Shown in pieces: positions 1-64,000 of a DNA stretch of 64,000 nt (position 1 is the first letter of the stretch; every line of letters begins with the position of its first letter). The stretch is from Bacillus niameyensis (lineage in GTDB: Bacteria; Bacillota; Bacilli; Bacillales; Bacillaceae_C): positions 3,941,586-4,005,585 of the forward strand of contig NZ_LN831197.1 in assembly GCF_001375535.1 (NCBI RefSeq), read 5' to 3'. The notes beneath the pieces are model-generated. The model was not told the DNA's origin. It saw only the letters and a program-made list of their open reading frames with translations, and did not search any database. Both the position numbers and the translations under genes were made by a program.

Positions 1-695
1 AAACTGATATTAGCAATGCTTCTCGCCCTATAAAAGATGAAGAAATCGAAAAGCTAGAGGCTGCAAAAACGAACTATACTGAATTTGCCATAGCCTATGA
101 CGGTCTGTCAGTTGTTATTAATAAGGATAATGATTTCGTTGATCATTTAACTTTGGAAGAATTGAAAAAGATGTGGACAGAAAGCGGAAATGTTAAAACA
201 TGGGCAGATGTCCGTGAAGGATGGCCGGAAGAACCGATCTCTTTCTATAGTCCTGGTACAGATTCGGGAACATATGATTACTGGAATGAAGTTATTTTGG
301 AAGATGAACAAATGAGAAAAGATGCTGTTCTTTCAGAAGATGATAATGTTCTTGTACAAGGTGTTATGGGAGATAAAGGTGGAATGGCGTTCTTCGGATA
401 TGCTTATTATTACGAAAATCAAGATAATTTGAAAGTCGTTCCAATTGTAAATAGTAAGGGCGACGCGGTACAACCAAGTAATGAAACGATTATGAATGGG
501 GAATACGAACCACTATCTCGACCACTTTATATTTATGTTCGTAATGATTCACTACAAGGAAAACCCCATGTTTATGACTATGTTAAATTTGCACTTGAAA
601 ATGGCGGACCGCTAGCGGAAGAAGTTGGTTATATTAGCCTAAATCAAGATGAATATAATGAAGCATTAGAAAAATTAGAAGAAATCGTTCAATAG
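1..695 (+). CDS. pstS: Phosphate ABC transporter substrate-binding protein PstS (5' end missing)
   Basis: This is the C-terminal part of the extracellular phosphate-binding lipoprotein that feeds PstCA. The frame is open from the first bases and runs through DISNASRPIKDEE, a typical PstS phosphate-pocket segment (SR near the ligand), and GTDSGTYDYW, a second conserved ligand loop. The start, signal peptide and any Pho box lie upstream of the window. About 230 residues are present of a usual 300 or so. The stop is followed 50 bp later by pstC, with pstA, pstB and phoU behind it, so this is a complete pst operon apart from its 5' end. In bacilli the operon is induced by phosphate starvation through PhoPR, but that control region is not in view. 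Confidence 0.95.
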   Translation, partial: TDISNASRPIKDEEIEKLEAAKTNYTEFAIAYDGLSVVINKDNDFVDHLTLEELKKMWTESGNVKTWADVREGWPEEPISFYSPGTDSGTYDYWNEVILEDEQMRKDAVLSEDDNVLVQGVMGDKGGMAFFGYAYYYENQDNLKVVPIVNSKGDAVQPSNETIMNGEYEPLSRPLYIYVRNDSLQGKPHVYDYVKFALENGGPLAEEVGYISLNQDEYNEALEKLEEIVQ

Positions 696-745
696 GAACG
701 ATTCTTTTCTCTAAAATGTTCAATTTTTAAGGTGGTGAAACTGTC

Positions 746-1693
746 ATGGATGGGAATACTGAAAAAATATCTATCAGTAGCCTGATTGAAAAAGGCAAGG
801 TAAAGAGACGCTTTCAACGCCGACTAATTGAAAAATCAATTCCCGTGTTGCTGTTTATGATGGCCATTCTATCAATTTTCACAACGATTGGAATTGTTGC
901 CACTTTGCTTGTCGAGACGTTTACGTTTTTTCAAAGAGTCGAATTTCTTCACTTTCTAACGAGTAAGGAATGGTTTCCTTTTTTTGAAAGTGATCCACAA
1001 TACGGGATCATATCCCTTATATCAGGAACGATGCTTGTTACGGTGATTGCGATGGCTGTTGCGATTCCAATTGGCTTGGCTGCTGCTATTTATTTAAGTG
1101 AGTACGCAAGTGAACGTGTAAGAAAGATTGTAAAGCCAGTTCTTGAAGTATTAGCGGGCATCCCAACTATTGTATATGGATTCTTCGCTTTGACATTTGT
1201 TACACCTGTTTTGCAAAAGATCATTCCCGATTTGAATTTTTTCAATGCATTAAGCCCGGGAATTGTCGTCGGAATTATGATAGTTCCCATGATTGCTTCA
1301 TTATCGGAAGAGGCGATGGGGGCTGTACCGAATTCTATAAGAGAAGGTGCTTTAGCTCAGGGATCAACTAAGCTAGAGGTAACAATTAAGGTTGTTTTGC
1401 CAGCAGCATTATCAGGTATAGTCGCATCTTTTGTCCTTGCTATTTCACGAGCGATTGGCGAAACGATGATTGTAACTATTGCTGGGGGTTCTAGACCGAA
1501 TTTGACATTAGACCCAACCGAAACGATTCAAACGATGACAGCTTACATTGTCCAAGTCAGCCTTGGAGATGCGACCTATGGTTCCACGATTTACTATAGC
1601 ATTTATGCGGTGGGAATGACTCTCTTTCTTTTTACTTTCATAATGAACCTATTTGCTCAATGGATTTCGAAACGTTTTAGGGAGGTTTACTAA
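746..1693 (+). CDS. pstC: Phosphate ABC transporter permease PstC
   Basis: Inner-membrane permease that forms the phosphate channel with PstA. The 315-residue product has a hydrophobic segment near residues 31-58 and the binding-protein-dependent transport fold over about residues 90-310. The cytoplasmic EAA loop that contacts PstB is recognisable around GALAQGSTKLEV, followed by SRAIGETM. The ATG is preceded by AAGGTGGTGAAA, a good ribosome site. The last base of the gene is the first base of pstA (TAATG junction), so the two are translationally coupled. Length and order are normal for a Bacillus pst operon. Confidence 0.96.
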   Translation: MDGNTEKISISSLIEKGKVKRRFQRRLIEKSIPVLLFMMAILSIFTTIGIVATLLVETFTFFQRVEFLHFLTSKEWFPFFESDPQYGIISLISGTMLVTVIAMAVAIPIGLAAAIYLSEYASERVRKIVKPVLEVLAGIPTIVYGFFALTFVTPVLQKIIPDLNFFNALSPGIVVGIMIVPMIASLSEEAMGAVPNSIREGALAQGSTKLEVTIKVVLPAALSGIVASFVLAISRAIGETMIVTIAGGSRPNLTLDPTETIQTMTAYIVQVSLGDATYGSTIYYSIYAVGMTLFLFTFIMNLFAQWISKRFREVY

Positions 1694-2571
1694 TGAAGGT
1701 AATCGATCATCAAACCGTAAAGAACCGCATTGAAAAGCGGCTTTGGATTAATAGATTGCTAAAATGGTTGTTTGGACTCGCAACTGGTTTATCGTTACTC
1801 GTATTAATTATATTGATTTATCGGATTGTCACACAAGGCTGGAGTTATCTGGATTTTGACTTTTTTACAAGCTTTGCTTCGCGTAAGCCGGAACAGGCTG
1901 GTATTAAAGCTGCCATATTCGGGACCATTTGGTTAATTGCTGTAACGGCTCCCGTGTCAATCATTCTTGGTGTTGGTTGTGCTATTTATCTCGAATTTTA
2001 TGCTAAAAAAAGCCGTCTCACTTCTATGATTCAAATGAATATTGCTAATCTCGCAGGTGTCCCTTCGATTGTTTTCGGGTTACTTGGTCTTACAGTATTT
2101 GTTCGGATGCTGGAAATGGGTAGGAGTGTACTTGCAGGTGGATTGACTATGAGCTTACTCATTTTACCGATTATTGTTGTTGCTTCATCGGAAGCAATGA
2201 GAGCTGTTCCTAAAGAACTTCAAGAAGCCTCCTATGGAATGGGGGCGACAAAATGGCAAACGATTAGTAGGATTGTTTTGCCAGCGGCTCTTCCCGGTAT
2301 TTTGACAGGTGGAATTTTGGCGCTATCACGAGCGGTTGGAGAAACAGCACCACTCATTATGATCGGGGCATTAACCTTCGTTTCCTTTGTACCCGAAAAT
2401 ATTTGGTCCGGATTTACAGTTATGCCTATTCAAATATACAACTGGATGAGTCGGCCACAAACGGAATTCCACGAAGTAGCAGCTGCTGGCATTATTGTTT
2501 TACTGTTCATGCTAATCGTGATGAATTCCATAGCAGTAATCATTCGAAATAAATTTTCCAAACGATATTAG
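1693..2571 (+). CDS. pstA: Phosphate ABC transporter permease PstA
   Basis: Second membrane subunit of the high-affinity phosphate transporter. The 292-residue protein shares the PstC architecture: an N-terminal transmembrane helix at about residues 24-46, then a five-helix permease core. The EAA loop [13 protein letters not shown] and the motif [10 protein letters not shown] are both clear. The start codon overlaps the pstC stop and is served by GGGAGG inside the end of pstC. pstB follows after 11 bp. Nothing is unusual in length or key motifs. Confidence 0.96.
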
Positions 2572-2582
2572 GGGGTGCTAAT

Positions 2583-3395
2583 TTGGAAGCCACTTTAGTT
2601 CAGGAAATGGATAAAATTAGCTCAGATCAACTTTTAGAAGGAAAGAAAGTTTTTCAAGCTGACAAATTAAATCTTTGGTATGGAAAAGATCATGCATTAA
2701 AAAATATTGATTTTGACATATACGAAAATAATGTAACAGCGATCATTGGTCCATCAGGTTGCGGGAAATCAACATTTCTTAAATCACTTAATCGGATGGT
2801 GGAGCTAGTGCCATCCGTTAAAATGACAGGGAAACTTTTCTATAGGGATGAAAATATACTACAGGAAAAATATCAAGTGGAAGAGTTACGGACTAAGGTA
2901 GGAATGGTCTTTCAAAAGCCGAATCCTTTTCCAAAATCTATTTATGAAAATGTTGCATATGGTCCTAAAATTCATGGAATACGTGATAAGAAGATTTTGG
3001 GCGGCATAGTCGAGATGAGTCTAAAAAGAGCTGCGATTTGGGATGAAGTGAAGGATCGATTACATGAAAATGCATATGGCCTATCGGGTGGTCAGCAACA
3101 AAGATTATGTATCGCAAGATGTCTTGCTATAGAGCCGGATGTCTTATTGATGGATGAACCGACTTCTGCACTTGATCCGATATCTACTTTAAAAGTAGAG
3201 GAGCTTATTCAAGAATTAAAGGAAGATTACAGTATTATTATTGTTACTCACAATATGCAACAAGCAGCACGAATTTCTGATAAAACTGCTTTCTTTCTAA
3301 ACGGAGAAATAGTGGAATATCATAACACATCTACAATTTTCTCTAACCCAAATGATCAGAGGACGGAAGATTATATTACGGGTAGATTCGGATGA
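2583..3395 (+). CDS. pstB: Phosphate ABC transporter ATP-binding protein PstB
   Basis: Cytoplasmic ATPase that drives PstCA. Walker A is GPSGCGKST near residue 56, the signature is [14 protein letters not shown], and Walker B is [12 protein letters not shown], followed by the switch histidine in VTHNM. The start is a TTG placed after TTAGGGGGTGC; no ATG in the region gives a full N terminus. At 270 residues it matches the PstB family, with a short N-terminal extension before the nucleotide-binding domain. B. subtilis carries two pstB paralogs in tandem, whereas only one is present here. Confidence 0.96.
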
Positions 3396-3412
3396 TCCAA
3401 GGAGGAGTATAG

Positions 3413-4069
3413 ATGGTGACAAGAAGCCAGTTTGAAGAGCAACTCCAGAAACTGCATGGTTATCTGTTAAAAATGGGAACGATGGTGGAAGAATCTGTTC
3501 ATAATGCTGTACGGTCACTCATTCATAAAGATGTTAAACTTGCTCATCAAGTGATGATCCGCGATAAAGAAATTAATCAAGCAGAAATGGAAATCGAAAA
3601 AATTTGCTTGAATTTGATTGCCCTACAGCAACCTGTAGGGAGCGATTTACGTAAAATTATAACAGCATTAAAGGTATCAACCGATCTTGAAAGAATGGGC
3701 GACCACGCTGTCAATATTGCTGAAACAACGATCAAACTTCAAAATGAGATTTATGCAAAACCGTTAATTGATATTCCCAAAATGGCAGAGCTTGTCAAAC
3801 GAATGATTCGTGATGTTCTTGAGGCTTATATTGAGGTAAATCAGGAAAGTGCTGTTAAAATTGCCGATAAAGATGATGAAGTAGATTCCTATTATCAGAA
3901 AGTATTCAATGATTTAGTTCGGATTATGAATGAGGAAAAAATGTTAATCAATCAAGCTAGCCATTTGCTTTTAGTTGCCCAATACTTGGAGCGAATAGGG
4001 GATTATGTCACAAATATTTGTGAGTCCATTATTTATCTTTCATCAGGGGAATCAGTGGAATTGAATTAA
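3413..4069 (+). CDS. phoU: Phosphate signalling protein PhoU
   Basis: Negative modulator of phosphate uptake and Pho signalling that couples PstB to the PhoR kinase in organisms where this has been studied. The 218-residue protein shows two PhoU helical bundles. Each carries the metal-binding type of motif: DLERMGDHAVNIAE in the first half and YLERIGDYVTNICE in the second. It begins at an ATG after CCAAGGAGGAG, 17 bp past pstB, and is evidently the last gene of the operon. B. subtilis 168 lacks phoU next to pst, so this is a variation on the model but common in other bacilli. Confidence 0.94.
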   Translation: MVTRSQFEEQLQKLHGYLLKMGTMVEESVHNAVRSLIHKDVKLAHQVMIRDKEINQAEMEIEKICLNLIALQQPVGSDLRKIITALKVSTDLERMGDHAVNIAETTIKLQNEIYAKPLIDIPKMAELVKRMIRDVLEAYIEVNQESAVKIADKDDEVDSYYQKVFNDLVRIMNEEKMLINQASHLLLVAQYLERIGDYVTNICESIIYLSSGESVELN

Positions 4070-4159
4070 CTTGAACCTACCGAGGGAAATAATACTTGCT
4101 TTTTTTTGGATTTTGCGAAAAACTGAAAGTAGAAATTAAACCTTGGGGTTGATAGAACA

Positions 4160-4399
4160 GTGGATAAAATCTTTTCTGCTATTTTTTTGCCAGCACTCAT
4201 GATGATTTTTTTTACAAGAATTACGTATAGAAGAACAGTAGGATTTATCTTAACATTGGCATTAATCGTTGTATCAGCTTATAAGGGTTACCTTAATTCT
4301 TGGTGGCTGATTTTAATTGAAGCAGCTTCTTTAACACTAGGTCTTTGTTTCACCAACTATTTTATGGTGAAGAGGAAGAACCCGAAAAAAGCTTCATAA
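4160..4399 (+). CDS. csbA: CsbA-family small membrane protein
   Basis: Small integral membrane protein of 79 residues with two or three hydrophobic helices and a basic tail (KRKNPKK). In B. subtilis csbA lies directly upstream of uvrBA and belongs to the SigB general-stress regulon; its biochemical role is unknown. The same position, size and segments such as FTRITYRRTVG and YKGYLNSWW support the call. The start is GTG with only a weak upstream ribosome site. I did not find a convincing SigB promoter in the 90 bp before it. An intrinsic terminator follows closely. Confidence 0.75.
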   Translation: MDKIFSAIFLPALMMIFFTRITYRRTVGFILTLALIVVSAYKGYLNSWWLILIEAASLTLGLCFTNYFMVKRKNPKKAS

Positions 4400-4410
4400 C
4401 AATATTTCAG

Positions 4411-4442
4411 ATCCAGTCTAACCTTTTAGCTGGATTTTTTTA
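4411..4442 (+). terminator. Intrinsic terminator after csbA
   Basis: ATCCAG and CTGGAT arms surround an internal CTAA/TTAG pairing and are followed by seven T residues. It separates csbA from the SOS-controlled uvrBA operon. Confidence 0.75.
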
Positions 4443-4515
4443 TTGCTTAAGAAAATATGTTTCCTATTCCTTTCAGAATGTCCTAAGTATATTCGCCCTC
4501 GCCTTACTTTATCTC

Positions 4516-4597
4516 CGAACATTTGCTTGTCACCTGCCCATTTTTAGTTTCGGCCTTGTCGAAAATACGTTCGCTTTTTGCTGGATATTCGTATAAT
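4516..4597 (+). promoter_or_regulatory. LexA (DinR) box and promoter for uvrBA
   Basis: CGAAAATACGTTCG at 4560-4573 matches the Bacillus SOS box CGAAC-N4-GTTCG with one mismatch. It overlaps the probable -35 region of a SigA promoter whose -10 is TATAAT at 4592-4597. A second, weaker copy, CGAACATTTGCTTG at 4516-4529, lies one to two helical turns upstream. LexA bound at 4560 would block RNA polymerase, which fits DNA-damage induction of uvrB and uvrA as known in B. subtilis. Confidence 0.8.
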
Positions 4598-4683
4598 AAG
4601 TGTGATAATATGAAATCATGGAAATGCGGAAAGCAGAAAGTCTATAATAGATAATACTAATTTATTAGATGGGAGGGTCCCAT

Positions 4684-6663
4684 TTGCAGAATAGATTTGA
4701 ACTTGTATCAAAGTATCAGCCATCAGGAGATCAGCCTAAAGCAATAGACAGTCTTGTTAAGGGACTTCGGTCAGGAAAGAAATATCAAACATTATTGGGT
4801 GCTACTGGAACGGGGAAAACATTTACGGTTTCTAACGTTATTCAAGAGGTAAACAAACCAACTCTAGTTATCGCTCACAATAAAACTTTAGCTGGACAAT
4901 TATATAGTGAATTTAAGGAATTTTTCCCCAATAATGCAGTTGAATACTTCGTTAGTTACTATGATTACTATCAACCAGAAGCTTATGTACCGTCTACTGA
5001 TACGTATATTGAAAAAGATGCAAGCATTAATGATGAAATTGATAAGTTGCGACATTCAGCTACATCCTCCTTGTTTGAGCGCAGGGATGTCATCATTATC
5101 GCGAGCGTTTCTTGTATATATGGACTCGGTTCTCCTGAGGAGTACGGTGAACATGTTTTATCCTTACGTACAGGTATGGAGATTGAAAGGAATGAATTAT
5201 TACGCAGGATGGTTGATATTCAATATCCTCGGAATGATATCGATTTTCATCGCGGTACATTTCGAGTTCGCGGCGATGTAGTTGAGATTTTCCCTGTCTC
5301 GCGAGATGAGCATTGTATTCGGGTTGAATTTTTTGGGGATGAGATTGACCGAATTCGTGAAGTCGATGCATTAACTGGAGAGATCATTGGTGATCGTGAG
5401 CATGTAGCAATCTTCCCTGCTTCCCACTTTGTTACCGGTGAAGAAAAAATGAAACAAGCGATCGCGAATATCGAAAAAGAATTAGAAGAATGCCTTAAAG
5501 AAATGAAGGAAAATGATAAACTTCTTGAAGCACAGCGGCTAGAACAACGAACTCGCTATGATTTAGAAATGATGCGGGAAATGGGTTTTTGTTCTGGAAT
5601 AGAGAACTACTCCCGACATTTGACATTAAGACCAGCAGGAGCCACTCCTTACACATTATTAGATTACTTTCCAGATGATTTTCAAATCGTCGTTGATGAA
5701 TCGCATGTTACTCTTCCACAGATTAGGGGAATGTACAATGGTGACCGAGCAAGAAAGCAAGTACTTGTCGATCATGGTTTCCGTCTTCCTTCAGCATTAG
5801 ACAATCGTCCACTTACCTTTGAAGAATTTGAAAAACATATTAACCGGATTATGTTCGTATCGGCGACACCAGGTCCGTTTGAATTAGAGCATACACCTAA
5901 AATGGTCGAGCAGATTATTCGTCCAACTGGTTTGCTTGATCCAAATATTGATGTTCGTCCGATTGAAGGACAGATTGATGATCTAATTGGCGAAATCAAC
6001 GCGCGTGTTAAAAGAAATGAGCGTGTTTTAGTCACAACTTTAACGAAAAAAATGTCAGAAGACTTAACAGATTACTTAAAAGAAATTGGTATTAAAGTGC
6101 AATATTTACATTCTGAAATAAAAACACTTGAACGAATTGAAATCATTCGTGAGCTTCGGCTTGGAACTTATGATGTATTAATCGGGATTAACCTTTTAAG
6201 AGAAGGTCTTGATATTCCTGAAGTTTCACTTGTTACCATCTTGGATGCAGATAAAGAAGGATTCCTTCGTTCAGAGCGGTCCTTAATTCAAACCATTGGG
6301 CGTGCAGCTCGAAATGCAAATGGGCATGTGGTCATGTATGCGGATCGCATGACAGATTCAATGGAAAAAGCCATTAGTGAAACGAAACGGCGTCGTGAAA
6401 TCCAAGAGAAATATAATAAAGAACATGGAATTACGCCGACAACAATCCAAAAAGAGATTCGTGATGTCATTCGGGCAACAGTTGCAGCAGAGGAAGCTGA
6501 AGGATATCAAGCTAAAGCGAAAACGAAGAAAATGTCTAAGCAAGAAAGAGAAAAATTAATCATGACTATGGAAAAAGAGATGAAGGAAGCCGCCAAAGCA
6601 CTCGATTTTGAACGTGCGGCCGAGCTTCGTGATGCGCTATTCGAGTTAAAAGCGGAAGGATGA
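4684..6663 (+). CDS. uvrB: Excinuclease ABC subunit B
   Basis: DNA-damage-loading helicase of nucleotide excision repair; it receives DNA from UvrA and is cut around by UvrC. Walker A GATGTGKT is at about residue 39, the DNA-clamping beta-hairpin region contains [12 protein letters not shown], and helicase motifs DESH and QTIGRAARN follow. The UVR coiled-coil that contacts UvrC/UvrA is at the C terminus ([15 protein letters not shown]). I chose the TTG at 4684 because GGGAGG sits 7 bp before it and the reading [13 protein letters not shown] matches the family N terminus. An in-frame ATG at 4669 overlaps the ribosome site and would add five atypical residues. uvrA follows after 6 bp. Confidence 0.96.
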
Positions 6664-6669
6664 AGATCA

Positions 6670-9546
6670 GTGGCACAAGATGAAATTATAGTACAAGGAG
6701 CAAGGGCTCATAATTTGAAAAATATTAATGTCACGATTCCAAGGGATAAGCTTGTTGTATTGACAGGCTTGTCGGGATCGGGCAAATCATCTTTGGCCTT
6801 TGATACGATCTATGCAGAAGGCCAGCGAAGGTATGTAGAATCGCTTTCTGCATACGCGCGACAATTTTTAGGACAAATGGATAAGCCGGATGTAGATACG
6901 ATAGAAGGACTTTCACCAGCAATTTCAATTGATCAAAAAACTACGAGCCGAAATCCGCGTTCAACTGTTGGAACAGTTACAGAAATCTATGATTACTTGC
7001 GTTTACTCTATGCTCGAATCGGAAAACCAATATGTCCAAATCACGGTATTGAAATATCTTCACAAACGATTGAACAAATGGTCGATCGAATTATGGAATA
7101 TCCAGAGCGAACAAGATTACAAGTACTAGCACCTGTTATTTCTGGTAGAAAAGGAACACACGTTAAAGTTTTTGAAGATATCAAAAAGCAAGGATTTGTC
7201 CGTGTCCGTGTTGATGGAGATATTCTTGACCTTGGGGAAGAAATTAATCTCGAAAAAAATAAAAAACATTCAATTGAAGTAATTGTCGATCGAATTGTTG
7301 TTAAGGAAGGGGCCGAAGCACGGCTTGCAGATTCACTAGAAACAGCTCTTAGTCTTGGTGAAGGAAAAGTAGTGATCGATATCATTGACGAAGAAGAATT
7401 ACTATTTAGTGAAAATCATGCATGTCCAGAATGTGGCTTTTCAATCGATAAACTAGAACCGCGGATGTTTTCCTTTAATAGTCCATTCGGTGCTTGCCCG
7501 GATTGTGATGGACTTGGCTCGACTTTAGAAGTGGATCCTGAACTAGTCATACCTGATTGGTCGCTCTCATTAAATGAAGATGCTATCGTACCGTGGACTC
7601 CAGTTAGTTCTCAATATTATCCACAACTTTTGAAAACCGTCTGCCAGCACTATGGAATCGATATGGATATACCTGTAAAGGATTTACCGAAAAAGGATAT
7701 CGAGAAAATTCTTTATGGCTCTGGTAATGAGTATATTGAATTCCGTTATGAAAATGATTTCGGTCAAGTTAGAGAAAACCGGATTCAATTTGAAGGTGTA
7801 CTTCGAAATGTTGAACGCCGTTATCGAGAGACAAGTTCCGATTACATTAGGGAGCAAATGGAAAAATATATGGCTGAACAACCGTGCTCTCATTGTAAAG
7901 GACACAGGTTAAAAACAGAGAGTTTAGCGGTGAAAATCTCTGAGCGCCATATTAGTGAGATTACAGAGTTATCTGTCTTAGAGGCTAATCAATTTTTTAC
8001 AAATTTATCTCTTTCGGAAAAAGATAAGCAGATTGCCAATCTCATTTTACGAGAAATTGAGGAGCGTCTTGGTTTTTTAAAAAACGTTGGGTTGGACTAT
8101 TTAACGTTAAGTCGTGCTGCGGGGACATTATCAGGCGGCGAAGCCCAGCGGATTAGGCTGGCAACGCAAATCGGTTCTAGATTAACAGGAGTTTTATATA
8201 TATTGGACGAACCTTCTATTGGTCTTCATCAGCGTGATAATGACCGATTGATTGATACACTAAAAAGTATGAGGGACATTGGCAACACGCTAATCGTCGT
8301 TGAACATGACGAAGATACGATGCTAGCCGCCGATTATTTAATTGATATTGGTCCAGGAGCTGGTGTTCACGGTGGGGAAATTGTCGCTAGTGGAACTCCT
8401 GAAGAAGTTGCTCAAGATGAACATTCTTTAACAGGTCAATATTTATCTGGTAAAAAGTTTATTCCATTGCCGATAGAACGACGTAAACCAGATGGTAGGT
8501 TTCTGGAAATAAAAGGGGCTAAAGAAAATAATCTGAAAAATGTTAATGTCAAACTTCCCCTTGGCTTGTTTATTGCCGTTACAGGCGTATCAGGATCTGG
8601 TAAAAGCACTTTAGTCAATGAAGTTCTCCAAAAAACACTTGCCCAGCAGCTTCATAGAGCGAAAGCGAAGCCAGGGGCGCATAAAGAGATTATTGGAATC
8701 GACCATTTGGAAAAGATTATTAACATTGATCAATCTCCAATCGGAAGAACACCAAGGTCGAATCCTGCGACATATACAGGTGTTTTTGACGATGTCCGTG
8801 ATATTTATGCTGCGACAAACGAGTCAAAAGTACGTGGATATAAGAAGGGAAGATTCAGTTTCAACGTAAAAGGTGGACGGTGTGAAGCCTGTCGTGGTGA
8901 CGGGATTATCAAAATCGAAATGCATTTTCTACCTGATGTCTATGTTCCGTGTGAAGTCTGTCATGGTAAGAGGTATAACAGGGAAACATTGGAAGTAAAA
9001 TATAAGGGGAAAAATATTGCTGAAGTATTAGAGATGACCATTGAGGATGGACTTGAGTTTTTCGCCAATATACCTAAAATCAAAAGAAAACTACAAACGA
9101 TTGTAGATGTAGGTCTTGGTTATATGAAGCTTGGGCAACCAGCAACTACTCTATCCGGAGGAGAAGCTCAACGTGTGAAATTAGCTTCTGAATTGCATCG
9201 CCGATCCAATGGGCGTTCACTCTATATATTGGATGAACCGACAACAGGCCTTCATGTTGATGATATTGCCCGTTTACTAGATGTTTTGCAAAGGCTCGTA
9301 GAGAATGGGGATACTGTCCTTGTAATTGAGCATAATTTGGATGTCATTAAAACAGCTGACTATCTAGTCGATTTAGGTCCAGAGGGCGGAGATAAAGGTG
9401 GAACGATCGTGGCAAAAGGTACACCTGAAAAGATAGCAGAAAATGCAAATTCTTATACGGGTAAATACTTAAAGCCTATTCTTGAACGAGATAAAAAACG
9501 AATGAGTGAGAAAGTTGCTGAACGTGAATTAGTGGAAAAATCATAA
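6670..9546 (+). CDS. uvrA: Excinuclease ABC subunit A
   Basis: Damage-recognition ATPase of nucleotide excision repair. The 958-residue protein has two ABC modules: Walker [10 protein letters not shown] near residue 33 and GVSGSGKST near residue 640, each with an LSGGEAQR signature. Cysteine pairs for zinc modules are seen as CPEC...CPDC, CSHC and CEAC...CEVC. The start is GTG with GGAAGG, supplied by the end of uvrB, upstream. It is in one operon with uvrB under the LexA site. No clear terminator was seen after the stop. Confidence 0.97.
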
Positions 9547-9717
9547 AGAATTTGACCTATCCTAATATAAACTAAATTCTTATGAAACTTATTCTCACCC
9601 TTATACGTAAAATCTGTAAGAAGAGCGGAGATGTCTTTATGTGGGACTTTGACTTGTCAGGGGAAAAGTCCTCGATAGGCACTTAGCTAGATCGAGTATC
9701 CAAAGGAGGAAGTCGAC

Positions 9718-10899
9718 GTGAATCAAGAAAAGAAAAGAATACTTGAATTAGTACAAAATGGTAAGCTGTCTGCCCAAGAAGCAATTATTTTACTAGAAGC
9801 ATTAGAGGAGGAAGCTCCGAAGCAAACAGCTGAAACTAATCAGGAACAAGGTGAGGAAAAGCAGACCTCCGATGCAAAGGAAGATTCCAATACGAATGAT
9901 AACACGGCCACGGACGAAACTTCTAAGGATGACACAAATAAAAAACAAGAAACTAGTAGTTCAAGCGAATCAATCTATACACAATTAGAACATGCTGGTG
10001 AACGGTTATTTGATTTTGTTCAAAATGCCTTTAATAAAATTAAAGATATCGATTTTCAATTTAATCAATCAGTTGAAATTCCTCATACATTCCAGCAGTC
10101 CGCCTCTGAAGCGGAAAAAATTGATATTGACATTGCAAACGGACCAGTGAAGATTAAAAGCTGGGATCAACCAGAAATACGAGTTGAATGTAATGCAAAA
10201 GTGTATCGTACAGACGACCGAGAGGAAGCAAGAAATTATTTCCTTGATCACACTGTTTTTAATTATGAAAATGGGTTGCTTGTTTTCGGTACTCAGTCCA
10301 AATGGATGAAAGTTGAAACAATCCTCTATATTCCTAAAAAAACATATAATAAAATTTCTATCCGGGCGTTTAATGGCGGAGTGAAAGGTGAACAAGTCCA
10401 CTCCGATACGCTTGTTGTGAAAACGACCAATGGTAAAGTGGAGTTATCTAATATCCAGGGGGAAAGTTTGGATATTGATACAGTAAATGGACAAATCAAA
10501 CTAGTTGATTCAACGATTGAAAAAGTCGAAGCAGAAACTGTCAACGGTTCAATTCAAGTTACTGGTGGATATGATGATGTGGAACTTCAATCCCTAAACG
10601 GTAACATTGATTGCAAACTTTTGAAATTAGTACCGAGAAATCTAGGTGCAAAAACAATTACCGGGAATATCGACCTCACTATTCCGAAAGATGCTGGAGT
10701 TGATGGTGAAGTCCGATCAAATATTGGAAATTATAGATTGCAGCTAAATGATATTAACATCATGCATGAAAAACAAGAAATTATTCAAAAACAGGTGAAG
10801 TTTAAGAGGGCAGGAGTAAATGAAAGTATTCTTCAACTCGTGGCAGATACAAAAACAGGTTCTGTCCATGTAAGTGAAACGGAATCTGAAGGACAGTAA
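9718..10899 (+). CDS. yvlB: DUF4097 / YvlB-like envelope-stress protein
   Basis: 393-residue protein with an N-terminal short helical module (KKRILELVQNGKLSAQEAIILLEAL) of the kind found on YvlB and LiaX-type proteins. An acidic, low-complexity linker follows at residues 45-85. The long beta-helix-like DUF4097 region begins near residue 120 and has repeats such as VKTTNGKVELSNIQG and IDTVNGQIKL. There is no signal peptide. In B. subtilis the yvlABCD operon belongs to the envelope-stress (SigW) regulon. Here yvlD follows with a 2-bp gap, while no yvlC (PspC-like) gene is present. The GTG start follows AAAGGAGGAAG. Molecular function remains unknown. Confidence 0.8.
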   Translation: MNQEKKRILELVQNGKLSAQEAIILLEALEEEAPKQTAETNQEQGEEKQTSDAKEDSNTNDNTATDETSKDDTNKKQETSSSSESIYTQLEHAGERLFDFVQNAFNKIKDIDFQFNQSVEIPHTFQQSASEAEKIDIDIANGPVKIKSWDQPEIRVECNAKVYRTDDREEARNYFLDHTVFNYENGLLVFGTQSKWMKVETILYIPKKTYNKISIRAFNGGVKGEQVHSDTLVVKTTNGKVELSNIQGESLDIDTVNGQIKLVDSTIEKVEAETVNGSIQVTGGYDDVELQSLNGNIDCKLLKLVPRNLGAKTITGNIDLTIPKDAGVDGEVRSNIGNYRLQLNDINIMHEKQEIIQKQVKFKRAGVNESILQLVADTKTGSVHVSETESEGQ

Positions 10900-10901
10900 T
10901 A

Positions 10902-11258
10902 ATGAAATGGTGGATAGGAATTCTCGTTAATGCTCTTTTGTTCCTGGCCTTTTCCGGATATTTTGAAGGCTTTGAAGTTTCAAGTATATGGTCAGCAATC
11001 GGAGCTAGTTTCATCTTGTCAATTTTAAATATGCTCGTCCGTCCAGTGTTAATCCTTTTAACCTTACCTGTTACGATCATTTCTCTAGGCTTATTTTTGT
11101 TTGTCATTAACGCCTGTACTTTATTAATGACAGATGCACTAATGGGAAGTCATTTCGAAATTTCCGGTTTTGGTCTGGCACTGTTGATTGCCATCATAAT
11201 GTCCATTGTCAATCTGGTTATCCAAAAAACCGTAGTAGAACCAAGAAAGCAGAAATAG
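10902..11258 (+). CDS. yvlD: YvlD-type phage holin family 4 membrane protein
   Basis: 118-residue integral membrane protein with four predicted transmembrane helices (about residues 3-20, 28-46, 51-76 and 87-106). LVRPVLILLTLPVTIISLGL is the hallmark segment of the mycobacterial/bacillar family-4 holin-like proteins. Its start lies just after the yvlB stop, so the two genes are co-transcribed. Membership of the envelope-stress regulon is known for B. subtilis yvlD; the biochemical role is not known and actual holin activity is not implied. Confidence 0.8.
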   Translation: MKWWIGILVNALLFLAFSGYFEGFEVSSIWSAIGASFILSILNMLVRPVLILLTLPVTIISLGLFLFVINACTLLMTDALMGSHFEISGFGLALLIAIIMSIVNLVIQKTVVEPRKQK

Positions 11259-11260
11259 TC

Positions 11261-11309
11261 AAAAAAGATGATCACTGCCTCATGTATGCAGATGATCATC
11301 TTTTTTTTC
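11261..11309. terminator. Bidirectional intrinsic terminator between yvlD and the amidase gene
   Basis: AAAAAAGATGATCA and TGATCATCTTTTTTTT form a near-perfect stem, with T runs on both strands. It can end the yvl operon and the oppositely directed amidase gene. Confidence 0.85.
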
Positions 11310-11325
11310 GACCATTACTGAATAA

Positions 11326-12009
11326 TTACTCTGTAGTTTTAGTAATATAAGAGTCAAAGCCTTTTGCTTTTAGTTCTTTAGCTAGCTTTTCAGCTGAATG
11401 GTATTGCGTAAAGGCGCCTGCTTGGACACGATATAATATTTTAGTTGTAGGGATTTCTGTCCATTCCAATCGATAAAATTCTATTAAAGCAGAGAATATC
11501 GCTTGGGCACATAATTTACGATAAGCCGTTGTTTGAAGGAGGTCTGCTTCCTCTTTGTTTGTCATAAATCCACATTCTATTAAGACTGCTGTCATTTCCG
11601 TTTCTCGCAGTACATGAAAATTGGCTGTTTTCACTCCGCGGTTTTTTCGGCCAGTAGCTTTTATTAATTCATCTTGGATCTTTTTTGCAAGTTCCCATGC
11701 TTCACGCGGTTTACTTGGATAAACGTACGTTTCGATACCTTGGGCTGTGTTCCAACCTGTTCCATAGGCGTTAGCATGAATGGAAATATAGCAGTTGGCC
11801 TTTAATTTATTAGCCTGATCTGTCCTTGTTTTTAGGGGAATATCCCTTTGGTCTGAATGGACATGAGTGACTGAAATGCCGTTCAAAGTTAATAATTTCT
11901 CCGTTAAAAATGCCGCAACACTCGAATTAAATTCGTATTCCCTCATTCCATTTGGACTTTGTTTTCCGGCTGTTTCTGGACCATGTCCAGCATCAATAAT
12001 AAACTTCAT
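11326..12009 (-). CDS. N-acetylmuramoyl-L-alanine amidase with C-terminal SPOR domain (CwlC-like)
   Basis: Peptidoglycan hydrolase that cleaves the MurNAc-L-Ala bond. An Amidase_3 zinc domain spans residues 1-175: H9 in DAGHG, probably E24, H78 in SIHANA, and catalytic E145 in IECGF. A single SPOR repeat follows (LYRVQAGAFTQYHSAEKLAKELKAKGF, broken here only for description). There is no signal peptide, as for B. subtilis CwlC and many phage endolysins; CwlC is made in the mother cell and acts at mother-cell lysis. The ATG follows GAGGAGGGATACGG. It stands alone on the reverse strand and is not part of this locus in B. subtilis. A phage origin is an alternative, but no other phage gene is nearby. 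Confidence 0.85.
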   Translation of the reverse strand: MKFIIDAGHGPETAGKQSPNGMREYEFNSSVAAFLTEKLLTLNGISVTHVHSDQRDIPLKTRTDQANKLKANCYISIHANAYGTGWNTAQGIETYVYPSKPREAWELAKKIQDELIKATGRKNRGVKTANFHVLRETEMTAVLIECGFMTNKEEADLLQTTAYRKLCAQAIFSALIEFYRLEWTEIPTTKILYRVQAGAFTQYHSAEKLAKELKAKGFDSYITKTTE

Positions 12010-12296
12010 CCGTATCCCTCCTCACCAATGTTTTCATTAGATATATATAGGTAGAAATTGAAAATCGACACCCTGAATCTAATTTCTTATTCACAAAGGT
12101 GGAGTTTCGCCTAATTAAAGTGATAAAATAGGAAATTGAAAAGGGAAGAGGTGTGGAGCTAGCCAAGTTTATGATGTATTAATCTTAAAAGCACATTTCT
12201 CACCTCAATACCTTCATTGTAAATAAGTATCCGTAATAGTTTTGTGGAAAATCAGCTATGGAATGACTACCTAAACTACAAGGAGTGATCGTTAAG

Positions 12297-13238
12297 TTGT
12301 CTACAGTTCGTACAGAAGATATTATAAAAGAGTTTGATCTTGAATTAATTAGTGGAGAAGAAGGGATTCATAAACCAATTACAACGACAGATATTTCTCG
12401 TCCTGCATTGGAATTGGCTGGTTTTTTTAATTATTATCCTGCTGAACGGGTGCAACTACTTGGACGAACTGAAATTGACTTCAGTGGAAGATTGCTCAAA
12501 AGTGAAAGAAAAGAGCGGATGGAACTTCTTTGTAATGATGTTACACCGGCAATTGTAATTTCTAGGGGATTGGACATCCCAAAAGAATTAATTGAATCTG
12601 CAGAACGAAATAGTGTCCCCCTTATTCGTACTTCTATGAAGACGACACGTTTTTCCAGTAAACTGACAAACTATTTGGAAACTAAACTGGCCCCGACAAC
12701 GGCCGTTCACGGTGTTCTAGTTGATATTTATGGGGTTGGAGTTCTTATTACGGGCCAAAGTGGCGTTGGTAAAAGTGAAACAGCACTTGCTTTAATAAAA
12801 CGTGGCCATCAGTTAGTTGCCGATGATTGCGTCGAAATTCGTGAAGTGGAAGAAAATTTATTAGTCGGGTCTGCTCCAGATTTATTGGAACAACTATTGG
12901 AAATTCGTGGCTTAGGAATTATTAATGTAATGACTCTTTTTGGCGCTGGTGCAGTTAGGTCAAGGAAGCGAATTACATTGTCGATTCATATGGAAACATG
13001 GGATGAAACGAAGCATTATGATCGAGTAGGTCTAGATGAAGAAACGATCAGGATTATTAATACAGAAATTCCAAAATTGACAATTCCCGTTCGACCTGGC
13101 CGAAATTTAGCTGTTATTATTGAAGTAGCTGCGATGAATTTTAGATTGAAAAATATGGGTGTTAATGCTGCTCAGCAATTTACAGAGAGACTTGCCCAAG
13201 TTATTCAAAGTGGGAATAATGATGATTTACCTATCTAA
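12297..13238 (+). CDS. hprK: HPr kinase/phosphorylase
   Basis: Bifunctional enzyme that phosphorylates Ser46 of HPr and Crh when fructose-1,6-bisphosphate is high, and reverses it when phosphate is high. It thereby sets CcpA-mediated carbon catabolite repression. The P-loop GQSGVGKS is at residues 153-160, with H138 and the DDCVEIRE segment of the active site. The signature [17 protein letters not shown] is also present. I chose TTG 12297, 11 bp after AAGGAG, because [10 protein letters not shown] aligns with the usual N terminus; the GTG at 12285 overlaps the ribosome site. lgt, ppaX and yvoF follow as an operon, as in B. subtilis. Confidence 0.95.
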
Positions 13239-13261
13239 ATTTATTTAAAGGAGAGGAGAGT

Positions 13262-14068
13262 ATGGATATAGAACCGATTAATCCAATAGCCATTAAGCTT
13301 GGCCCTATTCCGATTCACTGGTATGGAGTCATTATAGGAGCGGGAATTGCAATCGCTCTAATTTTAGCAACACGTGAATCTAATAGAAGGGGTCTGCCTA
13401 AAGATACGTTTACAGATCTGTTGATTTGGGCTATTCCAATTTCCATCATATGTGCACGAATTTATTTTGTTGTTTTCCAATGGGATTATTATTCTCAGCA
13501 TCCTGAACAAATTATTGCCATTTGGGAAGGCGGAATTGCGATCCACGGTGCATTAATTGGTGCAGTTTTAACAGCTATTGTCTTTGCAAGAAAGAAAGGA
13601 ATCTCTTTTTGGAAACTTGCGGATATTGCTGCTCCAAGTTTGATTCTTGCGCAAGGGATTGGACGTTGGGGGAATTTTATCAATCAGGAAGCTCATGGGG
13701 AAGAAGTAACAAGGGCTTTTCTGGAAAATTTGCATCTCCCGCAGTTTATTATTGACCAGATGTACATAAATGGCGCTTACTATCATCCAACCTTTCTCTA
13801 TGAATCCATTTGGAACATAATTGGTTTTATTATTTTGATCGTGTTAAGGAGAAGTAGTCTTCGCCGCGGAGAGCTCTTTTTAAGCTATATTATCTGGTAT
13901 TCGATTGGCCGCTTTTTTATCGAAGGAATGCGAACAGATAGTTTAATGCTGACGGACTTTTTAAGAATGGCACAAGTGATTTCAATCGTACTAATTATCG
14001 TTGCTATTATAATTTGGGTATACCGAAGAAAAGTTGGTCTAGCAGATAAAAAATATAAAGAATCATAA
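13262..14068 (+). CDS. lgt: Prolipoprotein diacylglyceryl transferase
   Basis: Membrane enzyme that moves diacylglycerol from phosphatidylglycerol to the lipobox cysteine of prolipoproteins. The 268-residue protein has seven hydrophobic helices and the family signature [13 protein letters not shown] near residue 138, which contains the essential arginine. [11 protein letters not shown] and the conserved FLYESIWN loop are also visible. The ribosome site AAAGGAGAGG is strong. The lipoproteins encoded at 38.7 and 40.4 kb would be among its substrates. Confidence 0.95.
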
Positions 14069-14093
14069 TCGTCATCTTGGAGGAGCGTAATAG

Positions 14094-14744
14094 ATGAAGA
14101 AAATAACGACGCTACTATTTGATTTAGATGGAACACTAATTGATACAAATGATTTAATTACAGCATCTTATTTATATACATTAGAAAAGTATCGGCCTGG
14201 GCAATATGGTCCTAAAGATATTCTTCCCTTTATGGGTCCTCCATTACTTGATGTTTTTATGGGTATTGACCCTGAAAAAGCAGAAGAAATGGTGGATGTA
14301 TATCGAAAGCATAACATTGAACATCATGATATTTTAGTCAAAGAATTTGATGGTGTTTTTGAGACAATTCAATCCTTATATAAAAATGGGTTTAAGTTGG
14401 CAATTGTATCGACTAAAAAGCGAGATACTGTTATCAAAGGTCTTAACTTAACGAAATTAATGCCATTTTTTGAATGTATCATTTCTATTGATGAAGTTGA
14501 CAATCCAAAGCCAGATCCGGAACCATTAAATAAAGCGATGAAACTACTTGATTCAAAACCAGAAGAAACGATGATGATCGGTGACAATTACCACGATATT
14601 TTAGGCGGAAAAAATGCAGGGACTTTAACATGCGGTGTTGCTTGGTCTTTAAAGGGGAAAGATTATTTACAAGAATTTAATCCCGATTATATGCTAGACA
14701 AAATGTCAGATCTATTGGAGATTGTTGGAGTGAGCGTTCAATGA
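14094..14744 (+). CDS. ppaX: Pyrophosphatase PpaX (HAD family)
   Basis: Cytoplasmic HAD-type hydrolase. In B. subtilis it removes the pyrophosphate released when HprK/P dephosphorylates HPr(Ser-P) by phosphorolysis. HAD motif I is DLDGTLIDT, motif II lies in IVSTKKRD, and motif III/IV is [13 protein letters not shown]. At 216 residues it has the expected length. It begins after TTGGAGGAGCG and overlaps yvoF by ATGA. Placement behind hprK-lgt is the standard order and supports the specific assignment over a generic phosphoglycolate phosphatase. Confidence 0.92.
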
Positions 14745-15286
14745 GGAGGACGGAGCGGTATCCAGTAGAAGGAGTGAACTCGCTCTGGCATGTTTATAAA
14801 ACTGTACCGTTTTGGAAAGTTGTTAAAAATTTTATCATTATCCAAATTGCTCGTTATACTCCCTTTCTACGTTTGAAAAATTGGATGTATCGTACCTTTC
14901 TTCGCATGGAGATAGGGGAGCAAACCTCTTTTGCTTTAATGGTTATGCTTGATGTAATGTTTCCTGAAAAAATCTCAGTTGGGAAAAATACAGTGATTGG
15001 CTATAATACTACGATTTTGGCACATGAATATTTGATTAAGGAATATCGTCTTGGTCATGTTCAAATAGGTGACCAAGTGATGATCGGTGCTAACAGTACG
15101 ATATTGCCAGGGATTAAAATTGGGGAAAATGCGATTGTATCTGCAGGTACTCTTGTTCATAAAGATATTCCAGCCGGAGCATTTGTAGGCGGTAATCCAA
15201 TGCGGATCATTTATACAAAAGAGGAACTAGCTAAAAGAAGAATGGATGACCCAATATATGGCGAAAATAAAACACTTTCTAAATAG
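14741..15286 (+). CDS. yvoF: YvoF-type hexapeptide acetyltransferase
   Basis: 181-residue protein with a basic N-terminal helical part and left-handed beta-helix repeats from about residue 70 on. Examples are [30 protein letters not shown] and [12 protein letters not shown], followed by the usual GNPMRIIY. It belongs to the maltose/galactoside O-acetyltransferase superfamily; the acceptor is unknown. The ATG overlaps the ppaX stop (ATGA), so translation is coupled. It closes the hprK operon, and a terminator begins inside its last codons. Confidence 0.82.
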
Positions 15287-15300
15287 GTGTTTTATTTTTT
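15269..15300 (+). terminator. Intrinsic terminator of the hprK-yvoF operon
   Basis: AAAACAC and GTGTTTT arms overlap the yvoF stop codon and are followed by ATTTTTTT. Confidence 0.75.
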
Positions 15301-15384
15301 TAATTTAGGGTATAGTTTGAGGGCAACTTTTGGATTTCTACATAATAATTCATATTACGTTTGAAATTTCCAGGATTCGCTGTG

Positions 15385-15412
15385 TGTCAACAAGCGAAAC
15401 GTATGATATACT
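15385..15412 (+). promoter_or_regulatory. Probable SigA promoter for yvcD
   Basis: TGTCAA (-35) and TATACT (-10) are separated by 16 bp, about 40 bp upstream of the yvcD start. TTCGCT and AGCGAA flank the -35 as an inverted repeat. Confidence 0.5.
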
Positions 15413-15451
15413 ACAAAAAGCGACATAGGAATTTAGCAACGGAGGATCTCG

Positions 15452-16957
15452 ATGGTAAAAAATCCGAAAGGTAGATTGGATAAAGCAAAAATATTCTCAT
15501 TTGTTCCAACAGGAGAATATTATTTTAATAGAGGAATTAAGGCATATGATCGTTTCGATATGAAAAAGGCGAAGAAATATTTGCAGAGGGCTTTGGAGCT
15601 TGAACCGTTTGAACCTATCATTGCTTGCCAACTAGCTATCGTTCATACTGAGACCGGGGAATATGAGAAATCAAACCAGTTATTACTTCATATTTTAGCA
15701 GAGTTGGATGAAGAAATGACAGAATGCCATTATTTTCTAGCCAATAATTTTGCCCATATGGGTATGTTTACAGAAGCATATAAATATGCCGAACTGTATC
15801 TCGAACAAGACAAAATGGGAGAATTTACGGAAGAGGCTAAAGAGTTATTGGATTTGATTGGTATTGAAGAAGATGTAAAATTCGATGAGTTAGTTGAGCA
15901 GGACGAAATGATCGATAACCTTGAAGCGGCAAAGCAGCTTTTGGAGTCTGGTGATTTTAGCGAAGCAGTGGAACTTCTAGAACAAACAGTAGCAAATTTT
16001 CCGGAACTTTGGTCTGCTCGTAATAATCTTGCATTAGCCTATTATTATGAAGGGCAAACTGAAAAAGCCTTTCATATACTTGAAGAAGTCTTGAAAAAAA
16101 GTCCAGGCAATCTACATGCACTTTGTAACTTGGCTGTTTTTTTATTTTATGAGGATCAAACTGAACAGCTTGAAGAATTGCTGTCCGCCTTGGATAAAGT
16201 CCAGCCTATTCATTTTGAACATCGTTACAAGCTTGGAGCTACTTTTGCCGTTACGGGTAGATATGAGCAGGCATATCAATGGCTTCGACAAATTCAATCC
16301 TATGGATATGAGGGAGACGCAGCCTATTATTATTGGCTTACAAAGTCAGCTTATTATACTAATCGTACAAAAGTGGCAGCTGCGGCATGGGAAAAACTTG
16401 TTAAAATTAACCCCGAGCAGGCTGTGGTTGAACCTTGGAAGGTTGAATCTAAATACGAAATTTTAGAAGAAAAGAAAACAGCTATCTCTAAATGGATGAG
16501 GAGTAAGAAATTAGAGGAAAGACTTTACGCTCTTTTTCTTCTTTCATTAACTCATAAAAAGTGTGAAATCCTTGCCCAACTTAACGTGAATGTTGACCAA
16601 CTAACACATATTGAGAAAAAATATATAACTTATATTTTTTATCCAGATATAAATAACTTAGTAGATTCTAATAATTACGTATTACAAGCCCATGACATTG
16701 CATTCATTTTATATAAACGCAATCAAGATCAAGTGGAGAAGTTTCCAAATTTACTCAATCTCTGGTTTGAACTTTTTGTTCAATTATTAAAAGTTGGAAA
16801 AACTTTTAACAACCAAGTGGCAATCGCTGCGGCAACTGAGTATATTTGGTTCCGAGAAAGAGATACTAAAAAAACACAATCAGAGATTTCAACTGAATTT
16901 AATATTTCGACTTCCACGCTAAGAAAATATATTCGTCTATTAGACAGTTTAACATGA
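15452..16957 (+). CDS. yvcD: TPR-repeat protein YvcD
   Basis: 501-residue soluble protein built mainly from tetratricopeptide repeats. Examples are AKKYLQRALELEPFEP, EAVELLEQTVANFPE and KAFHILEEVLKKSPG, at about residues 30-320. The C terminus ends in a helix-turn-helix-like segment (TEFNISTSTLRKYIRLLDSL). In B. subtilis yvcD lies immediately upstream of trxB, as here. No function is established. A hairpin between the two genes suggests partial uncoupling of their transcription. Confidence 0.82.
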   Translation: MVKNPKGRLDKAKIFSFVPTGEYYFNRGIKAYDRFDMKKAKKYLQRALELEPFEPIIACQLAIVHTETGEYEKSNQLLLHILAELDEEMTECHYFLANNFAHMGMFTEAYKYAELYLEQDKMGEFTEEAKELLDLIGIEEDVKFDELVEQDEMIDNLEAAKQLLESGDFSEAVELLEQTVANFPELWSARNNLALAYYYEGQTEKAFHILEEVLKKSPGNLHALCNLAVFLFYEDQTEQLEELLSALDKVQPIHFEHRYKLGATFAVTGRYEQAYQWLRQIQSYGYEGDAAYYYWLTKSAYYTNRTKVAAAAWEKLVKINPEQAVVEPWKVESKYEILEEKKTAISKWMRSKKLEERLYALFLLSLTHKKCEILAQLNVNVDQLTHIEKKYITYIFYPDINNLVDSNNYVLQAHDIAFILYKRNQDQVEKFPNLLNLWFELFVQLLKVGKTFNNQVAIAAATEYIWFRERDTKKTQSEISTEFNISTSTLRKYIRLLDSLT

Positions 16958-17020
16958 GCATTTTTATAGACTGTAGCGTCGTTCTTTAATACGATATAAG
17001 TATGGAAAAGTTATTCAATG

Positions 17021-17056
17021 TCCTCGGGAACTTTTGTGTTCTTCGAGGCTTTTATA
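17021..17056 (+). terminator. Terminator-like hairpin between yvcD and trxB
   Basis: CCTCGGGAAC and GTTCTTCGAGG pair around TTTTGT and are followed by CTTTTATAT. The T tract is short, so it may attenuate rather than stop transcription. Confidence 0.45.
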
Positions 17057-17059
17057 TAG

Positions 17060-18022
<963 letters not shown>

Positions 18023-18034
18023 AGCAACGAAAAA

Positions 18035-18224
18035 TGAAATTTATACGTCGAAAAACAGGCGCTTCCGCTTTTTATTAATCTAGCTGCAGCGCCTATCGAC
18101 TAGTAAATTTCTTCGCTTCATCCTACGATAAGTCAACATCGATTCGTCCTGTTAGGACTCATCGTGTTTCCTTTATCTCGTCAGAAGCTGTGAAATTTAT
18201 ACGTCGAAAAACAGGCGCTTCCGC
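18035..18224. repeat. Dispersed-type intergenic repeat with a 34-bp perfect direct duplication
   Basis: A 34-bp sequence beginning TGAAATTTATACGTCGAAAA and ending GGCGCTTCCGC occurs at 18035-18068 and again at 18191-18224. Between the copies, 18085-18113 carries an imperfect inverted version (AGCGCCT...TCGACTAGTAAATTTC). The first copy and the inverted arm could form a long stem with GGCGCT/AGCGCC at its tip. The block has no reading frame. It resembles short intergenic repeats that I recall as widespread in Bacillus genomes, but I cannot count copies from one window. Confidence 0.65.
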
Positions 18225-18342
18225 CTTTTATAAAATCGTAACAGGTACTTAATGTGATTGTAACAGTAGTGAAATGATTTTAGGTTACATTATATACATG
18301 AGATATTGACCCCCTTTTTATACAATATCCCTTTTTTGAAAC

Positions 18343-18373
18343 GCACAGGCGTGAAGCCTGTGCTATTTTTTTT
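18343..18373 (+). terminator. Intrinsic terminator downstream of trxB
   Basis: GCACAGGC and GCCTGTGC form an 8-bp perfect stem with a GTGAA loop, followed by TATTTTTTTT. Confidence 0.85.
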
Positions 18374-18438
18374 GTCTATGGATCATAGGGTTATTTAGTT
18401 TATTGACAAATAAACATTACAAAATAAAGTGAAACTTC

Positions 18439-18569
18439 AATCAGTGGGGGTTTTCCTCATCCCCCGCTGATTGTTAGTTGAACCAATCGGGCTTTTACTG
18501 GCTGTTGATCCCCCGCTTACAATTCTTGGATTCACCTCGAATTCTTGAAGTGGGGGTCTTACAGCCAGT
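18439..18569. mobile_element. Paired G/C-run hairpins resembling an IS200/IS605-family end (no transposase)
   Basis: Two strong adjacent stems lie in a gene-free stretch. Stem A is AATCAGTGGGGG (18439-18450) with CCCCCGCTGATT (18461-18472). Stem B joins ACTGGCTG, CCCCCGCTT and AATTC (18497-18525) to GAATT, AAGTGGGGG and CAGCCAGT (18539-18569). This subterminal palindrome style is typical of IS200/IS605 elements and their short non-autonomous derivatives. The reverse-strand reading ends in TTGAAGTTTCAC, which recalls the structured right end that also gives TnpB guide RNA. No tnpA or tnpB reading frame is present, so it is at most a remnant or a PATE-like element. Confidence 0.4.
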
Positions 18570-18699
18570 TAATGCGGGATAAAGCATGTTGGTAAAATGT
18601 GAATATAGTTTAACTCTGTTATTTAATAATCGTAAATAGTATAATATAAAGAACAGTTAAAACATGTATCGATAATTATAAATAACAGGAGTGGATTTA

Positions 18700-19602
18700 A
18701 TGAACACTGTTGCATCAGATGAGATACAATTGGTGATCATAACCGGAATGTCCGGTGCTGGAAAGACGGTTGCCATCCACAGTTTTGAAGACCTTGGATT
18801 CTTTTGTGTCGATAATTTACCGCCTGCTTTAATGCCTAAATTTCTTGAATTGATGAAAGAATCAGGTAATAAAATGAATAAAGTAGCCCTTGTGATGGAT
18901 CTACGGGGAAGAGAATTTTTTGATACGCTTTTGCGCGTGCTTGATGAACTTTCCGATTCAACATGGGTAACACCGCAAATACTTTTTCTTGATGCGAACG
19001 ATGATGCGCTTGTACGCAGGTATAAAGAGACGCGTAGATCACATCCGCTTGCGACAGAAGGATTGCCATTAGAGGGGATCAAACGAGAACGAAGCATCCT
19101 TGATGAATTGAAAGGGCGAGCCCAATCTATATATAATACATCATTGATGAAGCCGAAAGAATTACGGGAAAAAATCATAGAAGAGTTTTCTATTGATAAG
19201 AAACCTATTTTTACGGTGAATGTTATGTCCTTTGGTTTTAAACATGGAATTCCGATTGATGCGGATCTAGTCTTCGATGTACGATTTTTACCGAATCCGC
19301 ATTATATTGAACATATGAGACTTAGAACTGGGTTGGAGGAAGAGGTTTCAAGTTATGTTCTGAAATGGAACGATACGCAAAAGTTTTTAGCCAAAACGAC
19401 TGATCTCCTTACATTTATGCTTCCGTTGTACAAACGTGAAGGTAAGAGTCAACTTGTCATTGCGATTGGATGTACAGGTGGTCAACATAGATCAGTTGCC
19501 CTTTCAGAATATATTGGTAAATTTTACGAAAATGACTATCGTGTTCATATCACACATAGAGATATTAAGAAGAAAAATATGGGAGCAGTACCTGAGCAAT
19601 AA
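18700..19602 (+). CDS. rapZ: RNase adapter protein RapZ / YvcJ (P-loop)
   Basis: Nucleotide-binding protein. In E. coli RapZ binds GlmZ/GlmY small RNAs; in B. subtilis YvcJ hydrolyses nucleotides and affects competence. Walker A GMSGAGKT is at residues 16-23 of the chosen start. The conserved C-terminal [12 protein letters not shown] segment is present. I chose ATG 18700, 8 bp after AGGAG; a GTG at 18691 overlaps that ribosome site. A TATAAT box at 18640-18645 may be its promoter. yvcK, whiA and crh follow in the same orientation. Confidence 0.92.
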
Positions 19603-19704
19603 TTTTTAATGTAAAATTAAGGTGGTTGAAGTGGAGCATTGCATCAGACTGTCTTTTAGGCATCGCTCTACCCCTTTTCCACAGGAAAGAAAGGGTTTTA
19701 CGAC

Positions 19705-20673
19705 ATGACAGATTCAATTAGGCCAAAGATTGCCGTCGTTGGTGGAGGAACAGGTTTACCAGTGCTTTTGCGCGGATTGAAAAAACTACCAATTGATATT
19801 TCGGCAATCGTTACTGTCGCTGATGATGGTGGCAGCTCTGGTCGGATTAGAAAAGAAATGGAAATTCCACCACCGGGTGATATAAGAAATGTCATAGCAG
19901 CATTATCTGATGAGGAACCTTTAATCATTGAAATGTTCCAGCACCGTTTCAATTCTGACAGCGAACTATCTGGTCATTCTTTAGGAAATCTAATTATTGC
20001 TGCTCTTACATCGATAACAGGTAACTTTGTTCAAGCTGTTCAAGAAATGAGCCGAGTTCTGAACGTTCGTGGCATTGTACTACCCGCAGCGAATCAAAGT
20101 GTTATTTTACACGCGGAAATGGAAGACGGTTCTATCATTAGCGGAGAATCAAAAATTCCTGAATCCGGGAAAAAGATTAAACGGGTTTACTTAACACCTG
20201 ATCTTATTGAACCTTTACCCGAGGCTGTCCAAGCTATCCGTGAAGCAGATTTAATTGTGATTGGACCAGGCAGTCTTTATACAAGTATTCTTCCTAATTT
20301 GCTTGTACCGGGAATTGGTGCAGAAATTTGTAAAGCAAAAGCAAAGAAAGTTTATATATGTAATATCATGACACAACCAGGGGAAACACTTGGCTTTGCT
20401 GCGAGTGATCATGTTTCTGCTTTATATCAGCACATGGGATCACCTTTTATCGATAGCATCCTCGTTAATAATGAGCCAGTACCTTCTGACTTGAAATATC
20501 GATATCAAGAGGAACAGGCACGACCTGTAGTCTTTGATATTGATAATTTAGTAAAAATGGGACTTGAAGTTATGGTCGATGAAATTATTAGTTTTGACAA
20601 GGGGCTAGTTAGACATGATACAGAGAAATTATCTGATATTCTCTATTCATTAATGATGAATCCCCCTCGTTAA
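19705..20673 (+). CDS. yvcK: Gluconeogenesis factor / morphogenesis protein YvcK
   Basis: 322-residue protein of the CofD-like Rossmann family. GGGTGLPVLLRGLKK is at residues 10-24, ADDGGSSGRIR follows, and the later segments HSLGNLIIA and VIGPGSLYTSILPNLLV are characteristic. In B. subtilis it binds UDP-sugars and is needed for growth on gluconeogenic carbon sources and for correct localisation of PBP1. The start follows GAAAGAAAGGG. It sits between rapZ and whiA as in most Firmicutes. Confidence 0.93.
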   Translation: MTDSIRPKIAVVGGGTGLPVLLRGLKKLPIDISAIVTVADDGGSSGRIRKEMEIPPPGDIRNVIAALSDEEPLIIEMFQHRFNSDSELSGHSLGNLIIAALTSITGNFVQAVQEMSRVLNVRGIVLPAANQSVILHAEMEDGSIISGESKIPESGKKIKRVYLTPDLIEPLPEAVQAIREADLIVIGPGSLYTSILPNLLVPGIGAEICKAKAKKVYICNIMTQPGETLGFAASDHVSALYQHMGSPFIDSILVNNEPVPSDLKYRYQEEQARPVVFDIDNLVKMGLEVMVDEIISFDKGLVRHDTEKLSDILYSLMMNPPR

Positions 20674-20736
20674 AGGGGCCAACTTATCCCGCAATAATTT
20701 GCAGTAATAAAGTTTCACTATATGGAGGTGGCGGGG

Positions 20737-21702
20737 TTGTCATTTGCCTCAGAAACAAAGAAAGAGCTCACCACTCTTGAATCAAACGAGTGTTGTGTCA
20801 AAGCTGAATTATCAGCACTCATTCGAATGAACGGCTCGCTATCTTTTTCAAATCGTTTACTTGTAGTTAACATTCAGACCGAAAATGCAGCGATTGCTCG
20901 AAGAATTTATACATTACTAAAAAGACTTTACGATGCTGAAGTAGAATTGTTAGTCAGAAAAAAGATGCGATTGAAGAAGAATAATATTTATATCGTTAGA
21001 TTGAAGAAAGCAGCAGAATTCATGTTGCGGGACTTGAAAATACTAGGTGAAGGTTTTACCTTTATCCATGATATTGAAGCAGGGTTAATTCAAAAAGATT
21101 GTTGTAAGCGGGCTTATTTACGAGGTGCTTTTTTAGCGGGTGGGTCTGTTAACAATCCTGAAACATCATCCTATCATCTTGAAATTTTTTCTTTATATAA
21201 GGAGCATAACGATTCTCTTTGTGAATTGATGAATGATTTTTCTTTAAATAGTAAAACGATTGAACGTAAAAATGGATTTATAACTTATTTAAAAGAGGCT
21301 GAAAAAGTTGCTGATTTTCTAGGAATTGTTGGTGCACATTCTGCACTTCTCAAATTTGAGGATGTCCGAATTGTTCGCGATATGCGTAACTCTGTTAACC
21401 GCCTTGTTAATTGTGAGACAGCTAATTTAAATAAAACAATTGGTGCTGCATTAAGGCAAGTTGAAAATATTCGTTATATCCAGGAAACTGCTGGTTTAGA
21501 TATACTTCCAGAAAAGCTGCGAGAAATTGCCGTACTTCGGATGGAACATCAAGATCTCACACTTAAAGAATTAGGTGAGATGGTGTCTGGGGGAAATATT
21601 AGTAAATCTGGCATTAATCATCGTTTAAGAAAAATTGATGAAATCGCAGAAAAATTACGCAAAGGTGAACAAGCAACACATATAAATAATATGAAGGGGT
21701 GA
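20737..21702 (+). CDS. whiA: DNA-binding protein WhiA
   Basis: Conserved DNA-binding protein that affects cell division and chromosome segregation in B. subtilis and sporulation genes in Streptomyces. Residues 1-200 form the degenerate LAGLIDADG-like fold ([17 protein letters not shown]), which lacks endonuclease activity. The C-terminal helix-turn-helix includes [28 protein letters not shown] chose TTG 20737 because GGAGGTGGCGGGG precedes it and [12 protein letters not shown] matches the family start; the ATG at 20722 lies in front of the ribosome site. crh follows after 6 bp. Confidence 0.93.
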
Positions 21703-21708
21703 GGGAGA

Positions 21709-21960
21709 ATGGTGGTAAAAGAGGTGGAGGTTAATTTAAAGGCTGGTCTCCAAGCTAGAAATGCAGCTGAATTTGTTCAAGAGGCAAGCCGCTTTTCATC
21801 TGAGATTTTTCTAGAAAAGGATGGGAAAAGTGTTAATGCTAAAAGTATCATGGGGTTAATGAGCTTTGCGATTGGTCCAGGTACACTAATTAGAATATCC
21901 GCAAAAGGAACAGATGAACAAGAAGCTGTTGAAGCTTTATCAAAGTTAGTTGGAAATTGA
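21709..21960 (+). CDS. crh: HPr-like catabolite repression protein Crh
   Basis: 83-residue HPr paralog. The active-site histidine of HPr is replaced by Gln15 (GLQAR), so it cannot take part in PTS phosphotransfer. Ser46 and its context (AKSIMGLM) are intact, so it is a substrate for HprK, encoded at 12.3 kb. Phosphorylated Crh acts as a CcpA corepressor, and unphosphorylated Crh has been linked to methylglyoxal synthase control in B. subtilis. The start follows GTGAGGGAG. It ends the rapZ-yvcK-whiA-crh operon at a clear terminator. Confidence 0.93.
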   Translation: MVVKEVEVNLKAGLQARNAAEFVQEASRFSSEIFLEKDGKSVNAKSIMGLMSFAIGPGTLIRISAKGTDEQEAVEALSKLVGN

Positions 21961-21974
21961 ATAACTTTTATTGA

Positions 21975-22026
21975 GAGGGGCTTCCCATTAAGGTAGTAAT
22001 TACCTTTTTGGGAGGCTCCTTTTTGA
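21975..22026 (+). terminator. Intrinsic terminator after crh
   Basis: AGGGGCTTCCCA pairs with TGGGAGGCTCCT (12 bp, two wobbles), enclosing an inner hairpin GGTAGTAATTACC, and is followed by TTTTT. Confidence 0.8.
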
Positions 22027-22264
22027 GTAATTCTCGAAGTGAAGGGGGGAAATAACTGTCTCAAGTCCCAAAGCCACAAAATTTAAACTAAAGCGGCTAT
22101 CTCCAGTTTTTTCGATTGAAGGGTTGAATGTTTCTGTTGATTTGTAGCTTTTTAATATAATCGAATCTGACTTTCAATCTAAGTCTTTCCACTTTTCAAC
22201 CTATTTGTTAAAATGGTATGATCGTAGTTAGATATTTTGAATGATCAGCGAGAAGGAGTATACG

Positions 22265-23983
22265 ATGATAAAAAAATTCTTTTCTTACTATAAACCTCAC
22301 AAGCGGCTCTTTATAATTGACTTCTCAAGTGCTGTTGTTGTGGCTATTCTGGAGTTGGCCTTTCCAATAGCTGTTCAGTGGTTTATTGACAAACTACTCC
22401 CTAGTGGAGAATGGAATACAATAATTACAGTAAGTATTTTATTATTACTTGTCTATGTTTTAAGTACTGTATTACAGTATATTGTTAGTTACTTAGGGCA
22501 TAAACTAGGAATTAATATAGAAACAGATATGCGTGAACAATTATTTAATCATGTGCAACGGCAATCTTTCCGTTTTTTTGATAATACGAAGACAGGCCAT
22601 ATTATGAGTCGGATTACAAATGATTTATTTGATATCGGTGAGCTTGCCCACCATGGTCCAGAGGATTTCTTCATTGCTATTATGACCTTTGTTGGTGCTT
22701 TTGCAATTATGTTTAACATTAATCCTCAGCTCGCGATCGTTACTTGCATTATGGTACCGTTTCTCATTTGGTTAGTAACCTATTGTAATGTGAAAATGAA
22801 CAATGCCTGGAAAAATATGTATGGCCGCATTGCAGATGTGAATGCCAGAGTAGAAGATAGTGTTTCGGGTGTCAGAGTTGTACAATCTTTTACAAATGAA
22901 GAATTTGAAATTAATCGCTTTAAAAAGGATAATGGAAAATTCCGTTTAGCTAAGCTTGTTGCTTATAAAGTGATGGCCGCAACACATTCAAGCATTTATA
23001 TGATGACGCGCCTTGTAACTTTATTAGTACTTGTTGTCGGTGCGTGGTTCAGTTTTCGAGGGAATCTAACATACGGAGAGCTTGTTAGTTTCGTCTTGTA
23101 TGTAAATGTCTTAATTAAACCAGTTGATAAAATTAGTGCCCTTTTAGAATTGTATCCAAAAGGGATGGCAGGTTTTAAACGTTTCCTAGAGTTGATTGAT
23201 CAAGAACCAGAGATTAAGGACAGGCCTAACGCTATGGAAGTAAATAGTTTACTAGGCAATATTGATTTTGAAGACGTCCAATTTCAATATGATGATCATA
23301 AACAAGTATTAAATGGAATTAACCTTCACATTCGTGCTGGAGAAACCGTCGCATTCGTTGGTCCCTCTGGTGCAGGGAAAACTACAATTTGCTCGTTGAT
23401 TCCTCGTTTTTATGATGTGAATCGAGGCGGGATTTCTATTGATGGAATTGATATTCGTGATATGACGAAACATTCCCTTCGTTCGCAAATCGGTATTGTT
23501 CAACAAGACGTATTTTTATTTACTGGAACGATTCGAGAAAACATTGCTTATGGAAAACAAGATGCTAGTGATGAAGAAATCTATGAAGCCGCTAGGAAGG
23601 CACATCTCGAAGATTTTATTGCTTCTTTACCTGCAGGATATGAAACAGAAATCGGTGAACGTGGTCTGAAGCTTTCAGGAGGACAAAAGCAAAGGCTTGC
23701 GATTGCTCGGATGTTTTTGAAAAATCCACCAATCCTTATTTTGGATGAAGCGACATCTGCACTCGATACGGAAACGGAAAAAATCATTCAACAAGCATTG
23801 AATGAATTAGCTGTCAATCGGACGACACTAGTGATTGCCCACCGTCTCGCAACGATTCGCGATGCTGACAGAGTGATCGTTGTAACAGAAGACGGGATTG
23901 CCGAAGATGGAACATACTCGCAATTAGTTCAGCAAGGCGGGATATTTGCAAGGTTGCACAATATTCAGTTCCAAGAAGCTTAG
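22265..23983 (+). CDS. ABC exporter, fused permease/ATPase (YwjA-like)
   Basis: Half-transporter of 572 residues: a six-helix type IV ABC transmembrane domain (residues 1-310) fused to an ATPase. Walker A is GPSGAGKTT, the signature is LSGGQKQRLAIARM, Walker B is PILILDEATSALD, and the H-loop is IAHRLATI. It would work as a homodimer. The N terminus (MIKKFFSYYKPHKRLF) resembles B. subtilis YwjA, whose substrate is unknown; lipid or drug export is possible but unproven. I chose ATG 22265, 7 bp after GAAGGAG, rather than the in-frame ATG 24 bp upstream. It is monocistronic. Confidence 0.85.
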   Translation: MIKKFFSYYKPHKRLFIIDFSSAVVVAILELAFPIAVQWFIDKLLPSGEWNTIITVSILLLLVYVLSTVLQYIVSYLGHKLGINIETDMREQLFNHVQRQSFRFFDNTKTGHIMSRITNDLFDIGELAHHGPEDFFIAIMTFVGAFAIMFNINPQLAIVTCIMVPFLIWLVTYCNVKMNNAWKNMYGRIADVNARVEDSVSGVRVVQSFTNEEFEINRFKKDNGKFRLAKLVAYKVMAATHSSIYMMTRLVTLLVLVVGAWFSFRGNLTYGELVSFVLYVNVLIKPVDKISALLELYPKGMAGFKRFLELIDQEPEIKDRPNAMEVNSLLGNIDFEDVQFQYDDHKQVLNGINLHIRAGETVAFVGPSGAGKTTICSLIPRFYDVNRGGISIDGIDIRDMTKHSLRSQIGIVQQDVFLFTGTIRENIAYGKQDASDEEIYEAARKAHLEDFIASLPAGYETEIGERGLKLSGGQKQRLAIARMFLKNPPILILDEATSALDTETEKIIQQALNELAVNRTTLVIAHRLATIRDADRVIVVTEDGIAEDGTYSQLVQQGGIFARLHNIQFQEA

Positions 23984-24022
23984 GAGAGGCTGAATAATCG
24001 TAAAGGCCAATTATTTTCTCTG

Positions 24023-24069
24023 AAAAAAAGGTTCTTCAGAGCGTTAGTAAGACTAACTTCTGAAGAACC
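24023..24069 (-). terminator. Terminator of clpP, possibly shared with the convergent ABC exporter gene
   Basis: GGTTCTTCAGA (24030-24040) and TCTGAAGAACC (24059-24069) form a perfect 11-bp stem with an inner GTTAG/CTAAC pair. The run of seven T residues is on the reverse strand, so termination should favour clpP transcripts. Confidence 0.8.
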
Positions 24070-24081
24070 GTTTCATTTATA

Positions 24082-24684
24082 TTATTTATTTCCTGTAATT
24101 CCTTCGTTGCGTTGAATAATATGGTCGATTAAACCATATTCTTTAGCTTTGTCAGCTGTCATGAAGTTATCACGGTCAGTATCGCGTTGGATAACCTCGA
24201 TAGGCTGTCCAGTACGTTCCGCAAGAATATTATTTAATTTCTCACGTAAGAAAAGAATCCGCTTAGCCGCGATCTCAATTTCAGTTGCTTGCCCTTGTGC
24301 GCCACCTAATGGTTGATGGATCATCACTTCACTGTTCGGTAAAGCAAAACGTTTGCCTTTTGCACCAGCAGCGAGCAAGAAAGCTCCCATAGAAGCAGCC
24401 ATCCCAATACAAATCGTTTGGACATTCGGTTTAATGAACTGCATCGTGTCATAAATGGCCATTCCAGCAGTAATGCTTCCACCTGGGCTATTAATGTAAA
24501 TGGAAATATCTTTTTCAGGATTTTCTGCTTCTAAAAATAGAAGCTGTGCAACGATTGAATTCGCAACGTTGTCATCAATCGCACTTCCAAGCATAATAAT
24601 GCGGTCTTTCAATAACCTGGAATAAATGTCGTAGGCTCGTTCGCCTCGGCTTGTTTGCTCAATAACTGTAGGAATTAAATTCAT
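24082..24684 (-). CDS. clpP: ATP-dependent Clp protease proteolytic subunit ClpP
   Basis: Serine protease of 200 residues that forms the tetradecameric barrel used by ClpC, ClpE and ClpX. The catalytic triad is S98 (GMAASMGAF), H123 (VMIHQP) and D172 (DTDRDNF). I chose ATG 24684, after AAGAGGAGGAG, giving the family N terminus [10 protein letters not shown]; a longer frame to 24738 adds 18 unrelated residues. A CtsR operator overlaps the promoter. It lies alone on the reverse strand, as in B. subtilis, between an exporter gene and tRNA-Arg. Confidence 0.97.
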
Positions 24685-24755
24685 GTTTTCTCCTCCTCTT
24701 TTGAACATAGCATAAATATCTGCAATTTGTAGAAGCAAAGCAATTATGTAGTTTT

Positions 24756-24785
24756 ATCATACAACAATGGTCAATGAAGGTCAAA
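24756..24785 (-). promoter_or_regulatory. clpP promoter with CtsR operator
   Basis: On the forward strand GGTCAAT-GAA-GGTCAAA (24769-24785) matches the CtsR heptad repeat RGTCAAA-N3-RGTCAAA with one mismatch. On the reverse strand it covers TTGACC (-35, 24784-24779), which is 17 bp from TATGAT (-10, 24761-24756). CtsR bound here would block polymerase. This fits heat-shock control of clpP through CtsR. Confidence 0.88.
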
Positions 24786-25014
24786 TTATCAGCTTTAGAA
24801 AAATCATCGAATATTTTCATGCTAGTATGCATATGGAGAGAAAGCTGTTAACACCTTTAAAATATCATATTATCCAATTCTGCCAAATTTAAACAAATTT
24901 GACTTAGAATTAGTATATAAAAAGGGAGTCTATCATATACCGATTCGTTATAAAGTTATTGCTTGCAATTTCCCGAAATATAACTTATAATTTTATATCG
25001 TACGATTCTAATTT

Positions 25015-25086
25015 GCCCTCGTAGTGTAACGGATAACACGTGAGATTCCGGTTCTTAAAATGTGGGTTCGATTCCTGCCGAGGGCG
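25015..25086 (+). tRNA. tRNA-Arg (anticodon CCG)
   Basis: Acceptor arms GCCCTCG and CGAGGGC pair fully. The D arm is GTGT/ACAC, and the anticodon stem TGAGA/TCTTA encloses the loop TTCCGGT with anticodon CCG. The T loop is TTCGATT. The CCA end is not encoded. It reads the rare Arg codon CGG and corresponds in position to the single tRNA-Arg gene near clpP in B. subtilis. Confidence 0.9.
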
Positions 25087-25101
25087 TACATAAACACTAT
25101 C

Positions 25102-25140
25102 AAAGACATCTCTTTTCTACATAAGGAGATGTCTTTTTCT
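25102..25140 (+). terminator. Intrinsic terminator after tRNA-Arg
   Basis: AAAGACATCTC and GAGATGTCTTT form an 11-bp stem followed by a T run. Confidence 0.85.
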
Positions 25141-25286
25141 GTTTGAAACGAATTTTGTATAGATCAGTTTTTGAAAATGATTATTTTATATTCAGCCCTT
25201 CGTTTTGATGTTATAGTAAATATAGATAGGCTGATAGAAAATTACGGAGAAAGACTAGTGTGAAAATATGGTTGGGAGGTTTTTAG

Positions 25287-26189
25287 ATGAAACTTAAAGG
25301 CATCATTCCCCCTGTTGTAACATTATTTGATGACAATGATCAAATTGATTTGGAGTTAAACAAGCGGTACTTAGATCATTTAATTGACAGTGGAATTCAC
25401 GGGCTTTTATTACTCGGAAGTTCAGGTGAGTTTGCTTGCTTAACTTTGAGTGAGAGGAAAAGTTATGTAGAAAGTATGACTAAGCATGTCAACCATCGTG
25501 TCCCTGTATTAGTAGGGGTCGGGCATACATCAATGAAAGATGTTTTTGAAATGATTACCTGTGCCGAAGAAGCGGGAGCAGACGGATTACTTATCGTGAA
25601 TCCTTATTATTGGAGGCTATCAGAGGAACAGTTATATAATTATTATGCCTTAATAGCGGAAAAAACAGATTTACCGATCTTTTTATATAACATACCTCAA
25701 TATTCAGGGCAGCTTTTGTCTACTGAACTCATGATTAAGTTAGCTGCTGATTATGAAAATATTCAAGGGGTAAAAGAAACGGTAAGTAATATTGGCCATA
25801 TTGGCGAAGTTATTCGAGAAATGGAAAAAGTGGGCCGTGATTTTACGATATTTTCTGCTTTCGATGATCATTTGCTTCCTGCCCTTATGCTTGGATCAGC
25901 AGGCAGTATTAACTCATGTGCCTCATTTGCACCTGAAATTTCGGTTGGACTCTATGAAGCTTATCAAAGGCATGATTATGAACAGGCAGAGCAATTGCAC
26001 AAGCAGTTATCTTATTTAATGGAATTTTACGAGTATTGCCCAACGAATTTTACATCTATCAAGGAAGCTGTTCATCAAAGGTGGTTTTCTTCTGTTCAAG
26101 CCAACCATCGAGCGCCTTTTAATGCAATTCCGACTAATTTAAAAGGGAAGATGACAAAGCTTTTAATGGACATAAATCTATTAAAGTAA
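25287..26189 (+). CDS. DapA-family (DHDPS/NAL) class I aldolase
   Basis: 300-residue TIM-barrel lyase. The Schiff-base lysine is in GVKET near residue 160, the catalytic tyrosine is in FLYNIP near residue 135, and GSSGEFACLT replaces the GTTGE(A/S) of true DapA. This substitution and the location away from lysine genes suggest a 2-keto-3-deoxy sugar acid or related pyruvate aldolase rather than dihydrodipicolinate synthase; the substrate is not decided by sequence. The start follows GGGAGG. The gene stands alone between tRNA-Arg and the glutaredoxin-like gene. Confidence 0.8.
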   Translation: MKLKGIIPPVVTLFDDNDQIDLELNKRYLDHLIDSGIHGLLLLGSSGEFACLTLSERKSYVESMTKHVNHRVPVLVGVGHTSMKDVFEMITCAEEAGADGLLIVNPYYWRLSEEQLYNYYALIAEKTDLPIFLYNIPQYSGQLLSTELMIKLAADYENIQGVKETVSNIGHIGEVIREMEKVGRDFTIFSAFDDHLLPALMLGSAGSINSCASFAPEISVGLYEAYQRHDYEQAEQLHKQLSYLMEFYEYCPTNFTSIKEAVHQRWFSSVQANHRAPFNAIPTNLKGKMTKLLMDINLLK

Positions 26190-26271
26190 CTATATTATAA
26201 CGGGATCTGCTTTTTTATTTACCTCCGTATGTGAAAATAATCACAAATGTATCAGCTGTCTAAAAAATAGG

Positions 26272-26304
26272 GGAGGCACTTCTTTATGATAAGGGGGTGC
26301 CTTT
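26272..26304 (+). terminator. Weak terminator-like hairpin after the aldolase gene
   Basis: AGGCAC (26274-26279) and GTGCCT (26297-26302) pair with a short inner CTT/AAG. Only a few T residues follow. Confidence 0.35.
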
Positions 26305-26364
26305 CACAATGAGAAACTGTGTATGTTATTATATAATTGTATTAAATAGAAGAGGTTGATGACT

Positions 26365-26604
26365 ATGAAGAAGATTATTTTCTATACAAGAAATCAATGT
26401 GAGCTTTGCTTAGACGCCAAAAACCTGCTGATTTTGTTGCAAAGTGAATACTCCTTTCAAATCGACGAGCGGGATATCGAAACAAATGACGAGTGGATTG
26501 AAAAATATGGACTAATCATTCCTGTTATAGAACTAAATGGAGAAATTATTCAATCTGGAATAATCGACATGTTAGATTTAGAAAAAAGCTTAAAACAACG
26601 TTGA
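26365..26604 (+). CDS. Glutaredoxin-family thioredoxin-fold protein
   Basis: 79-residue protein with a thioredoxin fold. The redox motif CELC is at residues 12-15 (TRNQCELCLDAK) and the cis-proline segment is IIPVIELNGEII. It is likely to act as a small thiol-disulfide oxidoreductase in the cytoplasm; its partner is unknown. I chose ATG 26365, 9 bp after AAGAGG, over upstream TTG and ATG codons. It lies immediately before cggR, and a cggR promoter candidate overlaps its stop codon. I recall the same neighbour pair in several Bacillus genomes. Confidence 0.72.
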   Translation: MKKIIFYTRNQCELCLDAKNLLILLQSEYSFQIDERDIETNDEWIEKYGLIIPVIELNGEIIQSGIIDMLDLEKSLKQR

Positions 26605-26629
26605 TTCGTAAGTACTATAGTGATAAAAT
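26601..26629 (+). promoter_or_regulatory. Candidate promoter P1 of the cggR-gapA operon
   Basis: TTGATT and TAAAAT are separated by 17 bp. The -35 overlaps the stop codon of the glutaredoxin-like gene, and CggR operator 1 begins 31 bp downstream of the -10. Confidence 0.5.
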
Positions 26630-26659
26630 AACTGTAGTGCTTATTTTTTTTATCTCGAA

Positions 26660-26695
26660 TGGGACGTTTAATGTCTTGGTGGGACCTGTGGTGAC
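26660..26695 (+). promoter_or_regulatory. CggR operator 1
   Basis: TGGGAC-N6-TGTC-N4-TGGGAC-N6-TGAC follows the CggR operator pattern CGGGAC-N6-TGTC repeated twice. CggR bound to the tandem sites represses transcription until fructose-1,6-bisphosphate accumulates. Confidence 0.8.
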
Positions 26696-26707
26696 CTGAG
26701 GTAAAAA

Positions 26708-26736
26708 TTGCTTGATAAGCGCTAGAATGCTAGAAT
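26708..26736 (+). promoter_or_regulatory. Candidate promoter P2 of the cggR-gapA operon
   Basis: TTGCTT and TAGAAT are separated by 17 bp. It lies between the two CggR operators, with operator 2 beginning 34 bp downstream of the -10. Confidence 0.55.
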
Positions 26737-26770
26737 TTAGTTAAACCACTGCTAATTTTTTTATCTGTGA

Positions 26771-26806
26771 TGGGACATAATACGTCTATACGGGACGTAT
26801 GGCGAC
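26771..26806 (+). promoter_or_regulatory. CggR operator 2
   Basis: TGGGAC-N6-CGTC-N4-CGGGAC-N6-CGAC repeats the layout of operator 1 exactly 111 bp further on. It lies in the cggR 5' leader, 23 bp before the start codon. Confidence 0.8.
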
Positions 26807-26829
26807 CTAAGGAACAAAGGAGCAAAACA

Positions 26830-27842
26830 ATGCACACATTTTTTAAAGTTCAATCTCAAATTGTGCCCGATATGCTTTCTGTTATGCAGAAACGCTATCA
26901 AATACTTCGCTCCATCAGTTTAACAGAACCCGTTGGACGTCGCACACTTGCTGATATGCTCGGTATGACAGAACGAGTACTTAGAAGTGAAGCTGAAGTT
27001 TTAAAATCCCTTCAACTGATTGAAGTTAAAACTGCTGGTATGGCAGTGACAGCAAAGGGTCAAGAGCTTTTGCTTGAACTGGAAGATATGATGAGGGAAA
27101 TTTCGGGTATTCGCCAACTTGAACAAGAGTTAAGAAAGCGACTTGGGATAAAAAAAGTGGTTATAGTACCTGGTGACAGTGATGAATCCTTGATTGTAAA
27201 AGAAGAAATAGGCAAGGCTTGTGCAGAAATGTTGAGTCAGTGCTTTGAAAAGGATAGTATCATAGCTGTTACGGGTGGTACAACGATGGCCTGTGCCGCA
27301 GAAATGCTTACGAAAGAAATGGGCCAAGGAAAAAGATTGCTTTTTGTTCCTGCACGTGGAGGTATTGGTGAAGACGTGAAAAACCAGGCCAATGTCATTT
27401 GTGCAACGATGGCCGAAAAAACGAAAGGAACTCATCGAGTTTTATATGTTCCAGATCAGGTTAGTCAAGCAGTTCATGATTCTCTTTTAAAGGAGCCGAC
27501 GATTATCGAAGTCTTGAATAAAATTAAATCGGCAACTATTGTTCTTCATGGTATTGGGGATGCTATCACTATGGCGAAAAGACGGGGCGCAAACCCAGAA
27601 ACGATGAAAAAAATTTTAGAAAAAAAAGCAGTGGGCGAAGCTTTTGGTTATTATTTTAATGAAAATGGGGAAATAGTACATAAAGTACCCACTATTGGAT
27701 TACAAGTTTCTGATCTGTATGACAAACCATTTGTCATTGCAGCAGCTGGTGGAAACTCAAAGTCAAAAGCTATTAAGTCTTATTTTGAAACAGCGCCAGA
27801 CTCAACGATCCTTATAACGGATGAAGGCGCAGCAAAAATGAT

Positions 27843-27864
<22 letters not shown>
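26830..27864 (+). CDS. cggR: Central glycolytic genes regulator CggR
   Basis: SorC/DeoR-type repressor of the lower-glycolysis operon, inactivated by fructose-1,6-bisphosphate. The 344-residue protein has an N-terminal helix-turn-helix (GRRTLADMLGMTERVLRSEA) and a C-terminal sugar-phosphate-binding domain with VTGGTTMA, FVPARGGIGED and AAGGNSKSKAI. I chose ATG 26830 after ACAAAGGAGC; a longer frame from 26767 would run through operator 2 and is unlikely to be translated. It is the first gene of cggR-gapA-pgk-tpiA-gpmI-eno. Confidence 0.94.
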
Positions 27865-28936
<1,072 letters not shown>

Positions 28937-29036
28937 TCTTATTTAAATCTCTGGCTTATATAAGTCCAGCACGATGAACCCGATTGGGGGAGTGGGCATA
29001 CGCCCCTTCCCTTTAACTATTTAGGGAGGTTATACC

Positions 29037-30221
29037 ATGGAAAAGAAGTCGATTAAAGATCTTGCCGTCAAAGGAAAACGTGTTTTTTGCCGAGTTGATT
29101 TCAACGTCCCGATGGCGGATGGGAAAGTAACCGATGATACACGTATTCGCGCTGCATTACCGACCATTCAATATTTAACTGAACAAGGTGCTATTGTAAT
29201 GTTAGCAAGCCACCTTGGCAGACCTAAAGGGGAAGTTAAAGAAGAATTAAGACTTACACCAGTAGCTAAGCGTCTTGGTGAATTGCTAGGAAAAGAAGTA
29301 CATAAAGCTGATGATGCTTACGGAGAAACAGTGAAAAAGCAAATCGCTGAACTTCATGAAGGAGATGTGATCCTCCTTGAAAATGTGCGTTTCTATCCTG
29401 GGGAAGAAAAAAATGATCCTGAATTAGCAAAAGCATTTGCTGAATTAGCGGACCTTTATGTTAATGATGCTTTCGGAGCGGCTCATCGTGCTCATGCTTC
29501 TACGGAGGGAATTGCTAACTATTTGCCATCAGCAGCCGGATTGTTAATGGAAAAAGAGCTTTCTGTACTAGGAAAAGCACTATCGAATCCTGAACGCCCA
29601 TTTACAGCGATAATTGGCGGTGCCAAAGTAAAAGATAAAATTGGTGTCATCGAAAATCTATTAGATAAAGTTGATAATCTAATTATCGGTGGTGGACTAG
29701 CTTATACATTTGTAAAATCTATGGGTTATGAAGTTGGAAAGTCTTTACTTGAGGAAGATAAAATCGATCTCGCTCGTTCTTTTATGGACAAAGCAAAAGA
29801 AAAGGGCGTCAACTTTTATATGCCTGAAGATGTAGTAGTTGCCGATGATTTCTCTGAAACAGCGAACAAAGAAGTTGTTTCAATTCAAGAAATACCTGCA
29901 GATTGGGAAGCTTTGGATATCGGACCAAAAACAGCAGAAACGTATAGAAAAGTTATTCAAGATTCTAAATTAGTTATCTGGAATGGACCGATGGGCGTTT
30001 TTGAAATGGATGCCTTTGCCAAGGGAACGAAAGCCGTTGCCGATGCTTTAGCAGAAGCTAAAGATACATACTCTGTTATTGGTGGTGGAGACTCCGCGGC
30101 TGCAGTTGAGAAATTTGGTTTAGCTGATCAAATGAGTCATATTTCAACAGGTGGAGGAGCTTCCCTAGAGTTTATGGAGGGTAAAGTATTACCTGGCGTT
30201 GCGGCTCTTGATGATAAATAG
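29037..30221 (+). CDS. pgk: Phosphoglycerate kinase
   Basis: Makes ATP from 1,3-bisphosphoglycerate. The 394-residue, two-domain protein carries RVDFNVPM and ASHLGRPKG in the N-domain and the nucleotide-binding GGGDSAAAV and [11 protein letters not shown] in the C-domain. The ATG follows TTAGGGAGG. The 100-bp gap after gapA holds a GC-rich hairpin (GGGAGTGGGCATACGCCC) without a T run, possibly a stabilising element rather than a terminator. Confidence 0.97.
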
Positions 30222-30238
30222 TAAGATACGAATAGTAG

Positions 30239-32609
<2,371 letters not shown>

Positions 32610-32632
32610 GCATAATAAAGATGTTCAATTAA

Positions 32633-33943
<1,311 letters not shown>

Positions 33944-33957
33944 ATAATGGATTAGCT

Positions 33958-33998
33958 GGGTATCCCGGGGCAGATTTTGACCTAGGGATACCCTTTTT
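33958..33998 (+). terminator. Terminator of the glycolytic operon
   Basis: GGGTATCCC and GGGATACCC form a 9-bp stem followed by TTTTTATTT. Confidence 0.88.
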
Positions 33999-34014
33999 AT
34001 TTAAAGAAAAATAG

Positions 34015-34092
34015 ACAACGGCTAATAAAGTATGCACAACGGCTAATAAACATTATGCAACAGCTAATAAATGAAATACACCGGCTAATAGG
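34015..34092. repeat. Four tandem ACAACGGCTAATAAA-type units at an exact 21-bp period
   Basis: Units start at 34015, 34036, 34057 and 34078. The core GGCTAATA is kept in three and CAGCTAATAA occurs in the third; the 6-bp linkers are not conserved. The array is in the gap behind the eno terminator and is not translated. The 21-bp step equals two turns of B-DNA, so the cores lie on one face of the helix. The rest of the 328-bp gap, up to the isomerase gene, shows no clear feature besides a ribosome site. Confidence 0.75.
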
Positions 34093-34271
34093 ATAATTAC
34101 AATCAAGAAGGTATCTCTTGAAATGGCATTGTTTTGACTGCTTTTGTAAAATGTTATTTCATTTCGCTTAGGAAAGAAGAACATGGGTATTGGAAAGATA
34201 AAGGAAAAACGAGAGAAAAGTCGTATTAAAATATAAAGAGAAAAATAGATAGATATTGAGGAGGGATAGAA

Positions 34272-35096
34272 GTGACTGAAATAGAAAAAACAAATCCTGA
34301 AAATTGGAAAGTAGGTACTTCTTTTTTACCAGGATCACTTATGCAATTAGAAGAAATTAAAAATGCGGGATTGGATAGTATCGAATTCGTACTCTCCAGT
34401 AATGAACTTAATCTAACTTATCTAGGTTTGAAAAAAAGATTCGATCCTTATATTGAAAGAGTTGGAGAACTGGGATTAGAAGTATGGTCCGTCCATTTGC
34501 CTTTTGGATCAGAGTGGGATATTTCTACAATCGACATTCACAAAAGAAATGAAATACTGGAATCTCATTACGAATGGTTAACATGGGTAAGTGAGTGGGG
34601 AATTAAGCGTGTGATTATTCATCCTAGTTATGAGCCGATCCCAGAGAATGAAAGACTAGAGCGTATAAAGGCTTGCCAATATTCTCTGAATCTATTGGCT
34701 GAAAAAGCTAAGTTGCTAGATATTCATATTTGTGTTGAAGATTTGCCGCGTACATGTTTAGGCAATACGACTCAAGAAATGATGGAGCTTTTGAAGGCGC
34801 ATAATAATTTGAAAGTTTGTTGTGATACGAATCATTTATTATCAGAATCCCCGGTTGATTTTATAAAACAGCTTGGTAAAAGTATAGCGACGGTGCACAT
34901 TTCAGATTATGACGGAATAGATGAAAAGCATTGGCTTCCTGGGAAAGGAATTATAAAATGGAATGAAGTTATAAATGCTTTAGCGCAATCTGAGTATGAA
35001 GGGCCTTTTATGTTTGAGGTTAGGGAGGATGAGAATGACCCAAAACAATTATCCGAATGTTGGAACGGCTTGCTTGTAGAGTATAAAGAAACTTGA
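34272..35096 (+). CDS. Sugar phosphate isomerase/epimerase-like TIM barrel (AP endonuclease 2 family)
   Basis: 274-residue TIM-barrel protein of the xylose-isomerase-like family. Candidate metal and substrate residues are in EVWSVHLPF, RVIIHPSYE, ICVEDLPR, CCDTNHLL, VHISDYDG and FEVREDE. The family includes isomerases and epimerases of sugars and inositols, and the exact substrate is not visible. The start is GTG after TTGAGGAGGG. It directly precedes the AraC-type regulator and begins the accessory carbohydrate cluster that runs to 44.5 kb. Confidence 0.78.
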   Translation: MTEIEKTNPENWKVGTSFLPGSLMQLEEIKNAGLDSIEFVLSSNELNLTYLGLKKRFDPYIERVGELGLEVWSVHLPFGSEWDISTIDIHKRNEILESHYEWLTWVSEWGIKRVIIHPSYEPIPENERLERIKACQYSLNLLAEKAKLLDIHICVEDLPRTCLGNTTQEMMELLKAHNNLKVCCDTNHLLSESPVDFIKQLGKSIATVHISDYDGIDEKHWLPGKGIIKWNEVINALAQSEYEGPFMFEVREDENDPKQLSECWNGLLVEYKET

Positions 35097-35162
35097 GGTC
35101 ATCATACAAATTTTCTTATGATCTGAGAAAAACAAGATCAATCAAAAAGGGGGGAAGGAGCA

Positions 35163-37457
35163 ATGATTAAAAGAATCAAAGTAAGACCAAGGTTATTTTA
35201 TAAATATTTCTTGTCCTATTTGCTTGTCTTTATGATCCCTTACTTAACAATCAGTATTATTTTTTTTCAAATAGCTGTTGGAAATCTTGAAAAGCAAATA
35301 ATTCGGGCTAATATTAATCAGATTGAACAGATAAGGGATATAACTGATTCAAGATTAATAGAGCTAAATAATCTGGCTACAAGGATTTCTTTTGATTATC
35401 GCTTAACCCCATATAGACTAACTCAGCCTTATTTGGATGGGCAAGCGATAGAAGAGCTAATCCGCTATAAAGCGAATAGTTCTTTTATTGATGAGTTATT
35501 TTTGCATTTCCAGGGAAATCAAGAGTTGATTTATTCTACGAAGGGTACGAGTAATTTTTACACCTTTATTAATAGTAATTACAAGTTGGATGAAGAGAAT
35601 ATCAATAAATTAAAAACAGGGATGCAAACAAAAGCTGATCCGATAATCCAAACAATTGATAGTGCTTCCGACAATGATAAAAATCATCATCTATTGGCGT
35701 ATACCTACCCTTTGCCAATCAATAGTGTATCTTCATATGGCAGTGTAACTTTTTTAATAAAGGAAGCAACATTATCAAAGTTAATCCAAAATGCGTTGGG
35801 GGACTTTGAGGGAAATACCTTTATTTTAAATGGACAGAATGATCTGCTAGCCGTTGAGGGAAACGGAGAAATGCTTGATTTAGACTTTGTGAAAAATGTT
35901 TCTCTAACAGAATCAGGCATAATAAGTAAAGAACTTAATAATAAAAACTATTCCTTTTCTATTGTCCGTTCAATTATTAGTGATTGGACGTTTGTTACAG
36001 TACTGCCAACTGAACAATTTTATGGGAAAATGACTTCGTTAAAAAATTCAATTTTTATTATCTTGCTTGTAATAGCCTTAATAGGTATTGCAGTCGTTTG
36101 CTACTCATCCTTCAAACACTATAAGCCGATTGGGCATTTAGCGCAATTTCTTAGGAATAAAGATCGTTCTGAAACAAGCAATGGCAAAAAAAGTGAAATC
36201 GATTTAATCCGCAATAGAATTGAATCGATGTACGAAAGTAGTGAAAGGTTAAAAAAGGAAATAATCGCTCATAAACCTTTTGTAAAAGCTCAATTTTTGT
36301 CTAGCTTGCTCAAGGGTGAAAATAGTCATCAAAAATTAGATCAAGCATTAGTAAATGAGTTAAAAATACCCTTTGATGGATGTGCCTTTTTTGTGGTAGC
36401 GGTTTCCTATAAGGGAAAGATTAAAACCCAGGATACCATTCGCCAATGGGAACTGATTGTAGAAATGTTAGAAGAAATATCATTTCAAGAATGTAATGGA
36501 TATGGAGTAGAATTAACTCATGATTATACAATAGCTGTTATTGTCATGCTAAAGAATGGCTTAAAGCGCACTACTAAAGATAATCATTATCTATTTATAA
36601 ATGAATTAACAAATAGATTAAGAAATAATTGTTCTGTTATGCCCAGTGTTGGAATCGGCAAAATGTATGACGGGGTTCAGAAGATCAACCGTTCATTTAT
36701 CGAGGCGATCTCTTCCATAGAAAATAATTTACTAAATAACTCACAGAATCCTGTCTTTTTTGAAGAAATCTCTGAAGAGCATGGCAAGATGGTCTGGTTC
36801 TCTGAGGAAAGAAAGTTGAAATTAATCCAAAGCCTCAAACAAGGAGATTATATAGTAGCTAAGGAAACATTGGCGGAAATTTTCTCCACTTTAGTGAAAA
36901 CAAGCAAATCAAATTATCTGTTGAAATGCACATGCTACGATATTATAAATTCGATTTTGAAAACCAGTTCTGAATTGGAAATAGACCTTGAAGCGGATGA
37001 TATCAAGTCTCTATCTGAATTTCAGTCTTTAGAAGGTTTAGAGAGAAGCGCTGTTACTATTATAAAAAAAGTTTGTACGGCAGTTGAAAATAAGAAGGAA
37101 AGCCGTAATTATCGATTGCGTGACAACATTATGGACTATATTCAAAAACAATTCAAACAGCATCATTTAAGTTTAGAAAGCGTAGCGGAGTATTTTCAAA
37201 TTTCCAGTTCCTATCTTAGCCGCTTCATCAGAGAACAGACCGGGACAACATTTACACAATTTGTATGGGAATTACGTATTAAGAAATTCAAAGATCAATT
37301 AACAAATACAACTCGTCCAATTAAAGATATCGTCAAAGATGTTGGTTATTTAGATGTATCTAGTTTCACTAGAAAATTTAGAAAATCTGAAGGCTTAACT
37401 CCGACCGAATTTCGGGAACTTCATAGACAGAATTCGGATGGCAAAAAGGCACTATAG
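35163..37457 (+). CDS. Membrane-anchored AraC-family transcriptional regulator (YtdP/YesS type)
   Basis: 764-residue regulator. A transmembrane helix at about residues 14-37 and another at about 294-314 enclose an extracellular sensor region. A HAMP-like and long cytoplasmic linker follow, and the protein ends in an AraC double helix-turn-helix (SLESVAEYFQISSSYLSRF and IKDIVKDVGYLDVSSFTRKF). B. subtilis YtdP and YesS have the same design and sit beside LplA/YtcQ-type solute-binding genes, so it probably controls the lipoprotein genes downstream in response to an external carbohydrate. The ATG follows AAAGGGGGGAAGG. A strong terminator separates it from those genes. Confidence 0.85.
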   Translation: MIKRIKVRPRLFYKYFLSYLLVFMIPYLTISIIFFQIAVGNLEKQIIRANINQIEQIRDITDSRLIELNNLATRISFDYRLTPYRLTQPYLDGQAIEELIRYKANSSFIDELFLHFQGNQELIYSTKGTSNFYTFINSNYKLDEENINKLKTGMQTKADPIIQTIDSASDNDKNHHLLAYTYPLPINSVSSYGSVTFLIKEATLSKLIQNALGDFEGNTFILNGQNDLLAVEGNGEMLDLDFVKNVSLTESGIISKELNNKNYSFSIVRSIISDWTFVTVLPTEQFYGKMTSLKNSIFIILLVIALIGIAVVCYSSFKHYKPIGHLAQFLRNKDRSETSNGKKSEIDLIRNRIESMYESSERLKKEIIAHKPFVKAQFLSSLLKGENSHQKLDQALVNELKIPFDGCAFFVVAVSYKGKIKTQDTIRQWELIVEMLEEISFQECNGYGVELTHDYTIAVIVMLKNGLKRTTKDNHYLFINELTNRLRNNCSVMPSVGIGKMYDGVQKINRSFIEAISSIENNLLNNSQNPVFFEEISEEHGKMVWFSEERKLKLIQSLKQGDYIVAKETLAEIFSTLVKTSKSNYLLKCTCYDIINSILKTSSELEIDLEADDIKSLSEFQSLEGLERSAVTIIKKVCTAVENKKESRNYRLRDNIMDYIQKQFKQHHLSLESVAEYFQISSSYLSRFIREQTGTTFTQFVWELRIKKFKDQLTNTTRPIKDIVKDVGYLDVSSFTRKFRKSEGLTPTEFRELHRQNSDGKKAL

Positions 37458-37475
37458 AATATTATTATGATCGAG

Positions 37476-37526
37476 AAGGCTTCTCATGCTTGCTAGAAAC
37501 GGACAAGCATGGAAAGCCTTTTTTGT
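37476..37526 (+). terminator. Intrinsic terminator after the AraC-type regulator gene
   Basis: AAGGCTTCTCATGCTTG pairs with CAAGCATGGAAAGCCTT, with one interruption, and is followed by TTTTTT. Confidence 0.85.
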
Positions 37527-37619
37527 ATATTAGACCTGTGCCAATTTTAAGGTGACTGTGCAATTTGTTACATCATAGGCTTGATTATTAACACTTTCTA
37601 GATTTGTAAATAGGGTAAA

Positions 37620-37679
37620 AGCCGTTTGCAAACTCGTTTTGCAAGTAGCAAAATTGGCATATTAAGAATATGAACGGCT
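37620..37679. promoter_or_regulatory. Nested palindromes upstream of the metallophosphoesterase-lipoprotein genes
   Basis: AGCCGTT (37620-37626) and AACGGCT (37673-37679) form an outer stem. Inside are GTTTGCAAAC (37624-37633), TTGCAAA...TTTGCAA (37626-37644), TTTTGC-AAGTA-GCAAAA and CATATT-AAG-AATATG (37658-37672). Several of these are mutually exclusive as RNA folds. It could be an operator array for the adjacent AraC-type regulator or a structured 5' leader. The rest of the 341-bp gap holds the upstream terminator and a ribosome site. Confidence 0.5.
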
Positions 37680-37798
37680 CATGTCATTTCCAATTAGGTC
37701 ATGATAGACTATGCACACTGAGTGAATTCTGAAAATACAAAAGAGTATAAAAGGTATTTTTCACTCAACAAACTGGTGTTAAGGGGGAATACAACAAA

Positions 37799-38692
37799 AT
37801 GATTCGCTTTCTTTTTATCACGGATACACATATCGGAGCTGACTCAATGGAATTTCATCAACAGCCGGCCTATGCGAAAAAAGTTAAGCAACTGCTTTTC
37901 CATCTTAGAGAGCAAATTGAGAACTGCTCTATTGATTTCATCATTCATGGTGGCGATCTTGTTCACACATGCAAGCCGCAATTTATTCGTGAGGCGTATA
38001 ACTTGTTTAAGTTTTCTGTTCCAACATATTTATGTTTAGGTAATCATGATTTAGACGATCCCAATGCATTAAATATTTGGCTAAATTATGCATCTGAATT
38101 ATTTATAAGTGATTCTCCAAATTATGAGATTGTGACTGATACATGTGTTATTCATGTTTATCCAAATCATTGGGAAAGCGAAAGAGCATTTTATTGGGGA
38201 GAAATACAGGAACCTTTTTTATCCGAAGAGCAAATTAAACAATTAGAAGCAAATTTACAAAAAAATATGGATAAAGTTCACCTGTTAGTAACACATAGTC
38301 CAATTTTCGGAATGAGTACGGAACAAAGTAAACTTAGTCAAGTGATCCATGAACCACCCGCATCATTTCGAAATTCCATAACAAAATTGACACAGAAATA
38401 TCCTCATTTGAAGGTAGTGTTATCGGGACATAATCATCTTAATACATTAAAAGTATCAGATGATTGCGTTTATATGACGGGGAGTTCCTTTATAGAGACA
38501 CCGTTCGAGTACAAATTGGTTGAAGTTGATAAAAGTCATATAAAAATTTCAACATGCAGAATTAATCCATCTGAATTGGATTTTGTAGCTGAGTATAATC
38601 ATGAAAGGCAGTATGTGCAAGGAAGGGAACAAGATCGGGAGTTAGTGATGGATTTAGAGATGCGCCAACAGATTACACGAGGAGGGTTATGA
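37799..38692 (+). CDS. Calcineurin-like metallophosphoesterase
   Basis: 297-residue dimetal phosphoesterase. All five motifs are intact: DTHIG (residues 9-13), HGGDLVH, GNHD, VTHSP and SGHNH. No signal peptide is present, so it should act in the cytoplasm, for instance on a phosphorylated or phosphodiester product imported by the neighbouring system; this is inference. The ATG follows TTAAGGGGG. It overlaps the first lipoprotein gene by 4 bp, so the two are coupled. Confidence 0.82.
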   Translation: MIRFLFITDTHIGADSMEFHQQPAYAKKVKQLLFHLREQIENCSIDFIIHGGDLVHTCKPQFIREAYNLFKFSVPTYLCLGNHDLDDPNALNIWLNYASELFISDSPNYEIVTDTCVIHVYPNHWESERAFYWGEIQEPFLSEEQIKQLEANLQKNMDKVHLLVTHSPIFGMSTEQSKLSQVIHEPPASFRNSITKLTQKYPHLKVVLSGHNHLNTLKVSDDCVYMTGSSFIETPFEYKLVEVDKSHIKISTCRINPSELDFVAEYNHERQYVQGREQDRELVMDLEMRQQITRGGL

Positions 38693-40293
38693 TGAGATCC
38701 AGAAAATTAATGATTATAATTATAGCGGCAGTATTAATAATATTAGCGGCATGTAGCAATAAAGAGGCAGGGTCAGATGTAAATGAAGAGAAGGTTGCGA
38801 ATTTTAATAAAACAGGATTTCCAGTTGTAAACAAACCAATTACTATTGAATTTATGACGGGAAAATCTCCGCTAACATCTGATGATTACAACCAAGTCCT
38901 TGTTTGGAAAGAGTACGAGAAAATGACCAATATTCATATTGATTGGGGACTAGTTCCAAATGAAGGATTAGCGGAAAAAAGAAACATTTCACTGGCAACT
39001 GGGAAATATCCTGAAGTTCTTTACAGTGCAGGGGTACCAAATGCAGATATACTAAAGTACGGGGAACAAGGTATTTTCCTAGAACTCAGCGATTTAATAG
39101 ATGAGCATATGCCTAATTTGAAAAGGTTATTTGAGGAATATCCGGAAATCAAAATGGGACTTACATTTCCAGATGGGAAAATTTATTCTCTACCCACTAT
39201 TTATTCGCCGGATTATACCTCCATCCTTGTTGTTAACAGGCCGTGGATTAAAGAAGATTGGCTTGAACAGTTAGGCATGGACATACCACAAACAACGGAT
39301 GAGTTTTATAACTACCTAAAGAAAGTTAAGGAAACCGATTTAAATGGTGATGGCAGCAATAATGAAATTCCTTTTGGCTCTACTACAATTGCGACATTGT
39401 TATATTACTTAAATGGTTCCTTTGGGGTTGGGAATAGAGGGATAAGGCACTCGTTTTTAGATATGGACCCCGAAACGAATGAATTACGTTTTTATCGTAT
39501 TTCGGATCGATATAAAGAACTTTTGCAATATGTAAACAAACTTTATGAGGAAGGGTTAATTGAGCAAAATATATATTCAATAGAAGAAATGCAGTTCCAA
39601 GCAACTGGATCAGAAGGATTGTATGGCAGCTCTGTTACGTCAAACCCAGAAAGTCGATGGGGAATTGAAGGAGAATATGTTGGCATGGAGCCGTTAACAG
39701 GACCACATGGCGATAAAATGCATGCTTATATAGGTTCCCCATTATCCCATACGGGAAGTTTTATCATAACAGATAAGAATAAACATCCAGAAGCTACAGC
39801 CCGTTGGATGGACTATTTTTATAGTGATGAAGGTGCAAGATTATTTTTTATGGGGTTGAAAGACAAGACCTATAAGGAAGATGAAAATGGTGAACTTGAG
39901 TATGTTGATGAAATCACAAATAATCCAGATGGAAAAACAATTCAACAGGCACAAAGTGAATATTTTACTTGGCTAGGTGGAGGCTATCCAGGTATTGTAA
40001 AAAAAGATTACTTCAAAAGTTTGCCTTCTTCATTAGAGGCAACCGAAAAATTAAAGCCCTATTTAATTGATGAAGTATGGTCTACATTTATCTATACACA
40101 AGAAGAAGGCAAAAAGTTATTGCCGTTAGAAACTGATATTGCAAAATACGCCAATGAAATGAGTGACAAATTTATAACCGGGACTATTTCCTTTGAACAA
40201 TGGGATGAATACGTTAAGGAAATAAAAAAATTAGGCTTAGACGAATATATGAAAATCCAAAATGCAGCGTACGAAAGATATAAAAATAGTTAG
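38689..40293 (+). CDS. Extracellular solute-binding lipoprotein (LplA/AlgQ-like family 1)
   Basis: 534-residue lipoprotein with a hydrophobic signal and the lipobox LAAC (Cys22). The mature part has the two-domain family 1 binding-protein fold. DLNGDGSNNE resembles the EF-hand-like calcium loop seen in large oligosaccharide-binding proteins such as AlgQ, which supports a polymeric or oligomeric carbohydrate ligand. The start overlaps the phosphoesterase stop and has GAGGAGGG in front. A close paralog follows immediately, and no permease gene is adjacent, which is unusual for this family. Confidence 0.85.
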   Translation: MMRSRKLMIIIIAAVLIILAACSNKEAGSDVNEEKVANFNKTGFPVVNKPITIEFMTGKSPLTSDDYNQVLVWKEYEKMTNIHIDWGLVPNEGLAEKRNISLATGKYPEVLYSAGVPNADILKYGEQGIFLELSDLIDEHMPNLKRLFEEYPEIKMGLTFPDGKIYSLPTIYSPDYTSILVVNRPWIKEDWLEQLGMDIPQTTDEFYNYLKKVKETDLNGDGSNNEIPFGSTTIATLLYYLNGSFGVGNRGIRHSFLDMDPETNELRFYRISDRYKELLQYVNKLYEEGLIEQNIYSIEEMQFQATGSEGLYGSSVTSNPESRWGIEGEYVGMEPLTGPHGDKMHAYIGSPLSHTGSFIITDKNKHPEATARWMDYFYSDEGARLFFMGLKDKTYKEDENGELEYVDEITNNPDGKTIQQAQSEYFTWLGGGYPGIVKKDYFKSLPSSLEATEKLKPYLIDEVWSTFIYTQEEGKKLLPLETDIAKYANEMSDKFITGTISFEQWDEYVKEIKKLGLDEYMKIQNAAYERYKNS

Positions 40294-40416
40294 CGTTGGA
40301 GAAGGGGACGGTCTTCCTAATCCAAAATACGACTATAATATCGCTACTACTCAGAATGATAGTAATGCATTCCAACCTTTGAAAGATTAATGGAAATATT
40401 AAAGGGAGTGAAAGGA

Positions 40417-42072
40417 TTGAACGTAAGTAAATTATTATTTTTAGTAGGGATTACATTGTTATTGCTTGTTAGTGCTTGTAGTAATGGCAATTCGGAAAAG
40501 GTGGATAATGAGAAAAACGAACCCAATACTACTAACCCTACAAAAGAGGGCACTGCTGAGGTACAAGAAAATTTTAATGAGATGGGTATGCCTATAGTGA
40601 ATGAACCGATCACACTCCATTTTATGACAGGAAAGCCGCCTTTAACAGCAGAAGATTACAATGAAGTTTTAATATGGAAAAAGTATGCGGAAATGACAAA
40701 TATTAATATTGATTGGGGGTTAACTCCAAGAGAAGGACTTGAGGAAAAAAGGAACTTGTCTTTGGCGAGTGGGGAATATCCAGAAGTATTTTATTCATCG
40801 GGTCTTCTTGATACGGATCTATATAAATATGGTAGACAAGGTGTTTTTATTCAGTTAAATGATTTAATTGATGAGTATATGCCAAATTTAAAAGCTCTAT
40901 TTGAACAGTACCCAGAAATTAAAAAGGGAATGACCTTTCCAGATGGAAGTATTTATTCATTGCCAACAATTTACTCTCCCGATTTTATCTCTGTTACGAG
41001 TCATACAAAGCCTTATATTAAGAAGGATTGGTTGGAACAGCTTGGAATGGAAGTTCCTCAAACGACAGAGGAATTTTACCAATATCTAAAAAAAGTTAAA
41101 GAAACGGATTTAAATGGGAATGGAAAACATGATGAAATTCCGTTTGGCTCTACTAATATAGCAACTTTAGAGTTTTATTTAAAAGGATCATTTGACGTTG
41201 GGAACAGAGGCAGTAGGCATTCCTTCCTTGACGTAGACCCTGAAAGAGGAGATTTGCGCTTTTTCCGAATATCAGAAAGTTATAAAGAGTTACTGCAGTT
41301 CATGAATAAGCTTTTTTCGGAGGGATTAATTGAAGAAAAAATTTTTTCAATTGATGAAAACCAATTTCAGGCAACCGGATCGGAAGGATTCTATGGCAGT
41401 ACTGTAACAACAAATCCTGAAACACGTTGGGGAGTAAAGGATGAATATGTAGGTATGCCTGCTCTTAAAGGTCCAAAAGGGGATCAAAAATGGGTTTATG
41501 TCACATCTTCACTAGCTAATAAAGGCGGATTTGCCATTACGGATAAAAATAATAATCCGGAAGCAACGGTTCGTTGGATGGATTATTTTTATGGGGATGA
41601 AGGAACCAAATTATATTTTATGGGGATAGAAGGAGAGACCTATCAAGTAACAGCCGATGGAGAAATAGAGTATATGGATCATATTACCGATCCCCCGGAA
41701 GGAATTACGATGCAACAAGCACAAAGACCTTATTTAACTTATTTAGGGGGCGGATATCCCGGAATAGTGAAACAAGAATTTTTCAAAGGTGCAGAAAGTC
41801 TACCTTCTTCAATTGAGGCAACCAAGGAATTTGAAAAATATATTATCGATGATGTTTGGCCGGATTTCACGTATACTTCAGATGAATATGATAAACTTAT
41901 TCCACTGCAAACAGATATTCATAAGTATGCGGATGAAATGAGGGATAAATTCATCTCAGGTGATGCTTCCTTTTCCGAATGGGATAAATATGTTGAGACG
42001 ATAGAAAGAATGGGCCTCGATAAATATATGGAAATCCAAAAACAGGCTTATGAAAGATACAAAAACAGTTAA
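40417..42072 (+). CDS. Extracellular solute-binding lipoprotein, paralog of the preceding gene
   Basis: 551-residue lipoprotein with lipobox VSAC (Cys21), closely similar over its whole length to the product of 38689-40293. Shared segments include IEFMTGK/LHFMTGK, TYSL-type FPDG, SRHSFLD, FQATGSEG and AYERYKNS at the C terminus; the calcium-type loop is DLNGNGKHDE. I chose TTG 40417, 8 bp after AAAGGGAG; an in-frame ATG at 40390 lies before that ribosome site. The pair looks like a tandem duplication with divergence of the linker after the signal. The ligand is unknown. Confidence 0.84.
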   Translation: MNVSKLLFLVGITLLLLVSACSNGNSEKVDNEKNEPNTTNPTKEGTAEVQENFNEMGMPIVNEPITLHFMTGKPPLTAEDYNEVLIWKKYAEMTNINIDWGLTPREGLEEKRNLSLASGEYPEVFYSSGLLDTDLYKYGRQGVFIQLNDLIDEYMPNLKALFEQYPEIKKGMTFPDGSIYSLPTIYSPDFISVTSHTKPYIKKDWLEQLGMEVPQTTEEFYQYLKKVKETDLNGNGKHDEIPFGSTNIATLEFYLKGSFDVGNRGSRHSFLDVDPERGDLRFFRISESYKELLQFMNKLFSEGLIEEKIFSIDENQFQATGSEGFYGSTVTTNPETRWGVKDEYVGMPALKGPKGDQKWVYVTSSLANKGGFAITDKNNNPEATVRWMDYFYGDEGTKLYFMGIEGETYQVTADGEIEYMDHITDPPEGITMQQAQRPYLTYLGGGYPGIVKQEFFKGAESLPSSIEATKEFEKYIIDDVWPDFTYTSDEYDKLIPLQTDIHKYADEMRDKFISGDASFSEWDKYVETIERMGLDKYMEIQKQAYERYKNS

Positions 42073-42691
42073 TTTAACCCCAAAGTCAGTAGCTGACAAC
42101 AAAAAGTAAATTTGCTAAAAAATGTAGCATTGATTTTTTCCAGAATAAAGAGTACTATAAATATACAAGCTACGTTGCTCGTAACTTTAATTAAGTTTTT
42201 CACCTAGTTAGAATTTAGGGAGTTTTACATTGAAACTGAAATGACAAATCTCTGTCTATAAGACATGGAGGACAGGCAGGAAGGTTTCTGCAAACACCCA
42301 CTTTAAAAAAGTGGTGTTTAAAACTTCATTAAGCAAGATACGGCAAATGTGGCTTCTAAACAAGTCAATCAAACCAGTCTCTTTACGGGGCTGGTTTTTT
42401 ACTTTTCTAAGAGAAACATTGATAGAACCGATACTGATTGCCTATTGAATATTACAATTATTCTATATATTATTCTATTTAGAATAGTCGAGAATCTAGC
42501 AAATAGTCGTTTCTGTATTCGTAATATTACTAAGTGTAACACCGGCTAGCTTCAGCCATTACATAGTCTATCCATCAAGATATGTCGGATTTTATTTAGA
42601 AAGAAAGGAGAATGCGATGGAGAGAACGTCGTTTTTTATTTTTACACATGATACTTAGTTAAGTAATATCAAATAATAAGGAGTTGCTTTA
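42073..42691. other. 619-bp intergenic region with hairpins, a terminator and a possible 13-codon leader frame
   Basis: A perfect hairpin AACACCCACTTT/AAAGTGGTGTT lies near 42294-42320. An intrinsic terminator AAACCAG...CTGGTTTTTT is at 42371-42400, and TATTCT-ATTT-AGAATA lies near 42472-42487. At 42617 an ATG with AAAGGAG 6 bp upstream opens a 13-codon frame (MERTSFFIFTHDT) that stops at 42658, 34 bp before the next gene. The upstream hairpin plus terminator could be a riboswitch-like leader, but I recognise no known class. The 66-codon frame at 42349-42549 runs through the terminator and is not credible. Confidence 0.4.
42371..42400 (+). terminator. Intrinsic terminator between the second lipoprotein gene and the secreted hydrolase gene
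   Basis: AAACCAG and CTGGTTT enclose CTCTTTACGGGG-type loop sequence and are followed by a T run. Confidence 0.7.
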
Positions 42692-44551
42692 ATGTCAATT
42701 GTTAAGAAGGGATTGTTTTTAGCAGCTATTATCATGCTCGTGTTATTAATTGGAATTGGTAGCCAATCAATCGGAATAACTTCAGCAAAAAATAATAACA
42801 AATCCAGTAATGATGATAAAGTAACTTTTTCTGTAGATTTAAAAGGGGGAAAAATCCCTAAAAATCCAAAATCTACAATCGAATTAGTATGTGGCGATAC
42901 AACAGCAGCAAAAGGAAATTTAACTCCTGGCAATAAATCGATAACAAAGAAACATTCTGTAGTAGGCGAGCTTTGCGAAATTCGCATCGATGCAAAAAAG
43001 AACGAAATTATAGGTGATGAAGTCACATTCACTATTAGTCAGGATGGAGAGGTATTAGCTCAGAAGGTTACGTATCCAAAGGGGAAAAAGGCGATATCAA
43101 CTGATTTTACCGTTCCTAACGGTGAAATTGAAGTGAATGTAACTCATGAATTCATCAATGGAGAGATTGGAACGGAACTTCGGGTTATGTCCTGGAATAT
43201 TTGGGGTGGTGGTCGCGAAGCAGGTGGTAATGAGAATGTGGAGCAATTAATCGAGTATATTAGTGAAGCAGATCCAGATGTTCTTTTCACAATTGAAACA
43301 TACCAGTCCGGTGAAAAAATACTAGATGGATTGAACGCCAGACTTCCAGAAGACCGACAGTATCATGCCTTCAAAGTAACAAGACAGGAAGTCCATCAAC
43401 CAGAAAATGATAATTTGTGGATTTATAGCCGGTATCCAATCGTGGAAGAATATCCAGTTGCACATTATTCCGGGCTAATGAATGATTTCCATTTTGGTGG
43501 AGGGAAGATTGCATTACCGAATGGTCAGCAAGTAAATGTTTTTAATACTTGGATTTACCATGAAGATTGGGCATGGGGGCATACAAACACAACGGTAGGG
43601 GAAATAAAATACGGCTTGCCACGAACTTATACAAATGCCGAGGTTGTCGCGACAGATCTTGTTCGGAGGATAAAGCATATTAGAACAATCTTGAATGAAA
43701 CAATTCCTGCTTATTTGAAGGATGATTCTTCACCGATCATTATGGCGGGTGATTTTAATACACTTTCTCATGAGGATTGGAGTGAGCGTTTCGCTGATGC
43801 TCCGGGACATGAAGGACTTGTATTGCAATGGCCGGTTACACAATTAATGGAGGAAGCTGGTTTTCAGGATTCCTACCGCTGGGCTTATCCGGATGCAGGA
43901 AGATTCCCAGGGAATACATGGAGTCCATATCACGGCAATGGATTAGCACCCGGAAGGATTGATTACATTTGGACTTCTGGTGAGCAAATGAGAATCCTTG
44001 ATTCGACCGTTTTAGACAAGCGATTGCCTGAGCATCAAAACGAGGAGCATCCATTTTACTCAGATCACGCAGCAGTCGTAACAGATATGATGATTCGAGA
44101 TATTGAAAACCTCCCGCAACCTGAGGAGCCTGAGATTAAATACGTCCCGCAAGATCAAATGAAAGCAACTTCGACTAGTGAGCATGTCGGATATGAAGCA
44201 TCGAAAGCAATTGATGGTAATCTAAAAACATTTTGGCATTCTGAATGGGACCCACGTCCACCACTGCCACAAGCGATTACTTTAGATCTCGGTGACACCT
44301 ATGATGTTACGGGACTAAGCTATCAAACACGTGCTGACTTTAAGCCAGATGGAATTATTACTGAGTACAATATTTATGCAAGCACGGATGGGGAAAAGTT
44401 TGCTAAAGTAGCGAGTGGCACTTGGGAAGAAGATTATGCGTTAAAGATTGCTGAATTTGAAGCGTCTGACGTTCGCTATATTAGGCTTGAGGCCATTGCA
44501 TCTAGTGGCTTAGTGGCATCTGCTGCTGATATTAAGATTCATCGAAAGTAA
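42692..44551 (+). CDS. Secreted endonuclease/exonuclease/phosphatase-family enzyme with F5/8 type C domain
   Basis: 619-residue exported protein with an N-terminal signal or anchor (residues 5-30). After a beta-rich spacer comes an EEP catalytic domain at about residues 168-465: MSWNIWGGG, ETYQ, MAGDFNTLSHEDW, GRIDYIW and SDHAAV hold the metal and catalytic residues. A discoidin (F5/8 type C) domain at about residues 490-618 is likely to bind carbohydrate. EEP enzymes cut phosphodiesters in nucleic acids, sphingolipids or inositol phosphates, and the substrate here is not determined. The ATG follows AAGGAG. Its position after the binding lipoproteins suggests extracellular release of a phosphorylated sugar. 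Confidence 0.85.
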   Translation: MSIVKKGLFLAAIIMLVLLIGIGSQSIGITSAKNNNKSSNDDKVTFSVDLKGGKIPKNPKSTIELVCGDTTAAKGNLTPGNKSITKKHSVVGELCEIRIDAKKNEIIGDEVTFTISQDGEVLAQKVTYPKGKKAISTDFTVPNGEIEVNVTHEFINGEIGTELRVMSWNIWGGGREAGGNENVEQLIEYISEADPDVLFTIETYQSGEKILDGLNARLPEDRQYHAFKVTRQEVHQPENDNLWIYSRYPIVEEYPVAHYSGLMNDFHFGGGKIALPNGQQVNVFNTWIYHEDWAWGHTNTTVGEIKYGLPRTYTNAEVVATDLVRRIKHIRTILNETIPAYLKDDSSPIIMAGDFNTLSHEDWSERFADAPGHEGLVLQWPVTQLMEEAGFQDSYRWAYPDAGRFPGNTWSPYHGNGLAPGRIDYIWTSGEQMRILDSTVLDKRLPEHQNEEHPFYSDHAAVVTDMMIRDIENLPQPEEPEIKYVPQDQMKATSTSEHVGYEASKAIDGNLKTFWHSEWDPRPPLPQAITLDLGDTYDVTGLSYQTRADFKPDGIITEYNIYASTDGEKFAKVASGTWEEDYALKIAEFEASDVRYIRLEAIASSGLVASAADIKIHRK

Positions 44552-44667
44552 AGAGTTAATGTTATCAAATAAATAGACACACTTGTATAAAATCCATCTT
44601 GTCCCTAACTCATCTTTATGGTACATTTATGTTATCGTTTTATGCTCGTTTGCAGGGAGGGATTTCG

Positions 44668-44898
44668 ATGCATGCTTTATTCATAACTTTATTAATTATT
44701 GACGCTGTTGCTCTAATTGGTGTTGTCTTACTTCAGTCAGGGAAAAGTGCAGGACTTTCTGGTGCGATTTCCGGCGGAGCAGAGCAATTATTTGGGAAGC
44801 AAAAAGCTCGGGGAATGGACTTAATTCTCCATCGAATTACAGTAGTACTTTCTGTTTTGTTTTTTCTATTTGCGATTGCCGTGATTATGGTTGAATAA
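44668..44898 (+). CDS. secG: Preprotein translocase subunit SecG
   Basis: 76-residue membrane component of the SecYEG channel. Two transmembrane helices (about residues 2-20 and 53-74) flank the conserved [26 protein letters not shown] loop, given here in one description as SGKSAGLSG plus [10 protein letters not shown] chose ATG 44668 after GCAGGGAGGG; a longer frame upstream lacks a ribosome site. It begins the standard secG-est-rnr-smpB-ssrA block. A terminator follows, so it is transcribed separately from est. Confidence 0.94.
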
Positions 44899-44910
44899 TA
44901 ATCAATAGAT

Positions 44911-44938
44911 AAACCTGGTCTACTAGGCCGGGTTTTTT
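44911..44938 (+). terminator. Intrinsic terminator after secG
   Basis: AAACCTGGTC and GGCCGGGTTT pair with one wobble and are followed by TTTT. Confidence 0.75.
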
Positions 44939-45135
44939 CATTTTTTGAAAATGATTACATATACAGATTAAAACCAATCAAGAAGATCTACCAACATAAT
45001 CTTTATGTTAATTTGCTTCATTTTGTTGGCGTGATGAATATTATAAAATCGTATTTCTGGATTGTTCCGTTAGACTTTGTTAAAAATAAATTAAGATATA
45101 AACTGCTGAGATGTTCAGAATAGGAGTTATGTAAA

Positions 45136-45882
45136 ATGAGAATTAAACCACCACAACCATTTACGTTTAAAGCTGGAAAAAGGGCTGTTCTTCTGCTCCA
45201 TGGATTTACAGGTAATAGCGCGGATGTTCGAATGCTTGGTCGATATCTTGAAAATCAAGGCTATACTTGCCATGCACCGCAATATAAAGGTCATGGAGTT
45301 CCTCCAGAAGAACTCGTCCACACTGGTCCAGATGACTGGTGGGAGGACGTTATGAATGGGTATCAATTTTTAAAAGATAATGGTCATGAAGAAATTGCAG
45401 TGGCAGGACTTTCACTTGGAGGGGTTTTTTCTTTAAAACTCGGTTACACTGTACCTATAAAGGGAATCATTCCCATGTGTGCACCGATGTATTTTAAATC
45501 AGAAAAAAGTATGTATGATGGTATTTTAAAATACGCAAAAGAATATAAACAGTTCGAAGGAAAATCGAAGGAACAAATTGAGGAAGAAATGGAGAACTTC
45601 CGAAAAACCCCTATGAACACGTTAAAATCTTTGCAACATTTAATTTCGGATGTTCGTGATCAGGTTGAAACTATTTATGCACCACTATTTGTTGTCCAGG
45701 CACGGCATGATGAAATGATCAATCCAAATAGTGCTAACATTATATATGAAGAAACGGAATCAACGTATAAAGATATAAAATGGTATGAAAATTCAACTCA
45801 TGTCATAACCCTTGGGCCGGAAAAGGAAACTCTTCATGAAGATATTTATCGGTTTTTAGAGGAACTTGATTGGACTGTTTAG
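45136..45882 (+). CDS. est: Carboxylesterase (Est/YvaK type)
   Basis: 248-residue alpha/beta hydrolase. The oxyanion region is [10 protein letters not shown], the nucleophile is in GLSLGG near residue 94, the acid is in ARHDEMI, and the histidine is in NSTHVIT. It is the Firmicutes family typified by the Geobacillus Est30 structure, acting on short-chain esters and monoacylglycerols; the physiological substrate is unknown. It stands between secG and rnr as in B. subtilis, with GAGGAGGG before rnr. Confidence 0.9.
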
Positions 45883-45903
45883 ACATGGAGGAGGGAAGAT
45901 AAA

Positions 45904-48213
45904 ATGGAAGAAAACATTTTTATAGACAAGGTACAGGATTTTTTACAGGAAGAAGCTAAGCCGCTGACCGTTAATGATATTGAACAAGCACTTGAAATTG
46001 AGGATGCAGAGGATTTTAAAAACCTGGTAAAAGCTCTTGTCCAAATGGAAGAACAAGGGTTAGTAGTTCGAACGAGAAGTAATCGTTACGGACTCCCTGA
46101 AAAAATGAATTTGGTGCGCGGAACGTTATCAGGACATGCGAAGGGGTTTGCATTTTTAATACCAGAGGATTCAAACCTTGATGATGTCTTCATCCCTCCT
46201 CATGAAAAAAATAGTGCTATGCACGGTGATCAAGTTTTAGTTAGAGTTTCTTCTGAGAGTAGCGGTTCTAGGAGAGAGGGCGCAGTTGTAAGAATTCTGA
46301 AGCGTGGATCACAAAAAATGGTGGGCACCTATTCAGAAAGTAAATATTTCGGTTTTGTTATTCCAGATGATAAAAAAATAGCAGATGATATTTTTATTCC
46401 TAAAAATAAAAGTATGGGTGCTATTGATGGGCATAAAGTTATTGTGAAAATTACGACATTCCCAGAAGATCGAAAAAATGCGGAAGGGGAAGTTGTAGAA
46501 ATTCTCGGTCATAAAAATGACCCAGGAATCGATATATTATCGGTTATTCATCAACATGATTTACCGCTTGCTTTCCCTGAGGAAGTCATGACAGAGGCGA
46601 ATCAAATTCCGGAGATAGTGGATGAAAGTGATTTTCCAAACCGGCGTGATTTGCGCGGGGAAACGATTGTAACGATTGATGGAGCAGATGCGAAAGATCT
46701 AGATGATGCAGTAACATTGACCAAACTTGAAAATGGTAACTATAAATTAGGCGTTCATATTGCGGATGTTACCTTTTATGTTGAAGAAGGTTCTGCAATA
46801 GATCGTGAAGCTTTTGAACGTGGGACAAGCGTTTATTTGGTTGATCGTGTTATTCCAATGATTCCTCACCGCTTGTCGAATGGAATCTGCTCGCTTAATC
46901 CTCAGGTTGATCGTTTTACGATTTCGTGTGAGATGGAAGTGAATCGTCAGGGAGAAGTTGTTAATCATGAAATTTTCCCAGGGTTAATTAAAACGACAGA
47001 AAGAATGACGTATGAAGCAGTAAATAAGATCCTTATTGACAAGGACGAAGAATTACGCAAAAAATATGATCCGCTAGTTCCGATGTTTGAGTTGATGGAA
47101 GAACTGCAAGGAATTCTCCAATCGAAGCGAATGAAACGTGGAGCTATTGATTTTGATTTTAAGGAAGCAAAAGTTTTAGTAGATGAAGACGGCAAGCCGA
47201 CTGATGTTGTCATTCGAGAGCGTTCTATAGGAGAGCGGATTATTGAAGAATTCATGCTTCTAGCGAATGAAACGATTGCGGAACACTTCCATTGGTTGGA
47301 TGTTCCATTTATTTATCGAATTCACGAAGATCCGAAGGCGGAAAAGCTACAAAGATTTTTTGAGTTCATTACAAACTTTGGATTAATTGTTCATGGTACA
47401 GCGAATTCCGTACATCCGCGTGCTTTACAAGAAATATTGGAAGCGATTCAAGGAAAACCGGAAGAAATGGTTATTTCAACGGTTATGCTAAGATCTATGC
47501 AACAGGCGAAATACGATCCAGAAAGTCTTGGTCACTTTGGGTTGTCCACAAAGTTTTACACGCACTTTACGTCACCGATTCGCCGTTATCCAGATTTAAT
47601 TGTTCATCGTTTAATTCGTACGTATTTATTCCAAGGAAAATTGGATGAAACAACGCGGGTGAAATGGGATACTCAACTTCCCGAAATTGCCGATCACTCA
47701 TCAAAAAGAGAACGTCGTGCGGTTGACGCTGAACGTGATACAGATGAAATGAAGAAAGCTGAATATATGGAAGACAAAATTGGGGAAGAGTTTGACGGTA
47801 TCGTAAGTTCGGTCACAAACTTTGGTATATTTGTGGAACTGCCAAATACGATTGAAGGTCTTGTCCATGTTAGTTATATGACTGATGATTATTATCACTA
47901 TGATGAACGTCAATTTTCGATGATTGGCGAGAGAACAGGAAATGTTTATCGAATTGGTGATGAAATAACGGTTCGTGTTATTAAAGTCAACAAAGATGAA
48001 CATGACATCGATTTCGAAATCGTTGGTATGAAAAATAACCGACAAGAAAAGCGTGAAGATCCGAAGCCAAAAGTAGTTAAACTGAAAAAGAGCAAATCAA
48101 AGGGACCTCAAGGCTTTGAAGAAAGTGGAGAATGGTCAACAAAACCCCCAAGGAAGAAAAAGAAAAAAACATATCGAAATCAAAGTACGAAACCAGGAAA
48201 GAAGCGTCGTTAA
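45904..48213 (+). CDS. rnr: Ribonuclease R
   Basis: 3'-5' exoribonuclease that degrades structured RNA and, with SmpB-tmRNA, mRNAs from stalled ribosomes. The 769-residue protein has an N-terminal winged helix, two cold-shock domains, the RNB catalytic domain ([14 protein letters not shown] carries the metal aspartates; [14 protein letters not shown]), an S1 domain near residues 630-710 and a lysine-rich tail. The ATG follows GGAGGAGGG. Clustering with smpB and ssrA reflects a shared ribosome-rescue role. Confidence 0.96.
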
Positions 48214-48383
48214 TGACAAAAGTAGGATGAAACGGAATACAAATGGCTCTGAATCGTTCCCGAAATGTGATGTTCTCATGTGAAACGGTAACGATTAGGT
48301 TCGAATCATACAGAATTAAATGAAAAGAGGATTCAAATTTTGTATAATGATTAACAAACAGAAAACAGGGGAGAGAGTGAAAC

Positions 48384-48851
48384 ATGCCAAAAGGGGAAGG
48401 AAAACTAATCGCCCAGAATAAAAAAGCGCGGCATGATTATTCGATTGAAGAAACATATGAAGCAGGAATGGTTTTGCAAGGAACGGAAATTAAATCGATA
48501 CGAGCCGGACGCATCAATCTAAAAGATTCTTTTGCACGGATCCACAATGGAGAACTATTCTTGCACAATGTTCATATTAGTCCGTATGAACAAGGGAACC
48601 GTTATAACCATGACCCCTTACGTACGAGGAAACTATTACTTCATCGTAAAGAAATCAGTAAACTAATCGGAGAATCCAAAGAAGCAGGCTACTCCATTAT
48701 TCCGTTAAAAGTTTATATTAAAAACGGATACGCAAAAGTTTTAATTGGGCTTGCTAAAGGGAAAAAGAAATATGATAAGCGAGAAGATTTAAAACGGAAA
48801 GAAGCGAAACGTGATATTGAAAGAGCATTTCGTGAACGACAGAAAATGTGA
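48384..48851 (+). CDS. smpB: SsrA-binding protein SmpB
   Basis: 155-residue tmRNA partner that delivers charged tmRNA to stalled ribosomes. The oligonucleotide-binding barrel has [19 protein letters not shown] and [14 protein letters not shown], and the basic C-terminal tail ([15 protein letters not shown]) occupies the empty mRNA channel. The start follows GGGGAGAG. In most bacilli ssrA follows directly; here about 2.7 kb with a sugar module has come between them. Confidence 0.96.
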
Positions 48852-48863
48852 ATATACAATGAG

Positions 48864-48898
48864 AGTTGTCCAAAGTAAAGGTTGGACAACTTTTTTAT
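48864..48898 (+). terminator. Intrinsic terminator after smpB
   Basis: AGTTGTCCAA and TTGGACAACT form a 10-bp perfect stem followed by TTTTTTATTT. Confidence 0.88.
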
Positions 48899-49064
48899 TT
48901 CACCGACACAAGTTAAATATTTTCATGTTAATGAAATAATCCCCCAATTTCACGAATAAATTGCCTAATAGATTCAATGAATTCGATCCCTATATAAAGG
49001 AGATTTAGAATGATGATCGAATATATTGGGTAATTAGATAAACGTAATAATTAGGAGGGGTTAT

Positions 49065-49862
49065 GTGAGACTGTCAATTGGAGGCTATTCTTTTAATCAC
49101 ACAATCAATCAAGGGAAAATGGATATTTTCGGTTACTTGGAAACGGTAAAATATCGATATGGATTAAATACCGTAGATTTGTGGAACGGTCAATTCGCGA
49201 ATCGAAGTTTTGAATCCCCAGATCTTGATTATGTGAAAAAAATTCGCGAGGCTTTGGATGAAAGGGAGCTCACCTTAATTAACTATGCGGTTGATGGTGC
49301 TCACATTTGGGACCCAGACCCGGAAAAAAGGGAGCAACTATATCAAAATGCTCTCAAGCACCTCGAAATAGGAGAAATTTTAGGTGCCCAATCAATTCGC
49401 ATTGATACTGGCGGCTCCTTTGGTTCTGCCTCTGATTTTACTATGGAAATGAGTGATGAGCAGTTCGATTTTATCGTAAATCGTTATCAAGAGTTTTGTG
49501 AACGTGCTGCAAATAATGGTTATAAAATTGGGCCCGAAAACCATACAGGTCCTTCTCTAAGTCCGGTCGGAATCAAAAAAATTGCTGAGGCTGTGAATCA
49601 TCCTAATTTTGGCATCCTTCTTCATATTGGACGTTGGAAAGAAGAAAAGGAAATTGGGGATGAAATGGTCGCACCTTGGGTCTGTCATACTCATTTTGAT
49701 GCTAGAACGGCAGTTGCTGAGGAAGCAACAGAAAAAATTCAGATGTTAAAAGCGAGTGGTTATGACGGCTATTGGAGTATTGAGCATAATGCAGAAGGAA
49801 ATCAATATGTAGAAGTTGAATGGCTCCTAGGAACGGTAAAACGACTACTAAGTAATTTGTAG
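49065..49862 (+). CDS. Sugar phosphate isomerase/epimerase-like TIM barrel
   Basis: 265-residue protein of the xylose-isomerase-like (AP endonuclease 2) superfamily. Metal-site candidates are in SIRIDTGGS, KIGPENHTG, GILLHIGRWK, VCHTHFDAR and YWSIEHNAEGN. The substrate is unknown. It is distinct in sequence from the isomerase at 34.3 kb. The start is GTG with GGAGGGG upstream; an overlapping ATG is out of frame. It is followed by a truncated dehydrogenase and an MFS transporter, which suggests a small sugar catabolic module. Confidence 0.78.
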   Translation: MRLSIGGYSFNHTINQGKMDIFGYLETVKYRYGLNTVDLWNGQFANRSFESPDLDYVKKIREALDERELTLINYAVDGAHIWDPDPEKREQLYQNALKHLEIGEILGAQSIRIDTGGSFGSASDFTMEMSDEQFDFIVNRYQEFCERAANNGYKIGPENHTGPSLSPVGIKKIAEAVNHPNFGILLHIGRWKEEKEIGDEMVAPWVCHTHFDARTAVAEEATEKIQMLKASGYDGYWSIEHNAEGNQYVEVEWLLGTVKRLLSNL

Positions 49863-49882
49863 TTAATGTGGAGGGCAAAAGT

Positions 49883-50080
49883 ATGCGGAATATAAGAATT
49901 GGTGTGACAGGAGTAGGGAAAATTGGTAAAACACATCTTGAATTATATTCAAAAATCGAAGGAGCAGAAATTGTTGCCATTTGTGATGTAAATGAACAGG
50001 AAGCTAAAAAGGTTGAAAATCATAGAAATATCCAAGTCTACAGCCGCAATGATATAAAAATTGGGCGTGACCACCATTAG
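49883..50080 (+). pseudogene. Truncated Gfo/Idh/MocA-family oxidoreductase
   Basis: Only the first 60 or so residues of a NAD-binding oxidoreductase remain: GVTGVGKIGKTHLELYSK and AEIVAICDVNEQEAKKV form the first Rossmann beta-alpha-beta unit. Intact members have about 330-390 residues with a CEKP motif, which is absent here in all frames downstream. The homology ends near 50060, where a perfect 10-bp hairpin begins, and the MFS gene starts 22 bp after the stop. The ATG 49883 has GGAGGG in front. This looks like an internal or 3' deletion, not a frameshift. Confidence 0.7.
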
Positions 50081-50091
50081 TATGGTGGTCA
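50068..50091. repeat. Perfect hairpin at the truncation point of the oxidoreductase remnant
   Basis: TGACCACCAT and ATGGTGGTCA form a 10-bp stem with a TAGT loop. No T run follows, so it is not a classical terminator. It covers the stop codon of the truncated gene. Confidence 0.65.
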
Positions 50092-50119
50092 TGCTAGAAG
50101 AATGGAAAGGAACATAACA

Positions 50120-51331
50120 TTGTTAAACACAAAGCACACATTTCTAACTGTCAAACTTTTTAATTTTTTCCTCTACGGCTCCATTTCCATATTAATGTCT
50201 TTTTTTCCACTTTACTTTCAAGAAAGCGGGTTTAGTACTGTTGCGATCGGAATGATGATGGCGGGTGGTCCGTTTGTTTCGATTTTTGCCAATCCTTTTT
50301 GGGGGTATTGGAGTGATCGCCTGCAAAATATACGACGCATCTTAATGATTATGTTGTTAGGGAATATTATTGTTGTACAGTTTGTTTTTCAGATGAACTC
50401 TTTAACATTAGTTTTTATTACGATGTTATGCTTTTTTCTTTTTCAAACGCCTTTATTTTCGCAAAGTAATAGTCTTATCTTGAATACGATCGAAGGGACA
50501 TCGTACAAATTTGGGACATTCCGATTGTGGGGCTCTTTAGGCTGGGCCATTATGGCTATAGCAGCAAGTCCACTTATCGATGTTGTGGGCATTAATAACT
50601 TATGGGTTATATACACTTTTATGCTGTTCCTAACCATTCTTTTTAGTTTTAAATTACCAACTGGGAAGGTGGAAGGTTCGAAAAAGGTGGAAAAAGGTGG
50701 TTATTCTAGAGCGTTGTTCGGGAATAAATATTTTTTAGTTTTTGTCCTTCTAGGAGTAATGATTTCTGTCCCTAATTCGATGAACCAAACCTTTAGCTCA
50801 TTGTATATTGATGAATTAGGTGGATCAGTCGTATTAATTGGATGGGCAGCCTTCCTAACTGCAATTTTCGAAGTGCCTGTGTTTTTATTGTTTGATAAGT
50901 ATTTAAAAAAGAATATCCCAACGATGATCGGCTGTTTAGTGTTTGTCAGTCTATTATTTGTATTACGTTGGTTTCTTATGTCACTTGCGACAAGTCCAGT
51001 GCAAATTATTTTCATTCAAATGCTTCATAGCATCAGTTTTGGAGGGTATTATTATATTGGAACAACGCTAACAGCTGAGCTCATCCCAGTGGAACTTAGA
51101 GCGAGTGGACAAGCGATTTACGCTTTAACTTGGGGTGGAATATCTGGAATTATCGCAGGTGTTTTTGGTGGATGGATGTTTCAAAATCTCGGTCCGCAAA
51201 CAATGTATCAAGTTAGTACACTAATTGCTTCATGCGGTGTTATTGGCTTTGCAATGCTGTGGATATGGATTAGGAAAGACTCGCAATATAAGGTAGAACA
51301 TGGAAAGGCAATGTCTGGTGGTCTGGAATGA
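50120..51331 (+). CDS. MFS transporter (LacY/nucleoside symporter-like, YwbF type)
   Basis: Membrane transporter of about 403 residues with twelve predicted helices. The family motif between helices 2 and 3 is NPFWGYWSDRLQNIRR, and RASGQAIYALTWGGISG marks the second half. It belongs to the MFS_1-like group with sugar or nucleoside proton symporters; given the neighbouring isomerase and dehydrogenase remnant, a sugar is likely. I prefer TTG 50120, 9 bp after AAAGGA; an in-frame ATG at 50102 has only a poor ribosome site and would add six residues. Confidence 0.8.
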   Translation: MLNTKHTFLTVKLFNFFLYGSISILMSFFPLYFQESGFSTVAIGMMMAGGPFVSIFANPFWGYWSDRLQNIRRILMIMLLGNIIVVQFVFQMNSLTLVFITMLCFFLFQTPLFSQSNSLILNTIEGTSYKFGTFRLWGSLGWAIMAIAASPLIDVVGINNLWVIYTFMLFLTILFSFKLPTGKVEGSKKVEKGGYSRALFGNKYFLVFVLLGVMISVPNSMNQTFSSLYIDELGGSVVLIGWAAFLTAIFEVPVFLLFDKYLKKNIPTMIGCLVFVSLLFVLRWFLMSLATSPVQIIFIQMLHSISFGGYYYIGTTLTAELIPVELRASGQAIYALTWGGISGIIAGVFGGWMFQNLGPQTMYQVSTLIASCGVIGFAMLWIWIRKDSQYKVEHGKAMSGGLE

Positions 51332-51417
51332 AATTTATTAAAGTTGAAAAAACATTTTGTAGCATTTTCATTTAACTTATCCATAACCGGCAATTGATGC
51401 CAATCCCATTTGCATCC

Positions 51418-51445
51418 TTGATGTTTTATTTCGATGTGTTATAAT
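51418..51445 (+). promoter_or_regulatory. Probable SigA promoter of ssrA
   Basis: TTGATG and TATAAT are separated by 16 bp. The -10 lies about 85 bp before the mature tmRNA 5' end, leaving a leader with GAGTAT-TAA-ATACTC that RNase P would remove. Confidence 0.65.
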
Positions 51446-51530
51446 AATAACCGTAAGTGATTTGAGCTTTATCTATTCCGAGTTCCCACTTGGATAGGAA
51501 CGAGTATTAAATACTCAACCTTTTATATAT

Positions 51531-52176
51531 GGGGACGTTACGGATTCGACAGGGATAGGTCGAGCTTAGGTTGCGAGTCGAGGGGATCGGCCTCGTAAAA
51601 ACGTCAAAGCCAATAATAACTGGCAAAGAAAACAACAACTTCGCACTAGCTGCCTAATTAAGGCCTAATGCGGTTCCTCCCTCCATCGCCCATGTGGTAG
51701 GGTAAGGGACTCACTCTTAGTGGGATACGCCGGAAGTCCTCCGCCTGGGGACCAAGGAAGAGACTAATCAGGCTAGCGTTTCGGATGCCTGTCGATAGGC
51801 GGAAGAAGTCGCGAAATAATAATATATCGACTACACTCGTAGACGCTTAAGTGCCGATATTTCTGGACGTGGGTTCGATTAGTTAATAGTCGCCTTATGT
51901 GGTAACACATAAGTGAAAATTCGGCTTGATCGGTGAAACCTAAGTCGTGAAAATCACGATAAGGCAACCCCGAGCGGTATGTGGAGCAATCCAACAGCCG
52001 TGTATCGACTTATAGGCTGCCATCAAAGGGTAGTACTAGGATGTGAAAAGCTGTCTTTGAATAAGGTAAATCTATTTTTCACATAATACGCCGAGGGACC
52101 TGGTTATAAATCAGGTTCAAGATATAGTCAGTGCCATGACGAAAGCATGGAAATGCACGTCCCACCGTCTCCACCA
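51531..52176 (+). ncRNA. ssrA: Transfer-messenger RNA interrupted by a group I intron
   Basis: Ribosome-rescue RNA that acts with SmpB. Exon 1 (51531-51879) starts GGGGACGTTACGGATTCGAC, and exon 2 (52160-52176) ends CCGTCTCCACCA. Spliced, they pair GGGGACG with CGTCTCC and form a complete T arm GTGGG-TTCGATT-CCCAC. The resume segment at 51622-51657 encodes GKENNNFALAA and stop, so the tag would be A-GKENNNFALAA. The mature RNA would be 366 nt. A 280-nt insert splits the T loop after TTCGAT, so tRNA-like folding needs splicing. Exon boundaries were set by the U-G rule at the 5' site and a terminal G at the 3' site. Confidence 0.95.
51880..52159 (+). mobile_element. ORF-less group I intron in the tmRNA T loop
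   Basis: The 280-nt insert shows the group I plan. P1: exon CGAU pairs with GUCG (51889-51892), leaving a U-G pair at the splice site. P2: CTTATGT/ACATAAG. P3: TTCGGC with GCCGAG. A P5-type hairpin is TCGTG/CACGA. Q-like AAGGCAACCCCGAGC is followed by R-like GTGTATCGACTTA and S-like AAGATATAGTC, giving P7 GACT/AGTC. P7.2: ATGTGAAAA/TTTTCACAT (perfect). P8: CCTG...CAGG. P9: CCATG/CATGG, ending in G. A P7.1/P7.2 extension points to subgroup IA, as in phage introns. No reading frame lies inside, so it depends on an external endonuclease for homing. Confidence 0.88.
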
Positions 52177-52198
52177 AATACATAATTTGGTGGTTTTT
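52171..52198 (+). terminator. ssrA terminator built on the tmRNA 3' end
   Basis: CCACCAAAT, which includes the tmRNA CCA end, pairs with ATTTGGTGG over 9 bp and is followed by TTTTT. Confidence 0.85.
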
Positions 52199-52209
52199 AC
52201 TTTTTTAAA

Positions 52210-52635
52210 TTAAAATTGGAAAAACTCTTCCTCAAATAGTAATTTCCTTTTTAGACTTTCTGCATTGTATTTTCCATTTCTTGGAGTAACCTTCTCATAA
52301 TTATTTATAATATGAAGTGCGCGCATTCTTTTCTGATCTACCCTTAGGTAAGGGGAAATTTTCCTTAATATAATGAGTACGCATTCCTTATTTTTTATAC
52401 TTAAAGTATAGGAATCTTTATGTTTTTCAGGGTTATAGTTCTTTTTAGTAATAATATATCCATTTGTTAAAGTTTGAATGTATTTTAGAAGTTCAATATC
52501 TGTTGAAGAAATGGTGATACAAGGTCTTCGATGTTCCCCTTCATGCATTCTTGTTAAAGTAACTGATCCTTCACCATCAACAATACCCGCTAAATAAGCG
52601 GACTCCCAATCTTTTATTTTAATTCCTCCAATCAT
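52210..52635 (-). CDS. LAGLIDADG homing endonuclease, single motif, convergent with ssrA
   Basis: Site-specific DNA endonuclease of the single-motif (homodimeric) LAGLIDADG class. The motif is AYLAGIVDGEGSV with the catalytic acidic residue in DGEG. It ends 12 bp beyond the ssrA terminator on the opposite strand, outside the intron, so it is free-standing. I give ATG 52635 as start, yielding 141 residues. However, GGAGG at 52629-52625 lies inside this frame and is ideally placed for an ATA codon at 52617, where relatives normally begin (M)KDWE. A longer in-frame ATG is at 52704. Expression is therefore uncertain. The likely target is the intron-less ssrA T-loop sequence. Confidence 0.85.
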   Translation of the reverse strand: MIGGIKIKDWESAYLAGIVDGEGSVTLTRMHEGEHRRPCITISSTDIELLKYIQTLTNGYIITKKNYNPEKHKDSYTLSIKNKECVLIILRKISPYLRVDQKRMRALHIINNYEKVTPRNGKYNAESLKRKLLFEEEFFQF

Positions 52636-52704
52636 ACAAATAATAGTTTCTGAGGGAATGTGTGTTCTTATTTTGATTATAATATTAAATAGATTATTAA
52701 GCAA

Positions 52705-53030
52705 CTCTATAAAAATGTAGAAGTAAAATTCATAGGACTATATATGATTATGTCGAGATGCAAAATTTTTAAACAGTGGCATAGCAGGCTCAACCCTTAG
52801 AAGGCTTTAATCACAGTGTTTTTTATTAATGGACTTGCTGAAAGTAACTCTGTCTCCACCTCTATTGAAGATAACGAACAAGTTAGGTTGAACGGTCATT
52901 CACACAAGAAGATGCTTCAAAGGTGAAAAGGCGCAATTATAAATCCTGATGATAATAAAATCTCAAGGAAGCATCAAAAACTGCAGCAAATTTCATGCTT
53001 CCCGAATACCTGTACATCGTTCCATTGTTC
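52705..53030. other. 326-bp non-coding region between the endonuclease and transporter genes
   Basis: No credible gene is seen. CTGTCTCCACCT at 52850-52861 matches the tmRNA 3' end (CCGTCTCCACCA, 52165-52176) at 10 of 12 positions in direct orientation. GATGCTTC and GAAGCATC near 52912 and 52968 form an inverted repeat. Confidence 0.4.
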
Positions 53031-54962
53031 TCATGATCCAATGATATGCGAAGCCATTTTCCTCCTAGCAAATAAGAAGGCCCCAACCTGAATACAAAAG
53101 TAGATTCCAGCAATGATAAAGAAATGGGCGAGTATCACTGGATTTTGTGTGATCCCACCAATATCTGTTGCCATAATAACGATATACAGAAAGGCTAAAA
53201 TAATGCCCGTAATAGTTGGGATAAAGAATAGAGCCATTAATTCCTGGGAAATCGTTTTCTTTACTTCCTGTGATGTAATTCCGATCTTAGTTAATTTTTT
53301 GTATTTAAGTTTCTCCTTATCAATGTCAGAAAATAGATTGAGATATAACAAAACAAATGAGCCAAAGAAAAAAAGGATACTTAAAAAAGTTGTAACGAAA
53401 AATAAGAGACCGTTGGAATTTTTCTTGAAATTATAATTTTCCACTTTTGAGGCAACTTGAAAAAAGTCTTCTTCAAACATATATTGATTTTGAGTTCCGA
53501 TAAATGGCGGACTAGACGCATTTAATAACTTAAATTTCTCCGATAGTTCCTCTACAGCCGCAGCCGAGGATTTCCAGTTATCAAGATTAATTAAATGAAG
53601 ATTAGCTTCAAAACCATCTAACTGATGTTTCAATGACTCAAAATCGGCAGGGCTAACAACAATATATTCGAAGTTGGAAACGAATAAGTTTATCCTACTT
53701 TGAGCTATTTTTTCCTTCATTTTATAGCTCTCCTCCCCAAATGTAAGGGTTTCGCTATATTCATCTAGACCTATAATGTTTTCAGGATGGTCATTTATGT
53801 AATGAATGAATTCCCCATCCTCTAAACTTTTTTGAGTAGATGTCAGTTTATTAAATTCGTTTACCGGAATAAAGCTATAGCGCTCATACAGATCCTGATA
53901 GGCGCTTTTTTCATAGTAGTAATAAATCGGGATGACAAGGTGCTCCTTATTGTTCAATATAGAACCAACCTCGTCTTCAGGTAAAAAATTTTTAGTTTCA
54001 GTTTGCAGAAAGGCGACATCATATGGATTAATTTCAATTGCTTCTTTTTCAGATAAGTTGTAAAAGGTTAATAATAAACTGCTATAAAGAATCGTGATCA
54101 TGACCATTACTGTTATAAGCATAAACAGAGATGTAAGTTGTTTAAACTTATACTCAAGACTCGCCAATAATAATAGTTTGCGAAAATAAAAACCTTTATT
54201 TCTTTTAAAAAGCTCAATAAAAAGGCTAATCGATTGATAAAGGCTAATATACAATCCAGTAAATACGCCGATCGTCCACATGAATAGATATTCCCCAGAA
54301 GAATCAGAATAAGTCAAATAAAGAAACAAGAGTGATCCAGTTAAAAAAGCTAGTCCGATCCCACCAATCAATGGACTTTTCATTTTGTTTGTCTCAGCAA
54401 CTTTATCGCTCTTCAAATTTTGAGCAATATTTCTTCTCAGAGTAAGAAACAGTGAATTTCCAGCTGCTATGAAAAAAACAATGACAAAAGCAATAATGGA
54501 ATAAAGAAACATATTACTTGTTAAATGAAAGGAAACAGCTTGTAATCCCACGCTATTTATTAGTACCAAAAAGAAAAGTCTAGAAAAGACAGTACCTCCA
54601 ATAATCCCAGTAATAATGGAGGAGAGAGCGATAACCCCGTTTTCTAACAATAACAGCTTACTAATGTCGCGATTTGACATTCCTAATGTCATGAAAAGCG
54701 CAAACTCACTTTTTCTTTGCTTCATAAAAATAAAATGGGCATAATAGATGAAAAAAATAGTAAACACTATCAGGGCTGCAGTGGGTATTTTTAAAGCATC
54801 TTGGACGCCGTCTAACTGTTTTGCCTCACTGATTTGCTCATTGAAATAGACTGTGGAAAACATAAAGAAGAACATTACAGCAAAGCTATTGCACAAAAAG
54901 TAAAATAGGTATTTCTTATAATGAGCTTTAGCCATTTTCCAGACAATTTGACTAAACGTCAT
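53031..54962 (-). CDS. BceB-type ABC transporter permease (FtsX family)
   Basis: 643-residue permease of the peptide-antibiotic resistance family. Ten predicted transmembrane helices are arranged as one helix, a group of five, a large extracytoplasmic domain at about residues 305-520, then three to four terminal helices. This large sensor domain is the BceB/YxdM/PsdB hallmark; those proteins sense and detoxify bacitracin or lantibiotic-type peptides. Its 5' end overlaps the ATPase gene by 11 bp. No BceRS-like kinase and regulator pair is adjacent, although these transporters normally signal through one. Confidence 0.87.
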   Translation of the reverse strand: MTFSQIVWKMAKAHYKKYLFYFLCNSFAVMFFFMFSTVYFNEQISEAKQLDGVQDALKIPTAALIVFTIFFIYYAHFIFMKQRKSEFALFMTLGMSNRDISKLLLLENGVIALSSIITGIIGGTVFSRLFFLVLINSVGLQAVSFHLTSNMFLYSIIAFVIVFFIAAGNSLFLTLRRNIAQNLKSDKVAETNKMKSPLIGGIGLAFLTGSLLFLYLTYSDSSGEYLFMWTIGVFTGLYISLYQSISLFIELFKRNKGFYFRKLLLLASLEYKFKQLTSLFMLITVMVMITILYSSLLLTFYNLSEKEAIEINPYDVAFLQTETKNFLPEDEVGSILNNKEHLVIPIYYYYEKSAYQDLYERYSFIPVNEFNKLTSTQKSLEDGEFIHYINDHPENIIGLDEYSETLTFGEESYKMKEKIAQSRINLFVSNFEYIVVSPADFESLKHQLDGFEANLHLINLDNWKSSAAAVEELSEKFKLLNASSPPFIGTQNQYMFEEDFFQVASKVENYNFKKNSNGLLFFVTTFLSILFFFGSFVLLYLNLFSDIDKEKLKYKKLTKIGITSQEVKKTISQELMALFFIPTITGIILAFLYIVIMATDIGGITQNPVILAHFFIIAGIYFCIQVGAFLFARRKMASHIIGS

Positions 54963-55716
54963 ACGTTCTCCCTCCTAAAATAGCGAGGTTATCCATAATT
55001 TGATTAAAAAACTCCTTCCTGTTACTCTTTTTTACAATTGAGGAATGGATAAGTCCATCCTTTATAAAAATTACTTTTTGGCAGTAGCTTGCAGCGAAAA
55101 CATCGTGTGTTACTATGAGTACAGTTGTCGCAAGTTCATACACTATTTTTTCAAAGCATTCCATAATAACAGCTGAAGATTTAGAGTCTAAATTTCCAGT
55201 CGGTTCATCAGCAAATATGATGTTTGGTTTATTCACTAATGCTCGACTAACGGCTGTTCGCTGTTGTTGCCCTCCAGAGACCTCGTAAGGATATTTATTT
55301 AAGATGGATTCGATTTCAAAAAGTTTTGCAAGGTTTCTAACCCTTTCTTCCATCTCATTTGCTGATTTCTTTTCAAGAATCATTGGTAGAATAATATTTT
55401 CTTTTACTGTGAGGCTATCTAAAAGGTTAAAATCTTGAAAGACAAAGCCTAATTGTTTACGGCGAAATAGCGCAATTTGATCTCCAGTTATTTTGTTCAA
55501 ATCTTGACCGGAGATAGCTACATCGCCCGAAGTTGGTTGGTCGATCCCGCTTAAAATATTTAAGAAAGTTGTCTTTCCACTTCCGGATGGACCCATTATG
55601 GCTATAAACTCACCCTTGTTCATGGACAAGCTTACTCCTCCTAACGCAGCCGTGGAACTAGCCTCTCCTGCTTCGCCGTAAACTTTGACGATATGACTAG
55701 CATCTAAAATGAGCAC
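54952..55716 (-). CDS. BceA-type ABC transporter ATP-binding protein
   Basis: 254-residue ATPase partner of the adjacent FtsX-type permease. Walker A is GPSGSGKTT near residue 42, the Q-loop is VFQDFNLLD, the signature is VSGGQQQRTAVSRAL, Walker B is IIFADEPTGNLD, and the H-loop is VTHDV. The C-terminal FFNQIMDNLAILGG matches the BceA/YxdL type. The reverse-strand ATG follows GGAGGAAAAG. Upstream, TTACAATTCAGTGAA near 55796 weakly resembles a BceR-type TTACA-N4-TGTAA operator, but the second half is poor. Confidence 0.87.
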   Translation of the reverse strand: MLILDASHIVKVYGEAGEASSTAALGGVSLSMNKGEFIAIMGPSGSGKTTFLNILSGIDQPTSGDVAISGQDLNKITGDQIALFRRKQLGFVFQDFNLLDSLTVKENIILPMILEKKSANEMEERVRNLAKLFEIESILNKYPYEVSGGQQQRTAVSRALVNKPNIIFADEPTGNLDSKSSAVIMECFEKIVYELATTVLIVTHDVFAASYCQKVIFIKDGLIHSSIVKKSNRKEFFNQIMDNLAILGGRTYDV

Positions 55717-55935
55717 CTTTTCTCCTCCAAGTCATGACATATTATTATTTTAATCCACAAAAATAATTTGTAACCTTTATTATTGGGAAATATCTTACAA
55801 TTCAGTGAAGGAAAAAATATAAAAGTTGTTTATAAAAATTAGCAGGATAAGTTTTGCTTTTGTCGAAATTTATCTAGTGTACAAACTTAGCGGTTAAATA
55901 TAAAAAAACAGCTGCGATAACAGGAGGTAACAGTA

Positions 55936-56991
55936 ATGGAAAAGATTAAAGTTGCGGTTATTGGTTGTGGGACGATAGCACCAAGCCACATCCAGGCTTA
56001 CTTGAAGAACGAGTTAACTGAAATAAAGTATTTTGTAGATATTATCCCTGAGCGTGCAGAAAATTACGCTGAAAAATATGGTGTCCCATACACAGAGACA
56101 GATTATCGTAAAATTTTGGAAGATGACGAAATTGTTGCGATCTCGGTCTGTACGCCAAACGGTACCCATGCTCAGATTTCCATTGATTGCTTAAATGCTG
56201 GCAAACATGTTTTATGTGAAAAGCCTGCGGCAATGAATATGGAGCAAGTTTACGCAATGCAAGAAGCAGCCAACCGTAATAATCGGATTTTGAATATCGG
56301 TGTTGTTAATCGCTTTCACACATCTGTTAACAAAGTGAAAGAAATGATTGACCGAGGTGATCTTGGAAATATTTATCATGTGTATTGTTCTTTCCGAAGC
56401 CATCGCGGAATTCCAGGGCTTGGCGGTCCATTTACAACAAAAGCCGAGTCGGGTGGAGGAGTATTAATTGACTGGGGAGTTCATTACCTAGATCTCATTT
56501 TCTATTGCTTAAGTAATCCACAAATTAAAACTGTTTCAGGTACAGCACATTGTCAATTGGGTAAGGATATGGAAAATTATACGTATAAAGGCATGTGGGC
56601 TGGTCCTCCTAACTATAACGGTACTTATGATGTAGACGATTTTGTAACTGGTTTTATTCGCACAGACGGGCCAACACTTACGCTCAATGGAGCTTGGGCA
56701 CAAAATATCGGAGAAGCTGCGCAGTATATTGAATTCCTAGGTGATAAAGGTGGAATCAAACTGCAATATGGCGGCGACTTTAAATTCTTTACAGCTGAAA
56801 ATGGGAATCTGCTAGAAGTCACTCCATCCTACTCTCACAGTGACATGTTCTATGAGGAGATTGATGGTTTCGTTAAATCAGCTATTAAAAATGAAAAAAT
56901 TCGCTCACATATTGATAATGTCCTTATTACATCTCAAGTTATGGAAGCGATCTATGAGTCTTCCGAAAAAGGAAAAGAAGTGGAGTTATAG
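55936..56991 (+). CDS. Gfo/Idh/MocA-family oxidoreductase
   Basis: 351-residue NAD(P)-dependent dehydrogenase. The Rossmann motif is GCGTIAPSHIQ at residues 11-21, the cofactor signature CEKPAAMN is at about residue 96, and the catalytic-type lysine/histidine region is GGGVLIDWGVHYLD. Substrates in this family are sugars, inositols and related polyols. It is intact, unlike the remnant at 49.9 kb, and might functionally replace it for the isomerase and MFS module; that is inference. The ATG follows ACAGGAGG. It is monocistronic with its own terminator. Confidence 0.85.
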   Translation: MEKIKVAVIGCGTIAPSHIQAYLKNELTEIKYFVDIIPERAENYAEKYGVPYTETDYRKILEDDEIVAISVCTPNGTHAQISIDCLNAGKHVLCEKPAAMNMEQVYAMQEAANRNNRILNIGVVNRFHTSVNKVKEMIDRGDLGNIYHVYCSFRSHRGIPGLGGPFTTKAESGGGVLIDWGVHYLDLIFYCLSNPQIKTVSGTAHCQLGKDMENYTYKGMWAGPPNYNGTYDVDDFVTGFIRTDGPTLTLNGAWAQNIGEAAQYIEFLGDKGGIKLQYGGDFKFFTAENGNLLEVTPSYSHSDMFYEEIDGFVKSAIKNEKIRSHIDNVLITSQVMEAIYESSEKGKEVEL

Positions 56992-57006
56992 TAACTTGGG
57001 AAACAA

Positions 57007-57046
57007 AAGCAAGGCTGTAATGATCTTTTATAGCCTTGCTTTTTTA
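57007..57046 (+). terminator. Intrinsic terminator after the oxidoreductase gene
   Basis: AAGCAAGGCT and AGCCTTGCTT form a 10-bp perfect stem followed by TTTTT. Confidence 0.88.
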
Positions 57047-57048
57047 AA

Positions 57049-57074
57049 TTTGTATAGGGATTTAATGGTATAAT
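57049..57074 (+). promoter_or_regulatory. Extended -10 promoter for the small toxin-like gene
   Basis: TGGTATAAT (TG at 57066, -10 at 57069-57074) is an extended -10 element. A clear -35 at the right distance is not present, which is acceptable for this promoter type. Confidence 0.5.
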
Positions 57075-57163
57075 GAGTATGTAATAGAATAGGTTTTCAA
57101 GGGTGGTCAGCACCATTCCATTGTCCCTGTCTCGGTCAATTTGAGATGGAGGGAGATGCTGTT

Positions 57164-57250
57164 ATGATGACTGTATTCGAGGGGTTAATGCTTGCAATCG
57201 CTTTTTCAAGTTTAATCCTGGCAATCCTGTCATTTAACCATAAGAAATAA
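57164..57250 (+). CDS. Putative holin-like toxin peptide (type I toxin-antitoxin)
   Basis: 28-residue peptide beginning MMTVFEGLMLAIAF and ending SFNHKK: a short polar start, one hydrophobic helix and a basic tail. This is the pattern of the small putative holin-like toxins (Hol_Tox) common in bacilli and lactobacilli. The start has GGAGGG 10 bp upstream. The transcript has a long, hairpin-forming leader (GGTGGTCAGCACC near 57100) that may hide the ribosome site, as in known type I toxins. Inverted repeats and an antisense region follow at the 3' end. Such peptides insert in the membrane and are silenced by a convergent antisense RNA. Confidence 0.68.
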   Translation: MMTVFEGLMLAIAFSSLILAILSFNHKK

Positions 57251-57389
57251 TCCGCCCTTGAGCCTAGCAAGCGATGGGCGGATTATCCGCAAATTGCTGA
57301 TCGCCTTTAAAGCGATTCTATTACTGACCGTTCGGCGTTCCAGCGCCGTACGGTCGTTTTTAATATATTCCATTTTCATATTTATTATA
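57236..57389 (-). ncRNA. Candidate antisense RNA to the holin-like toxin mRNA
   Basis: On the reverse strand TATAAT (57389-57384) could start a transcript near 57375. It would copy the 57326-57355 hairpin in antisense and end at the AATAATCCGCCC/GGGCGGATTAT stem (57247-57286), overlapping the toxin stop. The -35 is weak, and the end has few U residues. The arrangement matches known type I modules, but the RNA itself is inferred. Confidence 0.35.
57326..57360 (+). terminator. Intrinsic terminator of the toxin mRNA
   Basis: GACCGT and CGGCG pair with CGCCG and ACGGTC around TTCCAG and are followed by GTTTTT. It may also form the recognition loop for the antisense RNA. Confidence 0.8.
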
Positions 57390-57501
57390 ACATAAAATGA
57401 AATAATGGTTCACTTATTGAAATATGGTTTTGAGAAAAATATTTATAATTTAATGTAATGAAAATTTGATTATTACTAAAGAATATATTAGAATAACACT
57501 A

Positions 57502-57526
57502 ATTAGAGATATACAAATTAGAGAAT
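57502..57526 (+). promoter_or_regulatory. Candidate MhqR operator at mhqR
   Basis: ATTAGAG-N8-ATTAGAG (starts 57502 and 57517), preceded by ATTAGA at 57487, repeats with a 15-bp step. Nearly the same sequence occurs before mhqO at 58100-58124, which points to one shared regulator and autoregulation. Confidence 0.6.
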
Positions 57527-57547
57527 TTTAAAATAGGTGATGATTAT

Positions 57548-58003
57548 ATGAATAGTTCAGAAAGCTTAAATCAAGACCAGGAATTATCCTTAAAACTATA
57601 TGTTGTTTTATACCGCGCATTGCAAGCGATTGATAAGAAAATGGCCAATAACTATAAAAGTTATGGCATGAATCCAACAGAATTTGCGGTTCTTGAGTTG
57701 TTATTCAATAAGGGAGATCAGCCAATCCAAAAAATTGGCCAAAAAATATTAATTGCTTCAAGTAGTATAACTTATGTTGTTGATAAGTTGGAGAAAAAGA
57801 AGTATGTAAAGCGGGTGGCTTGTCCGACTGACCGAAGGGTGACTTATGCTGCTATTACAGATGAAGGAAAAGAATTAATGGAAGAAATTTTTCCTAAACA
57901 CGCAGAAACGATGACTGAAATTATGGGCGGATTAAACCTGAGTGAAAAGCAAGTTATGGTGGAGCAGTTAAAAAAGTTAGGTAAATTTAATCCAGAATCT
58001 TAG
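57548..58003 (+). CDS. mhqR: MarR-family repressor MhqR
   Basis: 151-residue winged-helix regulator. The recognition helix region is QKIGQKILIASSSITYVVDKLEKK and the wing is CPTDRRVTYAAITDEG; the phrase NPTEFAVLELL is very close to B. subtilis MhqR. That protein represses dioxygenase and hydrolase genes and is inactivated by quinones such as methylhydroquinone and catechol. Here the dioxygenase and esterase genes lie directly downstream with a shared operator sequence, which makes the assignment firm. The ATG has a modest ribosome site (ATAGGTGATG). Confidence 0.85.
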   Translation: MNSSESLNQDQELSLKLYVVLYRALQAIDKKMANNYKSYGMNPTEFAVLELLFNKGDQPIQKIGQKILIASSSITYVVDKLEKKKYVKRVACPTDRRVTYAAITDEGKELMEEIFPKHAETMTEIMGGLNLSEKQVMVEQLKKLGKFNPES

Positions 58004-58016
58004 ACAATTATTAGGG

Positions 58017-58048
58017 CAAACTGTTCGTAAAAGCAGTTTGTTTTTTTT
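58017..58048 (+). terminator. Intrinsic terminator after mhqR
   Basis: CAAACTG and CAGTTTG form a 7-bp stem followed by eight T residues. Confidence 0.85.
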
Positions 58049-58089
58049 GTAGCCTGCATAATTGACAGAACTAGAAAAATATATTATTA

Positions 58090-58124
58090 TATATCTCATA
58101 TTAGAGATATATAAATTAGAGATA
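58090..58124 (+). promoter_or_regulatory. MhqR operator upstream of mhqO-mhqD
   Basis: TATATCTC-N6-GAGATATA (58090-58111) is a perfect 8-bp inverted repeat of the MhqR type (ATCTC...GAGAT). It is followed by a second ATTAGAG at 58115, in the same 15-bp phase as at the mhqR gene. Confidence 0.7.
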
Positions 58125-58191
58125 ATTTAAGCGAATCTTAATGAGTCTCTAGTTCCTATAACAGTACTAAGATAAAGGAGAGGAATCAACA

Positions 58192-59178
58192 ATGAACGAA
58201 TTAAAAGGAATTCACCATGTTACAGCCATTACAAGCAGTGCGGAAAAGATATATGATTTTTTTACAAATGTATTAGGAGTTCGTTTAGTTAAGAAAACAG
58301 TGAACCAAGATGATATTCAAACATATCATTTGTTTTTTGCGGATGATGTTGGTGGACCTGGTACAGATATGACGTTTTTTGACTTTCCAGGAATACCAAA
58401 AGGGGTACATGGCACAGATGAAATTTCTAAAACTTCTTTCCGCGTTCCAACTGATGCGGCTTTAGATTATTGGGTCAAGCGATTTAACCGATTGAATGTA
58501 AAACATACAGAGATCAAAGAACAATTTGGCAGGAAGACACTTTCTTTCGCAGATTTTGATGACCAACAATACCAATTAATATCTGATGAACATAATAAAG
58601 GGGTGGTGTCTGGTACACCATGGAAAAAAGGTCCGGTTCCATTGGAATATGCGATTACTGGTTTAGGTCCCATTTTCGTTCGGGTTTCTCAATTTGATTA
58701 TTTTAAGGCACTTCTTGAAGAAGTCTTTATGTTTAAGGAAGTTGCCGAAGATGGTTCCTTCCATTTATTTGAAATGGGCGAGGGTGGTAACGGTGCGCAA
58801 GTAGTTGTGGAATACAATACGATGCTACCTAGTGCCCGCCAAGGATTTGGAACAGTTCATCACGCGGCTTTCCGTGTAGAAGATCGTGCTCATTTAGATG
58901 AATGGACAAAACGTTTGCAGTCCTTCCGTTTACCGAATTCTGGATTTGTCGAGCGGTTCTATTTTGGCTCCTTATATTCTAGAGTGACTCCACAAATTTT
59001 ATTTGAAATCGCCACAGATGGACCTGGGTTTATGGAAGATGAGCCATACGAAACTTTAGGAGAAAAATTATCATTGCCGCCATACTTTGAAGCACAGCGG
59101 GATGAAATTGAGAAGCTAGTTCGTCCAATTGATACTGTTAGAAGTACAAAAGAATTCCAAAAAGAATATGAGAACTAA
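58192..59178 (+). CDS. mhqO: Ring-cleaving dioxygenase of the quinone-stress regulon (MhqO type)
   Basis: 328-residue vicinal-oxygen-chelate dioxygenase with two VOC halves. Metal ligands are expected in GIHHVTA (residue 8 or 9), TVHHAAF near residue 221 and ILFEIATDGPG near residue 272. In B. subtilis MhqO/MhqA-type enzymes open quinol rings and detoxify methylhydroquinone and catechol. The ATG follows AAAGGAGAGG. It is transcribed with mhqD, 15 bp downstream, behind the MhqR operator. Confidence 0.86.
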   Translation: MNELKGIHHVTAITSSAEKIYDFFTNVLGVRLVKKTVNQDDIQTYHLFFADDVGGPGTDMTFFDFPGIPKGVHGTDEISKTSFRVPTDAALDYWVKRFNRLNVKHTEIKEQFGRKTLSFADFDDQQYQLISDEHNKGVVSGTPWKKGPVPLEYAITGLGPIFVRVSQFDYFKALLEEVFMFKEVAEDGSFHLFEMGEGGNGAQVVVEYNTMLPSARQGFGTVHHAAFRVEDRAHLDEWTKRLQSFRLPNSGFVERFYFGSLYSRVTPQILFEIATDGPGFMEDEPYETLGEKLSLPPYFEAQRDEIEKLVRPIDTVRSTKEFQKEYEN

Positions 59179-59193
59179 GGGGGAGGTTTAACC

Positions 59194-59802
59194 ATGAGGC
59201 ATATTTTTATTAAAGGAAATGATTCGGCAAAACCAACTCTACTTTTATTACATGGAACAGGTGGAACAGAGCATGACTTACTAGCATTGGCAGAAAGAAT
59301 TGATCCAGATGCAAATGTGATAAGTGTTAGAGGAAATGTGTTAGAAAATGGAATGCCGCGTTTTTTCCGACGTTTAGCCGAAGGAATCTTTGATGAAGAG
59401 GATTTGGTTTTCCGTACAAAAGAGTTAAATGAATTTTTGGATGAAGCAGCTGAAAAATATGGATTTGATCGCGAGAACATCGTGGCGATCGGTTATTCAA
59501 ACGGTGCTAATATCGCAGGAAGCTTGCTTTTCCATTATCAAGGTGCCCTAAAAGGAGCGATCTTGCATCATCCAATGGTACCGAGACGAGGAATTGAGCT
59601 TCCTGAATTATCAGGCAAACCTATTTTTATTGCAGCTGGTACGAATGATCCGATTTGTCCTTCGAAAGAGTCGGAAGATCTCAAATCGTTATTGGAAAAT
59701 GCTGGTGCGGATGTTGAACTTCATTGGGAAAATAGAGGCCACCAGTTGACAATGAGTGAAGTGGAAGCAGCAGGTAAGTGGTATCGGGAGAATGTGCTGT
59801 AG
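59194..59802 (+). CDS. mhqD: Carboxylesterase/phospholipase-like hydrolase MhqD
   Basis: 202-residue alpha/beta hydrolase. The oxyanion loop is LLHGTGGTEHDL, the nucleophile is in GYSNGA near residue 107, the acid is in AGTNDPICP, and the histidine is in NRGHQLT. B. subtilis mhqD belongs to the MhqR regulon and helps tolerate quinones; its chemical substrate is unsettled. The ATG follows AAGGGGGAGG. A terminator ends the operon. Confidence 0.86.
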   Translation: MRHIFIKGNDSAKPTLLLLHGTGGTEHDLLALAERIDPDANVISVRGNVLENGMPRFFRRLAEGIFDEEDLVFRTKELNEFLDEAAEKYGFDRENIVAIGYSNGANIAGSLLFHYQGALKGAILHHPMVPRRGIELPELSGKPIFIAAGTNDPICPSKESEDLKSLLENAGADVELHWENRGHQLTMSEVEAAGKWYRENVL

Positions 59803-59861
59803 GGATGGAAAATCTACAAATGTAAGCTTACTTAATATAAAGTAGTAACTTTCTCTAATAG

Positions 59862-59888
59862 AAAACGCCTTTCATGTGGCGTTTTTTT
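59862..59888 (+). terminator. Intrinsic terminator after mhqD
   Basis: AAAACGCC and GGCGTTTT form an 8-bp perfect stem followed by a T run. Confidence 0.88.
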
Positions 59889-60099
59889 CTTTTGAATCGA
59901 TACTGTACTTAGATGAAAATATTGAAAAAGGAGGAGAGTTCTTTTTAAACGATCAATCCAATAAACCTGAATAGAATTTTTAGGGATTGCCATCGATTTT
60001 CCAAATTATGTGGACTTCAATAAGTGAAGTTAAAGTGCAGGATTCTTAATTTTTCTGCAGAATAAAACTTGTATAAAGTATTTAGAAAGGAGAAACTAA

Positions 60100-60555
60100 T
60101 TGAGTTTAATTAAGAAAACATTATATAAAGCGGCTAAGTTAAAATGGTATATTACTAGACCAATTACTATGGGAGTTAGAATTTTATTAATTCAAGATAA
60201 AAAAATATTATTAGTGAAGCACACTTATCAGAATCATTGGTATCTTCCCGGCGGGGGCGTAGAAAAAAATGAAACTTTGGAACAGGCAATTAGAAGAGAA
60301 TGTGAAGAAGAGCTAGGTGCTAACCTTTACGACATTAAACTATTTGGTGTTTATAGTAATTTCTTTGAATATAAAAATGATCATATCGCTGTATTTATTT
60401 GTACAAACTTCACTTTACAACCAAAAAAGAATAATGAAATAGAGAAGATTAATTTATTTGAGGTTGATGATTTACCAAAGGATATTTCGCCTGGCAGTAA
60501 AAAAAGAATCCAAGAATACATAAACGAAGAATATCCTAAACATGGGAAGTGGTGA
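60100..60555 (+). CDS. Nudix hydrolase
   Basis: 151-residue Nudix protein. The Nudix box is GGGVEKNETLEQAIRRECEE followed by ELG, with all consensus positions present. A basic N-terminal stretch (KKTLYKAAKLKWYITR) precedes it. The family hydrolyses nucleoside diphosphates linked to other groups; the substrate is not predictable. The start is TTG, 8 bp after AAAGGA. It appears monocistronic, between the mhq operon and a long terminator hairpin. Confidence 0.8.
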   Translation: MSLIKKTLYKAAKLKWYITRPITMGVRILLIQDKKILLVKHTYQNHWYLPGGGVEKNETLEQAIRRECEEELGANLYDIKLFGVYSNFFEYKNDHIAVFICTNFTLQPKKNNEIEKINLFEVDDLPKDISPGSKKRIQEYINEEYPKHGKW

Positions 60556-60601
60556 TGTTGTAATTGCTAATATTATTCTCAACATGCGAACTAAAAAAAT
60601 T

Positions 60602-60656
60602 AAAGAGCCTAGCTATGCAAGTTTTTATATAAAACTTGTATAGTTAGGCTCTTTTT
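60602..60656. terminator. Long intrinsic terminator after the Nudix gene
   Basis: AAAGAGCCTAGCTATGCAAG and its near-complement CTTGTATAGTTAGGCTCTTT form a stem of about 20 bp with a T run. An A-rich left flank makes it potentially bidirectional. Confidence 0.85.
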
Positions 60657-60683
60657 ATATTAACAAATGGGCTGATTCAATTA

Positions 60684-60806
60684 TTATTGAAATGAAAGTT
60701 GCTTATCTTGTTTTCGCCACTCATATATTCCCACTCCTTCATCCTTCGGGAGAACGCTAATATAAAGCTTTCTCTCCATTATAATGCTTGAGTTTTTTTC
60801 GAACAC
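60684..60806 (-). CDS. Possible small ORF of 40 codons (doubtful)
   Basis: On the reverse strand a GTG-started frame encodes a 40-residue charged peptide containing ISVLPKDEGVGIYEWRKQDK and ending LSFQ. The composition looks protein-like rather than random, and it could be the tail of a lost gene. There is no good ribosome site, and stops lie just upstream in the frame. The surrounding 60556-60940 gap otherwise holds the Nudix terminator and the deoR-type promoter. Confidence 0.2.
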   Translation of the reverse strand: MFEKNSSIIMERKLYISVLPKDEGVGIYEWRKQDKQLSFQ

Positions 60807-60865
60807 TTTTCATCTTCAACACTCCAACATCTAGAGGGTAAAATGAAACAAAATGAATAAACATG

Positions 60866-60903
60866 AATGCATGCATTGACAATAATGAATAATCAGGCAT
60901 AAT
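60866..60903 (+). promoter_or_regulatory. Promoter with palindromic operator before the DeoR-type regulator
   Basis: TTGACA (60876-60881) and CATAAT (60898-60903) are separated by 16 bp. AATGCATGCATT (60866-60877) is a perfect 12-bp palindrome overlapping the -35, a likely autoregulatory site. Confidence 0.55.
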
Positions 60904-60940
60904 ATGATGTAACAATAACTCTTTCGAGAGGATGAAAGTC

Positions 60941-61741
60941 ATGTTAGCCGAGGAACGTAGACAGAAAATAGTAGAAATCTTGCAAAAGGAAGGGCGAGTG
61001 ATTGCTAAAGATCTTTCGGAGATGTTCCAAATATCGATTGATTCGATCCGCAGAGATTTAACGATCATGGAGGATCAAGGTTTGTTGCAAAAAACCTATG
61101 GAGGTGCGATCTCCAAAATCCCGACTCCTAAGGTTCGCACAATGCCACAGCCAGAATCACGAAGATATGGCGATGGAGCCCCGCATCAAAATGCGATCTC
61201 CAAGTTGGCTGCTTCTTTAATAAAAGAGCATGAAACGGTATATATCGGCGGTGCTGGAATTCAATATGGGATGCTTAAGTATCTTCCGAATGATATTCCT
61301 TTTACTGTCATAACCAATTCAATGAAGATTGCTGAACTCATTCGAAAACAGGAAAATGTAACGTCCTACCTAATTGGAGGAAAACTTCGTGCAGAGTCAG
61401 CTGGAAGCATAATTGATACTCTTGCAATCGAAATGATGAGTAAATTTACATTAGATATCGCATTTATAACAGGTGGGGGAATTGCTGCAAATGGGATCAG
61501 TACTGCAACTCCGGAAGGCGCAGCCTTTGCGCGAATGGTGGCACAAGTTTCTCGTAAAAATATTTGTTTAGCCCCACATGAAAAGCTAGGCCAACAAATG
61601 TTTATAACATTAACACCGATTGAAAAAATGGATGTCGTCATTACAGATCAAGCTGCACCTGAGACGGCTGTTCAGGAAATTAGAAAAAGAAATGTAGAGA
61701 TTATTTTTGCGGATGAAGAGAATGGAGTGGAATCCCTTTGA
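60941..61741 (+). CDS. DeoR/GlpR-family transcriptional regulator
   Basis: 266-residue regulator with an N-terminal helix-turn-helix (RRQKIVEILQKEGRVIAKDL, then SIDSIRRDL) and a C-terminal DeoR sensor domain that normally binds a phosphorylated sugar. Segments YIGGAGIQYGMLKYL, TNSMKIAELI and ITGGGIAANGIST correspond to that domain. I chose ATG 60941, 9 bp after GAGAGG; an ATG at 60932 directly abuts the ribosome site. It overlaps the next gene by TTGA, so it is translationally coupled to a MurA paralog and probably controls this operon. Confidence 0.85.
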   Translation: MLAEERRQKIVEILQKEGRVIAKDLSEMFQISIDSIRRDLTIMEDQGLLQKTYGGAISKIPTPKVRTMPQPESRRYGDGAPHQNAISKLAASLIKEHETVYIGGAGIQYGMLKYLPNDIPFTVITNSMKIAELIRKQENVTSYLIGGKLRAESAGSIIDTLAIEMMSKFTLDIAFITGGGIAANGISTATPEGAAFARMVAQVSRKNICLAPHEKLGQQMFITLTPIEKMDVVITDQAAPETAVQEIRKRNVEIIFADEENGVESL

Positions 61742-63033
61742 AATGGCTTAGTGTAGAACAATCGCCAACATTACATGGTTCTGTAAGTATTCCAGGTTCT
61801 AAAAATAGCTCACTTGCCTTACTAGCTGCAGCTTGTTTAAGTGATGAGGTTGTGACGTTATATGGAATACCTAATATTGCTGATTTTCGTGTGATTAGTG
61901 AAATTTGTGATGAAATTGGCTGTGAAATTAGTCGTGACCTTAACGGTGTCGTTCGGATCGATCCCAGAGAGATCGTTCATACATCCCTCGATCCTAAAAA
62001 GACATCAACTTTTAGAACGGCATATTATTTTGTCGGTGCCTTATTGGCTAAATATGGAAAAGTTGAAGTTGGCTATCCAGGTGGAGATGATTTTGTTAGT
62101 CGGCCAATTGATCAACATGTCAAAGCTTTACAAATGATGGGCGCCAAGTTCAACTATCATAAAGATTATTATGTGGTAGAGGCAAATGAGTTAAGAGGCG
62201 AAACCATCTTTTTCGATAAAATAACTTCCGGTGGGACAATCAACATCATGTTAGCTGCCGTTCGTGCAAAAGGAACGACGATTTTATTAAATGCAGCACG
62301 GGATCCTGAAGTCATTGATACAGCTATTTTATTAAATAAGATGGGGGCAAAGATAAGTGGCGCTGGGACAGATACAATTCGGATAACGGGAGTGACATAT
62401 TTAACGGGTTGTACCCATAGAGTCATTCCTGATCGTTTAATCGCAGGGGCATTTTTAATGTCTGCAGGGCTAACAGGTGGAACTGTAACAGTGGAAGACG
62501 TAATCCCTGAGCATTTAAAATCATGCTTATTAAAGCTATCCGAAATCGGATTCGATATTGAGGAAGGCAACAACTCGGTAACGGCCCATTCAAATGGCAT
62601 CATCAAAGCTACGAGAGTAAGAACAGCGATGTACCCTGGTTTTGCAACGGATTTGCAGCAACCATTAGCGGCTTTGTTAACCCAAGCTCATGGTAAAAGT
62701 ATTATTGCCGATAAAATTTATCCTCATCGTTTTAATCATGTTCATCAATTAAGAAAAATGGGTGCCGATATTAAAGTGCGTTCAGGTGTTTCTTTTATTA
62801 AAGGGAAAACAGCTTTGAAAGGTTCTCTCGTTCATGCATCAGATATTCGAGCAGGGATTTGTTTAATTCTTGCGGGATTGGCTGCAGAAGGTCAGACAAA
62901 AATTACGGGAGTCCATCATATTGAACGAGGCTATGAAAACGCAGTGCAAGCATTTCAGTCGCTTGGAGCGAAGATTGCTTTGCATGAAACACCTCTTTTT
63001 GATGAAGAAATTCCTTATTTTGATGTTCGATAA
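61738..63033 (+). CDS. MurA paralog (enolpyruvyl transferase family) with Cys-to-Asp active-site change
   Basis: 431-residue EPSP synthase/MurA-fold protein. PGSKNSS holds the catalytic-type lysine near residue 22. The substrate loop reads GYPGGDDFVSRPIDQH, so Asp117 occupies the place of the Cys that fosfomycin alkylates in MurA. Natural MurA enzymes with Asp there are active and fosfomycin-insensitive. The start is TTG overlapping the regulator stop. A true MurA would be expected near the atp or fba genes in bacilli, so this is an extra, divergent copy. It may transfer enolpyruvate to another UDP-sugar or related acceptor; function is open. Confidence 0.8.
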   Translation: MKWLSVEQSPTLHGSVSIPGSKNSSLALLAAACLSDEVVTLYGIPNIADFRVISEICDEIGCEISRDLNGVVRIDPREIVHTSLDPKKTSTFRTAYYFVGALLAKYGKVEVGYPGGDDFVSRPIDQHVKALQMMGAKFNYHKDYYVVEANELRGETIFFDKITSGGTINIMLAAVRAKGTTILLNAARDPEVIDTAILLNKMGAKISGAGTDTIRITGVTYLTGCTHRVIPDRLIAGAFLMSAGLTGGTVTVEDVIPEHLKSCLLKLSEIGFDIEEGNNSVTAHSNGIIKATRVRTAMYPGFATDLQQPLAALLTQAHGKSIIADKIYPHRFNHVHQLRKMGADIKVRSGVSFIKGKTALKGSLVHASDIRAGICLILAGLAAEGQTKITGVHHIERGYENAVQAFQSLGAKIALHETPLFDEEIPYFDVR

Positions 63034-63055
63034 ACTTTAAAGGGAAGATGGTCAA

Positions 63056-63655
63056 ATGGAAATTTCCGAACTAAATCCAGACCAGTTATCAGATAAAGAG
63101 ATTCATAAACTGCTATATACAAATATGGATGATGATGTAGAAAAGGGAGATTGTATTTTTGTATTTGGCAGTCGAATCGCTTCTAAATACCGACTGCCAA
63201 AGGCGCTTCAATTATATCGGGAAGGCCGGGCAAATAAAATCTTGTTTTCGGGTGGTTCTGTTTGGGAAGGTAGCCCTCATCCTGAGGCTGTTTTACTTAA
63301 GAATGAAGCAATTAAGCTTGGTATACCGGAGAAAGATATTTTAGTTGAAACCCAATCACGGAATACAAAAGAAAACGTCCTTGCATCATTACTAGTTTTA
63401 GATAGATATTTTCAACTTCACCATATCAATCGCTTATTAATTGTCACTTCCAACTATCATATGCGGAGAACCTTTTTGACTTTAAAAACGTATATGCCGA
63501 GTTGGATTGAGTATTCCTTTTGCCCTGCGGAGAACCAATCTACGAAAAAAGATAATTGGTTTTTAAGCGAAAAGGGAAGAGCACGGGCTACAGAAGAAGC
63601 GAAAAAAATAATTAAATATGTCCGTTGGGGGGCATTGATGGACGAAGAATTGTAA
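63056..63655 (+). CDS. DUF218 / YdcF-family protein
   Basis: 199-residue protein with the DUF218 core: FVFGSR, ILFSGGS, ETQSRNTKENV and LLIVTSNYHMRRT. The family includes E. coli SanA, ElyC and YdcF, which are linked to envelope integrity and undecaprenyl-carrier metabolism. Unlike SanA and ElyC this protein has no transmembrane helix, so it is cytoplasmic. The ATG has GGGAAGATGG upstream, 22 bp after the MurA paralog, and the next gene starts 16 bp later. It is clearly part of the same operon. Confidence 0.8.
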   Translation: MEISELNPDQLSDKEIHKLLYTNMDDDVEKGDCIFVFGSRIASKYRLPKALQLYREGRANKILFSGGSVWEGSPHPEAVLLKNEAIKLGIPEKDILVETQSRNTKENVLASLLVLDRYFQLHHINRLLIVTSNYHMRRTFLTLKTYMPSWIEYSFCPAENQSTKKDNWFLSEKGRARATEEAKKIIKYVRWGALMDEEL

Positions 63656-63671
63656 AAAGGAGTGGATTGGT

Positions 63672-64000
63672 TTGGTTCAATTAGGTTGTAATTATTCACC
63701 GCAACTACTTTCTTTATTGGATAAAAGAGCTGTCACGATCGATTGGATTAAGCTTTCTAAAGAGGATACGGTTTGGAAGGAAATAGACATATGCAGGCCC
63801 TATGCCCCTATGCTTTTGCATACTTTGCCCCATGCAAGTCTCACTGATTTTTCCGCATTTGATTTTCCTGATATAAATAAAGCGGTAGCAGCATGTAAAT
63901 CTCCTCATATTGCTTTGCATTTACTTGCGAAACAGGAAGATTGGGACACGGACAATATTAGTGATGAAGAAATTATCGATAGAATGCTAAAAAATGTCCT
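63672..64000 (+). CDS. TIM-barrel-like protein, 3' end beyond the window
   Basis: The first 109 codons are present, from TTG 63672 (AAAAGGAG 9 bp upstream). It begins MVQLGCNYSPQLLSLLDK, continues with TIDWIKLS and LLHTLPHASLTDF, and alternates strand and helix segments like xylose-isomerase-like or DUF692-type TIM barrels. I do not recognise the family with certainty. It is the fourth gene of the DeoR, MurA-paralog and DUF218 operon. Confidence 0.6.
   Translation, partial: MVQLGCNYSPQLLSLLDKRAVTIDWIKLSKEDTVWKEIDICRPYAPMLLHTLPHASLTDFSAFDFPDINKAVAACKSPHIALHLLAKQEDWDTDNISDEEIIDRMLKNV

Follow-up and report, generated by a model that had tools for sequence, protein, structure and literature searches.

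Group I introns in the T loop of tmRNA genes were reportedly the subject of earlier work by Williams in 2002. I-MsoI and I-CreI are single-motif LAGLIDADG enzymes that act as homodimers; their genes lie within introns of the 23S rRNA of algal chloroplasts. A 2025 survey, in the portion of its text drawn on here, counts 883 intron-form tmRNA sequences from 21 phyla, with an endonuclease in 36 of the 883, and places the 23 endonucleases of its founding set either in P7.1 (19) or after P9 (four) (PMC11915505). Since T-loop tmRNA introns are published, the intron of the window (the whole 64,000 nt stretch of Bacillus niameyensis DNA that was analysed) is not new by itself, and the first-pass annotation had rightly remarked that the class is an old one. 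The examples of collaborative homing in the cited excerpts come from phages (PMC3984707, PMC10448857, PMC4227781, PMC6083498, PMC6279837, PMC2814812, PMC12724721, PMC2988022); the passages that name the term in those papers contain no case on a bacterial chromosome. In one of these systems, that of F-CphI, the intron has been shown to block self-cleavage (PMC6083498, in part).

In the window, the T loop of ssrA (51531-52176), the tmRNA gene, is interrupted after TTCGAT by a 280 nt insert at 51880-52159, and mature ssrA corresponds to 51531-51879 plus 52160-52176 (349 + 17 = 366 nt; Table 1). When the insert is excised in silico, ARAGORN recognizes a 366 nt tmRNA in the joined exons, with the tag GKENNNFALAA and a complete acceptor stem, as expected of the intron form of tmRNA. 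ARAGORN detects no tmRNA in the whole window, nor in the unjoined ssrA stretch, and the Rfam tmRNA model RF00023 matches this ssrA at 161 bits in an alignment that leaves out both the acceptor stem and the T arm's 3' half. Each of 16 genomes of the genus has one listed match above the tmRNA gathering score, which here is the split ssrA. The stem and T run directly 3' of the gene look like its terminator. Upstream, the interval between smpB and ssrA holds three other frames. The tag ends in FALAA in the window, and in FALAAA in two intron-bearing members of the genus (L006, L007); FAFAA is the ending in nine more members examined, four with the intron and five without.

Table 1. Features in and around the split ssrA gene, with positions in the window
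Feature	Position	Strand	Basis or remark
rnr-type gene, RNB domain	45904-48213		Upstream of ssrA
smpB	48384-48851		Upstream of ssrA
ssrA 5' exon: tRNA-like 5' part, tag frame GKENNNFALAA, pseudoknots, T-arm 5' half ending GGGTTCGAT	51531-51879	+	RF00023, 161 bits; ARAGORN on joined exons
P1: 5' exon CGAT and intron TA pairing with TAGTCG, U.G at 5' splice site	51876-51892	+	Identical pairs in 54/54 rows
Group I intron, 280 nt, start TAGTTAATAGTCG, end GCACG	51880-52159	+	RF00028, 44.2 bits, E 1.2e-9; covariation on 54 introns
ssrA 3' exon: T-arm 3' half, acceptor stem, CCA	52160-52176	+	Sequence; ARAGORN on joined exons
Candidate ssrA terminator: stem and T run CCACCAAATACATAATTTGGTGGTTTTT, overlapping CCA end	52171-52198	+	Reading of the sequence alone
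Gene for a free-standing LAGLIDADG homing endonuclease with a single motif, 141 aa when read from ATG at 52635	52210-52635	-	Convergent with ssrA

The insert matches RF00028 (group I intron) at 44.2 bits (E 1.2e-9). As the curated gathering score is 50, it is missing from matches at Rfam's own threshold. Its fold was assessed in a structure alignment of 54 introns, comprising the one in the window and 53 of 63 usable relatives. The helices counted were P1, P2, P3, P4, P5, P5a, P6, P6a, P7, P7.1, P7.2, P8 and P9, named after the group I scheme. Under a structure made by hand, which includes the P3/P7 pseudoknot, 98.5% of cells across the 54 introns are paired (93-100% per helix). Both sides have changed in 28 of 70 pairs, against a shuffle mean of 10.8 (0/500 shuffles reach 28), and pairing falls to 31-39% when the 3' partners are slid. 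Kinship among rows can beat shuffles without any structure, and the structure, having been drawn on the window's own row, is favoured over slid versions; the two controls are therefore read jointly. P3 shows compensatory changes. P1 and P7 are invariant amongst the 54 introns, so that covariation speaks neither for nor against these two helices. The core consists of the P3-P7 pseudoknot with P4-P6 and P8, the U.G pair at the 5' splice site is present in all 54 rows, and the window intron has a terminal G. Judged from these sequence comparisons, the insert at 51880-52159 is a group I intron of a known kind.

The first-pass annotation had read the locus as a tmRNA gene split in its T loop by a group I intron, which RF00028, ARAGORN on the joined exons and covariation amongst the 54 introns bear out. 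Its coordinates and the 280 nt insert after TTCGAT hold in the joined-exon analysis. The normal T arm and acceptor stem that it saw on rejoining the exons are recovered in the 366 nt ARAGORN tmRNA, and the pairings it listed (P1, P2, P3, P7, P7.2, P8 and P9) are all amongst the helices counted. Covariance models, which it had proposed as a check, match both parts, RF00023 the ssrA and RF00028, under its gathering score, the insert. Outside the window, the same genome has two more loci that match a group I intron, at 98.5 and 70.6 bits (L001 and L002, G000:C6:3806606-3808072); their host looks by eye like one flagellin gene.

The classic layout of a mobile intron, with an endonuclease ORF inside, is absent from the window intron; the sole listed frame of at least 60 aa overlapping it (51773-51994, minus strand) continues into the 5' exon. 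Instead, a LAGLIDADG gene lies outside the intron, 33 bp beyond ssrA and after the CCA end at 52176. The longest listed ORF for it begins with a TTG at 52704. NCBIfam gives no match to the protein. In structure alignments its fold is of the I-CreI/I-MsoI type (about 16-22% identity), and it carries the single motif with its acidic residue. The motif residues, 16-18 and 20-23, are unchanged in 56 of 56 aligned copies. The median dN/dS is 0.125 over 11 pairs, with values of 0.25-0.57 in three pairs of distant copies (dS 0.78-0.99); the endonuclease protein is under purifying selection. The annotation had also called the endonuclease arrangement unusual, and a gene outside the intron, antisense and conserved in that arrangement is what was found.

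Within 52610-52640, what follows the GGAGG motif of the endonuclease gene is ATA instead of ATG, and an in-frame ATG precedes the GGAGG; the codon matching ATA in L087 is ATC. Amongst 69 intact-like endonuclease frames, 47 have an ATG in the stretch examined, 18 only GTG or TTG and four none of these. Initiation may possibly be non-standard.

In a set of 100 genomes, including the window's own, a DNA search found the intron in 24 (one a 30-base match); the endonuclease was found in 15. Intron presence is patchy within one genus (7/16 genomes). A survey of the order covered 397 genomes. Intron state was taken from the junction pattern, which was of the intron type in 89 and the intronless type in 282, the unclassified rest being counted as non-intron; G175, added by hand after an RF00028 match, brings the intron-bearing genomes to 90, and G041 has one extra intron-type row away from ssrA. 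The endonuclease profile matches 59 genomes, or 55 once four weak matches (G063, G226, G316 and G197) had been removed before tabulation. Both elements are found in 49 genomes, the endonuclease only in six, the intron only in 41 and neither in 301 (Fisher p 6e-31, a value that overstates independence since the surveyed genomes are related). The endonuclease family is thus present in 49/90 intron-bearing versus 6/307 other genomes. In 41 of the 49 genomes with both, the endonuclease lies at most 2 kb downstream, antisense in every case (41/41); in the other eight it is displaced or on another contig.

A second set consisted of the best 80 of 183 named endonuclease loci and may overlap the genomes of the order survey. 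The ssrA and intron profiles used to search it derive from the window plus 19 relatives of the same order. The 5' part of ssrA was found in 70 of the 80 and the intron in 70, on the same fetched stretch. L135 has ssrA without the intron, and nine loci show no ssrA, four of them at contig ends (L105, L113, L141 and L150), two with TniQ genes between (L087 and L130), and three others (L133, L147 and L149). In the 65 loci with a strong ssrA match the intron is present in 64 and the endonuclease is antisense in all 65, its 3' end at a median of 67 nt (49-624) from the intron end. An intact-like endonuclease frame is found in 54 of the 65, always with the intron (54/54). Of the 15 remaining loci, ten have no ssrA 5' match at the cut-off and five, all clostridial, fall under the score limit. 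A long open frame with the motif is retained in 69 of the 80 fetched copies, in a search that favours the best. An equal layout occurs beyond the order in L139, L142, L144 and L145 (mostly Clostridium, Tissierella or Lutispora), L401 and L402. In the window and in both surveys, then, a free-standing endonuclease adjoins an intron-bearing gene, the layout of collaborative homing. The intron-bearing ssrA and the outside, antisense endonuclease form a conserved pair in the order, and the layout occurs in Clostridia too.

Some candidates were set aside. Phages were considered as carriers, and the best 80 of 210 viral relatives contain no match to the ssrA or intron profiles. Two loci had appeared to combine an intact endonuclease with an intronless ssrA. 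RF00028 finds an intron in one of them, G175 (L259); in the other, L402, the intron profile matches at E 5e-36, though RF00028 missed it at E 10.

Comparison of relatives reveals empty sites. In three syntenic pairs (L029/L385, L240/L382 and L132/L372) both flanks align and the intronless partner is without the intron. It retains 57-67 nt of 3' exon and terminator, and has 19-32 nt in place of an endonuclease block of 390-595 nt. This two-block difference is read as a gain; it could also result from joint loss. The layout is similar in L259/L375, where the intronless genome retains a 57 nt endonuclease trace, while L140/L381, L023/L381 and L100/L294 are less clean pairs. In L029/L385 the ssrA body shows one difference in 348 sites, located in the T stem, and the splice-site base and its 3' partner differ too, so that three changes are clustered at the insertion. 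The T arms are identical within L240/L382 and within L132/L372. More generally, a T stands immediately before the intron in 189 of 189 intron loci (several loci per genome) and at the matching base in 30 of the 79 intronless loci whose T arm could be read; the U.G rule by itself would also yield this T. The T-stem GTGGG is the commonest allele in intronless genes too (63/81 loci), and is therefore weak evidence for co-conversion in general.

Divergence of the two elements is correlated. In partial Mantel tests on 54 loci and the window, endonuclease and intron correlate given smpB (r 0.54; 0/2000 permutations) and given smpB and the ssrA body (r 0.49; 0/1000). Given smpB, the ssrA body in turn correlates with the endonuclease (r 0.35, or 0.28 if the intron is given as well) and with the intron (r 0.24; 10/1000). 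As each of the two follows the ssrA body, plain linkage has a share in these values.

The locus most probably represents a two-part mobile element at chromosomal ssrA, moved by collaborative homing. One part would be the group I intron of the T loop, which has no endonuclease of its own and is predicted to splice itself out and so restore the tRNA-like domain. The other would be the LAGLIDADG gene, of I-CreI/I-MsoI type, which stands apart from the intron and faces ssrA from immediately past its end. The putative cleavage site of the encoded enzyme, presumably acting as a homodimer, would be the T arm of intronless ssrA, where the DNA is nearly palindromic; a resident intron would split that site, and the host copy would thereby be protected. 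Repair of the break from an intron-bearing copy could then carry the intron, 3' exon, terminator and endonuclease gene across in one conversion tract. Against this, no endonuclease is detected in 41 of the 90 genomes with the intron, and the pair is thus often broken. In a set of 81 intronless loci from 80 genomes, a few of them picked for their endonuclease match, endonuclease matches occur in five genomes. Remnants or truncated copies lie beside intronless ssrA in L135, where the motif is missing, and in L043, L294 and L375, the last a match of 57 nt at E 0.002. In G290 a LAGLIDADG frame that is diverged yet uninterrupted lies at a distance of 768 nt from intronless ssrA. Outside the order, interrupted endonuclease remnants adjoin intronless ssrA in L404 and L405.

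These remnants and the one diverged frame would also suit an endonuclease that targets the spacer after ssrA, or the acceptor end, and is the neighbour of an unrelated intron merely through an insertion hotspot. The spacer does take other elements, such as the insertions with TniQ genes, and endonuclease divergence follows the ssrA body too. This reading is nevertheless unlikely, as the intron is present in 49 of 55 endonuclease genomes versus 90 of 397 overall, the correlation between the two persists beyond smpB and the ssrA body, and both blocks are jointly absent from syntenic relatives. Acquisition of both elements long ago, with static inheritance and shared decay without mobility, seems quite improbable: a long open frame with the motif survives in 69 of 80 copies (even if the search favours the best), dN/dS has a median of 0.125, presence is patchy in one genus (7/16 genomes), and one close pair (L029/L385) has its T-arm changes grouped around the insertion. 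The many decayed endonucleases and the intron-only genomes are what such a history would leave behind.

The LAGLIDADG protein might instead, or besides, be a maturase that assists splicing of the intron, to which its gene is linked; one fold match, 1p8k, has a title that names two functions, homing endonuclease and splicing factor for a group I intron. Since 41 of 90 intron-bearing genomes are without the endonuclease, it is not generally needed, and all 56 aligned copies share the same motif residues, which leaves this role very improbable. That the insert is a non-functional intron and the tmRNA dead is scarcely credible: 98.5% of cells pair, compensatory changes are seen at 28 of the 70 pairs, and each of the 16 genus genomes has a single listed match that passes the tmRNA gathering score, here the split one; the RF00028 score under the gathering threshold is the point in its favour.

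Displaced endonucleases are a separate matter. In L087 (3306-4790) and L130 (3429-4928) the stretch from the displaced endonuclease to the expected place of ssrA contains TniQ-family genes (PF06527), and end repeats resembling TATGCTTTACGTCACA suggest Tn7-like elements targeting the 3' side of ssrA. Integrase islands find no support as the cause of displacement in the order's loci, where the repeated transposon-like ends and the TniQ genes of L087 and L130 fit Tn7-like insertion better. No ssrA-end pieces were found in 11 of 12 displaced-endonuclease loci (900 nt on the ssrA side). One such piece, TCTCCACCA, occurs just before the endonuclease 3' end, at a distance of 53 nt, in L149, an ssrA-less locus of a Clostridium MAG; L149 may be an integrase island that entered ssrA, with this piece at its distal end. 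A second copy of the ssrA acceptor end, GTCTCCACC, at 52852-52860 in the window, beyond the endonuclease, was considered as an old ssrA 3' end and is probably due to chance. In L141 (Tissierella praeacuta) a group II intron end (2920-2991; RF00029, 41.3 bits) adjoins the endonuclease on the ssrA side. Elsewhere in the window there are matches to a BsrG-type sRNA (57081-57351; RF01412, 76 bits) and to 6S RNA (42164-42359; RF00013, 54.5 bits), and a 70 aa Gfo/Idh/MocA-like frame at 49868-50080 (PF01408, first 52 of 120 positions) is apparently a truncated oxidoreductase gene.

Beyond this locus, it is probable that the tmRNA introns of Bacillales and Clostridia are moved by chromosomal collaborative homing, with a dedicated antisense LAGLIDADG family cutting in trans and the near-palindromic T arm as the target of the dimer. 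If true, this helps to account for the scarcity of endonucleases in published tmRNA introns. An endonuclease outside the tmRNA unit is invisible to a search confined to the intron, and is present in about half (49/90) of the order's intron-bearing genomes. Collaborative homing, familiar from phages, would be extended to bacterial chromosomes and to the gene of a ribosome-rescue RNA.

The genes of I-MsoI and I-CreI are inside their introns, whereas the gene in the window, whose product aligns with theirs at about 16-22% identity in the structure alignments, is outside. The intron itself resembles the tmRNA introns of PMC11915505, as the excerpted text describes them, in its place in the T loop after TTCGAT, in the U at -1 and in the terminal G; its 280 nt compare with a founding-set mean of 293, and the site is taken to be position 7 of that survey. 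The same excerpts describe endonucleases only inside the intron, and that of the window is outside and antisense. A free-standing endonuclease adjoining an intron-bearing gene is also found in F-CphI and the psbA intron of cyanophage S-PM2 (PMC6083498, in part), but there the setting is a phage, the nuclease of Endo VII type and the host a protein gene, in contrast to a bacterial chromosome, a LAGLIDADG enzyme with predicted cleavage and an RNA gene here. The ICP1 terminase intron likewise has its T5orf172 endonuclease beside and not inside it, according to the part of PMC10448857 cited; this too is a phage system, with a nuclease of a family other than LAGLIDADG. The titles and abstracts found, which cover few subscription papers, describe no outside, antisense endonuclease at an intron-bearing ssrA. 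A group I intron in ssrA is already known; its pairing with an adjacent antisense LAGLIDADG gene on bacterial chromosomes appears to be new.
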